A DNA stretch of 64,000 nt, taken from Stratiformator vulcanicus. GTDB taxonomy: Bacteria > Planctomycetota > Planctomycetia > Planctomycetales > Planctomycetaceae. This document shows positions 1 to 64,000 of the stretch, in pieces (the stretch's first letter is position 1; each line of letters opens with the position of its first letter). The position numbers and the translations under genes are program-made. The notes beneath the pieces were generated by a model. It was not told the DNA's origin and searched no databases. It saw nothing but the letters and a program-made list of their open reading frames with translations. The DNA lies in the NCBI RefSeq assembly GCF_007744515.1, contig NZ_CP036268.1, positions 2,519,712 to 2,583,711 on the forward strand, written 5' to 3'.

Positions 1-1
1 C

Positions 2-514
2 AACAGCCTGATCGGTGAGCGTATCACGCTCCCGGGCGAAAATGGCGCCCCGATCGACCTCGGACAAGTCGGTCAGGTGGTCGACATCGCCGAACCGCTG
101 CTGCGCGGCATTCTTTCGGAAGGCAAAGTCCCCGTGCTGCCGAGCGTTGTGCTCGACCGGGCCGGGGGCAAGCTTAATGTCAACGCCGACACGGCTGCAG
201 CGGCTGTCGCGCGGTTGCTCAAGGCCGAGAAGTTGGTCTTCCTCTCGGACGTGCCCGGCATCTTCATGGATCGCAGCGAGCCGGAGTCGCTACTCAAGCA
301 TCTCAGTATTGATCGAGTCCGCGAATTAATTCAGCAGGGCGTGATCGACGGCGGGATGATTCCCAAGGTCGAAGCTGCTCTCGAAGCATTGGAAGCGGGG
401 GTGGGCAAAGTCCACCTCGTCGACGCCCGCATGCCGCACTCGGTACTTCTCGAAATATATTCAGCCAGCGGCGTCGGCACCGAAATCGTTAAAGCGGCAA
501 GTCCCCCCGTTTAG
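2..514 (+). CDS. argB: Acetylglutamate kinase, C-terminal part (5' end outside window)
   Basis: Second step of arginine biosynthesis: ATP-dependent phosphorylation of N-acetylglutamate. The reading frame is open from base 2, so the true start lies upstream of the window. The visible 170 residues fit the C-terminal half of the amino-acid kinase fold: the [12 protein letters not shown] stretch, the [10 protein letters not shown] strand, [12 protein letters not shown], and the H-x-LLLEIYS..GVGTEI end typical of ArgB. The gene ends 41 bases before an SRPBCC gene. argD and argF lie 2.6 kb downstream in the same direction, so an original arg operon was probably interrupted. High confidence in the family; the missing N-terminus cannot be assessed. 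Confidence 0.95.
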
Positions 515-555
515 CCGCGTCCGACAGGAAGCGATCGCACTTATAATCCTATTCC

Positions 556-1062
556 ATGCCCGACACCAGCACCCATTATCTAATCATTGAAGAGTCACGT
601 TGTATCGACGCGCCGGCGGAAACCGTTTACGCGATCCTTGCCAATTACCGCGACCATCACCCCAACATTCTTCCGCCGCAGTTCAGCGATTTTGAAGTTC
701 TCGAAGGGGGAGTTGGCGAAGGCACCGTGATACGCTTCGCCCTTAAGGTCTCAGGGCGAAAAAACTACGGAACGATGCATGTCACCGAACCCGATTCGGG
801 ACGGTTGCTCGCTGAAGCCGATCCAAAGTCGGGCCTCGTCACAGAGTTTCATGTGGAACCGGCCGGCGGCGAAGCGTGCGAAGTCACGTTCAAGACATAC
901 GGACGACGCAATGTTCAGATGCCCCGATTCCTCGCCCGGTTTGTCGAGCGATCACTCTCAAGTATCAACAGAAAAATATTGCGACCAATCTATCAGGATG
1001 AATTGAGGCTGCTCAACGAATACGCTCATAATTTGTCGGCCCAAACCCAACCGGATGAATAA
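556..1062 (+). CDS. SRPBCC-fold protein (polyketide cyclase/START-like)
   Basis: A 168-residue single-domain protein that reads as the SRPBCC helix-grip fold: it opens with the strand IEESRCIDAPAETVYAILAN, followed by the helix and antiparallel strands, and ends in a long C-terminal helix (MPRFLARFVERSLSSINRKI). Such proteins bind small hydrophobic ligands; the substrate cannot be read from sequence. There is no signal peptide or membrane segment, so it is probably cytosolic. It lies 11 bases upstream of a cupin gene with a strong ribosome site, suggesting co-expression. Its place between argB and argD is probably incidental. Confidence 0.82.
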   Translation: MPDTSTHYLIIEESRCIDAPAETVYAILANYRDHHPNILPPQFSDFEVLEGGVGEGTVIRFALKVSGRKNYGTMHVTEPDSGRLLAEADPKSGLVTEFHVEPAGGEACEVTFKTYGRRNVQMPRFLARFVERSLSSINRKILRPIYQDELRLLNEYAHNLSAQTQPDE

Positions 1063-1073
1063 GGAGGATTGCC

Positions 1074-1403
1074 ATGAGCATCAGCTACGAGTCACTGGTC
1101 GGCTTTGAAAACGGCGCCCGGCGGATGCATATCCACCGCACCGAAATCCCCGACACCGCCGCTCACCCGCCCTATCAGCACGAGCACAAAGCGGAAGAAG
1201 CCTTCTATCTGCTCGAAGGCTCAGCCGAATACACCTTCGGCGGCGAGACAATTAAAGCCGGCCCCGGCGACACCGTCTTCATCCCCTCCGGCGTCTACCA
1301 CGCCGAAATTAAATATCTCACCCCGTCAATGACTTATCTAACAATCCGCACGGTGGAAGAGGGAGATGAAGCGTGCTGCTGCGGGAAGGATCGGGAGTTA
1401 TAA
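1074..1403 (+). CDS. Small cupin-domain protein
   Basis: A 109-residue protein consisting of one cupin barrel. Cupin motif 1 is visible as HEHKAEEAFYLLEGSAEYTF (metal-ligand His-x-His and Glu), and motif 2 as PGDTVFIPSGVYHAEI with its His. A Cys cluster (ACCCGKD) near the C-terminus is unusual and could bind metal or be redox active. An AAGGAGG ribosome site 6 bases before the ATG supports the start. The enzyme activity, if any, is not readable. It is probably translated with the preceding SRPBCC gene. A REP-like element begins 10 bases after its stop. Confidence 0.87.
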   Translation: MSISYESLVGFENGARRMHIHRTEIPDTAAHPPYQHEHKAEEAFYLLEGSAEYTFGGETIKAGPGDTVFIPSGVYHAEIKYLTPSMTYLTIRTVEEGDEACCCGKDREL

Positions 1404-1412
1404 ATCCCGAAG

Positions 1413-1599
1413 GGGTAGCACGGCCCAACCGGGCCGTGTCGCGCAGCGAAAAGAGGCGATAAACCATTGAGTCTGCATTCATAGTCGACTCACGGGAGTC
1501 CAGCCGTGACCGACTTCGGCGTCTTTAAGATCAATGTAATGTCTCTCTCGATCGCCTCCTGTGCCTGTCGGCACCCGGCCCGGATGGGCCGGGCTACCC
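1413..1599. repeat. REP/BIME-like palindromic element, copy A (187 nt)
   Basis: The element is bounded by GGGTAGC and its inverted form GCTACCC. The left end forms the hairpin CACGGCCC-aacc-GGGCCGTG and the right end CCCGGCCC-ggat-GGGCCGGG; just inside, GAGGCGAT faces ATCGCCTC. Copy B at 2177-2363 has exactly the same length and a closely related core. Copy C at 2919-3102 shares only the ends. This is the architecture expected of a repeat mobilised by a RAYT transposase, and a RAYT gene lies nearby. Confidence 0.85.
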
Positions 1600-1699
1600 G
1601 GTAACAAATGGAAGTGCAAAAGTTCTTTCGTGGGCAAAAATATTGCGTGGTGTGGCAGCAACCGAAGTTCGTCGATAGATACACCGGACGATTCCAACG

Positions 1700-2119
1700 A
1701 TGGGGTACCAATCCGACTGGCTCTACAGGCTGATCGTACGAGAGATCAGCACGACGCTGGAGCGGGCAAAATCCGTGGCCTATGAAGCCCAGCAACCGGA
1801 GCGCATCTTGGTTTCTGAATACGCCGCAGCGGATTGGAGCTATCCTCGTTGCGTCGGTGAGCAAATTCGGCAGTGGGTGTTCGAAGGGAATGAACTCCAT
1901 CCGGTTGATCCGAGTCACGCTATCTGCAACCCTGAGGAGGATGGCGTGTTTTTTCGTGAAGTGACATTTCAGTTTCACATCCGACCGGACCGCCGAAGAG
2001 TTGCCTTCACATATGCTTTCGGACCGCGACATGGTCACGGGGTGATATTTGACGTCCTCGGTCAAGGGCAAAGCGGGCGACTTGAGCAAAATCGTGAGAT
2101 GCCGCAATGGGTTTCTTAA
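1700..2119 (+). CDS. Hypothetical protein between two REP-like elements
   Basis: A 139-residue ORF with no family that I recognise. It looks soluble, with no signal peptide or transmembrane segment, and has mixed alpha/beta character (helix ISTTLERAKSVAYEAQQ; strands DGVFFREVTFQFHIRPDRRRVAFTYAF). An in-frame stop at 1676 limits upstream extension, so the ATG at 1700 is the natural start, although no clear ribosome site precedes it. It lies between REP-like copies A and B, so it may be cargo moved with them or a host gene hit by two insertions. A 205-residue ORF is also open on the opposite strand; composition favours this strand, without certainty. Confidence 0.5.
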   Translation: MGYQSDWLYRLIVREISTTLERAKSVAYEAQQPERILVSEYAAADWSYPRCVGEQIRQWVFEGNELHPVDPSHAICNPEEDGVFFREVTFQFHIRPDRRRVAFTYAFGPRHGHGVIFDVLGQGQSGRLEQNREMPQWVS

Positions 2120-2176
2120 TACCTATATATCAATTCGGCCCGTCCTGAGGCGCCAATTCTCTGAAACAACCAAACG

Positions 2177-2363
2177 GGGTAGCACGGCCCAACCGGGCCG
2201 TGTCGCGCAGCGACAAGAGGCGATCAACGAAAGAGTCTGAATTCATAGTCGACTGATGAAAATCGAACCGTGACCGACTTCGGCGTCTTTAAGATCAATG
2301 CAATGTCTCTCTTAATCGTCTCCTGTGCCTGTCGGCACCCGGCCCGGATGGGCCGGGCTACCC
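2177..2363. repeat. REP/BIME-like palindromic element, copy B (187 nt)
   Basis: Same length as copy A (1413-1599), with the same GGGTAGC/GCTACCC boundaries and the same two terminal hairpins. The core is also shared with copy A, including GACCGACTTCGGCGTC and TTTAAGATCAATG. It ends 16 bases before the RAYT start codon, so it sits in that gene's 5' region and may influence its expression. Confidence 0.86.
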
Positions 2364-2379
2364 GAGGTGGAATAATTGA

Positions 2380-2907
2380 ATGACGAACAGGCGGCGGGTG
2401 ATCGACGATGAGCGGCACGTCCACTTTGTGACGACATCGTGCTACAAGCGGAGGCGGCTGTTCGACTCGAACTTGGCTCGTGATGCTGTGGTGAGCGTTC
2501 TTCGTGAGCAGTTGGTACGTCGCGGTGGGGTCTGCCTCGGATTTGTCATTATGCCGGATCATGCGCACCTGCTGGTGTGGTTCGATCAACCGGGGCATCT
2601 CTCCGCGTTTATGGACAAATGGAAGGAACTTTCGTCAAAGCAAATTTCGCAGATTCTCGCGACGCACTTTCGAAGGTATTTTGAACGTCTGCCTGAGGGT
2701 GACCCCGTCTGGCAGGCACGCTACTATTGCTTCAACGTCTTTTCGGAGGCGAAAACGGAAGAGAAACTAAACTACATGCACGACAATCCCGTGCGCGCGA
2801 ACTTGGTCAAGCGGGCCATCGATTGGCGATGGTCCTCTGACCGGTGGTACGAAGATCGATCGAACGTCGGCGTGCCAATCAGTTGGCCGACAGGGTTGTT
2901 TGAGTGA
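2380..2907 (+). CDS. REP-associated tyrosine transposase (RAYT, Y1/IS200-like)
   Basis: A 175-residue HUH-superfamily protein of the TnpA-REP branch. The metal-binding HUH motif is in MPDHAHLLVW (residues 58-67, His61 and His63). The likely nucleophile tyrosine lies in the C-terminal helix signature YMHDNPVRANLV (132-143), which is diagnostic for RAYTs. The length is typical and the ORF is intact, so the enzyme could be active. RAYTs are described as cleaving and joining single-stranded REP/BIME hairpins. Here the gene is flanked on both sides by hairpin elements with matching ends, supporting a cognate pairing. No autonomous IS ends other than the REP-like elements are visible. Confidence 0.93.
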   Translation: MTNRRRVIDDERHVHFVTTSCYKRRRLFDSNLARDAVVSVLREQLVRRGGVCLGFVIMPDHAHLLVWFDQPGHLSAFMDKWKELSSKQISQILATHFRRYFERLPEGDPVWQARYYCFNVFSEAKTEEKLNYMHDNPVRANLVKRAIDWRWSSDRWYEDRSNVGVPISWPTGLFE

Positions 2908-2918
2908 CAATCGATGAT

Positions 2919-3102
2919 GGGTGGCCCGGCCCAACGCGGGCCGTGTCGCGCAGTGACAAGAGGCGATTTACGAGTGAACCTCGTTGCATCGAATGACCTC
3001 GTTCCGTCACCCATTTGATTTGCGGAGCTTCTTAGCGATTCTCCTGAACTGTTGATCGCCTCTTGTGCCTGATGGCACCCGGCCCGTTGGGCCGGGCCAC
3101 CC
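2919..3102. repeat. REP/BIME-like palindromic element, copy C (184 nt)
   Basis: Bounded by GGGTGGC and its inverted form GCCACCC. The terminal hairpins correspond to those of copies A and B (CGGCCC-aacgc-GGGCCG on the left and CCCGGCCC-gtt-GGGCCGGG on the right). About 48 bases at each end match copies A and B, including GTCGCGCAG and GATCGCCTCTTGTGCC, but the central ~90 bases are unrelated. It lies between the RAYT stop and argD, whose start is 27 bases further on. Confidence 0.82.
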
Positions 3103-3129
3103 AATTACTTTGAAGTTTAGAGCTTTTCC

Positions 3130-4332
3130 ATGCCAACCGTCGAATCCCCCACGGCTGCCACGATCGAGCAGTTCGATCAGTTCGTGATCCCCAATTACCC
3201 GCGGTTTCCTGTCGCATTGGTGAGGGGGGAGGGTTCGCATGTGTGGGATGCGGACGGGAAGCGGTATCTCGACCTGTTTCCAGGTTGGGGGTGCAACATT
3301 TTGGGATACTCGCCGCCGCGGGTCGTGCAGGCGATTCAGGAGCAGGCGGCGAAGCTCATCCATGTGCCGAATACTTGGTACATCGAGGCGCAGGGAGAGT
3401 TCGCCGAGTTTCTGTGCTCCCGGTCGTTCGGCAAAGCGTTCTTCTGCAACAGCGGAGCCGAGGCCGCGGAGGCCGCGATGAAGCTCGCCCGGCTGCACAC
3501 GCCCAAGGGCCGCTACAAGATCATCACCTTCGAGAAAGGCTTTCACGGACGCACGATGGCAGCCGTCACGGCCACGGCTCAGCCCAAATATCACGAAGGC
3601 CTCGAGCCGTTGATGCCGGGCTTCCTGTACGCCCCGCGGGACCTCGATGCGGTGCGAGAACTGGTCGACGAGGAGACAGCCGCGATCGTAATTGAACCAG
3701 TGCAGGGGGAAGGGGGCGTCAACATCCCGACCGACGACTTCCTCGCCGAATTGCGCGAAATCGCCGATGAGAATGGGTGCCTGTTAATTTTTGACGAAGT
3801 CCAAACCGGCATGGGTCGACTTGGCACTTGGTTTGGCTACCAGAAATGGAGCGTCGAGCCGGATATCTTCACGCTGGCCAAGGGAGTCGCCGGTGGGGTG
3901 GCCTGCGGGGCAATCGTATGCAAGGACGAGATCGCACCGTCGCTGCGGCCCGGGATGCACGCCAGCACCTTCGGCGGCAATCCTCTCGCGATGGCTGCCG
4001 GAGTCGCGACCGGACAGACGATCGAGGAAGATAATTTACTGGAAAACGTCGCTGAGATGGCGGAGCGCTTCCGATCCAACCTGCTTCCCCTTGTCGACGA
4101 ATTGCCGATCGTGCGGGAACTGCGAGTGTGCGGCATGATGGTCGGGCTGGAACTGCTTGTTCCCGCCAAACCGATCATGCTGGCGTGCATGGAGCGCGGG
4201 TTGATCGTGAACGCAACGCAGGACGTCGTGGTGCGATTGCTGCCCGCCCTCAATGTGACCGCCGCGGAAGTGGACGAGGGCTGCGAAATCCTGACCGCCG
4301 TTCTGCGCGAACATGCGGAGACTGCGGAGTAG
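3130..4332 (+). CDS. argD: Acetylornithine aminotransferase
   Basis: PLP-dependent class III aminotransferase of 400 residues, the usual ArgD length. It converts N-acetylglutamate semialdehyde to N-acetylornithine with glutamate as amino donor. Visible signatures are the PLP-phosphate site [16 protein letters not shown] (106-121), GFHGRT (137-142), the [10 protein letters not shown] segment with the PLP-ring Asp222, and the Schiff-base lysine in TLAKGVAGG (Lys251). argF follows after 85 bases on the same strand, which supports arginine biosynthesis over other class III transaminases. The REP-like copy C ends 27 bases upstream of the ATG, so the natural upstream promoter region has been altered. 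Confidence 0.94.
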
Positions 4333-4417
4333 TTTTCGGCCCTGCGATTTACTTATACTGGCGATTTGCCCCCGACCCCGGTTCCCCCGGGGTCGTCCGC
4401 TTTTCCGACTCGATAAT

Positions 4418-5329
4418 ATGAAGCACCTTCTGACATTATTCGACTGGAGCCCCGACGAGATCACCGAGACGATCGCGCTCGCGGACGACCTCAAAAAGCA
4501 ATGCGGCAACGGCATCCGCCCTCAGATGCTCACCGGTCAGGTTCTCGCTCAGGTCTATGACAAGCCCTCGCTGCGAACGCGGGTGAGCTTTGAAACCGCG
4601 ATGCTGCAACTGGGTGGCGGAGCGACGTTCCTGACCAGCAAAGAGGCCGGCTGGACGGGCCGCGAATCGCTGCCCGATGTCGCGAAAGTGCTGAGTTCGT
4701 TCGTCGATGCGATCGTGATCCGGACGTTCTCACAGCAGCTCGTCGAAGATGTCGCCAAGCACGCCGCCTGCCCGGTGATCAATGGTCTGACGGATGACTA
4801 TCACCCGGCGCAGGCACTGACTGACGTCATGACCATCAAAGAGTCGACCGGTACTTTGAAGGGCGTCCACCTCGCATTTGTCGGCGACGGCAACAATGTA
4901 GCGAAGTCGCTCGCGATCATCTGCGGCAAGCTCGGGATGAAGTTCACGCTTTGTGCTCCAGCCGAACATCAGTTCGACGATGCGTTTCTGAAGAAGCTCG
5001 GCAGCGAGTTACCTGACGCAAAATTGGACGTGACAAACAACGTGAAAGCCGCCGTCAAGTCGGCCGATGTAATCTACACCGATGTCTGGGCGAGCATGGG
5101 GCAGGAGGGCGAAGCGGACGACCGCAAGCAGGTCTTGGCCCCGTTCCAAGTCAACGGCGACGTCATGAAAGCCGCGCCGTCGGAATGCCTGTTCCTGCAC
5201 TGCCTGCCGGCTCACCGCGGCGAAGAGGTCACCGACGACGTCATCGACGGCCCGCAAAGCAAGGCCTTCGAACAGGCCGAAAATCGGATGCACCTCGCGA
5301 AAGGGTTACTCGCTCGACTCTTGGGTTAG
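4418..5329 (+). CDS. argF: Ornithine carbamoyltransferase
   Basis: Makes citrulline from ornithine and carbamoyl phosphate. The 303-residue product starting at ATG 4418 fits the family length. A longer in-frame ORF exists from 4313, but it overlaps argD and lacks family resemblance. Visible motifs are the carbamoyl-phosphate loop SLRTRVSFE (51-59), where Leu replaces the usual Thr of the STRT motif, HPAQ (129-132), [11 protein letters not shown], and the ornithine/catalytic loop [10 protein letters not shown] (261-270). The SLRT variant recalls acetyl- or succinylornithine carbamoyltransferases and planctomycete homologues, so the substrate form is slightly uncertain. It is probably co-transcribed with argD. 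Confidence 0.93.
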
Positions 5330-5769
5330 AAGCGAATTGAGCACCAATTATCGACGCGGGCCGAAGGTCGGTCAGATCCCGATCTTCGCGCCGGATTGCG
5401 CTTCCGTCTTGTTTGTCAGCCCGAATCGAGCCGCCTTAAAACGCGTTCACTGCAAGGCCGACAGCTTAAACAATCGCTGCAGTGTTGGCACGACCTGTCC
5501 TCACGTAGCACTCCCGGCCATCGCGACGGAATCGCAAAGGGCCGGGGCTGCGAATGGGGCGGGATGAGGTTGCACGAAATCGCCCCACCGGTGATGTGTC
5601 ACTGCAGATATTGTGTGTTAACGGACTACTGCTCGAGATTGATCGCAAATCTCGCTTGGCCCTGCCAGCCCCGAGCAATTTCTTCTTAAAGCAGGTATTT
5701 TCTTTGGGATGACGTCCGCTGTGCGGCGTCTTCTTGTGTGGAAGGCTTTGCTGCGTACGGCGAGATCCC
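5330..5769. other. Intergenic region, no gene supported
   Basis: This 440-base gap lies between argF and the sigma-factor operon. The short ORFs on both strands have no ribosome site and shadow-like composition. It presumably holds the argF terminator and the ECF operon promoter, but I could not recognise a clear hairpin-plus-T-run or an obvious -35/-10 pair. Confidence 0.5.
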
Positions 5770-6252
5770 GTGAAGCACGATGAATTGAACGCGATTGTCA
5801 ATCGGTTCTCTGCGTCGTTGCGACTGCTGGCGCTCCGCTACGATTCATCGCCGGACGACATCGTGCAGGAAGCATTCCTAAGACTGCTGAATTCTTCAAC
5901 GCCGATCGCGGATCCCGGCCCCTGGCTGTTCCGCGTGACGCGAAATCTTGCGATGGATGCTCAGCGTCGGCAAAGAAGAACCAAACAACGGGAGAAGTTG
6001 GTGGCCCGTCCGATTGCCTTTGAGCAAGCCGCGGACGGTGACGGACCTGCTGCCGGGGAAGTCACCGTGGCACTGGAAAAACTGGACGACGAAACGCACC
6101 TGATTGTGGTGGCGCACCTCTGGGCCGAGTTGACCTTCGAGCAAATCGCATTCGAATCAGGACTGTCCGCGAGTACCGCGCACCGCCGGTACCAGAGAGG
6201 GCTGAAGCAACTACGACAAACCTTGGAGCAGTCATGCACTCTGATGAAATAG
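5770..6252 (+). CDS. ECF-type sigma-70 family RNA polymerase sigma factor
   Basis: A sigma factor of about 160 residues with region 2 (SPDDIVQEAFLRLLN, then DPGPWLFRVTRNLAMDAQRR) and region 4 (LTFEQIAFESGLSASTAHRRYQRGLKQLR, an HTH). I chose the GTG at 5770 because the ECF fold begins directly after it; an in-frame TTG at 5734 would add 12 atypical residues. Neither start has a good ribosome site. The gene overlaps the next one by 19 bases, and four genes in a row overlap, so the sigma factor probably directs or responds with this operon. The overlapping single-TM protein is the candidate anti-sigma factor. Confidence 0.88.
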   Translation: MKHDELNAIVNRFSASLRLLALRYDSSPDDIVQEAFLRLLNSSTPIADPGPWLFRVTRNLAMDAQRRQRRTKQREKLVARPIAFEQAADGDGPAAGEVTVALEKLDDETHLIVVAHLWAELTFEQIAFESGLSASTAHRRYQRGLKQLRQTLEQSCTLMK

Positions 6253-6854
6253 AAGGCTCTGGCGAACTGGAACCGTTTGAGAAACAGCTTCGCCGACTCC
6301 GCCCGATACGGCCGGACCTCGCGCTACCGTCGCCGATCTTAAAGAATTTGAAAGTCGATCGCGAACTTCGTCGCGAGCGAGCATTTTGGGTCGGCCTCAC
6401 CGCGTGCAGTTGGCTAATCACGACCGGCATGCTGCTTTATATCGCACCGACGTGGACTTCAAGTAAGTCTTCGCAACCACCCACAATGGTTAAGACACCG
6501 ACTCGCGATCCGGTTGAGACTCCGGCGACGGTCCCTGTCAACTCTGAAACAAAGAGGCAAGAGAATGTCTCGGCTGAGCCGATTGTATCATCGTTTATAA
6601 GGTATCAGCCCCCGAAAAAATTAAGCTCGATCTCCGACGGCGTGCTTTCGGTAGGCTCGCGACATCTTATCGGAAGCGAAGCCGTCGCAGATTTGATGGC
6701 TCAATTACCGCCTGTTAGCTCGCGAACGGTGTCACGATTTACTGGCACCGCCGTTGATGCTGAGCCGTTAAGAGTAGGGGCATCACGTTTCATTCGGTAC
6801 CCAAAAGACGGGGATGTTGATTTCAATCTTTTGCTGATTGAGGAGAGCCTTTAA
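6234..6854 (+). CDS. Single-TM protein, candidate anti-sigma factor
   Basis: A 206-residue protein with a charged N-terminal cytoplasmic segment of about 50 residues and one transmembrane helix (residues ~52-74, WVGLTACSWLITTGMLLYIA). A Pro/Thr-rich linker and a C-terminal region of unknown fold follow. Overlapping the ECF gene by 19 bases with one TM helix is the usual layout of an anti-sigma factor, but no zinc-finger His/Cys motif or clear ASD is visible. The role is therefore inferred from position. Its stop overlaps the next start (TAATG), indicating translational coupling. Confidence 0.72.
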   Translation: MHSDEIEGSGELEPFEKQLRRLRPIRPDLALPSPILKNLKVDRELRRERAFWVGLTACSWLITTGMLLYIAPTWTSSKSSQPPTMVKTPTRDPVETPATVPVNSETKRQENVSAEPIVSSFIRYQPPKKLSSISDGVLSVGSRHLIGSEAVADLMAQLPPVSSRTVSRFTGTAVDAEPLRVGASRFIRYPKDGDVDFNLLLIEESL

Positions 6855-8401
6855 TGCGACTCGCATTCCTTATCGTCGTCCTTGTCCCATCGTGGGCGTT
6901 CGCTGAACCCAATTTGAGGCAGGAAGATCCGAGAGTCGACTCGGCCGCCGAAGTAATTGAATTGAGTGTCGAGCCAGCCCCGCTGCCGAGCCCGCTCCTA
7001 AAATATCGCTTTTGGCCTTCTGCAGCCGAAACGCGACGAGGAAACGCCGCTCTTCCGATCGCGACCGCCACCGGGCAACACCAGATGCTTCAGGCGAATT
7101 GGATTAACGCGATCGGTACCGAGCGCGCTTGGTCTGACGACAAACACATCCTGTTGGCTGTCGAACGACTAAACGAATTGGATTGGGCCGAGGAGCTCAG
7201 TGTTGAAGACCTCAAGCTGGCAAGGCGTCTGATGGGGGCTTCAAGTCATCAGGTGTTCATTCCAATCGACGAAGCCGCGGGCAATGACTTCGCTGACTGG
7301 GGTCACTGGGATCTTGTGCGGAATGAGTCTTTGCAAAAGGTCATCGAGACACTCCTTCCGGTCCAGCAGGAATCTCGCTCAGTCGCCCGCTATCTCGAGC
7401 TGAAATTCCGTTTGGCAGTATATGAAGGCAATGTCCCAGAGGCAGTGAAGGCGCTGAGAACCCAGTTTCGGCTGGGTTACCACATCGCCAATTCCCCGTT
7501 TATCGTTTCTCGTTTGGTCGGCGCGGCAATTTGCTCTGAGGCTGTGGATGCGTGCCCCTACCTGATACAGAAAGGGGGGGGTAAAAACTTCTATTATGCT
7601 TTCGCAACGCTCCCTGACCCACTGATCGACTTTAAACCCGCCATTGAGGCTGAATTCGGCTTGGCCCAACGAGCTGCAGGGTGGCCGGACCGTGACAAAT
7701 TTGATGATTTAAATGAAACGCAATGGCGGGCCAACTATCTCTCACGATCCCGTGATTTATTAGATGGAGGATACTCTAGCGGGTGGAATATCTCTGAATT
7801 GGCCCGTTCCAATTCCGCGCTCCGCAATTTGGAAGTCGGGTTATACGTAGGTCTGCGGGCGGCTCTGCAATATCCCCGAGCGAAAAAAATTCTCATCGAC
7901 GAAGGAATTGATCAGGCCAAGATCGACGATATGCCCGTCGGCGAAGTCATTGCCCGTGTGCAGTACGAGGCCACTCAGCGGCTCTTGCAGGGCGAGTTGG
8001 CTAAGCTGTACTTGGCCCCTCATCGACATGAAACGAAAGCGCGAACCGGAATAAATTCTCTCACAGCTGCGGAGGCTTTCGTAACAATTCCACCGGCGAT
8101 TCGGCTTCTATCTCCGGCGACGGCCCAAATCCGACACTCAGGTGTCCGCCTTGATGCGAAGATCGCGGCTCTAAAGACGATCGAAGCGCTGCGGGCTTAT
8201 GCCGCGGCAGAAGGCAGTTGGCCGGAATCGCTCGACGATATCAAGATCGTTCCTGTTCCCGAAAACCCACGCACCGGCAGGCCTTTCTCATACCGTTTAG
8301 AGGGCGGGGTCGCCGTACTGGAGGCCGCCATTAGCAGCAGAGCAAAGTTAAACAAGGTCTACCGCCTGCGGCTGATCGATACCGAAAAGGAATCGGATTA
8401 A
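6854..8401 (+). CDS. Exported hypothetical protein of the ECF operon
   Basis: A 515-residue protein with a clear Sec signal peptide (MRLAFLIVVLVPSWAFA, cleavage before EP). No catalytic domain is recognised. Near the C-terminus, GSWPESLDDI followed by ENPRTGRPFSYRLEGG resembles a segment common in planctomycete exported and pilin-like proteins (a Trp-Pro-x-Ser-Leu-x-Asp core, then a D/N-P-x-T-G-x-P-F-x-Y pair). The middle is largely helical. It overlaps both neighbours by a few bases (TAATG), so it is translationally coupled between the single-TM protein and the DUF1559 protein. It probably acts in the periplasm. Confidence 0.8.
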   Translation: MRLAFLIVVLVPSWAFAEPNLRQEDPRVDSAAEVIELSVEPAPLPSPLLKYRFWPSAAETRRGNAALPIATATGQHQMLQANWINAIGTERAWSDDKHILLAVERLNELDWAEELSVEDLKLARRLMGASSHQVFIPIDEAAGNDFADWGHWDLVRNESLQKVIETLLPVQQESRSVARYLELKFRLAVYEGNVPEAVKALRTQFRLGYHIANSPFIVSRLVGAAICSEAVDACPYLIQKGGGKNFYYAFATLPDPLIDFKPAIEAEFGLAQRAAGWPDRDKFDDLNETQWRANYLSRSRDLLDGGYSSGWNISELARSNSALRNLEVGLYVGLRAALQYPRAKKILIDEGIDQAKIDDMPVGEVIARVQYEATQRLLQGELAKLYLAPHRHETKARTGINSLTAAEAFVTIPPAIRLLSPATAQIRHSGVRLDAKIAALKTIEALRAYAAAEGSWPESLDDIKIVPVPENPRTGRPFSYRLEGGVAVLEAAISSRAKLNKVYRLRLIDTEKESD

Positions 8402-10056
8402 TGCGTTGCCAGCGAACTATCTACCTGACTCTGCTGTGTTGTTTATCTTTGACCGCCAGCCGACGTTCAATAGCGGCGGACGGGCCGTGGTTTGTGCAAC
8501 ATCTCCCGCAACACACCGCTGCCCTCATCGAGGTTAATCTTGCTTCTTTAATCGAATCCGGAGACCTCAATTCGCTTTTAGAGCAATCGGGGCTGCCGGA
8601 AAATAAGACGCTCAACTCTAAGAATGCGCGGTGGCAAGCACCTATCGCACGAGATTACTTCAAGAATCAGATTGCAAATCTACTGGCATCTGCAGAAGGG
8701 TCCGACATCGCCAACGTCGTGGTTGGCGTGACATGGAATGAACGGGAATTCGATCTTCGCCGGTTCGTCATTGTCCGAGTAATTGAAAAGTCAAAGAGCG
8801 CGAATCCGGCAAGTAATGCCGCTAAGCAGCTCAGTGTTCGTCAAGGCCTCGACGGCGTATTCGGATTCCCCAAAGATATGCTCGGGGCTTTTCTGCCTGA
8901 TCTGGAGCAGATCGCCACGTCAAAGACCGATAACGGAACAGTATATTATTTTGAAGACCCGTCGACACCGACGGGTGAGCGTGGGCCGAAAATTGTTTGG
9001 GACAAGAAGCTACCCACTCTCAAAGCTGAGCAGCTCTCTCAGTGCTTCACGGCTCTGGATGCAGTGCCGATTCGCGCCGGCTTCGTTGTGACTGCCGATC
9101 AGCAACGGGCTCTCCGCGAAATGCTTCCTGCATTTAACGGGTTATCGAATGCAATGGACGGGAAAACGGTAGCGAACGGATTTCAGGCGGCCTCATTCGG
9201 GTTACATCTGGCACCACTGCGGATCGACGTACTCGCACATGCGGAGTCGGGTCGTGCGGCTGATCAGTTCGCCGTCGCCCTCCAAGAAATGCACACCGCT
9301 GTTAAGAAACTCTTCCCGGAACAGTACGCGCTTCTCGTTGGGGATGACGGGCCGATTGAAGTCTCTCGTCCCGACGACACTGCTTTCACGCGGATCGCCT
9401 TACACCCATTACGGATGACGGCAGTCCGAGCGATGTTGCAAGAATTAAGCGCAAAAGATCTATATCGGCTTCGCAATCCCCACCTGAATCAACTCAAATT
9501 CATCGCGCTCGGGCTGCACAACTACTACGACAAATATAAGACTCTACCTCCGGCGGTCATTCGAACCCCGGACGGGACGCCGCTGTATAGCTGGCGGGTC
9601 GCGATCTTGCCTTTCCTGGACCAGCAGAAACTCTACGAAGATTTTCACCTTAATGAGCCGTGGAATAGCGAACACAACCTCAAGTTGCTTCCGCGTATGC
9701 CGGACGTCTATGCGGTCCCGCAAATCCCGCCAAAGCCGGGGGCGACCCCATTCCTCGCAGTCACGGGAAAAAACACAATGTTCGGTCAGCGAGACGGGGT
9801 AAAGTTCGAGGACGTGGAAGATGGTACGGCCAATACGATCGCCGTGGTCACGGTGGTACCGTCGGCAGTCGTACCGTGGACAAAGCCGGATGATTGGGAA
9901 TTTGATCCGCAGCTTCCGTTTCGAGATTTAATTACAAAGGAGCGTAGCGTCTTCTCAGCCGCATTCACCGACGGGTCTGCTCGCAAAATTACCGAAGATC
10001 AATACAAGCACCCAGAGAGGCTGTTCCTGATTAATGATGGAAATCTGTTGGAATAG
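8401..10056 (+). CDS. DUF1559-domain exported protein
   Basis: A 551-residue protein with an N-terminal signal peptide (hydrophobic TIYLTLLCCLSLTAS, then AADGPW). The C-terminal third carries the DUF1559 signature found almost only in planctomycetes: NQLKFIALGLHNYYDKYKTL, PDGTPLYSWRVAILPFLDQQ, then the Asp/Gly-rich FTDGSARKI end. Unlike most DUF1559 proteins it lacks the N-terminal prepilin methylation segment. The first ~350 residues are a separate region of unknown fold. It is the last gene of the four-gene ECF operon, and its ATG overlaps the previous stop. DUF1559 function is not established. Confidence 0.85.
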   Translation: MRCQRTIYLTLLCCLSLTASRRSIAADGPWFVQHLPQHTAALIEVNLASLIESGDLNSLLEQSGLPENKTLNSKNARWQAPIARDYFKNQIANLLASAEGSDIANVVVGVTWNEREFDLRRFVIVRVIEKSKSANPASNAAKQLSVRQGLDGVFGFPKDMLGAFLPDLEQIATSKTDNGTVYYFEDPSTPTGERGPKIVWDKKLPTLKAEQLSQCFTALDAVPIRAGFVVTADQQRALREMLPAFNGLSNAMDGKTVANGFQAASFGLHLAPLRIDVLAHAESGRAADQFAVALQEMHTAVKKLFPEQYALLVGDDGPIEVSRPDDTAFTRIALHPLRMTAVRAMLQELSAKDLYRLRNPHLNQLKFIALGLHNYYDKYKTLPPAVIRTPDGTPLYSWRVAILPFLDQQKLYEDFHLNEPWNSEHNLKLLPRMPDVYAVPQIPPKPGATPFLAVTGKNTMFGQRDGVKFEDVEDGTANTIAVVTVVPSAVVPWTKPDDWEFDPQLPFRDLITKERSVFSAAFTDGSARKITEDQYKHPERLFLINDGNLLE

Positions 10057-10205
10057 CAGATGTCTCCAGCTCGCTTCACCTCGTCAATGAGTGGCAGTGT
10101 TTTCTGGCCGAGCCAAATTTATCGGAACACTCGGGATCACTCTTGAAATAATTTCGCGCGAAGAGACGCATCAAAGAAACGAAGCGACCGACCTGCTTGA
10201 AGGTG

Positions 10206-10685
10206 CTATGCGTTTAATTGCCAGATTGTAAAGTTCAAGACGGCGGCAAAGCTGACCCACGCGAGGTACGGCATCATCAGCCAGCCGGCCATCATTGACC
10301 GCCCGAAGAAGGTCACTGCTGTTGCCAAGATCGTTGCCCATAGAACAATGATTTCGATAAATGCCCAGCCGGGCTGATGCATCCCGAAGAAAATCCAAGA
10401 CCACGCAACGTTTAAAAGAAGCTGAATCGCGAAGAGGGTGAGCTGGATCGCAGCGGACCGAAAACCTTTCGGCTTCCACACCAGCCACGCGGCGACCGCC
10501 ATCATCACAAAGAGCGTCGTCCAGACCGGGCCGAAAACGGAATTGGGCGGATTCCAAGAAGGTTTTTCGAGCGTCTGGTACCAGCCTGCGATCTCGGGGG
10601 TGGTTGCGATTGCACCGAGACTCCCCGCCCCAAGGCAGAGAAGAATGAAGAAGACAAGTCCTATCCAACGGACACTTTTCTTCAT
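10206..10685 (-). CDS. tspO: TspO/MBR family membrane protein
   Basis: A 159-residue integral membrane protein with five predicted helices, the TspO fold. Family signatures include the [15 protein letters not shown] loop after helix 1, the Trp-rich [20 protein letters not shown] region, and [19 protein letters not shown] at the end. TspO proteins bind porphyrins and cholesterol-like ligands and have been linked to tetrapyrrole and stress regulation; the ligand here is unknown. The gene stands alone, reading toward the DUF1559 gene. I see no co-transcribed partner. Confidence 0.93.
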
Positions 10686-10949
10686 GTGTTGAAACTTTCA
10701 CTACGTTTTTGATGGGCGACGAAGCTGAAAAGAAAAGAGGCTCTGAATTGGGGAGCAATCTCAACTAGCATGGGCGGTTAAGTTCATCGGCGAGCTAGAC
10801 CATTCAGCGGAAAACGATCTCGAGCGGACGAAGCCAGCTCAGTCATTTTCGAAAAAAGGTAAGGACAGGCGTGCATCACTTCACGTGAAGTGACGTATTG
10901 GGAAAACACTCTGACGGAATTAGTCGACGACAGCACGGAACTCGCAGGA

Positions 10950-12209
10950 TTAATTGTCGCCTTTATCCCAGCGAAAACTGCTTAATCCATTTAGTTCTCT
11001 GACGAAAACCTGATCCTTGTCAACCGCGACGTGGGCCCAGCATTGTTCGTCGCTGATCCTTCGCTCTTCAGCCAGCTCGAACTCTTGCGGGTTTGCTTTA
11101 ATCAAGAGCAGTACGCCACGTTCGTCGAGTGCCAGGATTTGGTCGCCCTGTGCGATCAGGCTGCAGTATTTGCCGAATGGCTGCGATGTCCATTCGCGCT
11201 CGCCGCTCCGCAAGTTAAAGCAGGTGAAACGCTGGTTTTGCAGATGCAGGTAGACATGGTCGCCGATCACCACGGGGCTCGACATATAACCCGCAACATT
11301 GCTGCTCCACGCCTCGGTCACGTCAAATTTGTCGTCGGCCGAATTGATGTTGAACAGCCATGATTTATTTCGATAGGAACTGGTAAAGAACGAGTCGCCA
11401 AATTGCTGAGGCGTGAGGATGTTCATCCCGCGATAACTCGGCACGTTTTGCTCCCAGAGCACTTTACCGTTATCCGGGTTGACGCCCGCCAGCTTTTGAC
11501 GCGTCTGCACGATCAACTGACGTTTGCCGCCGATCGTGCCGAAGGTCGGCGAAGAAAAGGCACTGTCGTATCGTCCCTCGCGATCTTCAAGTGTTTTCCA
11601 GACGATGTCACCGGTTGCCTTATCGACCTTAAGGAATGCGGCGCCGGCTTGAACGTAGAGGAATTGACCGTCGAGTAGAGGCGAACTTGCGAAACCGAAG
11701 GCGGGCAGGGGGGCGTCGAGCCGCTTCACGAAGTCTGCCTGCCATTGAATCTCGCCGGTCTTCGCGTCGAGTGAGACGAGTACGTCTCGCATTCCCGCCA
11801 CAAACAAGCTGTTTCCGTCAAACGCGGGTGTCGCTCGAATCCAACTCCCATTCGCCGCGGCGAAGAACGGGACCGTCATCGCGCCGGGCCATTGTGTGCG
11901 CCACAATTGCTCTCCGGACTTTCGGTCGAACGCATAGGCCACTTCATTTTCCCTGTTCTCCGTCGCGGTCGTAAAGACCGTCGTTCTTGAGAGCACCGGC
12001 CCGGAGTAGCTCGGCGGCAACTCTTTGCGCCACACCGGGGCGAGCGTGTCCTCTCCCAGCGATTGCGGCCATTTATTGCCCGCCACGATTCCGTCACGAT
12101 TGGACCCGCGCCATTGATTCCAGGTCGGTTTCTCTTCAGCACATGCCGAGGTCATCGACAGGGCGATTCCCAAGGCGACCGATAAAAAGTATTGAGGTTG
12201 ATTTTTCAT
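10950..12209 (-). CDS. Exported PQQ-like beta-propeller protein
   Basis: A protein of about 419 residues with an N-terminal signal (KNQPQYFLSVALGIALSMTSA, then CAEEKP) and a series of PQQ-type repeats: WNQWRGSNRDG, AYDRKSGEQLWRTQW, VSLDAKTGEIQWQADF, KVDKATGDIVWKTL, GVNPDNGKVLWEQN, CFNLRSGEREWTS. The A-x-D-x-x-T/S-G-x-x-x-W pattern defines each propeller blade. Many planctomycetes encode such proteins; the lack of dehydrogenase cofactor residues suggests a structural or binding role. The ATG at 12209 puts the signal peptide at the N-terminus; an in-frame ATG five codons upstream (12224) is equally possible. Confidence 0.86.
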   Translation of the reverse strand: MKNQPQYFLSVALGIALSMTSACAEEKPTWNQWRGSNRDGIVAGNKWPQSLGEDTLAPVWRKELPPSYSGPVLSRTTVFTTATENRENEVAYAFDRKSGEQLWRTQWPGAMTVPFFAAANGSWIRATPAFDGNSLFVAGMRDVLVSLDAKTGEIQWQADFVKRLDAPLPAFGFASSPLLDGQFLYVQAGAAFLKVDKATGDIVWKTLEDREGRYDSAFSSPTFGTIGGKRQLIVQTRQKLAGVNPDNGKVLWEQNVPSYRGMNILTPQQFGDSFFTSSYRNKSWLFNINSADDKFDVTEAWSSNVAGYMSSPVVIGDHVYLHLQNQRFTCFNLRSGEREWTSQPFGKYCSLIAQGDQILALDERGVLLLIKANPQEFELAEERRISDEQCWAHVAVDKDQVFVRELNGLSSFRWDKGDN

Positions 12210-12517
12210 GACAATCACCGACATGTTCGGTTAGGAGGAGGAATTATTCGCATTGAGTGCGTGCCCGAGTCAGTCAATGGTTCTACTCGACCGGGCCGAA
12301 ATGGCAATAGCGGCGCTTCCCGCGACAATACTTGTTGGGTGACATCGAATCCGAAGGGTGAGGCGGTCGCCGGGAACCGAGCGTCCATTGAGATTACCAG
12401 CGCTCCGAATCGCGCATCAGTCGAATCGCGCGGTTTAATCGCTCACACAGGAGACGGTCTTACTCAGGCTCCACTTCTTAGCGAAAGTGGATACCGAGTC
12501 GCTTCAGCGGCTCTTGA

Positions 12518-13420
12518 TTAATTTTCGAATTCCCGCTTGAGCTGTGCAAAGTCGTCCTCGAGGTCGGGCATCGCACCTTCGCTCGACGCCACGAGACCGC
12601 CGATTCGATTCGCAAATCGTCCGACCTTCTCAAGCGGCCAGTCGTGCAGCAAACCGTAGACGAGTCCTGCGGTGAAAGAGTCACCGGCTCCGACCGTATC
12701 AGCGACTTCGACCTGCTTGCTCGGTGCGCGGTGAATCTCGTCGCCGCGTGAGAGCAGGCAGCCTTCGCTTCCGAGCGTGATCGCGACGATCGCGTTCTGC
12801 GATTCGGCGAACGCTTTCGCGAAGGGTTCGATTTCGCGTTCCGCCATTCCGAGCATCTCGGCGACGTCCGGCACTTCGTCCTCGTTTAATTTCAGGACAT
12901 TGCAGAGCGTTGCCGAGGGCCGCATGACATCTGCCGAATTGTGCGGTGGGCGGAGATTGACATCGAACACCTTCAGGCAATTTTCGCTCCCCGCGTCGAG
13001 GCAGCGCTGGATCGTTTTTCGCGATTGCTCAGTGCGTTGAGCCAGCGAGCCGAAGCAGATCGCGTCCGCTTCTCGCATCAGTGCCAGCACGTCATCAGTC
13101 GCGTCGATGTAATCCCAGGCGACGTCTTCGTGGATCGAGTAGGCGGGGCCGGTATTAGCGTTGTGGACGGTGACGGTGCCGGTCGGATGAGTCTCATCCT
13201 GCTGCACGTATCGGCGTGAGAGGCTTTTGGTTTGAAGGTGATCCAGCAAGCCGTTGCCGCGCTCGTCACTTCCGACTCGGGACACAATCACGCCGCGCAG
13301 CCCGAGTTGATTGGCGTGGTAGGCGACGTTCGCCGGCGCGCCGCCGGGGCGTTCTCCGTCTTCGAAGATATCCCACAATAGCTCGCCAAGGCCGACCGCT
13401 ACAGGTTTAGACCTGTCCAT
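12518..13420 (-). CDS. PfkB-family carbohydrate kinase (fructokinase-like)
   Basis: A 300-residue ribokinase-family sugar kinase. The N-terminal signature is GLGELLWDIFEDGERPGGAP followed by ANVAYHANQLG (first PfkB motif); the C-terminal motif DTVGAGDSFTAGLVYG carries the catalytic Asp and anion hole. Gene order gives no clue to the substrate; resemblance suggests fructokinase. I chose the ATG at 13420 because the fold starts there; an in-frame start at 13465 adds 15 residues unlike the family. It is transcribed divergently from cutA. Confidence 0.88.
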   Translation of the reverse strand: MDRSKPVAVGLGELLWDIFEDGERPGGAPANVAYHANQLGLRGVIVSRVGSDERGNGLLDHLQTKSLSRRYVQQDETHPTGTVTVHNANTGPAYSIHEDVAWDYIDATDDVLALMREADAICFGSLAQRTEQSRKTIQRCLDAGSENCLKVFDVNLRPPHNSADVMRPSATLCNVLKLNEDEVPDVAEMLGMAEREIEPFAKAFAESQNAIVAITLGSEGCLLSRGDEIHRAPSKQVEVADTVGAGDSFTAGLVYGLLHDWPLEKVGRFANRIGGLVASSEGAMPDLEDDFAQLKREFEN

Positions 13421-13514
13421 AATCGTGTCCCATAAAGTGATGATGCCCGGTTGAGATTCGGCCAATGCGGACCGACAATCAACCCAACGTTCCTACAACA
13501 TGGGGGATACCGGG

Positions 13515-13832
13515 ATGCACCCGACACTGATCTATATGACCGCCGGGAGTCGCGATGAAGCTCTGCGCATCGGACGGACGCTGGTCGAAGAGCGACTGCT
13601 GGCATGCGCGAATGTCTTCGACGGAGTCACGAGCGTCTTTCGCTGGGAGGGCGAAGTTCAACACGAGGGCGAAGCGGTGCTGATCGGAAAGTCGACCGAG
13701 GAGTTGGTCGAGCCGCTAACGGCTCGCGTGAGAAAACTGCATAGTTACGATTGCCCTTGCGTGGTCGCTGTACCGATCCAAGGGGGCAATGCGGCGTTTC
13801 TTGAATGGGTTTCGAAAGAGACCGAAATTTGA
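13515..13832 (+). CDS. cutA: Divalent-cation tolerance protein CutA
   Basis: A roughly 105-residue CutA1 trimer-forming protein. Characteristic segments are the beta-alpha start with EALRIGRTLVEERLLACANV, the FRWEGEVQHEGEAVLIGKST core, and RVRKLHSYDCPCVVAVPIQGG, where HxYDxP is the family hallmark. CutA was named for copper tolerance in E. coli, but its biochemical role remains unsettled. The start is either this ATG, preceded by a GGGGGA stretch, or an in-frame ATG at 13500. The stop lies 6 bases from the convergent LOG-family gene. Confidence 0.93.
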   Translation: MHPTLIYMTAGSRDEALRIGRTLVEERLLACANVFDGVTSVFRWEGEVQHEGEAVLIGKSTEELVEPLTARVRKLHSYDCPCVVAVPIQGGNAAFLEWVSKETEI

Positions 13833-13838
13833 TGGCCG

Positions 13839-14420
13839 TCAGATTTTGTCGAGTGCTCTGAGATCTTCTTCGGCGATCGGGCGGAACTCCGTCACCGCAT
13901 CGAGCAGTTCTACCGGCTCATTGGCAACGAAGTAGAGACCGCGATAACGTCGTTTAATAAATCCCGATCGAAATTGATTGTTTAAGAATTCCAGCATCGG
14001 ATCGTAAAAGCCTGCGGTATTGAGAATTCCGATCGGCTTGTGATGGATGCGAAGCTGCGCCCAAGTGATCGTTTCGAATAGTTCTTCGAGCGTGCCAAAG
14101 CCTCCGGGCAGCGTAATGAAAGCGTCGGACAGTTCCGCCATCATCGCCTTACGCTGGTGCATGTCATGCACGATCCGCATATCCTCGACGCCGGGGTGCT
14201 TAATTTCTTCCTGCGAAAGAAATTCGGGAATGATCCCGATGACATGTCCCCCGGCCTCCAGACAGGCATCCGCGACGGCCCCCATCATGCCGACGCTCCC
14301 CCCGCCGAAGACCAGCGTGATGTCCCGCTCGGCGAGCAACCCACCGACGGTCTTGGCGGCTTCAATATATCGCGGGTCGTCGCCGGGGCGGGAGCCGCAG
14401 TAGACGCAGATGGACTTCAT
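13839..14420 (-). CDS. LOG-family (TIGR00730) Rossmann-fold nucleotide phosphoribohydrolase
   Basis: A 193-residue LOG-like protein. It shows the N-terminal [14 protein letters not shown], the nucleotide loop [16 protein letters not shown], and the diagnostic PGGFGTLEE with the upstream MHQRKAMM Arg. The family cleaves cytokinin riboside 5'-monophosphates or related nucleotides to base plus ribose-phosphate; in bacteria the true substrate is often unknown. Its ATG overlaps the stop of the upstream gene as ATGA, and that gene overlaps its own upstream neighbour the same way, so the three are one coupled unit. Confidence 0.9.
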
Positions 14421-14938
14421 GCGAAACCGCTCTTCTTCGCTTTATCGAACCAGTCTCTTTTCGTAGCCAAAGCCGCCAAGAAGAGTGATCGGTCTGGGGA
14501 ATAGTCCCCGCGATTGAATCGCTCGATCGCTGCTTCAATACTTCCAATCATCTCGAAAGTGCTTTTCCGATCCAATCTTGCATTTCGATCGTAGTCGGCT
14601 ATGTGGCGGCGATCTTGGCTCTCGACGAATATATGACTGATCTCTCGAATCGCATCCCCAATGTGTGGCCGAGTACGTTGGCTCTTAGGTCGGTTTCGAA
14701 ATATCTCACAGACTCGTCGCATATCCGAATGTTGGTAACCTCGCGCAAAATAGTTTCGATATTCCCGTCTGTCGGGTTGGCTGCCTATTAAACCCCGACA
14801 AGACTCTTCAATGAGGAAATGAAATAAAGCACAATACGCCGCCGATTCCGCTCTACGAAGGTTTGCAGACTTCGGCCGACGTACATCGCACGAGGCAAGA
14901 GTATTTGCTTGTTCAAGTAAGTCGTGGTGAAGGCTCAT
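14417..14938 (-). CDS. HEPN-like helical protein, middle gene of a three-gene unit
   Basis: A 173-residue mainly helical protein. The N-terminal segment [20 protein letters not shown] resembles the helix of HEPN-type proteins that commonly reads LRRAxSxAYYALFHxLV. A canonical RxxxxH RNase motif is not evident, so any nuclease activity is open. There is no signal peptide. It overlaps the 111-aa gene upstream (ATGA at 14935-14938) and the LOG gene downstream (ATGA at 14417-14420). The tight coupling could mean a shared role, possibly nucleotide-linked, but this is inference. The HEPN assignment is tentative. Confidence 0.6.
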
Positions 14939-15270
14939 TCGTCTTCAAGCGGTTGATCTTCTTCTCGATCGGAATAGAAAATCACATGAACTGAACCAGG
15001 CCAACCTTCGTCGTAGCAAAGATCGACTAGTTGCATTCGCAAATGGTTCGTGTCACTGCCTCTGTTCCTGATGTCGACGCCTTCCGGGATAAGATATCGG
15101 ATTTTAAGGAGATCATCGTGCGAGCCATTGTAAATCGCACCGACGATGGCGTCGTTAGGATTTACGAAGAAGTCTGCTGGGACATCAAACCTCTCTTTTC
15201 CAATACGATCGACGATCCGCTTATAAGCTTCTTCCATGTGTGCAATCGCGGAAGAATGATTGACCGACAT
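14935..15270 (-). CDS. Small hypothetical protein, first gene of the LOG unit
   Basis: A 111-residue soluble protein of no family that I recognise. Its N-terminal helix (MEEAYKRIVDRIGKERFDV) is followed by a short alpha/beta region (DAIVGAIYNGSHDDLLKIRY, then MQLVDLCYDEGWPGSVHVIF) and an acidic tail ([11 protein letters not shown]). It lacks the GSxxxG...DxD motif expected of the nucleotidyltransferase antitoxins that pair with HEPN toxins, so it is not a standard MNT. Its ATGA overlap with the HEPN-like gene indicates coupled translation. It starts 22 bases downstream of sat and may be read from the same transcript. Confidence 0.65.
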   Translation of the reverse strand: MSVNHSSAIAHMEEAYKRIVDRIGKERFDVPADFFVNPNDAIVGAIYNGSHDDLLKIRYLIPEGVDIRNRGSDTNHLRMQLVDLCYDEGWPGSVHVIFYSDREEDQPLEDE

Positions 15271-15292
15271 CTGTTCGCTCCTTATCGAACCC

Positions 15293-16549
15293 CTAATTCC
15301 CCATCGCCTCAGCCAGAATCTTACTTGTGCTTTCCCGCATAATCCGCGGGTCGACCATTTCGCCCTGTTGCAGCGTCGCGCGGACCTGCTTGCCGGAGAT
15401 GAAGACCGGTTTTTCGTCCGGGTGGCGTTCCATCAGGTCGACGCGGCCCATTGATTCATAGTAAGCGGCGAAGCCGACCTTGACCGGCTGAATTTTTAAA
15501 TCGCCGTTGAGGTTGTCGAAGATTTCGTGTGCATCGAAGTCGCCCCAGATGGCAGTTCCGTCAGCGTAGGGGGCGTCCGCGTGTTTGCGACCAATCACGA
15601 TGTGCGTGTAGCCGAAATTCTGGCGGTAGATCGCGTGCATCACCGCTTCCGTCGGCCCGCCGTAGAACATTTTAATATCGAGGCCGAGCAGCATCACGCG
15701 GTCGGGGACTCCGCCGCCGACTTTCGCCCACAGCTCCGGATCGCTGTCGCCTTCGCCCATCGCACGGTCGGCAATCAACTTTTCATAGGTCTCCATCCGA
15801 ATCTCGGCCGAGACGTCATCCCCTTTGGTTTCGCCGATGAGCGGGTTGAGAACTGCTCCGGCGTTCTTGCCGTCACGCAACAATTCTTCCAAGCCGTAGA
15901 CGAGCGCGTACTCGTGAGCGCGGTGCAACGGGTTTCGCGTTTGAAACGCGACGACCGCGTCATAGCCGTTGGCGTCGACAACCGCTCGGGTCTCTAAGGG
16001 TGAGAGCACGTACTCCCCGAATGCCGGGTTCTTGGGCTGCGGCAGCGCCTGCAGTTCGCCGCCGAGCAGATGCGTCATGGCCGCATCATTCTTTAGGACC
16101 ATGTCGGCCCCCGGGTGATCCGTCCGCTCGGTGCCGTAAACCGATTTCAGGTATTTCTCTTTGTCCCACTCAAACACGTCCGAAACGTCGAGCGTGCCGA
16201 CGATTTCTTCTTCGGAATTGATCAGCGCGACCTTCTCACCCGACTCGATCCGCCCGGCTAGTTCGGCCGTGACCGGCAGTGAAAGCGGGATCGTCCACGC
16301 GTAAAGCTCACCGTTCGATTCGATCACCGACTCGTCCAGCACGCGGTTGTAAACTGCCTCTCCCATCGGGCCCGTCAGGGGGCTGAGCGTCCCATCGGCA
16401 ATGCGATAGACCGTCGAAAGATCCGCCGCCGAAACTGGAACCTTCGTCAGGCCTTCGGCTTCCGACTTGAAGGCGTCGACCTTGTCGTCCGCGACGGTCC
16501 GGTTGATCAGTTCAGTCAGTCCGCCGTGCGGGGGGATCAGTGCGGCCAC
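15293..16549 (-). CDS. sat: Sulfate adenylyltransferase (ATP sulfurylase)
   Basis: A 418-residue single-chain ATP sulfurylase that makes adenosine 5'-phosphosulfate from ATP and sulfate. The PUA-like N-terminal domain leads into the catalytic domain with [11 protein letters not shown] (203-213), the HxxH-type ATP site. Other family segments are [23 protein letters not shown] and [15 protein letters not shown]. There is no C-terminal APS kinase domain. Neighbouring cysteine-pathway or cysND genes are absent, so assimilatory use is assumed rather than shown. No riboswitch-like leader was recognised in the 215 bases upstream. Confidence 0.95.
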
Positions 16550-16764
16550 AGGTCATTCCTTTTCGAAAGCGCAAAACCGTGCGAAACAGTTGGTCAATTC
16601 CCAGCGCGGGAAGGTAGGCGACCGGGGGCGACGTTGCAAGGAAGGGGGCTGTCGCAGCGGAACCAATCGCTGAAGCAATGCGGCTGAATTCTTTTGACGC
16701 ACTGCACAGGCATCTGTACCTTTGGATTGCTTTACGAATCGGCAATTCCGACGGAGTGTGTTAG

Positions 16765-19707
16765 ATGGTTCGCCTGGAGATTGCGGCATCGGTCTTGTTC
16801 CTGATCGGCGTATTGCCAATCGCCTACGGCGACTCCGATACGCCGAATTCGTTGACCGTCTCCGGACGGGTCGTGCTCCCGGACGGTTCTCCCGCGGTGA
16901 GCGCCGAAGTGGACTTTCGACTTGCGTACCGCAAGCCGCTCACCGGGATTGTGTCCGATTCTGACGGCCGGTTCGAATTCGACACCGAGATCCGGCCTGC
17001 TGATCTCATACGGCATCGACTCACCGTGACGGCTCGACTACCGGGGTCGACGCCCCTGTGCGGCGACGTCCGTTTCCCGGCAGTCGTGGGTGAGCAGGCT
17101 GACGCGGCTCGCGCGACCGAAACGATCCGCAGGCGACTCCGTCAAATTGAAATTAGGCTCGAAGCGGCCAAGGTCGTGGTGCTCAATGTCGTCGACGGGG
17201 ACGGCGTTCCTTGCCGCGACGCCCACGCCGGGGTGTTTGTGGCGGGAGAGACGGTCAGCCGTTTGACCGATGCGACAGGACGGGCGGAGATTCTGCTGCC
17301 GCAGGACGCTGTGGTTCAACAGGCGTTTGCGAAAAAAAGCGGCGTCGGTTTCGACTACCGCATTTTTCTGGACCAGAAGTCTGCACATCTCGGCTCGGTC
17401 ACGGAGCCCCCGGATCTGTCAGAGCCGATCAATCTGCAATTGACTGCCGGTGAGCCGATCCGAGTTCGATTGACCGAAGTCGATGGTTCTCCGATTAAAG
17501 ATGCCACCGTCCGCCTGTGGCTGCTCAAGAAGCCGAGCGAGATTGAACATTTTAATTTATCTTACCTGCACGAACTCGCCACCGAGAAGACCGATGTCGG
17601 CGGCGTTGCCACATTCGATTGGATTCCCGAGTGGCGCGATCGAAAGGTGCAAAGCCTGACTTTCTGGCCTACGGTGAGTAATGACTACGTCCGAACGCGG
17701 GGCGAGTATCTATTCGATTCCGCCGACGGAAATTTAACACTGGCCCTCCCGCGACTGGTTAAAGTTCAGGGACAACTAATCGATCAAGACGGGTCTCCCT
17801 ACACGGGCGAACCCATGCTCGTTCAGGCGGACGGTGCAGATTACTCATTCGACGGACACCACGGAGGCGCTCTTTCCGATGAAAACGGGCGTTTCGAAGT
17901 CGGCCTCGCACCCGACCACATTTACATCATCGGTGCTTACAACGAGAAGTGGGCGACGGTTCCGTTCGACGGGTTGCCGGTCCTCTCAGGACAGCCGGTC
18001 CCCGAACTGAAACTTCAACTGACGCCTGCGACGCGAATTCATGGCCGGGTCGTCCGGAAGAAGAACCACGAGTTGCTGAAAGACCAGCAAGTCAATTTGA
18101 CGCTTTCCGGCAAACGGCTCGACGAGTTGGACGGCGTGAAATTGCCGAACCCGGGTAACGTCAACTACGTCGTCGCGCCACGTCTTCACTGGGGAGTACG
18201 AACCGATGGCGACGGTCAGTTCGAATTCTTCGTCGGCCCGGGAGAATACACATTAAGGTCCGGAATCTCCGCGACTCAGACGGTGAAAGTCAACGGGGAA
18301 GAAAACGTCCGTTTCGATATTGAAGTCGAGCCGCGCGAGTATTCGTTGCTGAAAGGTCGGGTGCTCGTCGGCGATCAGGACGAGCCTGCTGCCAAGGCCC
18401 GCGTCGAGGTCGCATCGATCGACTTCGCCAATCGAACAGAGGCAAAGACGGATGATCAAGGACGATTCGCGATTCAGCGGACGCCCGCAAAGCTTCTTAT
18501 CTATGCGGAACTGGCCGATAAGAATCTCTATGGTGTCGCTGCTGTCGGCGAAACGGAGTCCGAGGTTGTGATTCGCCTTAGCCCGGCTGCCTCAGCAACC
18601 GGAGTCTTGATCGAGACCGACACCAATAGTCCGGCGGCCGATCGCGATTTGATCTACGGTATCGAACTCAGGTCCGATGACGGCCTGATGTCCCATGAAT
18701 TCGGGGCAAGCGTGAAAACCGATGCAGAAGGCCGATTCCTGCTGAATCACCTGGTTGTCGGCCAGACTTACAAAATTCAGCACACGATCGATAATGTTTA
18801 TTTGCGGGTCACCACGGTCACGCCGGAATCATCCGAGCAAATCGACCTCGGGACTCTTAAGCTTCCCGAACCGTACCGGCCGCCGACCGAAAAGGAATAC
18901 TTCACAAGACGTTTTAGCAGCCAGAAGAAGTCGCTTGACCGGATCAAGCAGGCAGCGCGGGATGCCCGGCTGATGAATGCCAATGCCGCGATCTTCATCG
19001 GGGACCCGAATGACGAGTCTGCGTTCGAGTTTTATAATACAATTCGAAAGGACGATCGTCTGAAAGAGATGCGGCAGGATTTTCGCTACACCTATCTGGA
19101 TGTGACTCAAGAAGAAGTCGCAACGATACTTGGCGAATGGAACATCGCTCAGAACGACCCGATGAAGCCTCGTCTTGTGATCGTTAATGGCCTTGGCGAA
19201 CCTGTGAACGAGGTCGTGCGACCTGAATATCTCGACGAAGGATTCGCCCCGGTCATCGCATTTTTCAAGCGGCATCGGACTCAGGCGAAAGATGCAAGTG
19301 TCCTTCTCGGCGAAGCTGTTTCCAAGGCGAAGGCAGAAGACAAACGCATCTTTCTGCACGAATCAGCTACGTGGTGCGGGCCATGTTTATTGCTCTCGCG
19401 ATTTTATGACAAGCATAAGAAGATTTTCGACAAGCACTTCGTGCACGTTGTTATCGATGATCGATGGAAAGGTTCCGGCGAGGTGATGGACTCACTACGC
19501 GAAACCAGACGCGGCATTCCGTGGATCGCAATTCTCGATCAGGATCGCCAGGTCCTCGCGACGTCAGACGGCCCCGACGGCAACATCGGCTTCCCCGCTG
19601 GGGACGATGGGGTTCATCACTTCCTCGAGATGCTGCGGCGTTCGGCTCCGGGCATGAGCGAAGCGGATCTGAAAACGATTGAAGACGATTTATCGGGCGA
19701 GCCGTAG
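16765..19707 (+). CDS. Exported multi-domain protein: beta-sandwich repeats plus C-terminal thioredoxin fold
   Basis: A 980-residue protein with an N-terminal signal (IAASVLFLIGVLPIAYG). It carries several carboxypeptidase-regulatory-like beta-sandwich modules, seen as recurring G-R-V-x-x-D-G-S/x-P and D-x-x-G-R-F-x-F/V patterns: VSGRVVLPDGSPAVSA, VQGQLIDQDGSPYTGE, IHGRVVRKKNHELL, LKGRVLVGDQDEPAAKA. A region resembling a degenerate thioredoxin (~735-835) follows, then a thioredoxin-like domain with WCGPC at ~870-874 and a cis-Pro candidate in RGIPWIAILD. This suggests a periplasmic or surface redox protein. The substrate is unknown, and no DsbD-like partner is adjacent. Confidence 0.85.
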   Translation: MVRLEIAASVLFLIGVLPIAYGDSDTPNSLTVSGRVVLPDGSPAVSAEVDFRLAYRKPLTGIVSDSDGRFEFDTEIRPADLIRHRLTVTARLPGSTPLCGDVRFPAVVGEQADAARATETIRRRLRQIEIRLEAAKVVVLNVVDGDGVPCRDAHAGVFVAGETVSRLTDATGRAEILLPQDAVVQQAFAKKSGVGFDYRIFLDQKSAHLGSVTEPPDLSEPINLQLTAGEPIRVRLTEVDGSPIKDATVRLWLLKKPSEIEHFNLSYLHELATEKTDVGGVATFDWIPEWRDRKVQSLTFWPTVSNDYVRTRGEYLFDSADGNLTLALPRLVKVQGQLIDQDGSPYTGEPMLVQADGADYSFDGHHGGALSDENGRFEVGLAPDHIYIIGAYNEKWATVPFDGLPVLSGQPVPELKLQLTPATRIHGRVVRKKNHELLKDQQVNLTLSGKRLDELDGVKLPNPGNVNYVVAPRLHWGVRTDGDGQFEFFVGPGEYTLRSGISATQTVKVNGEENVRFDIEVEPREYSLLKGRVLVGDQDEPAAKARVEVASIDFANRTEAKTDDQGRFAIQRTPAKLLIYAELADKNLYGVAAVGETESEVVIRLSPAASATGVLIETDTNSPAADRDLIYGIELRSDDGLMSHEFGASVKTDAEGRFLLNHLVVGQTYKIQHTIDNVYLRVTTVTPESSEQIDLGTLKLPEPYRPPTEKEYFTRRFSSQKKSLDRIKQAARDARLMNANAAIFIGDPNDESAFEFYNTIRKDDRLKEMRQDFRYTYLDVTQEEVATILGEWNIAQNDPMKPRLVIVNGLGEPVNEVVRPEYLDEGFAPVIAFFKRHRTQAKDASVLLGEAVSKAKAEDKRIFLHESATWCGPCLLLSRFYDKHKKIFDKHFVHVVIDDRWKGSGEVMDSLRETRRGIPWIAILDQDRQVLATSDGPDGNIGFPAGDDGVHHFLEMLRRSAPGMSEADLKTIEDDLSGEP

Positions 19708-19783
19708 CGGCGAAATTTCGTGCTCCACGGACCGCTGAGGTGTTCTCATCTCTCAGCGAGGCGTTGCGCGGACTCCGACCAAT

Positions 19784-20563
19784 TCAGCTTGTACCCGGCT
19801 TTCGCGCCTCTACCGGAGGCGGCATCAGATCGGGCGGCGCAACCAATTCAGATTGTTTGACGGGAGGGCCGCGTCGGACGTATCCACCGCCGGCGTTCTG
19901 CCTGCCGTCGATGTCGAATTGGTTGGCAAGTAGCAGCGTAAGCGATTGTCTTCCTGAACGACTCTTGATAACGACGTTCTTGAGATAATTTCGCTCGCCG
20001 CAGTCGCCGACTTCCAGAAACTCTCTGTCCGATTCCCGAACTCCTTCCTGCTCAACTGTAAATTGCCCGTTCCAGAAGATGAAGTCGAACTCGTCCGGGG
20101 AGACATCGTACTCAGCGACCAAGTAGTCAAATTCGCCCTCGGTGGCGTCACGAGCGATGACCGGGAAGAAGGCGAAGTTCCGGTCGCGGATGCGAAATGA
20201 GTAAAAAAGATAAGAGTAGGTCGCTGTCGATTTGGCAGAATGCTCGACGACCGTTGCCCGCTGGATCGGCCCGGTAAAGTTTGGAAGGAAATCCCGTTGC
20301 TGCCGAAAGCCATAGTTGCCATCGCTGACCGACGGGACGACGACGTCGCCGCCCGCCGGCGCGATAAAGACGAACGTACGCTCTCGTCGCCCGAACTGGT
20401 CTTTCCCGTTGAGTTCCCAGATTCCGTGCAATCTCCGGTCGAGAGACGTCTCGTTGAGATCGGTAGGAAGTTGATCAAAGAACTTCGGCATGCCGAACAT
20501 ATTAATGTCCGCCAGCCATGTGAGAGCGACCAAGGCGCACTTGAGCAATGATTCAGAAGCCAT
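19784..20563 (-). CDS. Hypothetical protein, beta-rich
   Basis: A 259-residue protein not assigned to a family. The N-terminal ~20 residues (SLLKCALVALTWLADINMFG) could be a weak signal or membrane anchor. The core alternates short strands, for example LHGIWELNGKDQFGRRERTF, YSYLFYSFRIRDRNFAFFPV and FDFIFWNGQFTVEQEG, which resembles planctomycete proteins that evaluate a residual or expected value. The C-terminus is Pro-rich and low complexity. It ends 77 bases from the convergent 980-aa gene and lies 24 bases downstream of the aldehyde dehydrogenase stop, so transcription might read across. Confidence 0.72.
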   Translation of the reverse strand: MASESLLKCALVALTWLADINMFGMPKFFDQLPTDLNETSLDRRLHGIWELNGKDQFGRRERTFVFIAPAGGDVVVPSVSDGNYGFRQQRDFLPNFTGPIQRATVVEHSAKSTATYSYLFYSFRIRDRNFAFFPVIARDATEGEFDYLVAEYDVSPDEFDFIFWNGQFTVEQEGVRESDREFLEVGDCGERNYLKNVVIKSRSGRQSLTLLLANQFDIDGRQNAGGGYVRRGPPVKQSELVAPPDLMPPPVEARKPGTS

Positions 20564-20587
20564 CCCTGTTCCTTCCGCTTGCCGTCC

Positions 20588-22063
20588 TTAATCCAAACTC
20601 ATCGTCACCGTCTTGCTTTCGATATAATTCGACAGCGCCGCTTCGCCGAGTTCCCGGCCGAGGCCGCTTTGTTTGAAGCCGCCGAAGGGGGCGGCGGCGT
20701 CGAAGACGTCGTAGCAGTTGACCCACACGGTGCCGGCTTTAAGAGTGGCTGCGGCTTTATGGGCCTTGGCGACGTCTCGCGTGAAGACCGATGCGGCGAG
20801 GCCGTATTCTGTGGTGTTGCCGCGCTTAACGACTTCATCGATGTCGCTGAACTTCATGATTTGCATCACCGGGCCGAAGATTTCCTCGCGGGCGATTTTC
20901 ATATCGTCTTTGACATCGGTGAAGACCGTCGGTTGGATATAATAGCCGCGATCTCCCTGACGCCCGCCACCGGTGAGACAAGTCGCACCTTCGCTCTTGC
21001 CCGACTCGATATAGCCCAGAATCTTATCGAACTGCGTCTTATCGATCTGCGGCCCCTGCTCGGTCGAAGGGTCGAACGGATCGCCGACTTTGCGTTCCTT
21101 CGACATGCCGACGAGTTTGTCGACCATTTGATCGTGGATGTCGTCTTCGACGAAAATCCGCGAGCATGCCACGCAGCACTGCCCTTGATTTAAATAGAGT
21201 CCGATGAAGGCCCCTTGCGCGGCCTGCTCTAAATCAGCGTCGGCAAAAATTAAGTTCGGGCTCTTGCCACCCAATTCGAGCGTGACCCGTTTTAAGGATT
21301 GCGCCGCGTTCTTCATGATCATTTTTCCGACTTCCGTCGAGCCGGTGAACGCGACCTTATCGATCAGTGGGTTGTCGACGACCGCGGCGCCGGCGGTCGG
21401 GCCGTAACCTGGGACGATATTAATGACGCCATCGGGAAATCCCGCTTCCTGCGCGAGGTCGGCCATTCTTAAACAGGTCAGCGGCGTTTGCTCGGCCGGC
21501 TTCATCACGATGGTGCAGCCCGCGGCCAGTGCGGGGCCCCACTTCCAAGCGGCCATCAGCATCGGGAAGTTCCACGGAATGATCTGCCCGGCGACGCCGA
21601 CCGGCTCGCTCCGCGTGTAGCACATGTAGTTGCCGCGGATCGGGATCGTTTTGCCTTCGATCTTGTCGGCCCAGCCGGCGTAATAGCGGAGGCAGTCGAT
21701 CACGAGCGGCAGATCGGCGTTGCGGCTGTCGCTGATCGGCTTGCCGTTGTCGAGCGTTTCGAGCGCCGCCAGTTCGTCGAAGTTGTCTTCGAACAGGTCG
21801 GCGAGCTTGTACATCAGCCGCCCGCGATCGCGGGCATCCATCTTCGACCACGGGCCGCTGTCGAAGGCCTTGCGAGCCGCTTTAGCCGCCCGATCGATGT
21901 CCTCGGCATCCCCCGCGGCGACATTCGCGATGATCTCTTCGGTCGCGGGGTTCATCGTTTCAAACGTCTCCCCGCTCGCGGCGTCGACCCATTCCCCGCC
22001 AATGAAACACTGGGTTTGCTTGATCTCCGGCGCGGTTTGCTTCGGTGCTTCGGCGATAGACAT
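20588..22063 (-). CDS. NAD(P)-dependent aldehyde dehydrogenase
   Basis: A 491-residue aldehyde dehydrogenase superfamily enzyme. The motifs are the cofactor region [20 protein letters not shown], the catalytic glutamate in [14 protein letters not shown], and the catalytic cysteine in [11 protein letters not shown], followed by [13 protein letters not shown] and [16 protein letters not shown] at the C-terminus. Together these resemble broad-specificity betaine- or retinal-type aldehyde dehydrogenases. The ATG at 22063 is chosen because an AAGGAG site lies 8 bases upstream; the ORF extends in frame to 22138. The gene is transcribed divergently from pdxJ, with 164 bases between the starts. Confidence 0.95.
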
Positions 22064-22227
22064 GGCGGCTCCTTGCGGGCGAAGGGATTGGATGATTCGG
22101 CAACCATTGATGCTATCCCGGCGAACCAACTTCCTCAACGGGCGTCGTTACTTCCATGACATCTGCGAGCGTCGGTATAAACTGACGGCGGTCACTCGCT
22201 CCCTTTCCTCACTCCCGGCTCATCAAT

Positions 22228-22947
22228 ATGCCCCTGCTCGGCGTCAACATCGATCACGTCGCCACGATCCGGCAGGCCCGCCGGACTGTTGAGCCCGATC
22301 CCGTATGGGCCGCAGCATTGGCGGAGCTCGCCGGGGCGGACGGCATCACGGTGCATCTTCGGGAAGACCGTCGGCACATTCAGGACCGCGACGTCCGAGT
22401 CCTTCGCGAAACGCTGCAGGTTCCGATGAATCTGGAGATGGCTTGCGAAGATTCGATTACCGACATCGCCTGCGAGGTCAAACCGGCCAAGGCGTGTCTC
22501 GTGCCGGAGAAGCGAGAGGAAGTCACGACCGAAGGCGGGCTCGACGTGCTCGGAAACATCGATCGCGTCCGTCACTGTGTCGAGCGACTGCACGAGGCCC
22601 AGATCGAAGTCAGTTTGTTCATTGACCCTGATGAGCAACAAATCGACGCCGCTAAAGAGCTCGGTGTCGCCGCGGTGGAACTCCATACCGGCACCTACGC
22701 CGAAGCGAACGAGGGATCACTTCGCGACCATGAATTGCATGTCCTCACCAAAGCCGGCAAGCACGCCCGGCAATGCGATCTGCTCCTGAATGCCGGTCAT
22801 GGATTGACTTATCGCAACGTTGGCCCAGTGGCCCGCATACCGGAAATGCACGAACTTAACATCGGGCACAGTATCGTCAGCCGGGCGGTTCTGGTCGGGA
22901 TGGAACGCGCCGTGCGGGAGATGAAGGAACTGGTCATGGTCGATTAG
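22228..22947 (+). CDS. pdxJ: Pyridoxine 5'-phosphate synthase
   Basis: A 239-residue PdxJ, the full family length. It condenses 1-deoxyxylulose 5-phosphate with 3-amino-2-oxopropyl phosphate to make pyridoxine phosphate. Signatures in order are [17 protein letters not shown] at the N-terminus, [47 protein letters not shown], the ELHTGTYAE segment, and the C-terminal phosphate-binding [12 protein letters not shown] and [13 protein letters not shown]. No other vitamin B6 gene is adjacent. It is divergently transcribed from the aldehyde dehydrogenase gene. Confidence 0.96.
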
Positions 22948-23109
22948 CGATCAACAGTCGGCTGAGCAGATTCAGCCGAGCAGCTTCAGTGCAATCGGCC
23001 GTCGCAAGAGCCGGAACCGCGATCATGATTGAACCGGCGGTGATGTTCAGCGATGATAATCTGCACAAGATTTCCGGTGACCGACGTCAGACTTCACTCG
23101 GCGAGCAAC

Positions 23110-24240
23110 ATGGCCTTCGTGGACCGTGATTGTCACAAAAAATTATCGAACTGCAGATCGCCTTGGGTGCTTCTGTGGCCCGCGCTATTGGCGTTGCTGT
23201 CTGTTTGCCACGCCGGCGACCCGGTCCATTTCGCACCGGGGCAACGCAATCAGTTGTCGGACCGTGAGGTCGAACTTGAACTAATTCTGAAGGAAGAATT
23301 GTCTGATGTCCGCGACGCTCGCTGGGCGTTCGAGGTAGACGGCACGGTCGTCCGGACAGGACGGTTCCGGTTTGAAGAGACGGTGAAAGAAGAGGGGCGC
23401 CCGACTCTTTCGGTGCAACTTCCGAAGGTCGAAGCGGGGCTGGTCGTCGATGCGACGCTGATCGTCTCTTACGCGGATTCAGCGGGATCGCACTCGTTCT
23501 CCCAACGTCTCAATGTCGTGGGGCCGGACGTGCTGTCGGGGCTTCGCGGCAAATTATCCGACGTGGGAGTCGCCGTTTACGATGACCTCGGTCAATCGCA
23601 CGATGTGCTTGACGCTGAGGAACTCGAATATCGGAAGCTGCATTCGCTGTCGGGTGTCGGCGAGATCGAAGAGGGAATTCTGATCTTCGGCGAAAGGACC
23701 GAGTTCGCTTATCGTCAAAGTTTGAGTGAGGCCGCGATTGCTGCGACTCGAGCGGGAAAGCAGGTGCTGGTATTGCGGCCCTCGAGCGACGGTTTCCCAT
23801 TAAGTTCGCTCATTAGAGAGACAGATGCCGACGAGCCCGTTCGACGTCATTTCAAGCAGGTCACTTTGGGGACGATATCCAATTTGCCGAGCAAGAAGGA
23901 TTCGCTCGATGTCGCGTATTGGTCGCGAAACGACGGCAACCCTGGCTTTAATTTAGCCCTCATAAGGCGACGATTGATTGCGGTGCCGGACAACGAGGCC
24001 GACTGGCAAATATTGTCCGTTACTGGAAACGGGAAAAAGGGCGGGCATCTGATGCTGGTCGGTGTCCCGATCGTCGAGTCATGGGGCGATGCCTCGCCTC
24101 GATTATTGCTGCGTCGGCTGTTCGAAACCGCGCTCACTCAAATAAAGTTGCGTCGTGATGGCCGTTCGGAAAAAGTCGCGTTACGAAAAAACTCAGCTAC
24201 CGGTTCGCCGGATGAGCCTGATCCCCACCGAGAAGATTAA
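23110..24240 (+). CDS. Exported hypothetical protein upstream of the CsgG-like gene
   Basis: A protein of about 376 residues. A hydrophobic stretch preceded by basic residues (WVLLWPALLALLSVCHAG) reads as a signal peptide. The next ~90 residues look like a beta-sandwich (VELELILKEELSDVRDARWA, then SVQLPKVEAGLVVDATLIV), followed by a domain with alpha/beta character (GVAVYDDLGQSHDVL, AGKQVLVLRP) that may be Rossmann-like or glutamine-amidotransferase-like. I do not recognise a family. The start is the ATG at 23110, giving a compact signal; an in-frame start at 23053 also exists. It precedes the CsgG-like gene by 31 bases and is probably co-transcribed. Confidence 0.72.
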   Translation: MAFVDRDCHKKLSNCRSPWVLLWPALLALLSVCHAGDPVHFAPGQRNQLSDREVELELILKEELSDVRDARWAFEVDGTVVRTGRFRFEETVKEEGRPTLSVQLPKVEAGLVVDATLIVSYADSAGSHSFSQRLNVVGPDVLSGLRGKLSDVGVAVYDDLGQSHDVLDAEELEYRKLHSLSGVGEIEEGILIFGERTEFAYRQSLSEAAIAATRAGKQVLVLRPSSDGFPLSSLIRETDADEPVRRHFKQVTLGTISNLPSKKDSLDVAYWSRNDGNPGFNLALIRRRLIAVPDNEADWQILSVTGNGKKGGHLMLVGVPIVESWGDASPRLLLRRLFETALTQIKLRRDGRSEKVALRKNSATGSPDEPDPHRED

Positions 24241-24271
24241 CCCTACCAAACTTAAAAGAGGATTTATCGCC

Positions 24272-25231
24272 GTGCTCCTAACAAGAACTCATACCGCTCA
24301 GTCAATGTTGGCAGCCGCAATGCTCTGCTTGTTCGCCGGTTATAGCAGCGCCGATGATTCGGCGGTCCGGACCGCGGTCCTCGGTTTTTCGGAACGAGGC
24401 GAAGACATCGCCGGCCACGGGGCGAAGCTCACCGATTTGTTATTCGCTGAACTCATACTCGTTCCGCAGGTGGAGTTGGTCGAACGTCAGGACCTCGCCA
24501 AAGCCGCCGACGAACTCGAGCTCAATCTTACCGGTATGGTCGCAACCGATAAGGCGGTGAAGATCGGACAGTTGAGCGGTGCAAAATTACTGGTGACCGG
24601 CTCGATCGTGCAGGTCGATGCCAAACTCGTTCTCGTCGCCAAATTGATCGGCACGGAAACGTCCCGCGTCTCGGGCGCCTCAGTTCGGGGACGACTGAGC
24701 GATGATTTCACCGAGCTCGCGGCGAAACTCGGTTCGGAGATCGGACGCGTGCTGGAGAAGGATTTGGCGAAGCTGGTCCCCAATGCGAAAGCTGAAAAAG
24801 ATGTCGTCGCGGAACTGCAACGGGCGCTCAAAGGAAAGCCGCGGCCAACATTATTTATTGAGATCGCTGAGGAGCATGTCGGTCAGCGGACGGTCGACCC
24901 GGCCGCCCAAACCGAACTGACCCGCATCTGCGATGCACTTGGTTTCGAAGTCCTCGATCCCGAGACGGCCGACCGCTCCGAAGCCGATGTCGTGATCACC
25001 GGCGAGGCATTTTCAGAGTTTGCGGTACGCCGAGGAAATCTTGTGTCCGTCAAAGCCCGCGTCGAGGTCAAAGCGGTCGAGCGGGCGACCGGCAAGATTC
25101 TCGCTTCGGACCGCGAAAATAAAACGGTCGTTGATCTGGCCGAGCATATTGCCGGTAAGAAGGCGCTGGAACAGGCAGCGACCGAATTGGCTCGCCGCGT
25201 ACTTCCCAAAGCCGTCGGCGCCAAGGATTGA
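24272..25231 (+). CDS. CsgG/HfaB-like lipoprotein-pore family protein
   Basis: A protein of about 319 residues with a Sec-type signal (SMLAAAMLCLFAGYSSA, then DDSAVRTAVLGF). The mature part begins like the CsgG family: TAVLGFSERGEDIAGHGAKL, LTDLLFAELILVPQVELVER, GAKLLVTGSIVQVDAKLVLV. A second half repeats a similar alpha/beta theme (ADVVITGEAFSEFAV). Unlike E. coli CsgG it lacks an evident lipobox Cys and the rest of the curli operon. I chose the GTG at 24272, preceded by an AAGAGG site, because it places the signal at the N-terminus; in-frame starts lie at 24155 and 24212. It may form a coupled pair with the upstream exported protein. Confidence 0.75.
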   Translation: MLLTRTHTAQSMLAAAMLCLFAGYSSADDSAVRTAVLGFSERGEDIAGHGAKLTDLLFAELILVPQVELVERQDLAKAADELELNLTGMVATDKAVKIGQLSGAKLLVTGSIVQVDAKLVLVAKLIGTETSRVSGASVRGRLSDDFTELAAKLGSEIGRVLEKDLAKLVPNAKAEKDVVAELQRALKGKPRPTLFIEIAEEHVGQRTVDPAAQTELTRICDALGFEVLDPETADRSEADVVITGEAFSEFAVRRGNLVSVKARVEVKAVERATGKILASDRENKTVVDLAEHIAGKKALEQAATELARRVLPKAVGAKD

Positions 25232-25317
25232 ACTCGTGCGTTTGACCGAACGAGTTAAAGCTTCATCGATGCCGGCCTCTCGGTCGGTGTCGCAGGCTTA
25301 GGACGGCTGACCGATCG

Positions 25318-26628
25318 TCAACTGACGGTCGGCATCCATTCGGATCGATACTCGCAGCCCCATAAGTCGCGGGCTGCGTCTGCATCTTGGAGATGACCAG
25401 TCTTCGAATCGATCTCAATCGGCGTCCCAGTGCGGTGCGCGATGTTCGCGAGATGGCAAAACAGGGCGCTGCGGTGTCCGTCACTGATCCCGCATTGCGG
25501 CGTTGCGTCACCCCTGATGCAGTCGAGAAAATTGCTCAAATGCGCGGTATCGCCCCGGTCGGCCTGATGCTCTTCGATTAATTTTCGATCGGGCCCGAAC
25601 GCCTGGTAGCCCGCATCATTGACGACCAGCGTGCCGTCGGTACCGCGAAATTCGATTCCGACTTGTCCCTCCGGTTTGAGCGACGAACTCCAACTGATGC
25701 CCTCCCAAGTGATCATTTTCTCGCCGCACTGATAGTTCGCGACCATCGTATCGGGCGTTTGCTGGTCATCATCAAAACGAAGCTTTGAACCGGTGACGTT
25801 GACCTGCTCAGGAAAATCAATGTCCATCGCCCAGCGGCAGATGTCGAGCATGTGGACGCCGTTGTTGCCAATCTCGCCGTTGCCCCAGTGCCAGAAATTG
25901 TGCCAGTTGTAGTGCAAGATGTTCGGCCGATAAGGCTGAGCCGTCGCCGGTCCCTGCCAGATGTCGTAGTCGAGCCACGCCGGCGGACTTTCCGGAGTAG
26001 CCCGGCCGATCGAGGGACGCCGCCGGTAGTAATAAGACTTCGCGAACAGAATATCTCCGATGACGCCCTCGCGAATTCTCCGCACGACTTGCTGGTATAG
26101 GGCTCCGCTGCGTCGCTGCATTCCGACCTGGACCGCCTTTCCACTGTCCTTTGCGGCCGAGATCATCAGCTCGCCTTCTTCGGCCGTGTGACTGCAGGGC
26201 TTTTCGACATAAACATTCTTCCCCGCCTGGCACGCCGTGATGGTCGCTGCGGCGTGCCAGTGGTTCGGCGCGGCGCAAAGCAAGCCATCGATCGCGGGAT
26301 CGTCCAGCGCCTCGCGATAATCTCGCACTCCCGTTGGACGGCGGTTCCCTTCATGTTCGGAGATGGCCTCGATACCGCGTTCGATTTGCCGTTCATCGGG
26401 ATCGCAGACGTAAGCGATTTCGATGTTGGGCAGCTCTCGCAGCAGTGCCGCCAATTGAAGACCGCGGGTGCGGATGCCCATCAGAGCCAGAACGACTTTC
26501 TCGCCCGCATCACGCGACTCGGCTTGAGCAGGTCTTGGTCGAGCGATCCCGCTCATCGCGACCGCTGCGGCAGAGCCGGCTAGGAATCGGCGGCGATCGA
26601 AGCCTTGACGGAAGAGGTCATCAGTCAC
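25318..26628 (-). CDS. Tat-exported Gfo/Idh/MocA family oxidoreductase
   Basis: A 436-residue protein with a twin-arginine signal (FDRRRFLAGSAAAVAMSG, mature part after PAQAES) and a dinucleotide-binding Rossmann domain (KVVLALMGIRTRGLQLAALL). The Gfo/Idh hallmark EKPCSHTAEEGE contains the catalytic-type EKP. The C-terminal domain includes DYDIWQGPA, YNWHNFWHWGNGEIGNNGVHMLDICRWAM and NFLDCIRGD, all typical of planctomycete paralogues of this family. These enzymes usually act on sugars or sugar acids with NAD(P); the substrate is unknown. It stands alone, convergent with the CsgG-like gene. Confidence 0.93.
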   Translation of the reverse strand: MTDDLFRQGFDRRRFLAGSAAAVAMSGIARPRPAQAESRDAGEKVVLALMGIRTRGLQLAALLRELPNIEIAYVCDPDERQIERGIEAISEHEGNRRPTGVRDYREALDDPAIDGLLCAAPNHWHAAATITACQAGKNVYVEKPCSHTAEEGELMISAAKDSGKAVQVGMQRRSGALYQQVVRRIREGVIGDILFAKSYYYRRRPSIGRATPESPPAWLDYDIWQGPATAQPYRPNILHYNWHNFWHWGNGEIGNNGVHMLDICRWAMDIDFPEQVNVTGSKLRFDDDQQTPDTMVANYQCGEKMITWEGISWSSSLKPEGQVGIEFRGTDGTLVVNDAGYQAFGPDRKLIEEHQADRGDTAHLSNFLDCIRGDATPQCGISDGHRSALFCHLANIAHRTGTPIEIDSKTGHLQDADAARDLWGCEYRSEWMPTVS

Positions 26629-27198
26629 AAGGCGATTCCTTTAAAAAGACCATGTCGCGCGGAAAGCGAAACGTTTCACTCAGACTAGATGATTATCAGA
26701 CTTCGGCAACGGAAATGCGATGGGGGAGCGTGTTAGACGCAGATTTTGCTCTTCGCGAGGCGCACCAGCGTTACGCAAGAATCTATCATGTATCAATCAC
26801 AGACTCGCAGTTGAGAGAAAGCTGAGAGAAAGTTGATCGTTACAGGAGTCGCTCTGTCGGTGACCATCGGCAACCAAGACCCTCTAGTAGCGGTTTCAAA
26901 TCGCCCGGCATACAAGCCCGAGGCGCAAGCCGTCGGGAAAATCGCTAGTTGATCGACCATCGGCTTGCGCCTCGGGCTGGTATAGCAATCACTTCTCATT
27001 TGTTAGTACCAATCGATGAAGTTATTGCGTTCGACATCGGACGATTGAGTGAGTTATTCAGTCAGCCCGTCGAGCAGCTCCCAAATGCTTTTTCCGCGCC
27101 GTCATGCCAATGGCAGGAAGAAATCCTTTCAAAATCAATGACTTGGCACCCCTTGGCAACTGTTTCCGCGAAAGTCGAATTTAAAGAACGAATAATGA
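26629..27198. other. 570-base intergenic region with a long hairpin
   Basis: No gene is supported here. The open frames are short and have no ribosome site. The main content is the 18-bp inverted repeat described separately at 26915-26978. The part next to nagA is AT-richer. A promoter for the Gfo/Idh gene is expected just above 26628, but I could not assign one. Confidence 0.5.
26915..26978. repeat. Perfect 18-bp inverted repeat (hairpin)
   Basis: AGCCCGAGGCGCAAGCCG at 26915-26932 is exactly inverted at 26961-26978 across a 28-base loop. It lies in a gene-free region between the Gfo/Idh start and the nagA stop. There is no T-run, so it is not a simple intrinsic terminator. Planctomycete genomes contain dispersed repeats of the general form AGCCCGA(A/G)GCG(C/T)AAGC, so this may be a REP-like unit. 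Confidence 0.8.
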
Positions 27199-28119
27199 TC
27201 AATTGATGTCCAGCAGTGTCTCTGGACCGACTCGCAGTAAAAAGTCAGTCTCTTCGCGACTTAAACCTATTGATAGTAAGTTCTCTTCCATTCGCCGCAT
27301 CGTAGTTGCCGACCCGACAAAGTGTGTCTGGTCGGCGGACCACGGAATCAGGTCGTCACCGACCTCAATGGTTTGTCCACCGAGTGTATAGCGCCCCGGC
27401 CCTAACCCTGCGGCCGAAATGGCGTCTGAGACGACAATGCAATTTTCTATTCCGGCCAAATCTAGATAGTTCTTCAAGGCAAAGAGCGGCACGTGGGCTC
27501 CGTCTGCTATAAAGCTGATCTTAATCTGATCTGAAAGCGACAGGACGCGTTGCACGATATTGTCATGCCGAGGAAGTTCGGCCGGGCATCCGTTCCCAAG
27601 GTGAGTAAACATCGAAAGACCGGCATCGATCGCCCCACGAAGTTCATCGAGTGTGGCGTTACTATGTCCGGCGGCAACGGCGATCCCTTGCTCAGAAAGC
27701 CAGCGGGTCGTTTTGAATCCGGCGTCGCATTCCGGCGCGAGGGTAACGATTTTTGTAAGTCCGCCCGCGGCCTCCAAGAGCTGCTGCATCACCCCGCAAT
27801 CGGCCGGTCGGGCGGCCGATTGCGGATGAGCGCCGATGTATCCGGGATTGCGGTTTAAGAACGGACCTTCGATGTGAACGCCTGCAATCGTTTGCTTGGC
27901 ATTTTCACTAATCAAGCGACCGGCGACGATTGCCGAAAGCCGATCACACATCGTGTCGACGTCATCGGTGATGATCGTGGCGAGAATCGATTCGACGCCA
28001 TCACGTCTTAATGCAACGCACGCTTCGTGAAGGCGTTCGGCAGTCAGCCCGTCGGAATTAAAGTCTACCCCGGCATATCCATTCACCTGCAGGTCGACGT
28101 AGCCCGATTGCTCTTTCAT
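27199..28119 (-). CDS. nagA: N-acetylglucosamine-6-phosphate deacetylase (short form)
   Basis: A 306-residue amidohydrolase. It starts directly at the barrel entry YVDLQVNGYAGVDFNSDG and lacks the ~50-residue N-terminal strands of longer NagA enzymes (usually ~380). Metal and catalytic motifs are visible: GVHIEGPFLNR (His82, Glu84), AAGHSNA, FTHLGNGCPAELPRHDN, where the usual N-A-M is altered, and the catalytic Asp in VVSDAISAAGLGPG. It removes the acetyl group from GlcNAc-6-P. Its ATG overlaps the stop of the nagB gene (TAATG), so it was evolved to be translationally coupled to a gene that is now broken. Confidence 0.87.
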   Translation of the reverse strand: MKEQSGYVDLQVNGYAGVDFNSDGLTAERLHEACVALRRDGVESILATIITDDVDTMCDRLSAIVAGRLISENAKQTIAGVHIEGPFLNRNPGYIGAHPQSAARPADCGVMQQLLEAAGGLTKIVTLAPECDAGFKTTRWLSEQGIAVAAGHSNATLDELRGAIDAGLSMFTHLGNGCPAELPRHDNIVQRVLSLSDQIKISFIADGAHVPLFALKNYLDLAGIENCIVVSDAISAAGLGPGRYTLGGQTIEVGDDLIPWSADQTHFVGSATTMRRMEENLLSIGLSREETDFLLRVGPETLLDIN

Positions 28120-28871
28120 TATTGGTCCGTCGTCATCTGGGGGTTGAGATCGCTTGCGGCTGCGTGATCAAGCATCAGATGCATGTTCGCGTGAGTTTGC
28201 AGAATCGACGCCGGCACATTGGGCGATACCGGACCCTCGACGCTGTTGCGGACTGCTGCGGCTTTTCGCGAGTCAGGCACGCTGCACACAATTAAATGAG
28301 ACCTTAATATTTGCTGAACCGACATGCTGATCGCCCGGGTCGGCACTTCATCGAGGGACTCAAACCAGCCTTCCCCAAGTTGTTGTCTTCGGCAGGCGTC
28401 GTCCAGATTAACGATGATGTAAGGCTCCTGCGTATTAAAGTCGGCCGGCGGGTCGTTGAAAGCGATGTGGCCGTTTTCTCCAATCCCGATAAAGGCGACG
28501 TCAATCGGATGGGCCTTGATCGCGTCACCAGTTCGCCGCCGTATCTGATCGGCATCGCCGTCGCCCGAGAGGAAATAGAACTCTGCGAGTGTCACTTGAT
28601 CGACGAATCGCTCTTTCAGGTACCGGCAAAAGGATGCCGGATGTGATGAGGAAAGCCCGAGATATTCGTCGAGATGAAATCCGGTGACCCGCGATCAGTC
28701 GATATTGGACTCGGCGACGAGGTGCTCCAAGACCTCAAATTGCGACGAACCGGTCGCAACGAGGATGTTGGCAGAGCCACGGTTTGCGATTGCCGAACGG
28801 ATCGCTTCAGTACCGAGTCGGGCGGCCGCGGCTCCCATTTCCTCGCGGTTCGGGTATATCGAAAGGTTCAT
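28119..28871 (-). pseudogene. nagB: Glucosamine-6-phosphate deaminase gene interrupted by an in-frame TGA
   Basis: The full 251-codon frame reads as NagB from ATG 28871, but codon TGA at 28695-28697 stops it after residue ~58. On both sides of the TGA the same frame continues as family sequence: ILVATGSSQFEVLEHLVAES before, and [39 protein letters not shown] after. The latter holds the deaminase active-site IGxNGHIAFNxP motif. No frameshift is needed; one transition from TGG would restore the gene. The enzyme converts glucosamine-6-P to fructose-6-P and ammonia. Possible explanations are a nonsense mutation, a sequencing error or readthrough. The fragment after the stop has an internal start at 28595. 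Confidence 0.9.
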
Positions 28872-28919
28872 TAACAACTCTTTCTTAACGATCTCAAAAG
28901 TGTTAACGACGGTGTCAGA

Positions 28920-30227
28920 TCAAAGAGTAACGGTCAACCAAATCTTCCAAGCGGTGCGGGCCGCAAGCATTGTTGTGACGACGCACGCAATTATAGCGAC
29001 GGGGATGATCCAACTCGGTCGCTTTGATTTTTCGAGCACGATGCCGAGGTATAAGAGCGTTAACGCGAGGACCGGACCCCCCAAAACGGTTAAGGCCTGT
29101 GCAAAAATGATCACGTCGACCTTATTGACGGCCCCGACCTGCATGGCTGAGGCGAACAGAAAACCCGCCAGTAGTGCGGCAACGGTGCATCGTTTTGCCG
29201 GGCGCCCATCGATTGAAGGATTCCAGCCGAATCCATCCGCAAGCAGCGTTCCTCCGATCATGGCATTGACCAGAAATGAACTGAAGGCTCCTGCAAAAAT
29301 ACCGACGGAAAACAGCACCGTGGCGAACAGCCCGAACAGCGGTTTTAGTTGAGCAGCGACGTCGGCAGCCGATTTCAGCTCGCTTGCAGCGACCCGGCCG
29401 TGCAGCACCGCAGCCGACGTCACCATGATCATTGCCGAGGCCAGCACTAAGACGGCGATACCGATCGCCGAATCAGCCAGTCCGCGCCGCAATTCAGTGG
29501 ATGTCCAACCTTTCTCCCGCACGAGGTAGGATTGATAAAATGCTCCGGCAATCGAAAAGGTGGTGGCAATCATCCCCTGAGTCGCCCACCACGGATCGAT
29601 GATCGTCCCCTGTTCGACCGTCGGAAAAAAGTCTCCGGAAATGCCGTCCGGTATTGAGGGGATCAATCCGAATGCGACCTGTGTGATCGAAGGGGCGGCG
29701 AAGATGAGATTTATTAAGAAGCCGATGATCATAATTGCGATCAGCAACTTCATTAACTTTTCAATGTGTGAGTACAGGTCGCGAGATAGCATTAAGACCG
29801 CAATCACACATGCGTTGAGCAATCCCAGGAGCATTAACACGGAAGCAAAAGAATTTGCACCGAAAAACGGTTCGATTCCCGCCAGGACAGCGGTGTTGTT
29901 GCTCGATTGGAAGCAGGCGACAATCAGGAACAGCGTGAGACCAACAATAGCCGCCGCCGGACGACCCAGTCGAGAAGCCAGTTCCCCGCAGAGCGTATTG
30001 CTGAACGATTGCCCCAACACGGCCGATGTCGCCGTCGTCGCCGCCATTAATAACCCAGCGGCAGCGAGCATCCACAGGAGTTCGTAACCATATTCGCACC
30101 CGACCTTCGAACTGGTGAGTATGCTGCCGGGTCCAAGGACGACCGCGGCCACGATCAGTGCCGGGCCGATCGCGCCAAGCCAAGTTCGCTTCGGGGTATC
30201 AGTGTCGGACGGCGGCGAAGAGTTCAT
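28920..30227 (-). CDS. Nramp-superfamily transporter with altered metal-site motifs
   Basis: A membrane protein of about 435 residues with roughly 11 hydrophobic helices and the Nramp/APC layout. Helix 1 reads [20 protein letters not shown]; canonical Nramps have DPGN here, so the metal-binding Asp and Asn appear as Gly and Ser. In helix 6 the canonical MPH segment reads [13 protein letters not shown]. Loss of these residues argues against ordinary Mn/Fe transport. The in-frame ORF begins at 30371, but ATG 30227 starts at the typical charged N-terminus. It is first in a run with nagB and nagA on the same strand (49-base gap), so an amino-sugar link is possible. Confidence 0.82.
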
Positions 30228-30729
30228 CGACCACGATTTGAAAATTGGTGCGGCAACGGAGTGTTTGCTTGAGACCCCCGAGAGCGTACCACAATCGTCG
30301 ACTCGCGACACGTCGAACGGTGCGGAACAAACCCGACCGCGATGTTCACATAAGAGAAGTCCAAATGGCAATCGGCATTCGGAAGAGTGAGGTGCTCTGC
30401 GGTGATTCGGAGAACACGTCAGTGAAGACGATTCAATTCTTTGGATTATCTACTTAGAAAAACATGCGGTGGTCGTCAGTATGATGGCCGGCGCATGCAC
30501 GAAATTCGAGGTCGCGGGGCTGAGTCGGTCTTTAGAAGCGAGGTTGAAGCCGTTAGGCTAAAAGCACTCCGCATTCGCTCGCCCACTATCGTGATCACAC
30601 CGTGAAACTATTTATTGCGGAACTGAATTAAGCGCAGGATAGCGGCTATCTCATCTGTTTGTCAGGATGGGTTCTTGTTCAGCGGGTTGGGCTCGGGCTT
30701 CAAGGTGATTCGAAGCGAGGGTAGGAAGA
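30228..30729. other. Intergenic region between divergent transporter and membrane-protein genes
   Basis: About 500 bases with no supported gene; the small ORFs are shadows without ribosome sites. Promoters for the Nramp-nag run (leftward) and for the membrane-protein pair (rightward) should lie here. No clear operator, hairpin or repeat was found by eye. Confidence 0.5.
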
Positions 30730-31410
30730 ATGGCGAGCGACACGCGGCGTGACTCTGCGAAAGTGGGAGTGCGAATGATCGCGCTGGCAGTCGCCATATT
30801 TTGGGTCTGCCGGGGTGTGTGTGATCTTGGCGACTACGTCGCCGAGCGTGGAACCGGGGCGTGGAACGTGTCCGGGATTGCCCCGTATCCGGGGGGGAAC
30901 ACTTTCACTCCCTCCATTTACCCGACAACTTATGCTTTTGGGTCGTATGATGGTAGTGGTTGGCTACCGCACAGCGGCAATTATTGGTTTAGCCGCGCGG
31001 CCACGTGTGGACTTGGGATTTTGGTTTCCGTTGTTGTCTGGATCGCCGCGCCGCTTCTGGCTCGGCTGATCATAACGGGACAGGCGGACTCCCAGCCGTC
31101 ACCTTCGGGCTATCGGCCGACCACCGTCGATCTGTTGACGTTGGCGATTGCGTGCGTCGGACTCTGGTTGCTCAAAGAATCGTTGGGCGCGATGATGCTG
31201 CAAATTCAATTTAGCATGATTTCCGGCGGCACCCCCATGTGGACTCCGTACTCAACGGGAGTCCTGACCGGCCCGCTGACAACCGGAATGAAACTAACGT
31301 TTTCGATCGTTCTGATCTTAACATCCAACCTCTTAGCGCGACTTACGACAAGTGCCTGGGCGGGAATTGCGACCGTTATGAATTTGCAGAGCCATTCAGA
31401 TTCGCCATGA
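30730..31410 (+). CDS. Membrane protein, tandem paralogue 1
   Basis: A 226-residue protein with about four hydrophobic helices: VRMIALAVAIFWVCRGVCDL, LGILVSVVVWIAAPLLARLI, LLTLAIACVGLWLLKESLGA and LTFSIVLILTSNLLARLTT. The second and third helices share the pattern W-I-x-A-P-x-x-A-R, then L-T-L-A-I-x-x-V-G-L-W with the next gene product, indicating an old tandem duplication. A Gly/Tyr/Pro-rich loop (~40-85), absent from the paralogue, lies between helices 1 and 2. No known family; function unknown. A possible GAGGGTAGG ribosome site precedes the ATG. Confidence 0.68.
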   Translation: MASDTRRDSAKVGVRMIALAVAIFWVCRGVCDLGDYVAERGTGAWNVSGIAPYPGGNTFTPSIYPTTYAFGSYDGSGWLPHSGNYWFSRAATCGLGILVSVVVWIAAPLLARLIITGQADSQPSPSGYRPTTVDLLTLAIACVGLWLLKESLGAMMLQIQFSMISGGTPMWTPYSTGVLTGPLTTGMKLTFSIVLILTSNLLARLTTSAWAGIATVMNLQSHSDSP

Positions 31411-31520
31411 ACCTAAATGAATATATTTTAAGCGTGATTGCATAGAGAAGGGAATCGATCTTATAACGGTTCTCACCGCCGGCCTATTCTTCCTACTTGT
31501 GATTAAATTTAAGCAGTCCA

Positions 31521-32117
31521 ATGGCAACCAATGACGAAATCACACCCATCGGCATCGGGACGCTCGCCTACCGCGTCGCTGCTGTTGTGCTCTTCATTAT
31601 TTGGATCAATTCGGGGGTCGGCAGCCTTTCGCAGTGGATTGTCTATTACGTCGAAGAACGACTTTCTAATTCGTCCGGCCAGGAAGCCGATTTTCTGATT
31701 GTCACATCACGGTCCACATTATTTTGGACGGCGAGGGGCCTCGCCGTCGGGATCGGCGGAATCTCCGCGATTATGCTTTGGATCGTCGCACCTTGGATCG
31801 CGCGAGTCACCTTGCCGGGGCAAGAAGAGCTATCATTGAAGCTCGTTCGCATCGGGCACTGCGAATTGGTCACGCTCGCGATCGGGTTTGTCGGGCTGTG
31901 GCAAATGAAACGAGGTGTCGACGCCCTGATCTACTACCTGCATTACCAATTCGATAGTGGCGGCGGACAGTATCTGATGCCGGATGACGGACTTTGGGGC
32001 GTATGGCCGATCGCCCTTCACTTCTTCTTGGCCGTCGGATTTCTGATTGGTGCGCCGGTGTTTGCGAAACTGCTTGTCGGCCTGTGGCGGAAAATCTCAG
32101 CGTCGACCGGATTCTGA
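31521..32117 (+). CDS. Membrane protein, tandem paralogue 2
   Basis: A 198-residue protein with about four hydrophobic helices: LAYRVAAVVLFIIWINSGVG, VGIGGISAIMLWIVAPWIAR, CELVTLAIGFVGLWQMKRGV and IALHFFLAVGFLIGAPVFAK. It aligns with the upstream 226-residue protein over helices 2-3 (WIxAPxxAR, LxTLAIxxVGLW). Function is unknown. It is separated from its paralogue by 110 bases and from serS by 120, so co-transcription with serS is possible but unproven. Confidence 0.68.
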   Translation: MATNDEITPIGIGTLAYRVAAVVLFIIWINSGVGSLSQWIVYYVEERLSNSSGQEADFLIVTSRSTLFWTARGLAVGIGGISAIMLWIVAPWIARVTLPGQEELSLKLVRIGHCELVTLAIGFVGLWQMKRGVDALIYYLHYQFDSGGGQYLMPDDGLWGVWPIALHFFLAVGFLIGAPVFAKLLVGLWRKISASTGF

Positions 32118-32237
32118 GAGCTCCCATACGATTTTTCGAAGCATCAAACCATCTGCAAAGTCGCTCGCTTCCCTTCTTTGATATTCCAAGAGTCGATAGA
32201 GTCCTCGAAACGAATTTCTCTCGGACCGGAAGCGGAA

Positions 32238-33512
32238 ATGCTGGACCTGAATTTCATCTGCGACAATCGTGAGGCCGTCGAACAGAACTGTCGCGATCGC
32301 GGGGTTAAAGCCGACGTCGGCGAGGTCGTTCGCCTGCGGGACGAGCGAAGGGATCTGATCACACGTGAAGAAGAGCTGCGTCGCGAGCAAAAGGAGACCT
32401 CGGCCAAGATCCCGAAAGCGACCGCCGATGAGCGCCCGGCTTTGATCGAGCGGGGAAAGTCGATGCGCGGCCAGATTTCGGCGATCGAGGAACAGCGGAA
32501 AGAGGTCGAGCGTCAGCTCTACGAAACGCAGGCGTTGATTCCTAATCTGACCCATGCTGACACGCCGATCGGTGGTGAAGACGATGCGAAGGTTTTGCGG
32601 ACGGTCGGCGATCCGCCTGAATTCGACTTCAAAGCCCTCGACCATGTCGAACTCGCCGAGAAGCACGACCTGATCGACTTCGAGGCAGGAGCCCGCGTGG
32701 CCGGCAGCGGCTTTTACTTTTTGAAGAATGAGGCGGCGCTGCTGGAACTGGCACTGATGCAGTACGCCGTGCAGCACGCCGTCAAAGCGGGCTTCACGAT
32801 TTGCACGACGCCCGACCTCGCCCGCGATGACGTCCTCGCCGGCATCGGCTTCAACCCGCGAGGCGATGAGACGCAAATCTATTCGGTGCAGGGGAGCGAT
32901 CTGAGCCTCGTGGCGACCGCGGAAATCACGCTTGGCGGGGCCATGCGCGATCAGGTCGTCGACACATCGTCACTGCCAAAGAAGGTGGCCGGCATTTCAC
33001 ACTGTTTTCGTACCGAAGCCGGGGCCCACGGCAAAGCGAGCCGGGGTATTTATCGGGTCCACCAGTTTACGAAGGTCGAACTATTCGCCTTCACGGCGCC
33101 TGACCTCGACGTTTCGAATCAGATGCACGCGGAAATCCTCGCCGTTGAGGAGGCGATTTTTCAGGGGCTTGGAATCCCGTATCAGGTGGTCGACATCGCC
33201 ACCGGCGACCTCGGCGGACCGGCCTATCGTAAGTTCGACATCGAAGCCTGGATGCCGGGACGCGGCGATGCCGGAGAGTACGGGGAAGTGACGAGCGCCT
33301 CGAATTGCACCGATTATCAATCGCGCCGGCTCGGTATCCGCTGCAAACAATCCGACAAGAAGGGGACCGAGTTCGTCCACACGCTCAACGGCACCGCCGT
33401 GGCGGTCACGCGAGCACTCATTGCCGTGCTGGAGAATAATCAACAGGCCGACGGCACGATCTCAATCCCCGAGGTTCTCCGCCCGTGGGTGGGAAAAGAC
33501 AGGATCGGCTGA
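32238..33512 (+). CDS. serS: Serine--tRNA ligase
   Basis: A 424-residue class II synthetase that charges tRNA-Ser. It has the N-terminal coiled-coil arm (residues ~25-110, Glu/Arg-rich with RREQKETSAKIPKA), then the catalytic core with motif 2 around ISHCFRTEAGAHGKASRGIY and motif 3 around GEVTSASNCTDYQSRRLGIR. The ATG at 32238 gives the standard MLDLNFI start; an in-frame start at 32178 adds 20 atypical residues. It ends 163 bases upstream of tRNA-Lys. As a chromosomal housekeeping gene it marks the left flank of the integrated element. Confidence 0.96.
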   Translation: MLDLNFICDNREAVEQNCRDRGVKADVGEVVRLRDERRDLITREEELRREQKETSAKIPKATADERPALIERGKSMRGQISAIEEQRKEVERQLYETQALIPNLTHADTPIGGEDDAKVLRTVGDPPEFDFKALDHVELAEKHDLIDFEAGARVAGSGFYFLKNEAALLELALMQYAVQHAVKAGFTICTTPDLARDDVLAGIGFNPRGDETQIYSVQGSDLSLVATAEITLGGAMRDQVVDTSSLPKKVAGISHCFRTEAGAHGKASRGIYRVHQFTKVELFAFTAPDLDVSNQMHAEILAVEEAIFQGLGIPYQVVDIATGDLGGPAYRKFDIEAWMPGRGDAGEYGEVTSASNCTDYQSRRLGIRCKQSDKKGTEFVHTLNGTAVAVTRALIAVLENNQQADGTISIPEVLRPWVGKDRIG

Positions 33513-33675
33513 ACAAACTCGGCCAATCTTCTTTACGCGACCAGTCACACGGGTTGAAGATCACGGCTCGATCGGAAATACTGAACCGTTCGGCCGGGCG
33601 AACGACTTCTCTGCGAACCTTCATGGTTTAGCAAGAGTCCATCACCCGACCCAGCCTCATCGCGGTCAACATCAA

Positions 33676-33748
<73 letters not shown>

Positions 33749-33789
33749 CTCAGAAAGTTCGGCAGTCAGTTCGGACTGATCAAACTCAT

Positions 33790-33827
33790 AAAGCCTTCAA
33801 TTCCCTGTGTTTTGTGGGCTTTTTTTG
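33790..33827 (+). terminator. Intrinsic terminator after tRNA-Lys, brought by the element
   Basis: AAAGCC (33790-33795) pairs with GGCTTT (33817-33822), followed by a run of T to 33827. It lies inside the element, 42 bases after the tRNA. It would terminate tRNA-Lys transcripts now that the original downstream DNA is 24 kb away. Confidence 0.65.
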
Positions 33828-33888
33828 TGATCGGCGGCCTCCCGCGTGCGTTTCCGATGCATAGGATTCCCGATGTTCCCACGGCAAA

Positions 33889-33906
33889 TGGGAACAATTT
33901 GGGAAC
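33889..33906 (+). repeat. Left subterminal TGGGAAC pair, candidate integrase arm site
   Basis: TGGGAAC-AATT-TGGGAAC starts 136 bases inside the left attachment repeat; an inverted copy, GTTCCCA, lies at 33875-33881. The right end carries TGGGAAC-ATTT-TGGGAAC at 57764-57781. Paired short repeats near both ends in one orientation are typical of tyrosine-integrase arm sites. They also overlap the integrase promoter region. Confidence 0.6.
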
Positions 33907-33936
33907 TTCGTTCCTCCTGCATTGGGGACCAATTCA

Positions 33937-35151
33937 ATGGCATCGTTGGAGCAACGCAACGGTCGATTTTCGGTCATCTTCCGCTTCGAAGGTCGGCGGT
34001 ACAAGAAGTCGCTCGGCACCAAGTCGATCGGCACGGCCGAGTCTCGCCTGACGCGGCTCGAAGAGACGATCCGTCTGGCTGCGTCCGGTCGATTGGACGT
34101 ACCGGGTTCCGCAGACGTGGCGACGTTTCTGCTGTCGGATGGGAAGCGAGGCGATGGTTCAGAAGCCAATAAGCGAACCACAACGACGCTGTCCGCACTA
34201 TTCAGCGACTACTTCGACCAACTCGCGGACGGCACGCTCGAAGCATCGACACTACTCACGATGCAGATACACGGTCGGCATCTGAAACGCGTGCTCGGCT
34301 CGCGGCGTGTGGTCCCCGTCCTCGCTTCCTCGGATTTGCAGTGCTACATTGATCGCCGAAGTAAAGAAACTGGTCGACGCGGCAAAAGGGTCTCATCCAC
34401 AACGATCCGCAAAGAGTTGGCGACCCTCCGACAGGTCTGGAATTGGAAGTTCGGCGACGCAACCGGCAACGAATACGTGCTGCCGAAAACCTCGTCGCTG
34501 CGATTCCCCAAGAGTGACGAGCGACAGCCTTTTCGCACCATCGAGCAGATCGAAGAGCAAGTCCGACTCGGCGGCCTTCAGGACGCTGACGCGGCCGACC
34601 TGTGGGAGTGCCTGTATCTTCGGACGAAGGAAATTTACGAACTTCTCGATCACATTCGGGATCATGCCACCAAGCCGTGGCTGCACCCAATGGCGGCCAC
34701 GGCCGCACTGACCGGAGCGCGGCGAAGCGAGTTGCTGCGAGCCGAAGTTCGCGACGCGACAAACGGGACGCTGCTGATTCGAGAGAAGAAACGATCGCGG
34801 GGTCAGAACACGTTTCGAAGCGTCCCGATCTCGACGAGACTTCAAACCACCCTTAACGACTGGATGAAGACGCGACCGAAGGGGAAGCACCTCTTCAGCG
34901 AAAACGGAGCCGCTGTCTCAAAGCACGTCGCCCACGACCAGCTGCGAAGAGCTATCAAAGACAGTCGCTACGCCAACATGCCGGGTTGGCACTGCTTCCG
35001 TCACAGCTTCATTAGCAACCTCGCCTCGGAAGGCGTCGATCAACGGATCATCGACGAGTTCGTCGGGCACTCGACCGAGGCCATGCGGAAGCGATACCGG
35101 CATCTGCTGCCGGAGCGGACGACGGCTGCTTTGGCCAGAGTCTTCGCGTGA
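33937..35151 (+). CDS. Tyrosine recombinase/integrase of the element
   Basis: A 404-residue phage-type integrase. The N-terminal arm/core-binding part is rich in basic residues (RFEGRRYKKSLGTKSIGTAE). The catalytic domain shows the Arg box TGARRSELLRAEV, a Lys in the IREKKRSRGQNTFRSVPI beta-hairpin, HCFRHSF (His ~352, Arg ~355), VGHSTEAM (His ~378) and nucleophile Tyr ~387 in KRYRHLL. All catalytic residues are present. The ATG at 33937 has a GGGGA site; an in-frame TTG at 33922 is less likely. The gene sits 185 bases inside attL, next to candidate arm sites. An intrinsic terminator follows. Confidence 0.94.
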   Translation: MASLEQRNGRFSVIFRFEGRRYKKSLGTKSIGTAESRLTRLEETIRLAASGRLDVPGSADVATFLLSDGKRGDGSEANKRTTTTLSALFSDYFDQLADGTLEASTLLTMQIHGRHLKRVLGSRRVVPVLASSDLQCYIDRRSKETGRRGKRVSSTTIRKELATLRQVWNWKFGDATGNEYVLPKTSSLRFPKSDERQPFRTIEQIEEQVRLGGLQDADAADLWECLYLRTKEIYELLDHIRDHATKPWLHPMAATAALTGARRSELLRAEVRDATNGTLLIREKKRSRGQNTFRSVPISTRLQTTLNDWMKTRPKGKHLFSENGAAVSKHVAHDQLRRAIKDSRYANMPGWHCFRHSFISNLASEGVDQRIIDEFVGHSTEAMRKRYRHLLPERTTAALARVFA

Positions 35152-35187
35152 GGCGTCTCCGATCGACGGCCACAATCAACAATAAAA

Positions 35188-35219
35188 ACGCCCCCGACAG
35201 TCGCAACTGCCGGGGGCGT
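35188..35219. terminator. Bidirectional hairpin terminator
   Basis: ACGCCCCCG (35188-35196) pairs with CGGGGGCGT (35211-35219), with an extra CAG/CTG pair in the loop. The leftward transcript has a good T-run after the stem; the rightward side is followed by GTTCTTC. It separates the integrase stop from the convergent small-protein gene and can serve both. Confidence 0.82.
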
Positions 35220-35257
35220 GTTCTTCATTCGGCGAGACACAGAAAGTTCCGGGCCAG

Positions 35258-35344
35258 CTACTTTTGCTTGGTTCCCTGCTTCTGTCCGCCTTGGCCCTGC
35301 GATTGGTCGCCGCTCGTCTCGTGAGAATCGCTACCGTTGGTCAT
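35258..35344 (-). CDS. 28-residue Gln/Gly-rich small protein
   Basis: A very short gene with a strong AAGGAG site 7 bases before its ATG. The product starts MTNGSDSHETSGDQ and ends GQGGQKQGTKQK: hydrophilic, rich in Gln, Gly and Lys, with no hydrophobic segment, so probably disordered. A hairpin terminator with a T-run follows the stop at once, which supports a true transcription unit. It is divergent from the XRE regulator gene; the 111-base spacer holds a 10-bp inverted repeat that could regulate both. A longer in-frame ORF to 35662 is antisense to the regulator and rejected. Function is unknown. Confidence 0.6.
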   Translation of the reverse strand: MTNGSDSHETSGDQSQGQGGQKQGTKQK

Positions 35345-35404
35345 TTCCGTTCTCCTTGTCGCGAAGTACCAATGAGTGAGTGACAGCAATGTCGATGATA
35401 GACT

Positions 35405-35437
35405 GTCACTCGATCGAGTGTAGAGTAATCGAGTGAC
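35405..35437. promoter_or_regulatory. Candidate operator between small-protein and XRE genes
   Basis: GTCACTCGAT (35405-35414) and ATCGAGTGAC (35428-35437) form a perfect 10-bp inverted repeat with a 13-base spacer. A further CGAGTG half-site lies between them and a GAGTGAC-like copy lies just to the left. The repeat ends 18 bases before the XRE start codon, a fitting place for autoregulation. Confidence 0.65.
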
Positions 35438-35455
35438 GGAGTTTCTGCTACATGA

Positions 35456-35680
35456 ATGACCACGATCGAGGAAAAATTCGGAAAAATCGTCCGGCAGCTC
35501 CGGGAACAGCAGGGGCACTCGCAAGAGGGCTTCGCCTCTCTCGCGGGAGTGCATCGCACCTACATGAGTTCCATCGAGCGCGGAAAGGTTCAAGTCAGCA
35601 TCCACGTCGCCCAGAAGCTGGCTGACGCCTTGGGGATGCCGCTCAGCAAGGTCTTCGCTCAATTGGAGAAGCTGCCGTGA
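35456..35680 (+). CDS. XRE-family helix-turn-helix regulator
   Basis: A 74-residue single-domain Cro/C1-type regulator. The HTH is clear: VRQLREQQGHSQEGFASLAG, VHRTYMSSIERGKVQVSIHV, then KLADALGMPLSKVFAQLE. This size and sequence resemble the small regulators that control plasmid, phage or restriction-modification genes. The palindrome upstream suggests it controls itself and the divergent 28-residue gene. It may be the element's maintenance or excision switch; that role is inferred from position near the integrase. Confidence 0.92.
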   Translation: MTTIEEKFGKIVRQLREQQGHSQEGFASLAGVHRTYMSSIERGKVQVSIHVAQKLADALGMPLSKVFAQLEKLP

Positions 35681-35694
35681 TCTAAGGCAGTGGC

Positions 35695-36213
35695 TTACGT
35701 CTTCAGCAAGCCGTCAACGCGAGCGTAATACTTCTTGAGTGTGTCTCGCGATCCCAGGAACAGAATCAAAGCAAGGCCTAGAGCGAGTCCATCGACAATC
35801 GAGACTTCGAACTCGCTTTCAATGTCTTCGAGTCGCCTGATCAGGTAGGCGGCTATCACGGCGACAAGCGAATTAGCGTAAAACTGGTAGTATCGGTACT
35901 GGTCCTCGACGATCCGCTCGAACGCGGCAATCTGGCTCTGCAGCTTGGAGAAATCCCAATTCGGGCGACGAACACCGGTCGCGTGATGGATGGAATCCAC
36001 GAGCATCCACCTCACCGTGCTCACGAGCATGCCCAGTCCGACGGAGGCTATCGTGCCGTACATGAAGCCGCCGAACGAAAGCACTTCTTGTCCCGTCCCG
36101 GCCACCCACGCCCGCACGACATCCGAGAGCGGCTGCACTGCCCACAAAACGATGAAGCCGGGCAGCAAATAAGCAATCAAGTAACCGAAATTCTGAGTCG
36201 ACACACTTCGCAT
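35695..36213 (-). CDS. Membrane protein of the element, unknown function
   Basis: A protein of about 172 residues with hydrophobic helices near the N-terminus (FGYLIAYLLPGFIVLWAV), in the middle (GTIASVGLGMLVSTVRWMLV) and in the C-terminal half (YANSLVAVIAAYLIRRL, DGLALGLALILFLG). The opening resembles small membrane proteins often seen on mobile islands (x-QNFGYLIAYLLPGF). The ORF is open to 36300; ATG 36213 is preferred because it lies just before this segment, and ATG 36243 is an alternative. It is convergent with the XRE gene (15 bases apart). The role is unknown. Confidence 0.65.
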   Translation of the reverse strand: MRSVSTQNFGYLIAYLLPGFIVLWAVQPLSDVVRAWVAGTGQEVLSFGGFMYGTIASVGLGMLVSTVRWMLVDSIHHATGVRRPNWDFSKLQSQIAAFERIVEDQYRYYQFYANSLVAVIAAYLIRRLEDIESEFEVSIVDGLALGLALILFLGSRDTLKKYYARVDGLLKT

Positions 36214-36322
36214 CCTTCGAATTTCGACTGATTCGCCCGGCATGGCAACCGTTGACTCAGGACAATTCTGCGGCCACTCGCGCCATAAGCGAGATTTCAA
36301 TCAGCCTGTCTTCGGAGCCGGG

Positions 36323-36361
36323 CGTCTCGGGGTCTTCACCCCGGCTTGAGGCCCCGAGACG
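36323..36361. repeat. Nested hairpin upstream of parA
   Basis: CGTCTCGGGG (36323-36332) is exactly inverted at 36352-36361 (CCCCGAGACG). Inside, GGGGT-CTTC-ACCCC forms a smaller alternative hairpin. It lies about 240 bases before parA in a 384-base gap with no supported gene. It could be a terminator for the leftward membrane-protein region, a partition site or a regulatory structure; nothing selects between these. Confidence 0.55.
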
Positions 36362-36597
36362 ACTGGTTCCGAAGGCTCCACCGCTTCTCTCACTTCGCGT
36401 TCCCGCTCCACCGTAGCCCCTGTCTTTGGAGAGGGCCGTTGAGGGTCTTCACGCTGAACCCGCGGCGAAGCCGTCCACTTAATCTCTCCTGTGGAAAAAC
36501 TACCAGGCCAATCGTAACCTTGTTGCGCCACTCCCCCACCCGTGCTACCGATGAAGAGATGACGCGATGACGCCCGCGTCTGATTCCTCGGAGGCCC

Positions 36598-37290
36598 ATG
36601 ACAAAAACGATCGCAGTCCTGAACCAAAAAGGCGGTGCCGGCAAGACGACCATCGCCACCAACATCGCCCACGCACTGGTGCGAGACGGCTTCGCGACAC
36701 TCCTCGTCGATGCCGACCCGCAAGGCAGCCTCAGAGACTGGAACGCCGTCAACGGCGGCGAATTGCTCCCCGTCGTCCGCCTCGACCGCGAAAGCCTCGC
36801 CAAGGACCTCGCGAACATCGCCGACGGCTACGACTTCGTCGTGATCGACGGTGCCCCGCAAATCGCCAAGCTCTCCGTCGCGGCTGTGAAAGCGGCTGAC
36901 CTCGTGCTGATCCCGGTCCAGCCCAGCCCCTACGACATCTGGGCCTGTGCGGACCTCATCGACATTTTGGAAGCCCGGCGAGAGATCACCGACGGCAAGC
37001 CGAAAGCCGCGTTCCTGATCAGCCGCGCGATCCGCAACACCAAGCTCTCGGTCGAGATCGTCGAAGCCCTGAACACCTACGACATCCCGATCCTGAACGC
37101 CCACACGACGCAGCGGGTCATTTACCCGACCGCGGCAGCCGAGGGCGGAACCGTTTTCTCGATCGATCCCAAAGGCCCCGCGGCCCGCGAGATCATCGCC
37201 ATTCAACGCGAACTCATGGAGGTATTGCATGACACTGACCACGAAACCCGACCGCCCCGACACCGAGCAGAAGCGAGCGGCACTCGCTGA
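36598..37290 (+). CDS. parA: ParA-family partition ATPase
   Basis: A 230-residue ParA/Soj-like Walker-type ATPase. The deviant Walker A is KGGAGKTT (11-18), Walker A' is LLVDADPQGSLRDW and Walker B is FVVIDGAPQ. There is no N-terminal HTH, so it is a small type Ib-like ParA whose partner acts as repressor. A GGAGG site precedes the ATG. The last 62 bases overlap the ribbon-helix-helix gene, and repA follows with another ATGA overlap, giving a compact par-rep operon of plasmid type. It should position or stabilise the element's DNA when replicating. Confidence 0.93.
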   Translation: MTKTIAVLNQKGGAGKTTIATNIAHALVRDGFATLLVDADPQGSLRDWNAVNGGELLPVVRLDRESLAKDLANIADGYDFVVIDGAPQIAKLSVAAVKAADLVLIPVQPSPYDIWACADLIDILEARREITDGKPKAAFLISRAIRNTKLSVEIVEALNTYDIPILNAHTTQRVIYPTAAAEGGTVFSIDPKGPAAREIIAIQRELMEVLHDTDHETRPPRHRAEASGTR

Positions 37291-37462
37291 GGCCATCAGG
37301 GACGAAACCACACGCCTGAACGTGCTGATTCCGGAGCGTCTCCACAAACGACTTCGATTGCAAGCCGCCGCGGAACAGAAAGGCACGACAATCGGCCAAA
37401 TCGTCGCCCGCGCCGTCGAAGACCACCTCGACGGCATCCAAGGTGAAGCGGGCTTCACATGA
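37229..37462 (+). CDS. Ribbon-helix-helix protein, probable ParA partner
   Basis: A 77-residue protein. Its C-terminal half reads as a ribbon-helix-helix domain: strand TRLNVLIPERLHKRLRLQAA followed by helices AEQKGTTIGQIVARAVEDHL. RHH proteins of this size commonly serve as the centromere-binding and repressor partner of small ParA ATPases. Its start is inside parA (GGAGG site 6 bases before the ATG), and its stop overlaps repA as ATGA, so all three are translated together. A copy-number repressor role is also possible. Confidence 0.82.
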   Translation: MTLTTKPDRPDTEQKRAALAEAIRDETTRLNVLIPERLHKRLRLQAAAEQKGTTIGQIVARAVEDHLDGIQGEAGFT

Positions 37463-38409
37463 AGCCCGCGACCGATGACGCACCGCGTCGCCGTATTCCC
37501 CGCACGGCCAACCGCATTTCCCTCGCCGCCGAGGAAATCTTCCACGCCCCCTACCCCGAACCGGACGAGATGGTGTTCCTGGCCCGCAACCTCGTGCAGG
37601 TCACGCTCCCGCACAGCGATCCCGGCGACGTTCCCGTGTGGGGCCGCACGAACGGCAATTTAACGCTGACGATCAAGCCCGACTGGACGCTCGACCCGCA
37701 GACGAACCAGCCGACCTGCCTCGGCCTCCCCTACGGCACGATCCCGCGCCTGCTCCTATTCTGGATCACGACGGAGACGCTCCGCCAGAAAAGCCGCAAG
37801 ATCACACTCGGCGACTCCCTCTCGGGTTTCATGCGAGAACTCGACCTGACGCCGACCGGCGGCCGGTGGGGTTCGATCCCCAGACTTAAGAAACAGATGG
37901 AGCGTCTGTTCCGCGCGAAGATCAGCTTCGAAGAACGCCGAACCGACGGCGAACTGAAAGGAACCCGATGGCTCGACATGCCCGTCGCCCCGCAAGGCGA
38001 ACTGTGGTGGAACCACCAACAACCCGACCAAAGCAGCCTATTGGGCAGCTGGATCGAACTGGGCGAAGCGTTCTACGACTCAATCCTCGCCGCCCCCGTT
38101 CCCGTCGACCTGCGTGCCTTACTGGCTCTGAAGAACTCCCCGCTCGCCCTCGACCTCTACGCGTGGTCGACCTACCGCACCCACCGCGTAAACCGCAGCG
38201 GCCGCAAGGCCTTCATCCCATGGCGCGGCCTCGCCAAACAATTCGGCGGCGACTACGCGAATGTGAAAGACTTCAAGCGAAAAGCGAAACAGGTACTGCG
38301 AAAGGTCCAGGCCGTCTATCCCGGCCTCGTGCTGGAAGACCGTGACGGCGGGTTTAATCTCTGCCCCGGTAGAACGGCAGTGCGAAAGTCGGCAGCCGAA
38401 ACATTTTGA
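37459..38409 (+). CDS. repA: RepA-type plasmid replication initiator
   Basis: A 316-residue protein resembling the plasmid RepA family with a C-terminal RepA domain. Characteristic segments are ISLAAEEIFHAPYPEPDEMV, LTLTIKPDWT, YGTIPRLLLFWITTETLRQK, GRWGSIPRLKKQMERLFRAK and the DNA-binding part LALKNSPLALDLYAWSTYRT followed by FIPWRGLAKQFG. It would bind origin repeats and start replication. Its presence in a tRNA-integrated element suggests a plasmid ancestor or a circular form that can replicate. Iteron-like repeats lie 8 kb away at 46437-46539. Its start overlaps the RHH gene. Confidence 0.85.
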   Translation: MKPATDDAPRRRIPRTANRISLAAEEIFHAPYPEPDEMVFLARNLVQVTLPHSDPGDVPVWGRTNGNLTLTIKPDWTLDPQTNQPTCLGLPYGTIPRLLLFWITTETLRQKSRKITLGDSLSGFMRELDLTPTGGRWGSIPRLKKQMERLFRAKISFEERRTDGELKGTRWLDMPVAPQGELWWNHQQPDQSSLLGSWIELGEAFYDSILAAPVPVDLRALLALKNSPLALDLYAWSTYRTHRVNRSGRKAFIPWRGLAKQFGGDYANVKDFKRKAKQVLRKVQAVYPGLVLEDRDGGFNLCPGRTAVRKSAAETF

Positions 38410-38450
38410 TTCGGGCGACGGTCCTGTGATACAATAATAGGAAAAGGAGA

Positions 38451-38735
38451 ATGACGATGCAGATCACACTACCCGACGACCCGCGGATCGCCGAAAGAGC
38501 GATGGCTGCGGGATTTGCCAATGTGGAAGATTACGTCCGGCATCTCGTGGCACAAGACAAACCCGAAGGCCCCAAAGTTCCCGCTCACGAACTCCCCTAC
38601 GAGGAGTGGAAGAAGCAATTCGATCAGTTGACGGCGATGGCAAAGCCGCGAAACGCGACTCTCGACGATAGTCGGGAAGCGATCTATGGGCCACGGATTC
38701 GTCAGATCATGGGCGTTGATGAACATCCTGCTTGA
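38451..38735 (+). CDS. Antitoxin of a type II toxin-antitoxin pair
   Basis: A 94-residue protein. The N-terminal MQITLPDDPRIAERAMAAGF followed by ANVEDYVRHLVAQD looks like a short ribbon-helix-helix or SpoVT-like DNA-binding part. The C-terminal tail is rich in charged residues and would wrap the toxin. An AAGGAG site precedes the ATG, and an AT-rich stretch (GATACAATAAT) just upstream could be a -10 region. It overlaps the PIN toxin gene by 17 bases in the usual antitoxin-first order. Probable function: addiction module stabilising the element. Confidence 0.82.
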   Translation: MTMQITLPDDPRIAERAMAAGFANVEDYVRHLVAQDKPEGPKVPAHELPYEEWKKQFDQLTAMAKPRNATLDDSREAIYGPRIRQIMGVDEHPA

Positions 38736-39171
38736 CACCAACACGATCGCACGGATTGCCGAGGAGGACAGTCCGCGGCACGAAGTCGTCAAGCGAGCCA
38801 TCGACCGGCTTCGTAGCGACGGCGAAACGCTGCTCCTCGTCCCGCAAGCCATCTACGAGTTCTGGGTTGTGGCGACTCGGACGAAGGCCGTCAACGGTCT
38901 TGGGATGACGACGGCAGCGACAGCCGCGTTCGTCGAACAGTTCAGGGCCACATTCACGATCTTGCCAGACGACGACGCCATTCTTGATCAGTGGCTCGAT
39001 CTGGTCCGCGATCACGGCATTACCGGCGTGAATGCCCACGATGCCCGATTGGTCGCAGCCATGCGGTGTCACGGCATCACGGAGATTCTTACATTTAACG
39101 ACAAAGACTTCCGCCGCTATGAAAACGTGACCGTAATCAAGCCCGACGGAGTCATCACGAAATCGAATTAA
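38719..39171 (+). CDS. PIN-domain ribonuclease toxin (VapC-like)
   Basis: A 150-residue PIN-domain protein. The acidic active site is visible in NILLDTNTIARIAEE (first Asp), QAIYEFWVVATR (Glu), GVNAHDARLVAAM (third Asp) and LTFNDKDFRRY (fourth acidic site). It would cleave RNA, typically tRNA, when free from the antitoxin. The ATG at 38719 is chosen because the first strand begins there; an in-frame ATG at 38686 adds 11 residues that overlap the antitoxin further. It is coupled to the antitoxin gene. Confidence 0.9.
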   Translation: MNILLDTNTIARIAEEDSPRHEVVKRAIDRLRSDGETLLLVPQAIYEFWVVATRTKAVNGLGMTTAATAAFVEQFRATFTILPDDDAILDQWLDLVRDHGITGVNAHDARLVAAMRCHGITEILTFNDKDFRRYENVTVIKPDGVITKSN

Positions 39172-39213
39172 GAAATCAGACGGGCCGGAACCCGCCTGAG
39201 AGAATGACAACGA

Positions 39214-40077
39214 TCATTCATCATTGACTTTAAAGGTGACCCCCAGCACGTAGTCCGCCGCCTTTTGCGCCTGAGCCGCCGCTTGCACGACGAGCTTCTT
39301 ATCGCCTCGCAGCTTCTTGAGCCAGCCGTCGACGTAGGCCGCCGTGTTTTCGATCGTTGCCGTGTCGATGCCGCAGTGTCCGCAGAGAAATGCTGCCCCG
39401 ACCTCGGCTACCAGTTCTTCTTTGCTGTAGCTGGCCGACCCGAACGGACTTAATTCTCGGACGCCGTCACGATCGAGCCGCGTGGTGTGACCCGTCGCGT
39501 GGGTTAGTTCGTGAAACAACGTAGCATAGTAGTCCTCGGCCGTCTCGAAGACCTCGCACTTCGGCATCTTGATAACATCAGCCTTGGGAGCGTAACAGGC
39601 CCGCCCGCCTCCGATTTCAATCTTCGGAGCATTCGGCATATTCTCGACAACTTGCTCGCACGCAAGGATCGGTTCAAACTCGGCCTCTTCCGGTTCTTCG
39701 ACAACCGGCACCTTCGCGCCGGGCAAATCGCACTGCGTCACGTGAAACACACGGTAGTATTTTAAGAGCGGCAATCGCTCGATCTCGTCCGTTTGAGGGT
39801 CCCGCTTTTCGAGCCACTTCCAAAAGACAACGGGAACGGACTTTTCACCCTTGCGGACTACCCCGCCGAGTTGCTTGGCCTGTTTAAACGTCAGCCAATA
39901 GGGAGATTCATAGCCGAGACAGCCGAGTAGAAAAGCATTAATGCCGCGGTAGGCTTTACGAGAGATGAGATTCTGCGGGGCGTGCTCGGCGGATCGCCAA
40001 GGTTTGTGCCAAGGGACGGTGCCCTGTTCCAAGAGTTCAATGATGCGGTCGGTAATGAGTTGATAAACGTCGGCCAT
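39214..40077 (-). CDS. ardC: ArdC-like antirestriction protein
   Basis: A 287-residue two-domain protein. The N-terminal ssDNA-binding domain begins DVYQLITDRIIELLEQGTVP, with the WHKPW segment and SRKAYRGINAFLL typical of ArdC and TraC primase N-termini. The C-terminal zincin-like domain has HELTHATGH at 189-197 and a downstream Glu in EELVAEVGAAF as third zinc ligand. ArdC proteins protect incoming single-stranded DNA from host restriction during conjugation. It lies downstream of the relaxase gene on the same strand (103-base gap), fitting a transfer module. Both motifs are intact. Confidence 0.92.
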   Translation of the reverse strand: MADVYQLITDRIIELLEQGTVPWHKPWRSAEHAPQNLISRKAYRGINAFLLGCLGYESPYWLTFKQAKQLGGVVRKGEKSVPVVFWKWLEKRDPQTDEIERLPLLKYYRVFHVTQCDLPGAKVPVVEEPEEAEFEPILACEQVVENMPNAPKIEIGGGRACYAPKADVIKMPKCEVFETAEDYYATLFHELTHATGHTTRLDRDGVRELSPFGSASYSKEELVAEVGAAFLCGHCGIDTATIENTAAYVDGWLKKLRGDKKLVVQAAAQAQKAADYVLGVTFKVNDE

Positions 40078-40180
40078 GAGAGTTGCTCCTGAGTGAGTTC
40101 GAGTTGTCCTGCACCCAAGGCAGAGGACAACTTGAACTTGCGACGGAGCGAGCGGCCCACGTATTTATCACCGCTTTGGA

Positions 40181-41707
40181 TCATCGTTCGCGATCATGAG
40201 ATCGGTCCTTTCGTCGCTGCAGCAAATCGTCCCGCATCCGGGCCTCAAAATCGTCTTGGAGTTTGTGCCCGAGATCTATCGGCGTTTCTTTAACGTCGGG
40301 GCGAATCTCTTCTGCGGGGACCTCCTTCGCTTTCGGCCGTCGTGGCCGTTTCTCACGCGGCGGCTTTTCCCCGCCGGTTCGGCGACGACGTGACTTTCGC
40401 TCCTTGCTTTCGGTCAACTGCTCGTGCCACCGGTGCTCGACGCGATCGTAGCCGACCCGTGCTAATGCCGATTGGCGTTCGTTGACCAGTTCTCGCCGTT
40501 CTCGCTTGAACGTTTCGGCCTGTTTCGCCTGCCGTGCCTTCATGGCCGCCGCTTTTTGGGTATAAGACTGGCGGGCCGCCTTAATCTGACGCGTCTCGTC
40601 CGCCCGAAGCCGGTCCGCCTTTTCCTGTTCGAGCTTTCGCTGCTTCGCTCGCAGGTAGGTTTTCTCCGTAGCCTGCTCCTGTTCGAGGGCCGTTCGTCGA
40701 GTCACCTCAGACGTAAGCAAATTAAAAATGTTCTTTAAGGCCCCGCGTCGCGGACGACCGTCGGAACCGAGGGCCGCCTTCCAATCGATCAACCGCCATG
40801 CGTTGGCGATGCTGCCGCGGAGTGCCTGCTCGTTTTTCTGGAACTGCCGACGATCAGCGGCCTGCCTCTTATGCAGTTCCGCCCAGAACGACTTATGAGC
40901 TTTGCGAACCTCGGTCTTATGCTGCCGGATCGCCTGGTCGGTCGACTTCCGAATTCGCCGAATCCGCTCGTCGTGAACCTCTTTTAATCGATCACGAGGC
41001 CGCCGGTGCCGTTCCTCCTGCGCCGCCCGCTTCTTCTCGAACTCCGCGAGTTTCTGCCGATGCTCTTGTGCGAACGGCGATAGCTGGGGGTGCCGCTCAA
41101 CCGCCCGGTCGAGTTCGAACAGATTCCGAGACTTTTTCTTCACCGGTTCGGGCGTCTCACCAGCCTGCCGGTCTTCCCAATGCCGCGAACGCCGACGCAC
41201 GATCGGTTCGCCGTGATGAGCGATCTCATGCTCCAAAGCGAACTTCGATAGCTTCTCCCGCTCCTTCCAATTCTTTTTCAGCCGTCCGTCGTCGCCGATC
41301 AGATTCACGATGACGTGACAGTGCGGATGCTCGGTATCCGAATGCGCGACAATTAATGCCTGATGCTCGTCCGCCCCGATTGACCTTAATGCCTCCGTTG
41401 CCGCCGAAACCATTTGACCGCGATCGAGGCCCTGAGCCTCGGCCTCGTCACGCCGCCATCCGAGCACGAGATGCCCGACCGGCTTTCCGTTCTTTCGACC
41501 GCCCAGCCCGACGCCGGCTTTCGCCTTCAGTTCGTCCTGCATGTAGTGACGGGCGGCCATCACCCGCCACGCCACGTTCGGATTCGAAGTCGCCAAGTTG
41601 CGGGTCTCGACAAAGTCGACCCGCTCGGAAGTCTTCTTCCCCGCGTCGTGCAGACAATACTGCGCGAGTCCCTTAAACGAACGGCCGCGGGTGATCTCAA
41701 CGAACAT
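40181..41707 (-). CDS. Relaxase/mobilization nuclease (MobA/VirD2-like)
   Basis: A 508-residue relaxase. The N-terminal domain holds the candidate tyrosine region FKGLAQYCLHD and the metal-binding motif III HSDTEHPHCH (122-131), the three-His site of MOBP-type relaxases. The C-terminal 300 residues are Arg/Lys/Glu/Gln-rich and strongly coiled-coil-like (RRTALEQEQATEKTYLRAKQ). It would nick the element at oriT and pilot the strand into the mating channel. Its start overlaps the MobC-like gene by 11 bases. The palindrome-rich gene-free region beyond MobC is the candidate oriT. Confidence 0.93.
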   Translation of the reverse strand: MFVEITRGRSFKGLAQYCLHDAGKKTSERVDFVETRNLATSNPNVAWRVMAARHYMQDELKAKAGVGLGGRKNGKPVGHLVLGWRRDEAEAQGLDRGQMVSAATEALRSIGADEHQALIVAHSDTEHPHCHVIVNLIGDDGRLKKNWKEREKLSKFALEHEIAHHGEPIVRRRSRHWEDRQAGETPEPVKKKSRNLFELDRAVERHPQLSPFAQEHRQKLAEFEKKRAAQEERHRRPRDRLKEVHDERIRRIRKSTDQAIRQHKTEVRKAHKSFWAELHKRQAADRRQFQKNEQALRGSIANAWRLIDWKAALGSDGRPRRGALKNIFNLLTSEVTRRTALEQEQATEKTYLRAKQRKLEQEKADRLRADETRQIKAARQSYTQKAAAMKARQAKQAETFKRERRELVNERQSALARVGYDRVEHRWHEQLTESKERKSRRRRTGGEKPPREKRPRRPKAKEVPAEEIRPDVKETPIDLGHKLQDDFEARMRDDLLQRRKDRSHDRER

Positions 41708-42077
41708 CGCCGATCGCGACTTTCGTCAACGCCTCCTCCAACTGCCGACGAAGCTCTTCCCAGCTTTCCCGCTGCGTCCGACCGGCATGCAGATTCCGCA
41801 CGGCCTGATTCAGGTTGTTGCCAATCGCATTAAGTTCATAGAGCAGCCGCGGATCGCACCGGCCGCTGCCTTGCGGCTTATGCCCGGCAATCAACCGGCG
41901 GACGTACTCCGCTTCCGACAGCCCGGCGGTGCGGGCATCGTCGGTCAGCTTCTGCTTTTCGGTGAGCGACAATCGAGCGCGGACCTCTTCGGTCCGAAGC
42001 TCTTCGACCGTCTTCCGCGGCCGACCGATCCGGTGTGGCCGGAAGTCGCGTTTCGCCGAACGATGTGCCTGTGCCAT
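41697..42077 (-). CDS. mobC: MobC-like relaxosome accessory protein
   Basis: A 126-residue basic protein. An N-terminal RHH-like part (RARLSLTEKQKLTDDARTAG, LSEAEYVRRLI) and the mobilization-family helix ELNAIGNNLNQAVRNLHAGR followed by SWEELRRQLEEAL match the MobC/bacterial mobilization pattern. It would bind oriT and help the relaxase open the nick region. It is translationally linked to the relaxase, whose start overlaps its stop, and it borders the candidate oriT. Confidence 0.88.
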   Translation of the reverse strand: MAQAHRSAKRDFRPHRIGRPRKTVEELRTEEVRARLSLTEKQKLTDDARTAGLSEAEYVRRLIAGHKPQGSGRCDPRLLYELNAIGNNLNQAVRNLHAGRTQRESWEELRRQLEEALTKVAIGDVR

Positions 42078-42495
42078 TTTCTCCTCACTTTAAATTTCAA
42101 TTCATCTAGCGAAGCCCAAGGACGTTCCTTGGTCTTCATGTAGCGAACGCCGGTCGGCCCGCCCGGTGGCGGCGCTCCTCGTTGGGTTCTTAGGGAACGC
42201 GAAAGTTCCTTAAGTGGGTCGAGGGCATCGCCCCGCCAGATGAGCGAAAAAAGACCCGGTGGGGTCTTTGAGAGCGATTTTTCCGTCCCGGAAAAAACAT
42301 CTGGCTAATCTCAGTTACGGAAATTAATCACAACCAGAGCGTGCGGGTCAACGAATGAATTGAGTCCACGAACACGCTCGTTGCCTTAACATGGGTATTG
42401 CACCCACGGCACATGGCATGACGCCCAAAAATAATCCGATTCCTGCCCATTCACCGTGCCGAGCCTCGAATACGAATGCGTGCAAAAACTATTCT
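42078..42495. other. Palindrome-rich gap beside mob genes, candidate oriT region
   Basis: 418 bases without a gene. It contains four inverted repeats: CCAAGGA-cgt-TCCTTGG (42116-42132), CTTAGGGAAC/GTTCCTTAAG (42189-42214, one mismatch), AAAGACCC/GGGTCTTT (42250-42269) and TTTTTCCG/CGGAAAAA around 42276-42294. Further along, the string ATTCCTGCCC near 42450 resembles the IncP-type nick consensus TCCTGCC. The position next to mobC and the relaxase gene makes this the best oriT candidate, but some of these hairpins may be terminators. Confidence 0.5.
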
Positions 42496-43098
42496 TTAGA
42501 TTGGTGATGCAGTTTCGGCAGTCTTAAAATACTCATAGACGACCGAGCGACTGACGCCGAGTACCTGAGCGATTTCTTTCGGCCGCAGGCCGCGGTCGCG
42601 GAGTTCGACCGCGCGGCTGGGATCAGCTTTGGTGGCTCCCTTCTTGCGACCGTGATTCCGGTAGACGCCGCGGGCTTTTGCCGCGGCGATGCCTGCCGCC
42701 TGTCTTTCGCGGGTGTGTTCCAGTTCCATCTCGGCGACGCCGAAGAGAACACCGGCCACGATGCGGCCGATCGAGCCGCTCAAATCGAGTTGCTGAGTGA
42801 CGCTGATGATCCGAACGCCCTGCTCGCACCAGTCGGCTAAGATGTTGATCCCGTCGCGCTGTCGACGGGAAAGGCGGTCGAGTTTCCAGACGACAACCGT
42901 CTTGACCTCTCCGCGAAAGATAGCGACTTGAAGTTCTTCAAAGGCCGGTCGCTCCAATCCCGTGCCGCTTTCGACCTCCCGGTACCACCGGACCGACTTA
43001 AGCGGTACGTTCTGGCCGTCAAGCCAACGCTCAATTTCGGTGATCTGGCTTTCGAGGTTCTGGCGATGCGTCGAGACGCGGACATAGCAAGTAAGCAC
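42496..43098 (-). CDS. Serine recombinase (resolvase/invertase family)
   Basis: A 200-residue small serine recombinase. The catalytic Ser lies in YVRVSTHRQN (Ser9), with Arg residues in VVVWKLDRLSRRQRDG and the helix ELEHTRERQAAGIAAAKARG. The C-terminal HTH is PKEIAQVLGVSRSVVYEYFK. It resembles Tn3/plasmid resolvases, which resolve multimers or cointegrates of plasmid-like elements. All catalytic positions look intact. It lies between the candidate oriT and the three small-paralogue genes. No res site was recognised. Confidence 0.93.
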   Translation of the reverse strand: MLTCYVRVSTHRQNLESQITEIERWLDGQNVPLKSVRWYREVESGTGLERPAFEELQVAIFRGEVKTVVVWKLDRLSRRQRDGINILADWCEQGVRIISVTQQLDLSGSIGRIVAGVLFGVAEMELEHTRERQAAGIAAAKARGVYRNHGRKKGATKADPSRAVELRDRGLRPKEIAQVLGVSRSVVYEYFKTAETASPI

Positions 43099-43328
43099 GG
43101 AAAGAATCCTTTTGGTTTTCTATCAGGCTCGCCCAAATTGTCGGTCACCTCAATACGCCGCGGCTCTCTTCGCCTTTTCAGCTATGGATTGTTTTGCTTT
43201 CCATAAGAACGGGTTTGTCCGACTTGAGGTACACGTCTAACCGGACACTGACTTTAAAGAAACGACGAACCGAAATTCGCGGTATTGAAACGAACTCGCG
43301 GGCGGGACTTCAAACCGGACAGCTTGGG

Positions 43329-43583
43329 CTAAACTTCGTCCTCGTTCCACAGGCCGATCGATCGTTGCTGCGGGTTCGTCATGATAAACGCGTGGGCTTC
43401 GACGACGACCTGAATGATCGACATCAGGTCGTCGACATCGAAGTTCTCATCGTCGCGCTGGCCCGATGTCAGACCGACGCTCAGCGACACGCCGCAAAGG
43501 GGCGTCGGGGTTTCGTAGACGGTCGCGCGCACGGCCCGACTGCGAAATGTCTTCAGGGGGATTTTCTGGTTGAATGCCGACAT
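43329..43583 (-). CDS. Small mobile-element protein, paralogue 1 of 3
   Basis: An 84-residue protein preceded by an AAAGGAG site. Its plan matches two genes upstream: an N-terminal basic strand (IPLKTFRSRAVRATVYETPT), a middle beta strand (GVSLSVGLTSG) and a C-terminal helix (DVDDLMSIIQVVVEAHAFIM). In the other two the matching parts read RERGVKAEVWKN...DLMAIADLTIRAYAE and RERGGLKATIWKN...DLLVLAHLATKAHDH. This is the most diverged of the three. The family occurs on mobile elements; function unknown, possibly nucleic-acid binding. Confidence 0.72.
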   Translation of the reverse strand: MSAFNQKIPLKTFRSRAVRATVYETPTPLCGVSLSVGLTSGQRDDENFDVDDLMSIIQVVVEAHAFIMTNPQQRSIGLWNEDEV

Positions 43584-43714
43584 AGTTGGGACTCCTTTCC
43601 GATGGGTGGCCGGACGTTAGAAACTCCCACGCGGAAGCGCCACCTATTCGGCCGGGGCCTTATTCAGCGACCATCCGACCCCAGAGTCGAATGCGTGGCG
43701 GGTTTCTACGCCCG

Positions 43715-43733
43715 GAAGGCCGACGTGGCCTTC
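43715..43733. terminator. Hairpin between small-paralogue genes
   Basis: GAAGGCC (43715-43721) pairs with GGCCTTC (43727-43733) across a 5-base loop. It lies in the 266-base gap between paralogue genes 1 and 2. There is no clear T-run on either side, so termination is uncertain; an attenuating or RNA-stabilising role is equally possible. Confidence 0.4.
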
Positions 43734-43849
43734 TAGACGACCTTAGCGCGTGCCGGTCCCCCGCGCAAGGTTTTTCGACCTGGCAGGAGACTGTCGTTGA
43801 AGTGTCATGCGACCGTATGACCGACGGTGAAGAATTGCGGAAGCCGTTG

Positions 43850-44110
43850 TCAGCAATGAGCCTGATCTTCACGGGCGATCGCCACCGAAGTCTCGGCGTA
43901 CGCGCGGATAGTCAGGTCGGCAATCGCCATCAGGTCCTGCATCCCAAAGTCACTTTCGATCGCGATGTAAGGTCGATTCGGATTGGCGGAAGGGGTGAAG
44001 CTGACACTGAAGGTGATTTTTCCGTCGGCGGTGATGTTCTTCCAGACTTCCGCTTTGACGCCGCGTTCGCGGAAAGACTTGAAGCGTGTTCGCTTGATCC
44101 AATATGTCAT
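43850..44110 (-). CDS. Small mobile-element protein, paralogue 2 of 3
   Basis: An 86-residue protein with an AAAGGAA site before its ATG. It reads IKRTRFKSFRERGVKAEVWK, then a strand-rich middle (GKITFSVSFTPSA) and the C-terminal helix GMQDLMAIADLTIRAYAETS. The first part is nearly collinear with paralogue 3 (IKNTPITTLRERGGLKATIW). The pattern R-G-x-(L)-K-A-x-(I/V)-W-x-N followed by S-V-x-F recurs in proteins carried by plasmids and integrative elements. No enzymatic motif is visible, and function is unknown. Confidence 0.78.
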   Translation of the reverse strand: MTYWIKRTRFKSFRERGVKAEVWKNITADGKITFSVSFTPSANPNRPYIAIESDFGMQDLMAIADLTIRAYAETSVAIAREDQAHC

Positions 44111-44142
44111 GAGAGATTCCTTTCTCGAAGTTAATGAATTGT

Positions 44143-44164
44143 GGTAGCAGTGCAGCGTGCTACC
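44143..44164. terminator. Hairpin between paralogue genes 3 and 2
   Basis: GGTAGCA (44143-44149) pairs with TGCTACC (44158-44164). It sits 38 bases below the stop of paralogue 3 in the leftward reading direction, in the spacer before paralogue 2. No strong T-run follows, so it may attenuate rather than terminate. Confidence 0.4.
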
Positions 44165-44202
44165 GATGACGCATTCGTCACCGGTAGCGTTGCCGCGATG
44201 GG

Positions 44203-44466
44203 TTATTCCTGGCTGTTGGAGTCCGCGTCTTTCTTGCGAAGTACGCTGACGTGATCGTGGGCTTTGGTCGCCAGATGGGCGAGGACCAGAAGATCGCTTT
44301 CATTGAAGCTCTTCGAGTCGTGGTAGCCGTCCTCGGATTTGTAAGTCCGGCTGAACTCGATGCTGTAGAAGTCGCCTCGCTGTGAAGAGTTCTTCCAGAT
44401 GGTGGCTTTAAGGCCGCCCCGTTCTCTGAGAGTGGTGATCGGTGTATTCTTGATTTGTGTCGCCAT
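44203..44466 (-). CDS. Small mobile-element protein, paralogue 3 of 3
   Basis: An 87-residue protein from ATG 44466, which has an AAAGGAG site 7 bases upstream; the longer in-frame ORF to 44580 lacks one and overlaps the neighbour. Sequence plan: basic N-terminus (ATQIKNTPITTLRERGG), LKATIWKNSSQRGDFYSIEF, SRTYKSEDGYHDSKSFNESD, then helix LLVLAHLATKAHDHVSVLRK. It is the most canonical member of the trio and of a family I associate with mobile elements, but whose function is not established. Confidence 0.8.
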   Translation of the reverse strand: MATQIKNTPITTLRERGGLKATIWKNSSQRGDFYSIEFSRTYKSEDGYHDSKSFNESDLLVLAHLATKAHDHVSVLRKKDADSNSQE

Positions 44467-44576
44467 AGTCGCTGCTCCTTTTGTGTTGTTGACCTGCTCA
44501 CCCCGTGCCAGGCAGGGTTCAAAACACGAAAGAGCAAGACCGGCGACTTCTGACAAATAGCATTGAAGCAACTCGC

Positions 44577-45587
44577 TCACGATTCGGTCTCCGCCACGGT
44601 CAGCAGAAAGTCAAGCAAAGCGCGATGAGTTCGGGCATCCCGCTCAACAATCGCTAGAAAAAGGCTTTCGCGACTCGGCACAACCGATGAAGCGACATCA
44701 TCAAGCGGTTTGATTGCCCATGCCTTTAGGCCGATCTTGGCCACCTTGTCGGTGGCGGCGACGACAGCGTCTAAGTAGGTAGCGGAGTAGGCTTGCCTCG
44801 CGCCACACATGCCGATGCAAATCGCTGCGTGTCGCTCTTGGTCTTTAACGGCGTAATGCGTCACGACATAGCCAATTGCTTCGTCGCTTTCGTCGAACTT
44901 CAGTACTGCGGAAAACCGATCGATCTTGAGCAATCGAGCAACGTCAGCCTTGGCCTGCTCGAAGAACTCCCGCGCTGCCTCAATCTCAAAGCGACTAAAA
45001 AAATCTAGACTTCCCAATTGCCAACCGAGCGGGATACCGAACCGTAGTGGTTCCAACTCGTTAAACCGGATCAGCTTCGAAAGCTCGCCCGGAGCCTTCG
45101 AAGCCATTCGATCGATCAACAGCCGTTGCGACTTGATTGCTAGTTCGGTGTCGGCGTTCGGCAGCTTCACGTCGGCGATGCGGTTTAACGGCACTCCAAG
45201 CGCGAACGAAATCGCATAGAGCTTTTCCGTTTCGGTCGACGCGATTTTTCCCTGCTCAAGCCGCGAAATCGTCGACTGATCGACACCGGCTTCCGCCGCG
45301 AGGTCGCCCTGCGTGCGAAGTTCGGTACGAGCAAGCCGCAGGGCCTTGATGGCCTTACCCACGGGCCGCAGCGCGGCCGGATAATCGCCGCCAAAGATCG
45401 TGCGGAGATTTTCGACGATGCGCTCGAAATCTTCGTCGTAAGTCCGGGAAGGGGCCATGCGGCAATATGCATCGGGTGCATAAAACGTGTTTCGACGGCA
45501 GTGATCGCAAAGCGAATGATGCTCGCAACTGACACCGCCTAGTTTCGCATCCGACGCGGAGAAGACCAATGCCTGACGACCGCACAT
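44577..45587 (-). CDS. XRE-type regulator with N-terminal Cys cluster and large C-terminal domain
   Basis: A protein of about 336 residues. It begins with a Cys/His cluster (CGRQ..., CEHHSLCDHCRR), then a Cro/C1-type HTH (LRTQGDLAAEAGVDQSTISR, LEQGKIASTETEKLYAISFA) and a C-terminal ~200-residue domain without a known motif. The upstream codons add a Cys completing a CEMC pair, so the true start may lie a little before ATG 45587, although no ATG exists there and the reading then overlaps the divergent gene more. Two CxxC pairs would make a zinc ribbon. It may regulate element genes in response to a ligand or redox state; this is inference. Confidence 0.7.
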   Translation of the reverse strand: MCGRQALVFSASDAKLGGVSCEHHSLCDHCRRNTFYAPDAYCRMAPSRTYDEDFERIVENLRTIFGGDYPAALRPVGKAIKALRLARTELRTQGDLAAEAGVDQSTISRLEQGKIASTETEKLYAISFALGVPLNRIADVKLPNADTELAIKSQRLLIDRMASKAPGELSKLIRFNELEPLRFGIPLGWQLGSLDFFSRFEIEAAREFFEQAKADVARLLKIDRFSAVLKFDESDEAIGYVVTHYAVKDQERHAAICIGMCGARQAYSATYLDAVVAATDKVAKIGLKAWAIKPLDDVASSVVPSRESLFLAIVERDARTHRALLDFLLTVAETES

Positions 45588-45946
45588 TTCGCAACGCCCC
45601 GTCAGCCGGGCCGGAATTCGAGCAGGCCCGGAACGGATTGCCTGCCGAAGCCGAGCATGAAATCGATCAAGACCTCGCGACGCCCGCCCCCGAAATGCAC
45701 CTGCGGCCCGGCGGACACTTGGAGCAGTCGGTTCATGAGGAACTCGACTCCGCCGCCCGGAATAACATTCAGGCCGCACGGGACCGGTTCGCCGACGGCA
45801 TCGGCGAGGACGGTCAACCGCTTGATATTGAGCAGGTGCCGGGAGCCGCCCTCGATTACGAAGCGTGGCTCGATCGGACGGCCGATGAGATGGAGCGGAA
45901 CATCCGTGACCGCTTCAACCACGCCAATGAACTCGAACGCGACTGA
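45569..45946 (+). CDS. Acidic hypothetical protein
   Basis: A 125-residue acidic protein, hydrophilic and largely helical toward the C-terminus (EAWLDRTADEMERNIRDRFN). A GGAG site 9 bases before the ATG supports the start. It is rich in Asp, Glu, Ala and Arg and has no recognised domain. Its first 19 bases overlap the start of the divergent XRE-type gene, leaving little room for separate promoters. The coiled-coil gene follows 21 bases downstream, so the two are probably co-transcribed. Function unknown. Confidence 0.62.
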   Translation: MPDDRTFRNAPSAGPEFEQARNGLPAEAEHEIDQDLATPAPEMHLRPGGHLEQSVHEELDSAARNNIQAARDRFADGIGEDGQPLDIEQVPGAALDYEAWLDRTADEMERNIRDRFNHANELERD

Positions 45947-45967
45947 CGGTCGCGGAAGGGAACGAAC

Positions 45968-46363
45968 ATGGATTTCTCGACCGAGAAAATCGAGCACGCA
46001 CTGCGGGAGGAATTAACCCCGCTTGACGCCGAGGCGGAGCAACTACGGGCACGGCTGCATCACATCGACGAGCAACGAAACCGCCTCAACGCGGCACTGG
46101 CCGCATTAGCCGGTGGGGGCGGCTCTCGACCGCGAAAGCGTCCCGCCAAACCGGCCGCCACGAAAGCGGAAGTCATCGACATCATCGCCGGTCTGCTCCG
46201 CGAGCAACCGGCGCTGCCGGTCGACGAACTGCAGAAACAAATCAAAGAAAAGCTGACGAAGGAGCTGGGACGGAGCCTCAACGGCTTCGCCCTGCGGTTT
46301 AAAGAGGCCACGGCCGATCGGAGATTTCAGCGAAGCTCCGACGGCTTAATCAGCCTCTCCTGA
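45968..46363 (+). CDS. Coiled-coil hypothetical protein
   Basis: A 131-residue protein with a strong GGAAGGGAAC site before its ATG. Residues ~5-45 form a heptad-like helix (REELTPLDAEAEQLRARLHH, IDEQRNRLNAALAALAG), followed by a Gly/Pro/Lys-rich linker (GGGGSRPRKRPAKPAA). The C-terminal helical domain reads EVIDIIAGLLREQPALPVDE, with a winged-helix-like feel. The basic linker suggests DNA association. It lies directly before the iteron-like repeats, so a replication or control role is conceivable but unproven. Confidence 0.7.
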   Translation: MDFSTEKIEHALREELTPLDAEAEQLRARLHHIDEQRNRLNAALAALAGGGGSRPRKRPAKPAATKAEVIDIIAGLLREQPALPVDELQKQIKEKLTKELGRSLNGFALRFKEATADRRFQRSSDGLISLS

Positions 46364-46436
46364 AAGTCTGATCTGACAATTTCATCCACAGTCCGGCCGG
46401 GCCTCTATAGGTCTTAAAGGTAGAGTCTAAAGGATG

Positions 46437-46539
46437 GGGTGACTCATTATGCGTGGCGAGGGGTGACCGTTTATGCGTGACAATTTTCAAATCCGTCAAG
46501 ATTACCATCGATTCGCGAGGGGGTGACCGATTATGCGTG
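46437..46539 (+). repeat. Three iteron-like direct repeats (19 bp)
   Basis: Three same-orientation copies of GGGTGAC-ynn-TTATGCGTG occur at 46437-46455, 46461-46479 and 46521-46539. The sequences are GGGTGACTCATTATGCGTG, GGGTGACCGTTTATGCGTG and GGGTGACCGATTATGCGTG. The first two are spaced 24 bp apart, the third 60 bp further. They could be iterons of a replication origin for the element's RepA, or operator sites for the HTH protein whose ATG falls inside the third copy. Confidence 0.72.
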
Positions 46540-46874
46540 GACAACATCAACGATACAACGGGTTTTCCACACCCGAGCTTGACGTGGGTTCCCGAGCCGA
46601 CGAGGCGATCGAACGGCTCGATGACCGCTTGCGGTCGATCGAGGAGAAACTGATCGCGCTCATTGAGCAGCGGGTGCCGCAGGCTTACTACTCGACCGCC
46701 GATGCCGCAAAGCTGCTCGGCAAGGCCGAATTCACGTTCCGCGAATGGTGTCGGCTCGGCCGGGTCCACGCTGAGAAAAGGCAGTGCGGACGCGGCCGCG
46801 CCAAGGAATGGATTCTGTCAAACGACGAATTAATGCGGGTCAGATCGGAAGGATTACTTCCGATCGACCCTTAA
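46533..46874 (+). CDS. MerR/excisionase-like helix-turn-helix protein
   Basis: A 113-residue protein. The C-terminal ~55 residues form a helix-turn-helix of the HTH_17/excisionase type (YYSTADAAKLLGKAEFTFRE, then WCRLGRVHAEKRQCGRGR). A helical segment (IERLDDRLRSIEEKLIALIE) that could dimerise precedes it. Small HTH_17 proteins on integrated elements often act as recombination directionality factors or regulators. The ATG at 46533 falls in the third iteron-like repeat, suggesting autoregulation; no strong ribosome site separates them, so a later start is possible. Confidence 0.78.
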   Translation: MRGQHQRYNGFSTPELDVGSRADEAIERLDDRLRSIEEKLIALIEQRVPQAYYSTADAAKLLGKAEFTFREWCRLGRVHAEKRQCGRGRAKEWILSNDELMRVRSEGLLPIDP

Positions 46875-47025
46875 ACCACTTCAATTGCAATGCGTTCCCG
46901 ACGCAACTCGTTAGAGCCGCAAATTCAACGCTTTTTTCGGGTCGGCAACAGTATTCGACACCTTAAAACTTCACCGGTTGGCAATGTCGCCAAACAATTC
47001 TTTCCTCGATTAGGAGTGCGGAACA

Positions 47026-47166
47026 ATGAGCCAGCAGAAAGCCACGAACGACGCGATCCGGGATGTGACGGCGGGTAAAGCCCCCGCCAACAATCCGAAT
47101 TGGACCGCGCAAGAGCGTCAGACCTATAACGCGGTCTATAACCAGAACAAGAACTCCACGAAGTGA
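47026..47166 (+). CDS. 46-residue small protein
   Basis: A short gene with an AGGAG site 9 bases before its ATG. The product begins MSQQKATNDAIRDVTAGKAP, has a central NNPNWTAQERQTYNAVYNQN and ends KNSTK. It is hydrophilic, rich in Asn, Gln, Thr and Ala, and has no hydrophobic segment. A very strong intrinsic terminator begins 12 bases after the stop, supporting a real transcription unit. No family recognised. Its neighbours belong to the transfer module. Confidence 0.6.
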   Translation: MSQQKATNDAIRDVTAGKAPANNPNWTAQERQTYNAVYNQNKNSTK

Positions 47167-47177
47167 TGTCCGTTGCA

Positions 47178-47209
47178 GGCCCGTCCCGCCCGGGCGGGAC
47201 GGGCCTTTT
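47178..47209 (+). terminator. Strong intrinsic terminator
   Basis: GGCCCGTCCCGCCC (47178-47191) is perfectly inverted at 47192-47205 and followed by TTTT. A 14-bp GC-rich perfect stem with a T-run directly after the 46-residue gene makes this one of the clearest terminators in the window. Confidence 0.9.
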
Positions 47210-47236
47210 CGATGCTCTTAATCGATGGAGAGACCA

Positions 47237-47806
47237 ATGATCCTTGTTGACAACAGCCTCGGCGGTGATCCAAGAATCTATCGCAATCGAAAAGGCACTT
47301 TCTGGCGGATCGCCGCCAAGCGGCAGGGGCGGACCGCAACCGCGTTCACCATCGCCCTATTGCCCGCGATGTTCTTCGCCGCGTCCTCGGCCGACTCGAT
47401 GGAGGGTGATTTATCGCCGCTCCTGATGTTCGGCTTCTGCTTATTCGGCCTGACCCTGATGATCCGCTCAATGATCCCCGACGTGGCCATCACGATCGAT
47501 AATAAGAGAATTAAAGGCCCGCACGGCTCGGTGAAGCTAAGTGAAATTACGGCGGAAGGTTTGGGCGTCATTGCACTGCCAATGGAGATTCGGCAGCCGA
47601 ACGGCAAGGTGAAACAGGCCGGATCACGCATCGTTCTGACCTGGGGCTTTCAGCACTCGATGGTGCAAAAGATTGTCGACCTGCCGCTCGATCACGATCT
47701 CGAACTAGCCCGAAAAGTCCGCGCAGCCATCTTGCTCGTACTTCACGGTGGAGACGAGAACCGCATCTACGCGCAGGCCCCCGGCATTCATGCCGTCGGC
47801 TCTTAA
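47237..47806 (+). CDS. Two-TM membrane protein upstream of the coupling protein
   Basis: A 189-residue protein from ATG 47237, which has a GGAG site. Two hydrophobic helices lie in the first half (AFTIALLPAMFFAASS and LLMFGFCLFGLTLMIRSMI), with an N-terminal basic segment (RNRKGTFWRIAAKRQGRTA). The rest is a small soluble domain with beta character (VAITIDNKRIKGPHGSVKLS). The VirD4/TraG-like gene follows 30 bases later and lacks its own membrane helices. A split membrane anchor for that ATPase is therefore a reasonable inference, but not demonstrated. Confidence 0.7.
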   Translation: MILVDNSLGGDPRIYRNRKGTFWRIAAKRQGRTATAFTIALLPAMFFAASSADSMEGDLSPLLMFGFCLFGLTLMIRSMIPDVAITIDNKRIKGPHGSVKLSEITAEGLGVIALPMEIRQPNGKVKQAGSRIVLTWGFQHSMVQKIVDLPLDHDLELARKVRAAILLVLHGGDENRIYAQAPGIHAVGS

Positions 47807-47836
47807 TTAACGAACTCAAAGAAAGGGAAAAAGAAT

Positions 47837-49351
47837 ATGTTGAATCGCACGCAACCGCCGGCGTTTCTGGCGGACCTTCCGCGCGGGACGCCCGGCACGG
47901 CCCAGCAGGGGCCGCGTCAATCGCAGGAATTCGCATCACTCAAGGAAATTCAGACGAGACTGGCCTACGATCGCGACGGCGTTTTTCTCGGCATCGTCGA
48001 CGCGGCCATCAAGCACGATCCCAAAGCCCGACCCGGAGCCGATCCCCGCTATGCGGCCGGATCACCTAAGAACTTCGTCGGCGTGAATGACGATCGGCAT
48101 GTCTTCACCGTCGCATCGAGCCGCTCTGGGAAGGGGCGTTCGGTCTTAATTCCGAACCTGCTGATGTACCCGCATTCGACGATCGCGATCGATCCGAAGG
48201 GCGAACTTGCAACGGAGACGGCCAACCACCGCCAATCGAAACGCGGCAATGATGTCGTCGTGCTCGATCCGTTCGGCGTCAGCCAAGGATGCGAAAAACT
48301 CCGGGGCGGGTTTAATCCGTTCGACGGAATCATTGAACGAACCTTAATTGAGTCGAGCATTCTGATCGCCGATGCGCTCGTCGTGGATGAGCGGGATGGC
48401 AAGAACGTCCATTGGTCGGAAGCCGCGAAGTCGTTTCTGCGCGGGCTTATCGTGCATGTGAAGACGGGTGCCAAATTCGAGGGGCGACGGCATCTGGGCA
48501 CCGTCCGCGAACTCGCCAGCATGGCGGAGTCGGGCGGCAGCAAGGATAAATTAAGTGATGTCGCCTCGGGAATGATCGCCAATGATGTCGCGGATGGCTT
48601 TGTGAGGCGGTCCGCCTATGACTTTTTCACGAAGCCGGACAACGAACGTGGCGGAGTCCTGTCGACACTGAACCGGAATCTAATGTTCTTAGACCTGCCG
48701 GAGATTAAACGTTCGGTGATCCAGTCGTCTCTGTCGCTGTCCGCCCTTAAGAAGAAACCGACGACCGTCTATTTATGCCTTCCCGCCCGGCACATGGCCA
48801 CCTGCAGCCGTTGGCTGCGACTATTAATTAACCTCACGATCCAAAGCATCGAGATGACGCCCGCCAGTCCGAACATGCCGGGACGGGTCTATATGTTGCT
48901 CGACGAAATGCCGGTGCTGGGTCGGATGGAATCGATCGTCAGTGCCGCCGGTGAGGTGGCCGGTCACGGCCTGCGGATGCACTATGTGTTCCAAGACCTG
49001 ACGCAGGCCAAAGACATCTACGGCGACCGCTGGCAAACCTTCGTTGCCAACTCCGGCGTCGTGCAATGCTTCTCGGCCAACGACATCTTTACGGCCGAGT
49101 GGATCTCCAAACGCCTCGGCCGCACGACCGTCGCCTACAGCGAGCGCAGCGGAGCCTCCGGCATGGCCCTCGCCAGCCAACCCTTCGCGGGCACGGGAAG
49201 AACCGAAACCGTCGACCTCCTCGCCCCGCACGAAGTGATGCGCTACTTCGCCCGCGAAGATCGCCACCTGCGGCAACTACTACTCATCTCCGGCCAACCG
49301 CCGGTCGTGTGTCAGAAGGCTTACTACGATAAAATCGGAAGTCTCCTTTGA
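47837..49351 (+). CDS. Type IV coupling protein (VirD4/TraG-like), without N-terminal TM segment
   Basis: A 504-residue conjugative coupling ATPase. The nucleotide loop is SSRSGKGRS (~94-102), followed by the family's IAIDPKGELATETA and VVVLDPFGVS; the Walker B strand is VYMLLDEMPVLGRM, and the C-terminal part holds the FQDLTQAKDIYGD motif. Canonical TraG/VirD4 proteins have two N-terminal transmembrane helices; here the N-terminus is soluble (PAFLADLPRGTPGTAQQG). The preceding two-TM protein may supply this part. It would link the relaxosome to a helper's secretion channel. It is the last transfer gene before the metal cargo. Confidence 0.91.
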   Translation: MLNRTQPPAFLADLPRGTPGTAQQGPRQSQEFASLKEIQTRLAYDRDGVFLGIVDAAIKHDPKARPGADPRYAAGSPKNFVGVNDDRHVFTVASSRSGKGRSVLIPNLLMYPHSTIAIDPKGELATETANHRQSKRGNDVVVLDPFGVSQGCEKLRGGFNPFDGIIERTLIESSILIADALVVDERDGKNVHWSEAAKSFLRGLIVHVKTGAKFEGRRHLGTVRELASMAESGGSKDKLSDVASGMIANDVADGFVRRSAYDFFTKPDNERGGVLSTLNRNLMFLDLPEIKRSVIQSSLSLSALKKKPTTVYLCLPARHMATCSRWLRLLINLTIQSIEMTPASPNMPGRVYMLLDEMPVLGRMESIVSAAGEVAGHGLRMHYVFQDLTQAKDIYGDRWQTFVANSGVVQCFSANDIFTAEWISKRLGRTTVAYSERSGASGMALASQPFAGTGRTETVDLLAPHEVMRYFAREDRHLRQLLLISGQPPVVCQKAYYDKIGSLL

Positions 49352-49767
49352 GTTGCTCGGGAGAAAGTCCGAATTTGTCGACCAATCCTGTTTAAGCAAG
49401 TCCAACTTAAGAAATTGCAGATTTTAGGCCAGATTGACGTTTTGAGCGTAGTGGGGAGGACTCGAACCTCCGATCCCGTAGGGAATATGATGCTGTTTCG
49501 AATGCAACATTGTTGCAATAAATCTCTCTGCAAACTCTCCGGAACAATCGGATGCGGCCGGACATCGAGAACATACACGCCATCACGATCCACGTCAGCA
49601 AATCTCAGTTTTTCTTGCCGACTTCGTTTTTGCCGCGTCGCAGCACCCCGGCGGAAGTCGAATGACTCTGTTCTTCCCGATTTCATGAGTGTGAAAAAGC
49701 GGCACCCGGTACCTCGTATTGATATAGTCGGGACTGCAGATTATCATTCCCTCTGAAGTGACATCTC
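49352..49767. other. Gene-free junction between transfer module and metal cargo
   Basis: 416 bases with no supported gene; the open frames are short or antisense. It contains a tRNA-like 3' fragment at 49447-49486 (listed separately) and lies at a functional boundary, transfer genes on the left and metal resistance on the right. The promoter of the metal operon should be in the right part, but no clear -35/-10 pair was identified. Confidence 0.5.
49447..49486 (-). pseudogene. tRNA 3'-end-like fragment (T arm and variable arm)
   Basis: Read on the minus strand, the sequence has a possible variable-arm hairpin (TCCC-tac-GGGA), a T arm GGAGG-TTCGAGT-CCTCC with a good T-loop, and an acceptor-like CCACTAC-G 3' strand. 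The matching 5' acceptor (GTAGTGG) and the D and anticodon arms are not found upstream on that strand. It may be the relic of an older attachment site or a broken class II tRNA gene. It could also be coincidental. Confidence 0.45.
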
Positions 49768-50193
49768 GTGGAAATCGTCTTGCTCGCAAAATTCGCCAAC
49801 CTTTTTTCCGCTGTAGGCATCGTCCTGTCCGGGCTGGCGTTGCCGCACGCGCACGGGTCTGCGGCGGTCGGTGAGCCGGACGACCACGCACACCGGCCAC
49901 ATTTCCACTTCGGTCAGCACGGGCACTGCGACTGCCACGAGCACGGTGAACATGATGACGAAAATACACCCGCCCCGCCGCATGACGATGACGCGGTCTA
50001 TGTCGACGGCGATCTGATCGCCGCAACAAGCGGCGTGAAGGTACCTTCGGTCCTCGAAACATCGCCCCTGTGGATGGCGATGGAAGTCGCGGACTCCAGT
50101 CCCTCTCGGATTGGCTGGCGAGTGGCCTTGAGGCGACCGCCGGACCGGGATGCTCTGCCCGTCTACCTGCGGACGGAATCGCTTCGCTTGTAG
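49768..50193 (+). CDS. His-rich protein upstream of the metal efflux pump
   Basis: A 141-residue protein beginning at GTG 49768. The N-terminal hydrophobic segment IVLLAKFANLFSAVGIVLSG may be a signal or membrane anchor. A metal-binding-like region follows, rich in His, Asp and Cys (DDHAHRPHFHFGQHGHCDCH, EHGEHDDENTPAPPHDDD). The last third has no domain that I recognise. Its position directly before the CzcB-like adaptor suggests a periplasmic metal chaperone or sensor. No ribosome site is obvious. Comparable His-rich ORFs often precede planctomycete CzcA operons, but this is a recollection, not a search. Confidence 0.62.
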   Translation: MEIVLLAKFANLFSAVGIVLSGLALPHAHGSAAVGEPDDHAHRPHFHFGQHGHCDCHEHGEHDDENTPAPPHDDDAVYVDGDLIAATSGVKVPSVLETSPLWMAMEVADSSPSRIGWRVALRRPPDRDALPVYLRTESLRL

Positions 50194-50315
50194 GCCGACC
50201 ACGCTTGCCTCGTGCCGCACGGAAATCCGCTCGGGTTCCGTCCGCGGCGTGACAAGTCTCTGTCGCCTCGCTTCCGCAAATGAGTGGACGGGGCTGCGTG
50301 GTTGGAGCCTTACAC

Positions 50316-51701
50316 ATGTTGCGACTTCTGAAAGTCGCGGCGGTCCTGTGTGTCGTTGCGGTTGCTGTTTTCGGCTGCTACACGACCCGCGATCGCTGGT
50401 TGCCGCTGCTGCAAAATTCGGAACATGATTCTGTCGCTGTTGCTCCGAGTAGTTCGGCGGGCGGGGCGAATGAGCAGGTTCGTCTCACGAAACAGGCCCG
50501 GAAGAATCTGCGGCTGACTTCGATGCCGCTGGTGCCAACGACCTATTGGCGGTCGATCGAGATTCCGGGTGTCATCGTCGACCGACCCGGCGTGAGCGAC
50601 CGCGGTGTCGTCGCCCCGGTCTCGGCTGTCGTCACCAAGATTCACCACTATGCCGGTGAGACCGTGCTGCCCGGCGAGCCGCTCGTGACCTTGCGGCTGG
50701 TGAGCGAGTCTTTCCAGATTTCACAGATCGAACTCTACAAGGCGGTCGAGGAGAAGCAGATCACGCAAGCCGAGATCGATCGGCTGAGCGACGCGGCCCG
50801 TTCGGGGGCGGTGCCGCGATCGACCATGATCGATCTCAACAACGAACTGCGGCGTCTCGACGTTTCTATTCGTGCCTATCGGCAGGACTTGCAGATACGC
50901 GGCCTGAACTCGCAGCAGATCGAGGCGGTGACTAAAGGTGATTTCACGTCGGAGATCATCGTCTACGCTCCCGCTACGACGAGCGAGGAGGTGGATTCAC
51001 TCGGCACCGAGGCGGCGGACGGTGTCGAAGACGACTTCTATGAAGTCCAGCGGGTCGAAGTGGAACTTGGCCATCACGTACAGGCCGGGCAGAAGGTCGC
51101 CACGCTGTCACGGCACCATTCACTGTTCATCGAGGGGCGGGCTTTCCGGCAGGAGATACCGCTCGTGCAGCGTGCGGCCGAAGGCAAATGGCCGATCCGC
51201 GTCGAGCTGTTGCAGGAGTCGGAGCACGATTGGGAGGGGCCGCTCCCACCGGTGACCGTGCATCACATCTCGAACACGTTGAACGACGATCGGCGAACGA
51301 TCTCGTTCTTCTGCCCACTCAAGAATCAGGCCCGACGCTACGAGCGCGACGGTCAGTCGTTGTATCTGTGGCGGTTCCGGCCCGGCCAACGGGTCACGCT
51401 GCACGTTGACGTGGAAGAATTTAATGACGTCTTTGTCGTACCCGCGGACGCCGTGCTGATTGAGGGGCCGGAGACTTACCTCTTCCGGCAGAACGGCGAC
51501 TTCTTCGACCGTAAGCCTGTGCATGTGCTGCACCAGACCCGCGAGGAAGCGGTGATCGCCAACGATGGCAGCGTCCCGCCCGGCATCTATGTGACGAAGT
51601 CGGGGGCGGTGCAATTGAACCGCGTGCTTCAGTCACAGTCGGACACCGCACCCGCCGGCGTTCATGTCCACGCCGACGGCTCCGTTCACGCCAACCACTG
51701 A
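50316..51701 (+). CDS. RND efflux periplasmic adaptor (CzcB/CusB-like), probable lipoprotein
   Basis: A 461-residue membrane-fusion protein. The N-terminus has a lipobox-like VAVAVFGC (Cys21), so it may be lipid-anchored. The body follows the adaptor plan: barrel-sandwich strands (RGVVAPVSAVVTKIHHYAGE, TVLPGEPLVTLRL), a coiled-coil hairpin (~130-200, ELYKAVEEKQITQAEIDRLS) and a beta-barrel end (RPGQRVTLHVDVEEFNDVFV). The C-terminal tail ends in a His-containing HVHADGSVHANH. ATG 50316 is preferred; an in-frame start at 50280 adds 12 residues. The CzcA-like pump follows after 9 bases. It probably bridges the pump to an outer-membrane channel that is not encoded here. Confidence 0.88.
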   Translation: MLRLLKVAAVLCVVAVAVFGCYTTRDRWLPLLQNSEHDSVAVAPSSSAGGANEQVRLTKQARKNLRLTSMPLVPTTYWRSIEIPGVIVDRPGVSDRGVVAPVSAVVTKIHHYAGETVLPGEPLVTLRLVSESFQISQIELYKAVEEKQITQAEIDRLSDAARSGAVPRSTMIDLNNELRRLDVSIRAYRQDLQIRGLNSQQIEAVTKGDFTSEIIVYAPATTSEEVDSLGTEAADGVEDDFYEVQRVEVELGHHVQAGQKVATLSRHHSLFIEGRAFRQEIPLVQRAAEGKWPIRVELLQESEHDWEGPLPPVTVHHISNTLNDDRRTISFFCPLKNQARRYERDGQSLYLWRFRPGQRVTLHVDVEEFNDVFVVPADAVLIEGPETYLFRQNGDFFDRKPVHVLHQTREEAVIANDGSVPPGIYVTKSGAVQLNRVLQSQSDTAPAGVHVHADGSVHANH

Positions 51702-51710
51702 GGAGCCGTC

Positions 51711-54700
51711 ATGCTCGATTCCGTGATTGCCTTTTCGCTACGGCATCGCCCATTAATCATCGTACTGAGTCTGGCCGCGATGATCTACGGCGGCTTCCTG
51801 TCGACCTCGATGCCGATTGACGTGTTCCCCGACCTCGACCGTCCGCGGGTCGTGATCCTGACGGAGTGTCCGGGCTACTCGCCGGAAGAGATCGAGGCCC
51901 TCGTTACGCAGCCGATTGAGCAGGCCGTCCTCGGTGCCAACGGCGTGACCGACGTTCGCAGCCAGTCGAGCATGGGGCTGGTCGTGATCTATGTGGAATT
52001 TCAGTGGGACATGGAGATTCGCTACGCACGGCAGGTTGTGCAGGAACGGATCACGAACGTCGTCGCAACAATGCCGCCCGGCATCGACCCCTACATGGCC
52101 CCGCCCACCTCGATCATGGGGCAGATCATGCACGTCGGCCTTTCTCGCCAGAAAGGCCCCGGCGGCGGCACTCTCGCTCCGGTCGAGGAGCCTGGCCTGC
52201 TCATCGAGCGGCAACGGACTGAGGGAGGTGTCGAACTGACCGCTTGGCGAACGCAGGGGCGGCGAGACACCTCGCAGTGGGTCGAAGCCGATATCAAATC
52301 GTGGGATGAGATTGAACCGCGGGAGCCATCGACGGTCGATCAAGTCTTCGAGGTCGCGATTGATGGCGAACGCCATACGGTGCGATTCCTGACGGACGAG
52401 CAGCGTTCGATGGAACTGCGGACGTTGGCCGACTGGATCGTACGTCCGCGGCTGCTGCGGATTTCCGGCATCGCCGAGGTCATTGTGCTCGGCGGTGACA
52501 AGAAGCAATACCACGTCTTGCTAAACGCCGACCGACTGCTGGAATACGGCGTTTCGATCCGGCAGGTCGAGGAAGCGGTCGCCGCCAACAACCTGAACAC
52601 CAGCGGCGGCTTCACCGAGGAAGGTCAAATGGAACGGCCGATCCGCATCATCGGTCGCCTCGGACCATCTCCCGATCGGGTCATCGAGCACCTCCGGAAG
52701 ATTCCGGTCGCTGAGGATGAGAACCGGCCCGTGCTCGTGGAGCAGATCGCCGAGGTTGCCGAGGGCACGCCTCAGAAACGGGGCGATGCCAGCATCGATG
52801 GCCGCGATGGCGTCGTCATCACGCTCGTCAAGCAGCCGCACGTCGATACCCGCGGACTCACCGAGAGAATTCATGAAACGCTAATTGATGTGGAACGCTC
52901 ACTCCCCGCCGACATGGTGGTAAACCGCGAACTGTTCCAACTCAAGAACTTCATCGATCGCGGCATCTACTACGTGGCCGAGGCCCTCGTGGTCGGGGCG
53001 GTACTGGTCGTGATGGTGCTGGCCCTGTTCCTGATGAACTTCCGCACGACCTTTATCACCCTCACGGCCATTCCACTGTCGCTGATGATCACGGTCATCG
53101 TGTTCAAGCTGCTCGGCGTCGTAGTGGGGCGGGAACTCTCCATCAACGTGATGACGCTCGGCGGGATCGCCGTGGCGATGGGCGAACTGGTCGACGACGC
53201 GATCGTCGACGTCGAGAACATCTATCGACGGCTGAAGGAGAACAATGCCCTCGGCAATCCGCGACCGGCCTTGCAGGTGGTCTACGAAGCGAGCCGGGAG
53301 ATTCGCAGTGCGATCGTATTCGGCACCGCGGTCGTGATCCTCGTGTTCCTGCCGCTGTTCGCGATGTCGGGGGTCGAGGGGCGACTGTTCGCCCCGCTTG
53401 GCTTCGCCTACATCGTCTCGATTCTGGCGTCGCTGCTCGTCTCACTCACGGTGACGCCGGTGCTGTCGTACTACCTGCTGCCGCAGTCGCGGGCGACGCA
53501 CGAGCACGGCGACGGGCCACTCCTGAGACTGCTCAAATGGCTCGCAAAATTCCTCGTGAAGTTCAGCCTGCGGTTTGCCGGTTCGCTGCTGGTGATGACT
53601 TGGGTCCTTGTAGGCGGATCGATCTGGCTGCTGAGTTCGTTGGGTGCGGACTTCCTGCCCAAGTTCGACGAGGGGAGCGTGCAGGTCAATCTGACGCTCC
53701 CCGCGGGTTCGTCGCTCGAAGCCTCGAACGACGCCGCGGCGATCGTCGATGCCAAGCTCGAACCGCTGATGAAGACGGCGTCGAACCCGGAGGGCGACAT
53801 TCTGCATTTCGTGCGACGCACCGGGCGAGCCGAACTCGACGAGCACGCCCAGCCGGTCAACATGACCGAGTACATCCTCAGCATGAACTCCGAGACGGAG
53901 CAATCCCGCGGCGAGATCATCGAGCAACTGACTGAGGAATTGAAGCAGGAACTACCGGGCGTCGATGTCGAGATCGACCAGCCGCTGGCTCACCTCATTA
54001 GCCATATGCTCTCGGGTGTCTATGCCCACGTCGCGATCAAAATCTACGGCGACGATCTCGCCACACTGCAACGGCTCGCGAGGCAAGTCAAAGGCGAAAT
54101 TGAAGACATCCCCGGCTTGACCGAGCCGGTGATCGAGTCGCAGGTTTTCGTGGATGAACTCCATATCGTCCTCCGGCCCGATGCCCTCGCCCGCTACGGC
54201 GTCAGTCGGGAGTACATTGCCGCCTATGTCCAGACGGCGTTGCGGGGCGATGTCGTCTCTGAGGTGCTCGAAGGGATGCGGCGGTTCGACCTCGTGGTCC
54301 GGCTCCGCGAACAGGAGCGGACCGACTACTACTCGCTCCGCGACCTGCGAATCGACCTGCCCAACGGACAGGGCCGGATCAAGCTCGAAGACGTGGCCGA
54401 CTTCCCGCAGGGGACGACCGGGCCGAATCAACTCATGCGTGAAAACGTCCGCCGCCGAATGGTGGTGCGGTGCAACACGCAGGGACGGGACCTCGGCAGC
54501 GTCGTCGCCGACATCGAGAATCGCATCGCGTCCCGCATTGATTTTCCCGAAGGCTACTACGTCGATTACGCCGGACAGTTCGAGAGCCAACGCTCGGCGA
54601 CGCTGCTGATCGGCCTGCTCGCCGTTGTCTCGCTCGTCGGCGTATTCGTCGTGCTGTTGATGCTCCACTCGTCGGTGCGGATCGTGCTCCAGATTCTGAA

Positions 54701-55148
54701 CGCGATCCCCACCGCTTTCATCGGGGGCGTGGCCGCTCTGGCGATCACCGACCAGACGCTGACGGTGGCCAGCCTCGTCGGCTTCATTTCGCTGGGAGGC
54801 ATCGCGGTGCGGAACGGCATTCTGCTCGTAACGCACTACTTCCACCTGACGGAGCAGGAGGGGGAGGAGTTCTCGAAAGAGATGATCGTCCGTGGCAGCC
54901 TCGAACGACTGGCTCCGGTCTTAATGACCGCACTGACCGCCGGGATGGGCCTGTTGCCAATTGTTCTCGGCGGCCAGAAACCCGGCCTCGAAATCCTCTA
55001 CCCGGTGGCGACGGTCATCCTTGGGGGTCTGATCACCTCGACCTTCTGCGAGTTCCTGATCCATCCCGGCCTGTTCTGGAAGTTCAGCGGGAAAGACGCC
55101 CTCGCTGCGGCCAAGGGCGAACACGAAGACGCGGAAATGCTCCGATGA
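51711..55148 (+). CDS. CzcA/CusA-like heavy-metal RND efflux pump
   Basis: A 1145-residue inner-membrane RND transporter with the expected 12-helix duplicated architecture. The helix-4 signature GELVDDAIVDVENI (491-504) carries the Asp/Glu proton-relay residues of the heavy-metal subfamily, but differs from the DGAVVxVEN of classical CzcA and the CusA consensus, so the metal is unclear. Family segments include FPDLDRPRVVILTECPGYSP and IMLHSSVRIVLQILNAIP-like helices. An insertion of ~90 residues at ~145-235 after MGQIMHVGLS lengthens the first porter subdomain. It is translationally close to the adaptor, and its stop overlaps the downstream lipoprotein ORF. Confidence 0.93.
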   Translation: MLDSVIAFSLRHRPLIIVLSLAAMIYGGFLSTSMPIDVFPDLDRPRVVILTECPGYSPEEIEALVTQPIEQAVLGANGVTDVRSQSSMGLVVIYVEFQWDMEIRYARQVVQERITNVVATMPPGIDPYMAPPTSIMGQIMHVGLSRQKGPGGGTLAPVEEPGLLIERQRTEGGVELTAWRTQGRRDTSQWVEADIKSWDEIEPREPSTVDQVFEVAIDGERHTVRFLTDEQRSMELRTLADWIVRPRLLRISGIAEVIVLGGDKKQYHVLLNADRLLEYGVSIRQVEEAVAANNLNTSGGFTEEGQMERPIRIIGRLGPSPDRVIEHLRKIPVAEDENRPVLVEQIAEVAEGTPQKRGDASIDGRDGVVITLVKQPHVDTRGLTERIHETLIDVERSLPADMVVNRELFQLKNFIDRGIYYVAEALVVGAVLVVMVLALFLMNFRTTFITLTAIPLSLMITVIVFKLLGVVVGRELSINVMTLGGIAVAMGELVDDAIVDVENIYRRLKENNALGNPRPALQVVYEASREIRSAIVFGTAVVILVFLPLFAMSGVEGRLFAPLGFAYIVSILASLLVSLTVTPVLSYYLLPQSRATHEHGDGPLLRLLKWLAKFLVKFSLRFAGSLLVMTWVLVGGSIWLLSSLGADFLPKFDEGSVQVNLTLPAGSSLEASNDAAAIVDAKLEPLMKTASNPEGDILHFVRRTGRAELDEHAQPVNMTEYILSMNSETEQSRGEIIEQLTEELKQELPGVDVEIDQPLAHLISHMLSGVYAHVAIKIYGDDLATLQRLARQVKGEIEDIPGLTEPVIESQVFVDELHIVLRPDALARYGVSREYIAAYVQTALRGDVVSEVLEGMRRFDLVVRLREQERTDYYSLRDLRIDLPNGQGRIKLEDVADFPQGTTGPNQLMRENVRRRMVVRCNTQGRDLGSVVADIENRIASRIDFPEGYYVDYAGQFESQRSATLLIGLLAVVSLVGVFVVLLMLHSSVRIVLQILNAIPTAFIGGVAALAITDQTLTVASLVGFISLGGIAVRNGILLVTHYFHLTEQEGEEFSKEMIVRGSLERLAPVLMTALTAGMGLLPIVLGGQKPGLEILYPVATVILGGLITSTFCEFLIHPGLFWKFSGKDALAAAKGEHEDAEMLR

Positions 55149-55195
55149 CGTTCGTCGGAGCGAGACTGAAAGTTTTTTCGATAAGGAGTGCGTTG

Positions 55196-55717
55196 ATGAA
55201 GAAGATCACAAGTTTGACAACCGGCCTCGTGGTCGCGGCTGCCCTTGTCGTCGGCTGCCAACCGGCCGCTGATACGCCGCCTGCCGATACCGCGGACAGC
55301 GGACAAAGTTCCGGAGGTACGGCGGGCGGAGAATCGGAAGATCATGGCCACAGCCACTCGGACGGCCCTCACCACGGCGCCGTTGCCGACTGGGGCGGGG
55401 GGACCTATCACGTCGAATTCACGGTCGATCACGACGCCGAGGAGGCGACGGTTTACGTGCTCGGGAGCGATGCCAAGAGTGCCGCTCCGATTGATGCCGA
55501 GAGCCTGCTGCTCAGCATTAAGGAGCCGTCGTTTCAAGTGGAACTGAAACCGCAACCGCTCGAAGGCGAAGCCGACTGGAAGAGTTCCCGCTTTGTCGGA
55601 CAGCACGAAAAACTCGGCATCGTGCAGGAATTCGCCGGCACGATCAGCGGACAGGTCGACGGCACCCCCTACGCCGGGGACTTCAAAGAAGAGCCGCACG
55701 GCGACCACGAGCATTAA
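55196..55717 (+). CDS. His-rich lipoprotein of the metal operon
   Basis: A 173-residue protein from ATG 55196, which follows an AAGGAG site. The N-terminus ends in the lipobox VVGC (Cys21), so it is a probable lipoprotein. After a Thr/Asp/Gly-rich linker comes DHGHSHSDGPHHGAV, a His-rich metal-binding-like segment. The mature domain repeats a beta-sandwich theme (YHVEFTVDHDAEEATVYVLG). The C-terminus is again HGDHEH. It probably binds or buffers metal in the periplasm for the CzcA-like pump. An in-frame start at 55145 adds 17 residues overlapping the pump gene and is less likely. Confidence 0.82.
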   Translation: MKKITSLTTGLVVAAALVVGCQPAADTPPADTADSGQSSGGTAGGESEDHGHSHSDGPHHGAVADWGGGTYHVEFTVDHDAEEATVYVLGSDAKSAAPIDAESLLLSIKEPSFQVELKPQPLEGEADWKSSRFVGQHEKLGIVQEFAGTISGQVDGTPYAGDFKEEPHGDHEH

Positions 55718-55752
55718 TCCGATACCTCGAACCGGCAAAGCGGGAGACCACG

Positions 55753-56103
55753 ATGGCGTACTACGCATTCAAAGTGATTCTGACGGCGGCGATTGTGGTC
55801 GCCGTTTCGGAAACGTCGAAACGCAGTTCACTGCTCGGCGGTCTCCTCGCTTCGCTGCCGCTCGTGTCGTTCCTCGGCATCATCTGGCTCTACGTCGACA
55901 CCGGCGACGCTGGCAAGGTGGCCGAACTCTCGAAGAGCATCTTCTGGCTCGTCCTGCCTTCGCTGCCGTTCTTCCTCCTGCTGCCCGTGCTCTTGCAGCG
56001 GGGCCTCGGTTTCACGCTGAGCCTGCTCTTTTCGACTGGAGCAATGCTCGTCCTCTACGGCCTGATGGTGCTCGTACTGAGTCGCTTCGGGGTGACTCTG
56101 TGA
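55753..56103 (+). CDS. DUF3147-family small membrane protein
   Basis: A 116-residue integral membrane protein with about four helices: AYYAFKVILTAAIVVAVSET, SLLGGLLASLPLVSFLGIIW, SIFWLVLPSLPFFLLLPVLL and GFTLSLLFSTGAMLVLYGLM. The Lys/Ser-rich SETSKRSSLLGGLLASLP loop matches the DUF3147 pattern. Function is not established. It is the fifth gene of the apparent metal operon (35 bases after the lipoprotein gene). It may be an accessory subunit or a membrane regulator of the pump. Confidence 0.8.
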   Translation: MAYYAFKVILTAAIVVAVSETSKRSSLLGGLLASLPLVSFLGIIWLYVDTGDAGKVAELSKSIFWLVLPSLPFFLLLPVLLQRGLGFTLSLLFSTGAMLVLYGLMVLVLSRFGVTL

Positions 56104-56161
56104 CCGGCGAGAAAGTCCAGCGCCCTATTCATTCAAAACTTCACGACGACAGGTGGACTCT

Positions 56162-56941
56162 GTGCTTTCCGACCAACTTGCTCGGCTCCGCTAGGCCGCC
56201 CACTATTCGGGCTGGCCGCTGACTCTGTCCCGCGCTGTACTCAAGCTCGCAGGGAAATTTGGACTCCCCGGAACCGAATCCAACTGGTTTCAGGAATGTT
56301 GTGCCCGAGCCTATGACCGGCGATTCAATGTGCAGACGAGTGGAATCGTCTGGCAGCAAGACCTCGGTGTTTCCGAGAAGCAGGCCGAGCAGGCCGTCGA
56401 GTACAACCCGACAACGGCCTCACAGTTCGGCAGCATTCTCGAAAGCCTGCCGATCGACTACGAGCAATTCTCGTTCGTCGATCTTGGATCGGGCAAAGGG
56501 CGTGTCCTGCTGATGGCCTCGGAATTTCCGTTCAGAGAGGTCGTCGGTGTCGAGCTATCGTCACAGCTTCACGAGATCGCGGCGAACAATATCGATTAGT
56601 TCCGCAGTCGCCGACAACGAACCGTCAACATCTCCAACATTAACGGCGATGCGACGAGCTTCGAGTTCCCGGCGGGGAACTGCTTCGTCTTCATGTTCAA
56701 CCCCTTCTCGGCCGAGGTCATGCAGCCGGTGGTCGCCAATCTGGAACGGTCACTGAAGAGCCATCCCCGTGAGATCATCGTACTTTACTACAATCCACGG
56801 CACGCCGAGGTTCTCGACCAGGCTGCGAGTTTCGAGCTGCACATGGAAAATGGCGACTGGAGGATGTATGGGACTTTGCCGGTGAAGAGTCAGTCATATG
56901 GAACTTCGCCGGCTGGTTCGGTGATGTCGAAGTCCGAGTAA
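56162..56941 (+). pseudogene. Class I SAM methyltransferase gene broken by two in-frame TAG codons
   Basis: One continuous reading frame from GTG 56162 to 56941 encodes a SAM-dependent methyltransferase, apart from TAG at 56192-56194 and 56597-56599. Across the stops the frame still reads as family sequence: LTLSRAVLKLAGKFGLPGTE, SFVDLGSGKGRVLLMASEFP (SAM motif I), FREVVGVELSSQLHEIAANN, then after the second TAG SNINGDATSFEFPAG and FMFNPFSAEVM. No frameshift is needed. An AGGTGG site precedes the GTG. The gene looks disabled by point mutations unless amber codons are suppressed. Confidence 0.85.
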
Positions 56942-57107
56942 GCATGGCGATCTGCTTATGTGGGGATGTTGACTTTCGGCAACGTATGAATCGCCGAGGA
57001 AATACAGATCGGTGCGACTCGTGCGGGGATATCTTGTAGTTCTTAAAGGGAGGTGCTCTGACTTCCTTCATCATTGGCCACAAATTAAGTTTCAGCCGAG
57101 GAGCGAC

Positions 57108-57713
57108 ATGGTCGCTGTCAATCAACTCGCAAGTCGCCTTCGGCGAAACGTGCAGCGTGAAGGAGCGGTCCGATTCGTCTCCAACCGAATCGCCGCGAAG
57201 TACAACCGGACGTTCAACGCCCGGCTCTGCGTCTGGCAGCGAAGTGCGGACATTCCCCTGCCGCAATTCCCCGACGATGTCGAGGTCCGGCGTTTTAGTG
57301 CGACTGATACGGTGCCGAAGGACCTCATCGATCGCCTGAGCGAAGCCGATCTGCCCAGCTTTGAATCCCGCATGCGTGAAGAATTCGCCGACCACGGCGT
57401 GATGTGGGTCGCCCTCTTTGGCGGTGAAGTCGCCGGTTACCAGTGGAGCCGCCGGGGCGATTACGTCCGCAACTGGCACTTCGACCTGACCGCGTCTGAC
57501 ACACTGGTTTTCTCGACGGTCACGTTCCCCGCATTCCGGGGCAGGTCAGTCGCTGTCGCCCTCGCCGCCAACATCTGCCGCCACGAAGTCCGTCCCGGCG
57601 GCCACGCTTATGCCGACTGCATGGTGTTCAACAAACCGGCCATCCGCTTCCTCGAAAAAACCGGCTTCAAAAAGATCGCCGAACGCAAACCGCTCCCGGA
57701 CCACCCGGATTGA
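57108..57713 (+). CDS. GNAT-like acetyltransferase
   Basis: A 201-residue protein from ATG 57108, which has a GAGGAG site; the ORF reaches back to 57012 without one. The C-terminal half resembles a GNAT/FemAB-like acyltransferase: strand VMWVALFGGEVAGYQWSRRG, FSTVTFPAFRGRSVAVALAA (pyrophosphate-loop region) and ADCMVFNKPAIRFLEKTGFK, the typical N-x-x-A-x-x-L/F-x-E-K-x-G-F end. The substrate is unknown. It is the last gene in the element, near attR, and follows the methyltransferase pseudogene. Confidence 0.82.
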   Translation: MVAVNQLASRLRRNVQREGAVRFVSNRIAAKYNRTFNARLCVWQRSADIPLPQFPDDVEVRRFSATDTVPKDLIDRLSEADLPSFESRMREEFADHGVMWVALFGGEVAGYQWSRRGDYVRNWHFDLTASDTLVFSTVTFPAFRGRSVAVALAANICRHEVRPGGHAYADCMVFNKPAIRFLEKTGFKKIAERKPLPDHPD

Positions 57714-57763
57714 GCGTCAGTCGCATAGCAACGCGACCACTTCCGCTGATCCTGAAGTCGACT

Positions 57764-57781
57764 TGGGAACATTTTGGGAAC
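57764..57781 (+). repeat. Right subterminal TGGGAAC pair, candidate integrase arm site
   Basis: TGGGAAC-ATTT-TGGGAAC ends 127 bases before attR and matches the left copy (33889-33906) at all but one base, in the same orientation. With the left pair it brackets the element at similar distances, as expected for integrase arm sites. An AT-rich stretch follows (57836-57870). Confidence 0.6.
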
Positions 57782-57908
57782 ACTGTTGTGGATTTACGGC
57801 AAATTCGAAATGCATTTGGAATACATGGTATTTGACATAACTCTCTGACTAATTTATTTTTATAATTTGTTTTGGATCGGATGCGCACGTGGCTGCAGGC
57901 AAGGGTTG

Positions 57909-57936
57909 TAGGTTCGATTCCTAGTGGGGGCACTCA
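57909..57936 (+). repeat. attR, 28-bp attachment repeat
   Basis: Identical to 33725-33752, duplicating the 3' end of tRNA-Lys; no other part of the tRNA is present on this side, so this copy is not a functional tRNA. It marks the right boundary of the integrated element. Confidence 0.92.
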
Positions 57937-57939
57937 TAA

Positions 57940-57972
57940 CCTCGTACGCCGTAATGGCTTGCGGGGTTTTTT
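57940..57972 (+). terminator. Displaced original terminator of tRNA-Lys
   Basis: CCTCGTACGCC (57940-57950) pairs mostly with GGCTTGCGGGG (57956-57966), including G-T pairs and one mismatch, followed by six T residues. It lies 3 bases after attR, where the tRNA terminator would be in the chromosome without the element. Confidence 0.7.
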
Positions 57973-58231
57973 GTTTGGGGTTGTCGATTGCTTTCGGATC
58001 GTCGACCTTTGAGGGCGAAGGTTCGTAAGGTACTGTGTGTCAACGGCTTACGGCCTGTTCGCCCACTTGGTTCGACGGTCTCCACCGCTGTTTTTGCGCC
58101 GCAACAGTCGGTTGAGTCGAGAATCCTTGGCGAATTGGCCCGGTCTGATGCAGATACCTTGATTGAAGCGAGGTTGAGTGCCTCGTGGATCGTTTTGGCA
58201 TTCTCTTCGACGACCAAGCTGCAGGCGGGAG

Positions 58232-58762
58232 ATGGACCGAGATCCGAGTGACTTTGTCGGGCTGCTGGTTCGGCATCAAAACGACCTGCTGCGGTACATC
58301 TTGCCGTTGGTCGGATCAATGGATGACGCCCAAGACGTGCTGCAGGAGACGGCGACCGCTCTTTGGAAAAAGTTCGGTGACTTCGATTCGGATCGACCCT
58401 TCCTGCCGTGGGCGAAGCGTTTCGCGCAGTACGAAGTATTGATGCACCATCGCTCCAAGCGACGATTTACGTTTCTCTCAGACGAGTTGGTTGCCGAACT
58501 CAGTGCGGCGGCGGATGCCGACGCGAATGTACTGGCCGATCATCACGCGGCGTTGCAAGTTTGTTTGGACTCATTAAGTGAGGAAGAGCGGCAGATCGTC
58601 AGAACGCGATATGCCGATTCGGACACGACCATTCAGCAATTGGCGGAGCAAACGGGGAAATCAGTCAACGTCTTATATAAATCTTTGTCGAAGATTCGGA
58701 AGCAATTGCTCGACTGCGTTGAACGGCGGCTCGCACCGCAATCTCTATCCGCGGAAAGCTGA
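58232..58762 (+). CDS. ECF-type sigma-70 family RNA polymerase sigma factor
   Basis: A 176-residue sigma factor. Region 2 is seen in QNDLLRYILPLVGSMDDAQD followed by VLQETATALWKKF, with the DNA-melting part RPFLPWAKRFAQYEVLMHHR. Region 4 has TIQQLAEQTGKSVNVLYKSL. This form belongs to the ECF type common in planctomycetes and verrucomicrobia, which lead operons of FecR/DUF1553- or DUF1592-type genes. ATG 58232 is preferred; an in-frame start at 58178 adds 18 residues. The next gene starts 3 bases after its stop, so the FecR protein is the candidate regulator. Confidence 0.9.
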   Translation: MDRDPSDFVGLLVRHQNDLLRYILPLVGSMDDAQDVLQETATALWKKFGDFDSDRPFLPWAKRFAQYEVLMHHRSKRRFTFLSDELVAELSAAADADANVLADHHAALQVCLDSLSEEERQIVRTRYADSDTTIQQLAEQTGKSVNVLYKSLSKIRKQLLDCVERRLAPQSLSAES

Positions 58763-58765
58763 AGA

Positions 58766-60754
58766 ATGACCCGAACTGATCGCGAACAATTAGACGATCT
58801 GCTATCGACCTTAGTGGATGGTCGTATTGATGGAGTCGGGCAAGACCGGCTGGCCGTTCTGCTGCGCGATGCCACGGCCCGTCGACGCTATTTGGCGTTT
58901 ATGAGATTGCACGCCGACCTATCGATTGACAGGCAGATTGACGCGCCAGTTATTTCGGCCGAGAGATTAAGAGATAATCGAAGACCTAACGATCGCTTCT
59001 GGTTCGCTGCCATTGTCAGCGCGTTGAGCTTGTTGGTCATCGCGGGGTGGTGGCAGGCGTTCTCAATCGATCAACCAACGATCGCATCAATCGCATCGAT
59101 TTCCATCTCGGATGGTTCCGTCATCGCATCCGGATCTGATGCGTACCAATCTGACGGCGAATTAAGTGCTGGAAAACTTTCGCTGGAGACCGGCAAGGCT
59201 ACCCTAAAGATGCTCAGCGGCGCCGAGGTGCGGCTTTCAGCTCCGGCATCGATCGAGTTGCTGGATGCGAAGGCGATTCGTTTAATTGCGGGGCGGATCA
59301 CGGCCGACGTCCCTGATCAAGCAATCGGTTTTCGGATTCTGACTCCGACAGCGGACGTCATCGACCTCGGAACGTCATTTGGAATTGAAGTCGATGATGC
59401 CGGTGCTACGGAAGTGCATGTGTTCGACGGCGTGGTCGCGGCACGTGGTTCTGAGGAAGCCGACATCGTTCCGATCGCTGCGGGCGAGGGTGGGCGTGTT
59501 GAGCTTTCGGGCGGGGAGTTGGTCGCGGTCGCTTACGATGGAAGCCGGTTTGATAGTATTCGTCGCGCCGATTCGATTAAGCCCGTTAGCGGCAGCGACT
59601 CGGGAGAGGGCTCGGCTCCGGTCGATGGAGACGGCCCAATACCCGCCGAAGCCCGTGTGGTATTCCTAGGCGATCGCGCGACCTCCCGCGGGACTCATCT
59701 GTTGCTGATCGACCAGACACTCGCGTCTCAATTCAATGGAGATCGACCGACATTTTTTAATGAGGGTGTCACATTCCCGCTGTCGTTTGACGAAACTGAT
59801 TTTCATGACCGAATCCTGGCACACCGTCCGACACACGCTGTTCTCGAATTCGCCAACGACATCGCCCGCGACGATGGGCGCCGCACGCCGACCGAATATC
59901 GCCGGGACATGCTCCGCTTGATCGAGCGTCTTAAGGCGGCGGGTATCGAACCCGTTTTAACGACAGGCTACCCGTTCGATCATGATTTCGAAGAGCCGAG
60001 GACTGCTCTCAATGCTTACAACTCAATTGTGCGTCAGATCGCTGTCGAACATCGACTGAGACTTGCGGATTATTATGACGGGTTTGTCGAGCGCGGTGAT
60101 CCGCCGTCTCTGGTTTATAAGCGATTTGAAACGCCGATGTTTCATGGTTATCACGAGATGGCCGAATGCCTGCTCGAGGCGTTCGGGTATCCGGACCTCA
60201 AGGTGGCGCTCAAACTGCATGGGCTAAAAACCTTTCCGGGGGTCATCGAGAAGTGGCGATATCAAAGTATTGAGCGGAACTTAGAGATCGACGAAGCATA
60301 TATCTCGTCAATGAATGTGGACGCCGAATGGGACATCGTCGAAATTCCTGAAGTAGACGGTTTTTCCCGGCGACGCACCGAGCCGACGCACTCCAATCAT
60401 TTTCAGGAGACCGAGGTCGGCTTCGTTCGCAGTTTTCGCGGAGCACGCAATCGAAAATACATCCTTGCTTCAACGATCAACGTACCTCATTCGCAAGAGG
60501 TCACCGTGAATGTGGGGGGGACGGTGCGCTCGGTATGGCTTAATGGCGAGCGGATCGTCGAGCCACCGAAATACCACCGCGGTTGGCAGCCAACGGCCGT
60601 TCGAAGCGATATCTCTTTAGTCGCCGGCAGGAACCAAATCGTGATTGAAACGTTTGATGATTTCTTCTTCAGCTTGACGAAAGATGCAGACTGGGGCGTG
60701 ACCTCATTACATACCAATGAAGAGCCAGCAACGTTCCATACTATCACACCGTGA
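58766..60754 (+). CDS. FecR-domain membrane protein fused to an SGNH-hydrolase-like domain
   Basis: A 662-residue protein. Residues 1-60 are a cytoplasmic part like an anti-sigma domain, one TM helix spans ~73-95 (FWFAAIVSALSLLVIAGWWQ), and a FecR domain follows (GKATLKMLSGAEVRLSAPAS, PTADVIDLGTSFGIEVDDAG). After ~295 an SGNH-like fold begins, FLGDRATSRG (~300), then FNEGVTF, EFANDIARD and MFHGYHEMAECLLEAF. The catalytic Ser of GDS is replaced by Arg and the Asp before the His is not evident, so hydrolase activity is doubtful. A C-terminal beta domain follows. It probably senses or binds sugar-like ligands in the periplasm and controls the ECF factor. Confidence 0.82.
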   Translation: MTRTDREQLDDLLSTLVDGRIDGVGQDRLAVLLRDATARRRYLAFMRLHADLSIDRQIDAPVISAERLRDNRRPNDRFWFAAIVSALSLLVIAGWWQAFSIDQPTIASIASISISDGSVIASGSDAYQSDGELSAGKLSLETGKATLKMLSGAEVRLSAPASIELLDAKAIRLIAGRITADVPDQAIGFRILTPTADVIDLGTSFGIEVDDAGATEVHVFDGVVAARGSEEADIVPIAAGEGGRVELSGGELVAVAYDGSRFDSIRRADSIKPVSGSDSGEGSAPVDGDGPIPAEARVVFLGDRATSRGTHLLLIDQTLASQFNGDRPTFFNEGVTFPLSFDETDFHDRILAHRPTHAVLEFANDIARDDGRRTPTEYRRDMLRLIERLKAAGIEPVLTTGYPFDHDFEEPRTALNAYNSIVRQIAVEHRLRLADYYDGFVERGDPPSLVYKRFETPMFHGYHEMAECLLEAFGYPDLKVALKLHGLKTFPGVIEKWRYQSIERNLEIDEAYISSMNVDAEWDIVEIPEVDGFSRRRTEPTHSNHFQETEVGFVRSFRGARNRKYILASTINVPHSQEVTVNVGGTVRSVWLNGERIVEPPKYHRGWQPTAVRSDISLVAGRNQIVIETFDDFFFSLTKDADWGVTSLHTNEEPATFHTITP

Positions 60755-60804
60755 CCATCGCGTTCTGCATCGGTTTTGTATTAACTCTTCCCACCTGAAT
60801 CCGT

Positions 60805-63642
60805 ATGGTCTCTCGATATCCACAACTCGTCCTTTCTATCGCACTCGGCGTCGGCGTGCTCGCCGTGGGGATAACTACGGCATCCGCGGAAGATGTTTTT
60901 CGAGATCGCGTTGCTCCGCTGATCTCATCTCACTGCATCGGCTGTCATGGTGATTTCGATGATCCGGCGGGCGATATTAATCTTGAGCAGTTCAAAGCCC
61001 AGTCAGATATTTCCAAGCAGCGTGATGTGTGGGTCGGCGTGCGGGAGGCAATTGAGACCGGCTATATGCCGCCGGAAGATTCCGAACAGTTCAGCTTGGC
61101 GGAGAAAGACCGGCTGATGGCCGCTTTAGGAAAGCTGCTCGATGCCGTCGATCTGGGTGGTGCGCGTGATCCCGGCAAGCCGATTCTGCGTCGCTTGACA
61201 CGCCTTGAGTACAACAACGCCATTCGCGATCTGTTCGGCTTGAAGATCGACGTCTTTAACTTTCCTGAACGAATTCCGCTGGATCGGACCTATTTTGAAC
61301 CGGACAATGCACAGTTGGGCGATCAGTTATTAATTCCGGTCACACCGTACGGCAAAGTGCACCCTGCGTTGTTGCGCGAAGCCGGTCTTCCCGGAGAGAA
61401 TCCCGCGGAACACGGTTTTACGAATCGAGGCGATACTCTTAATATTTCGCCGATTCTCATCGAAAAATATCTCGACCTGTCCGAACAACTTCTGGAGAGC
61501 GAAGGCCTTGCACAAGCGAGTCCGTGGGCCGCAGCGCTGTTGGGATCGGGGGCAATTCGAACAGCGATTCCGGAACGAGATGTGACGGCTCGTTACTCTC
61601 GCGGTCGATTCGGTTCTATGTTCGATGACTCGGCTACGGTGGTTGACCATTCCAATTCTGCGGGAATGGAGCTGTCGACCTTTCGGACACGCGTCCAACA
61701 GAAGCAACTTTCGAGCCGCGGTGGAGTTGTTCGGGCTGACAAAAACGGCAAAGACATCCGCTTTGGTGGCTCGTCATCTGCAGGGTTAGTCTTAGAAACC
61801 GGATCGGATCGACCGGTCCAAGTTGTCCTTCAATCATCAATGCCCCTGGCGTTCAAAGAATTGACGGGTGCTGTGCCGACATCCGGAGTGAGGGTGCTGA
61901 CAAACGCCGTGCCGAATGACAAGGTCTTTGATATTAAAATTAATGTGCGTGATGGCGCGCCGCAGAACCGGCCCCAATCCCGAGTGACGGAAGCGGCATT
62001 CAATATTATTTCGCTCGATGGCGTCACAACGCAATATGTGGAGATTAAAGCTCACTTCAGTGGCGGCGGCCTGAAGAAATTGATGGAACCCGTCACAGAC
62101 GGGGCCGGCAAAGGAAATCGATTCGTCCGGGTGCAGGCTCCGCAAGGCGAATGGATCGAGCGGATTCACTTCGACGGCTCGCGGGTTCGCTTTGGCGATC
62201 ACGTTGCTTTCGATGATCTGACATTGTTTTTTGGCGATGTCAGCAGCACTTGGCAGCCGTTTGACGGTATCAGCCGCGTCGACTTACTTCGAATGTTTAT
62301 CGAGCGCGCTTTCCGGAAACCGCTGTCGGACGGCGAATACCAGAAGTATCTAGGCATCTATGAGATGTTGCGAGCGACGGGAATTGACGAGCGCTCCGCA
62401 GCGAGGGATGTGTTGCGTGCCATCCTTTCTTCACCGCGGTTCATTTACCGGATTGAAAACTTCCGCCGTGACGAGCCGAAGGTTCGGCAGCTCGATGATT
62501 TCGAGTTGGCATCGCGGTTGTCGTTTTTTCTTTGGAACAGCTGTCCCGATGCAGAGTTATTAGCGGCTGCACGGCGAGGCGAACTTCAAAGCGATGAGGG
62601 ACTCATCCGCCAACTCCGCCGGATGCTGAACGACCCGAAGGCGAAAGAGCTTTCAGAGTCATTTGCCGTGCAATGGCTGCAATTGAACGAACTGTTCGGG
62701 ACGCGGCCGGACACGAAACGGTTCTCTAACTTTTATTTCGGAATTTCGAATAGCTCGACACTCCATCAGGACATGTTATTGGAACCGCTATTGCTGTTCG
62801 AATCGATTCTCGTGGAAGACCGCAGTGTGTTGGAATTTATCGATACGAATTACGGATATCTCAATGAGAAATTAATCCAACATTACGGGTACGAAGAAGA
62901 ATTGGCCGAAACGCTCGCATCGCTTAAAGGGAAAGGAGAGCGGGCATTAATCGGTCGCGGAACGAAAGGAATTCGGGATATCTGGTTTCGCTGCCGATTG
63001 CCAGATCGGCGTCGCGGCGGCGTGTTTACCACGGGAGCCGTCCTGACTTTGACATCGACACCGCTAAGGACAAGCCCGGTCTATCGCGGGGCCTGGATGC
63101 TGGAGGCAATATTTAATAATCCGCCGCCGCCGCCGACTATCGCGGTTCCGCCGCTCGGTGCGGATGACCGCAAGATTGAGGAAGAGGGTTTGTCACTGCG
63201 TGAGAAGTTAGCCCAGCACCGCGAGGATGCCTCCTGCTCGGTCTGTCACGATCGGATCGATCCCCTCGGCATCGCACTGGAAAACTATGACCCCATCGGG
63301 AGATGGCGGGACCGGTCTGGAAAGTTTGAAGTGGATGCGACCGGGACATTGTCACACGGTCGTGCATACGATGGCGCCGTTGACTTCAAGGATGCGTTGC
63401 TGGATCGCCCGGAAGAGTTCGTCCATGGCTTCTCCGGTCATTTGCTTTCATACGCGCTGGGGAGAAAACTGAATTACTTTGATCGCATTGCGATTGATGA
63501 GATCGTCCAACGTTCCGCTCGGCACGATTACCGAATTAAGTCGGTTCTTGAAGGGGTCGTGCTGAGCTATCCGTTTCGCCATACTCGAAACCTGCCGGCC
63601 GTTCCTGTTGCGGATACCGTCAAGGAAGTATCTCATGATTAA
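60805..63642 (+). CDS. DUF1592-type planctomycete cytochrome, exported
   Basis: A 945-residue protein with a signal peptide (LVLSIALGVGVLAVGITTAS). Haem-binding CIGCH is at 44-48 (planctomycete cytochrome c type). Domains then follow in the order known for this lineage: DUF1587-like (RRLTRLEYNNAIRDLFGLKI), a middle beta region, DUF1595-like (MFIERAFRKPLSDGEYQKYL), DUF1592 (DDFELASRLSFFLWNSCPDA), DUF1588-like (RGGVFTTGAVLTLTSTPLRT) with a second CSVCH at ~811-815, and DUF1585-like (FSGHLLSYALGRKLNYFDRI). The function is not established; redox or carbohydrate-related roles have been suggested. It overlaps the DUF1552 gene by 8 bases. Confidence 0.93.
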   Translation: MVSRYPQLVLSIALGVGVLAVGITTASAEDVFRDRVAPLISSHCIGCHGDFDDPAGDINLEQFKAQSDISKQRDVWVGVREAIETGYMPPEDSEQFSLAEKDRLMAALGKLLDAVDLGGARDPGKPILRRLTRLEYNNAIRDLFGLKIDVFNFPERIPLDRTYFEPDNAQLGDQLLIPVTPYGKVHPALLREAGLPGENPAEHGFTNRGDTLNISPILIEKYLDLSEQLLESEGLAQASPWAAALLGSGAIRTAIPERDVTARYSRGRFGSMFDDSATVVDHSNSAGMELSTFRTRVQQKQLSSRGGVVRADKNGKDIRFGGSSSAGLVLETGSDRPVQVVLQSSMPLAFKELTGAVPTSGVRVLTNAVPNDKVFDIKINVRDGAPQNRPQSRVTEAAFNIISLDGVTTQYVEIKAHFSGGGLKKLMEPVTDGAGKGNRFVRVQAPQGEWIERIHFDGSRVRFGDHVAFDDLTLFFGDVSSTWQPFDGISRVDLLRMFIERAFRKPLSDGEYQKYLGIYEMLRATGIDERSAARDVLRAILSSPRFIYRIENFRRDEPKVRQLDDFELASRLSFFLWNSCPDAELLAAARRGELQSDEGLIRQLRRMLNDPKAKELSESFAVQWLQLNELFGTRPDTKRFSNFYFGISNSSTLHQDMLLEPLLLFESILVEDRSVLEFIDTNYGYLNEKLIQHYGYEEELAETLASLKGKGERALIGRGTKGIRDIWFRCRLPDRRRGGVFTTGAVLTLTSTPLRTSPVYRGAWMLEAIFNNPPPPPTIAVPPLGADDRKIEEEGLSLREKLAQHREDASCSVCHDRIDPLGIALENYDPIGRWRDRSGKFEVDATGTLSHGRAYDGAVDFKDALLDRPEEFVHGFSGHLLSYALGRKLNYFDRIAIDEIVQRSARHDYRIKSVLEGVVLSYPFRHTRNLPAVPVADTVKEVSHD

Positions 63643-64000
63643 GACCAATCCCGTCTCTCGCCGCAAAATATTGAAAGCGGGTGGGATTACGTTTGCACTT
63701 CCGCTGTTGGAATCACTCGTCCCTCAAGTGGCACGCGCTTCCGAACAGGCTGTGGAGCAATCTTTGCCGGTGCGAACTGCGTTTTTCTATATCCCCAATG
63801 GCGTCAACCTTGAGACGTGGATTCCGAAGCAAGAAGGAAGCGATTACGAAATACCGGCAGCGCTCAAGCCGATCGAAAAGGTACGTGATGACATCACCAT
63901 TCTGACCGGCTTGAATCGGACGTATGCGGCCGGCACGACATTACACTCGCAGGCGGGCTCCTGCTGGTTGACCAGTTCGCCACCGTCAGAAACGAAAGAC
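63635..64000 (+). CDS. DUF1552-family exported protein (3' end outside window)
   Basis: The first 122 residues are visible. The N-terminus looks like a Tat or Sec signal (NPVSRRKILKAGGITFALPL, with an SRR pair). The mature part begins VRTAFFYIPNGVNLETWIPK and DDITILTGLNRTYAAGTTLH, matching the DUF1552 opening. In planctomycetes, DUF1552 genes nearly always follow DUF1592 genes, which fits here. Its ATG overlaps the end of the DUF1592 gene, so the pair is coupled. The function is unknown. The rest of the gene lies beyond the window. Confidence 0.88.
   Translation, partial: MIKTNPVSRRKILKAGGITFALPLLESLVPQVARASEQAVEQSLPVRTAFFYIPNGVNLETWIPKQEGSDYEIPAALKPIEKVRDDITILTGLNRTYAAGTTLHSQAGSCWLTSSPPSETKD

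Follow-up and report, generated by a model that had tools for sequence, protein, structure and literature searches.

A FecR-type sigma regulator of Stratiformator vulcanicus with a degenerate SGNH esterase domain as candidate ligand sensor

In Escherichia coli, the input of FecR is the STN domain of FecA. In this FecI-FecR-FecA system an ECF sigma gene is followed by the gene of a single-pass FecR protein, for which an RseP-like cleavage is described (PMC8144685). The biomass-sensing RsgI anti-sigma-I factors of Clostridium thermocellum are transmembrane sigma regulators with a C-terminal sensor, which, according to PMC12203970, may be a CBM, a glycoside hydrolase (GH10) or a cellulose-binding peptidase-like domain. 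Planctomycete and verrucomicrobial regulators of the FecR-LamG and FecR-NPCBM types comprise an upstream sigma gene, a FecR domain and a C-terminal domain that may bind glycans.

We analysed a window of 64,000 nucleotides from S. vulcanicus, the window being the whole stretch of DNA under study, in which an ECF sigma gene precedes a gene for a FecR protein of unusual composition. The locus shares with the E. coli system the gene order, a FecR protein with one predicted membrane pass and possibly the RseP-type cleavage. It differs in that a search of the window genome gave no STN domain, and the FecR protein has its own C-terminal module instead. It resembles RsgI in being a transmembrane sigma regulator with a putative C-terminal sensor, but the sigma family and the regulator core are different (TIGR02989 and FecR, respectively), and the sensor is a relative of the SGNH esterases whose catalytic residues have been lost. 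Where the FecR-LamG and FecR-NPCBM regulators carry a lectin-like domain, the window protein has a dead hydrolase domain. Sensor domains on anti-sigma factors are already known (compare RsgI); no description of a FecR-SGNH fusion was found in the literature, among the matches listed, in their titles and abstract openings.

Gene order, domain layout and predicted fold

The window genome (G000) is a single contig of 5.23 Mb. The first-pass annotation of this DNA had described a FecR protein fused to an SGNH-like domain and adjacent to an ECF sigma factor gene. Both points held, since FecR (PF04773) and TIGR02989 are matched above their respective cut-offs, and an SGNH fold was found in the model of the same open reading frame (Table 1). 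The fusion ORF starts 3 bases past the stop of the sigma gene, and 50 bases separate its end from the PSCyt/PSD gene. Right beyond the window end (L088:4836-9188), downstream of the DUF1552 gene, co-directional genes encode PdxA (TIGR00557, above cut-off), a DUF1537/SBD_N kinase-like protein, a BD-FAE-type esterase and a KdgT-like permease, which possibly form a sugar-acid pathway. In another part of the window, the end of a gene for a large transporter (51711-55148), which we take to resemble an RND pump, is overlapped by a gene for a small protein with a His-rich stretch (55145-55717).

Table 1. Coordinates of the features of the locus within the window.
Feature	Position	Strand	Basis
ECF sigma factor, Rhodopirellula/Verrucomicrobium family, GTG start as called mechanically	58178..58762	+	TIGR02989 140.4 bits vs cut-off 124.55; Sigma70_r2
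FecR - dead SGNH - GH2_N-like fusion protein, 662 aa	58766..60754	+	one open frame
Residues 1-77, N-terminal region	58766..58996	+	alignable with other fusions
Residues 78-96, predicted transmembrane segment	58997..59053	+	top Kyte-Doolittle 19-residue mean, 1.94
Residues 143-224, FecR domain	59192..59437	+	PF04773 34.3 bits, cut-off 24
Residues 295-480 (about), SGNH-fold domain without catalytic residues	59648..60205	+	fold match Z 18.8; PF13472
R304, catalytic Ser position	59675..59677	+	17-row alignment
D365, catalytic Asn position	59858..59860	+	17-row alignment
R453 to T456, Asp and His positions of DxxH	60122..60133	+	17-row alignment
Residues 488-645, beta-domain resembling GH2 sugar-binding N-domains	60227..60700	+	fold Z 11.1
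PSCyt1/PSCyt3/PSD2-5 protein (DUF1592 and relatives), possible target gene	60805..63642	+	gene order as in G211
DUF1552 gene start; gene extends beyond window end	63635..64000	+	PF07586 270.9 bits in L088

By analogy with FecR proteins, the N-terminal region that precedes the predicted transmembrane segment is presumed to be cytoplasmic and to bind sigma. Four Pfam families matched the protein at E <= 1, with no RsgI-type N-terminal or self-cleaving family among them. The GDSL-like match at residues 346-448 (PF13472, Lipase_GDSL_2; E 3.6e-7) scored 31.3 bits, 1.6 under the curated cut-off of 32.9, and no Pfam match fell within residues 488-645.

An AlphaFold model of residues 280-662 was built from a three-row alignment and had a mean pLDDT of 66, i.e., moderate confidence; in its SGNH part the ten-residue blocks ranged from 46 to 94, the best of them at 92-94. 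The SGNH fold anticipated after residue 295 was found at about residues 290-479. SGNH/GDSL esterases were present in the top Foldseek rows for the model (LAE5, E 2.1e-9), and in a second structure comparison all the best rows were SGNH esterases, led by AlAXEase (Z 18.8, 176 residues, rmsd 2.4) and the acetyl-xylan esterase Axe2 (Z 18.8, 184 residues, rmsd 2.6). By its modelled fold the domain belongs to the SGNH superfamily; it is like these two acetyl-xylan esterases in fold, but none of their catalytic residues Ser, Asn, Asp and His is present. A separate model of the C-terminal domain (mean pLDDT 67, moderate) resembled GH2 beta-glucuronidases over 122 residues with an rmsd of 3.0, and CBM35 and PA14 rows were also present in its Foldseek list.

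The active site in the fusions and in stand-alone homologues

In order to compare the active site, six FecR fusions, that of the window and those of the genomes G359, G211, G787, G824 and G691, were aligned with 11 stand-alone proteins whose profile match extends into the C-terminal domain (in L084 the match stops before its end). L057/L089 and L058/L090 are the same loci and were each counted once; left out of these 17 rows were SGNH-only proteins such as L009-L037, L072, L074 and L077, and the stand-alone copy G274:C244 (L076/L083), in which a stop breaks the frame. The catalytic Ser, Asn, Asp and His are all present in 11 of 11 stand-alone proteins, whereas Ser, Asn and His are absent in all the fusions. 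In the order window, G359, G211, G787, G824 and G691, the Ser column reads R, R, K, R, H, R, the Asn column D, D, E, Q, E, E, the Asp column R, K, D, N, T, N and the His column T, L, T, D, A, V. In an HMM alignment made earlier, the three fusions then known had a gap at the Asn column, and Asn stands there in neither alignment; the gap that the earlier one showed at the Ser column of SGNH-only proteins is due to a match beginning later. The broken copy G274:C244 may also be degenerate, having in the earlier alignment A at the Asn column, D at the Asp column and H at the His column, with the Ser column lying outside the part covered.

The alignment confirmed that the GDS motif reads GDR in the window protein (residues 302-304, with R304 at the Ser position). 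The first-pass annotation had also taken the block around ND and the final His to be conserved, which the alignments ruled out: N364 stands one residue before the Asn column, which holds D365, and the His column is occupied by T456, the histidines of the FHGYH motif (H460 and H463) lying 4 and 7 residues further on. Over blocks I, II, III and V, by which an active SGNH enzyme would be recognised, the window domain has kept the block II Gly (G334) alone. For the part of the argument that is a matter of sequence, we hold firmly that the fusion protein is a genuine pseudo-esterase on a FecR-type sigma regulator. The original idea of a hydrolase fold reused on an ECF/FecR transmembrane regulator is well supported by the fold match, by residues lost in 6/6 fusions and kept in 11/11 stand-alone proteins, and by the sigma gene upstream in 6/6 loci.

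In block I, 9 of 18 positions are invariant in the six fusions, compared with 30 of 186 in the domain (p 4e-4). Since eight of these nine positions are also common among the stand-alone proteins, the constraint is a retained and not a new one, and much of it is inherited. All six fusions have a histidine at H311, a position close in sequence to the former active site, and none of the 11 stand-alone proteins does.

The basic and acidic replacements can be read in two ways. The residues at the Ser and Asn positions form opposite or complementary pairs in all six fusions (R-D, R-D, K-E, R-Q, H-E and R-E), and another good reading of this pattern is a salt bridge that could close the pocket, so that the pair may shut it instead of binding anything. 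The dead SGNH domain would then be a rigid spacer and the GH2_N-like domain alone would sense, in line with the resemblance of the C-terminal domain to GH2 sugar-binding N-domains and with its many invariant positions. We consider this alternative serious but unlikely, because pairwise identity with the window protein is higher in the SGNH part (32-44%) than in the C-terminal domain (25-30%), and because the invariant H311 is new in the fusions.

Distribution, neighbouring genes and descent of the module

The search for the fusion in other planctomycetes, suggested at the outset, yielded at least five further FecR fusions, those named above, so that the six come from six planctomycete genomes of five families, with a full-length open frame in all of them; G359 corresponds to the MAG Phycisphaera sp. 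RI_212 and G211 to the MAG Planctomycetota PL25a_bin.67. Among 392 genomes of the phylum, with the best three candidates per genome scored, matches across both halves were found at least in G359 (41%) and G211 (30%), besides the window. A profile of the SGNH and C-terminal domains matched at least 12 of the 392 genomes at E <= 1e-30, three of these being the window, G359 and G211 fusions. Among 397 genomes of the class of G359, at least seven matched at E <= 1e-60 and at least four had fusions (G359, G787, G824 and G691). In both profile searches the best five candidates per genome were scored, and the two genome sets overlap, so the counts are not additive. The fusion is not characteristic of the order to which the window belongs, where one of 170 genomes matched at E <= 1e-40; in the order of G359 the matches were three of 151, one of them a fusion, and in that of G211 one of 10.

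With the alignment of the three fusions then known as query, 34 loci were retrieved, two of which were known fusions. A single C-terminal sequence, used as query against the genome contigs, found no relative, and the seven-row alignment contained no stretch conserved enough as a search query. Stand-alone proteins with an SGNH and a GH2_N-like C-terminal domain and intact catalytic residues (L059, L060, L061, L062, L080, L081, L131 and L132) occur sporadically in Planctomycetota, and two proteins from the window's family (L027, partly masked, and L036) have two tandem SGNH domains.

All six fusion loci, and 31 of 32 other FecR loci, have a related sigma gene upstream in the same orientation. 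A PSCyt/PSD gene like that of the window adjoins one of the five other fusion loci (G211), where a DUF1552 gene is also next, which makes two of six overall. Of 31 genes downstream of other FecR genes, four encode DUF1549 with DUF1553 and four PSCyt1, indicating that the pairing of sigma/FecR with PSCyt genes recurs. The module could conceivably bind a protein partner, e.g., the PSCyt/DUF1552 proteins encoded next to it in the window and in G211, in place of a small ligand, and to report the state of the envelope; we find this improbable, as the PSCyt/PSD and DUF1552 genes adjoin only two of the six loci.

Other FecR proteins carry different C-terminal domains. In a Pfam survey of 34 planctomycete and verrucomicrobial FecR proteins (3 fusions and 31 others), 32 matched FecR, 12 LamG, three GDSL and two NPCBM, with single matches to CBM96, C-type lectin and propeller families. 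LamG, NPCBM, CBM96 and C-type lectin domains in these proteins would be expected if the C-terminus is the sensor. L109, which is cut by a contig end, was absent from this survey and included in the scan with the SGNH-GH2_N profile, which matched none of 32 non-fusion FecR-type proteins; GDSL families of Pfam are matched by two of the genes that follow other FecR genes, without a match to the profile of the fusion module. At L110 and L122, in two different genomes, the sigma and FecR genes are followed by a gene for a secreted protein, the two proteins closely resembling each other and both having a PEP-CTERM-like end.

The sensor modules of the six fusions group in a single clade (100/100), whose stem measures 1.4 changes per column, and the end branch of the window module measures 1.37. 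The sigma factors of the same fusions fall in three places and a single clade was rejected (p-AU 0.017); the second sigma genes L096, L098 and L111 were dropped from this tree, and L120, whose FecR gene starts at the contig edge, gave none. The FecR halves also fall in three places, in a tree from which 2 of 38 other proteins, with matches of 150 residues or less, were dropped, and for them a single clade was not rejected (p-AU 0.267), so that the case for sensor exchange is carried by the sigma tree and the identities. Sigma identity is 52-63% within the sets {window, G359, G824} and {G787, G691} and 30-40% between these sets; the corresponding ranges for the SGNH part are 42-52% and 40-49%. 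These sequence comparisons suggest that the sensor may have been exchanged between sigma/FecR systems, in a group that was defined by the fusion, the idea of exchange having arisen after inspection of the FecR tree; uneven rates of change are another possible source of the discordance.

The long stem and end branch, together with the rarity in the window's order (see above), would also fit a decaying SGNH remnant without function, FecR and the N-terminus doing the work. This has very little probability in our view, given the full-length frame in six genomes of five families, the charge pattern conserved at the Ser and Asn columns, and the one sensor clade beside different sigma lineages. A tentative idea, about which we have considerable doubt, is that the dead esterase is a receptor cassette moved between ECF sigma/FecR systems, in which the change of Ser and Asn to paired basic and acidic residues created a new site for recognising what was once the substrate or product, an acylated or acidic glycan.

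Signal input and proposed mechanism

The window genome has seven FecR matches and nine M50 protease matches; a related protein in L002 is not among the seven, and the genome has at least seven FecR proteins. The STN domain (PF07660) had no match in this genome at E <= 0.001, with the controls positive in 4 of 14 named genomes, including E. coli. Given this negative result, the input of the FecR regulator is likely to be the fused module.

Least probable of all is that the SGNH domain has remained enzymatic, acting by another catalytic mechanism or on another substrate. The fold and the block I residues Asp303, Thr306 and Thr310 are kept, but Ser, Asn and His are gone in all six fusions, with no common nucleophile or general base at these columns instead. 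We favour, with confidence somewhat above even, a FecR-type sigma regulator with a single membrane pass and a periplasmic input module, which would consist of a dead SGNH esterase and a GH2_N-like, probably sugar-binding beta-domain, and would signal the binding of a ligand to sigma. On the best reading, the pseudo-esterase would sense a ligand on behalf of the sigma factor and, at two of the six loci, of the adjoining PSCyt/DUF1552 operon.

The module is related to the stand-alone SGNH-GH2_N proteins of Planctomycetota, in which the catalytic residues are intact. On FecR, Ser, Asn and His have been replaced, most simply once, in an ancestor of the sensor clade, and a new pattern has become fixed, with a basic residue at the Ser position, an acidic residue or Gln at the Asn position and the invariant His311. 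In the mechanism that we propose, the ligand would be bound in the cell envelope in place of being cleaved. It would most likely be an acylated or acidic glycan or a fragment of one, as suggested by descent from an esterase, by the GH2_N-like domain and by a basic residue where Ser once stood. Binding would alter the conformation of FecR or lead to its proteolysis (RseP/S2P type), with a relay via FecR and the transmembrane helix, and this change would release or activate the co-encoded ECF sigma factor. The sigma factor would then direct transcription of the downstream PSCyt/DUF1552 genes in the window and in G211, and of other targets elsewhere.

Because the proposed sensor is the relative of an enzyme with intact homologues, guesses about its ligand can be put to the test, and the path from enzyme to receptor can be followed back. 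The fusion protein is a candidate input for the PSCyt/DUF1552 operon and, in a genome with at least seven FecR proteins in which no STN domain was found, the fused module may offer a lead on what such regulators sense.
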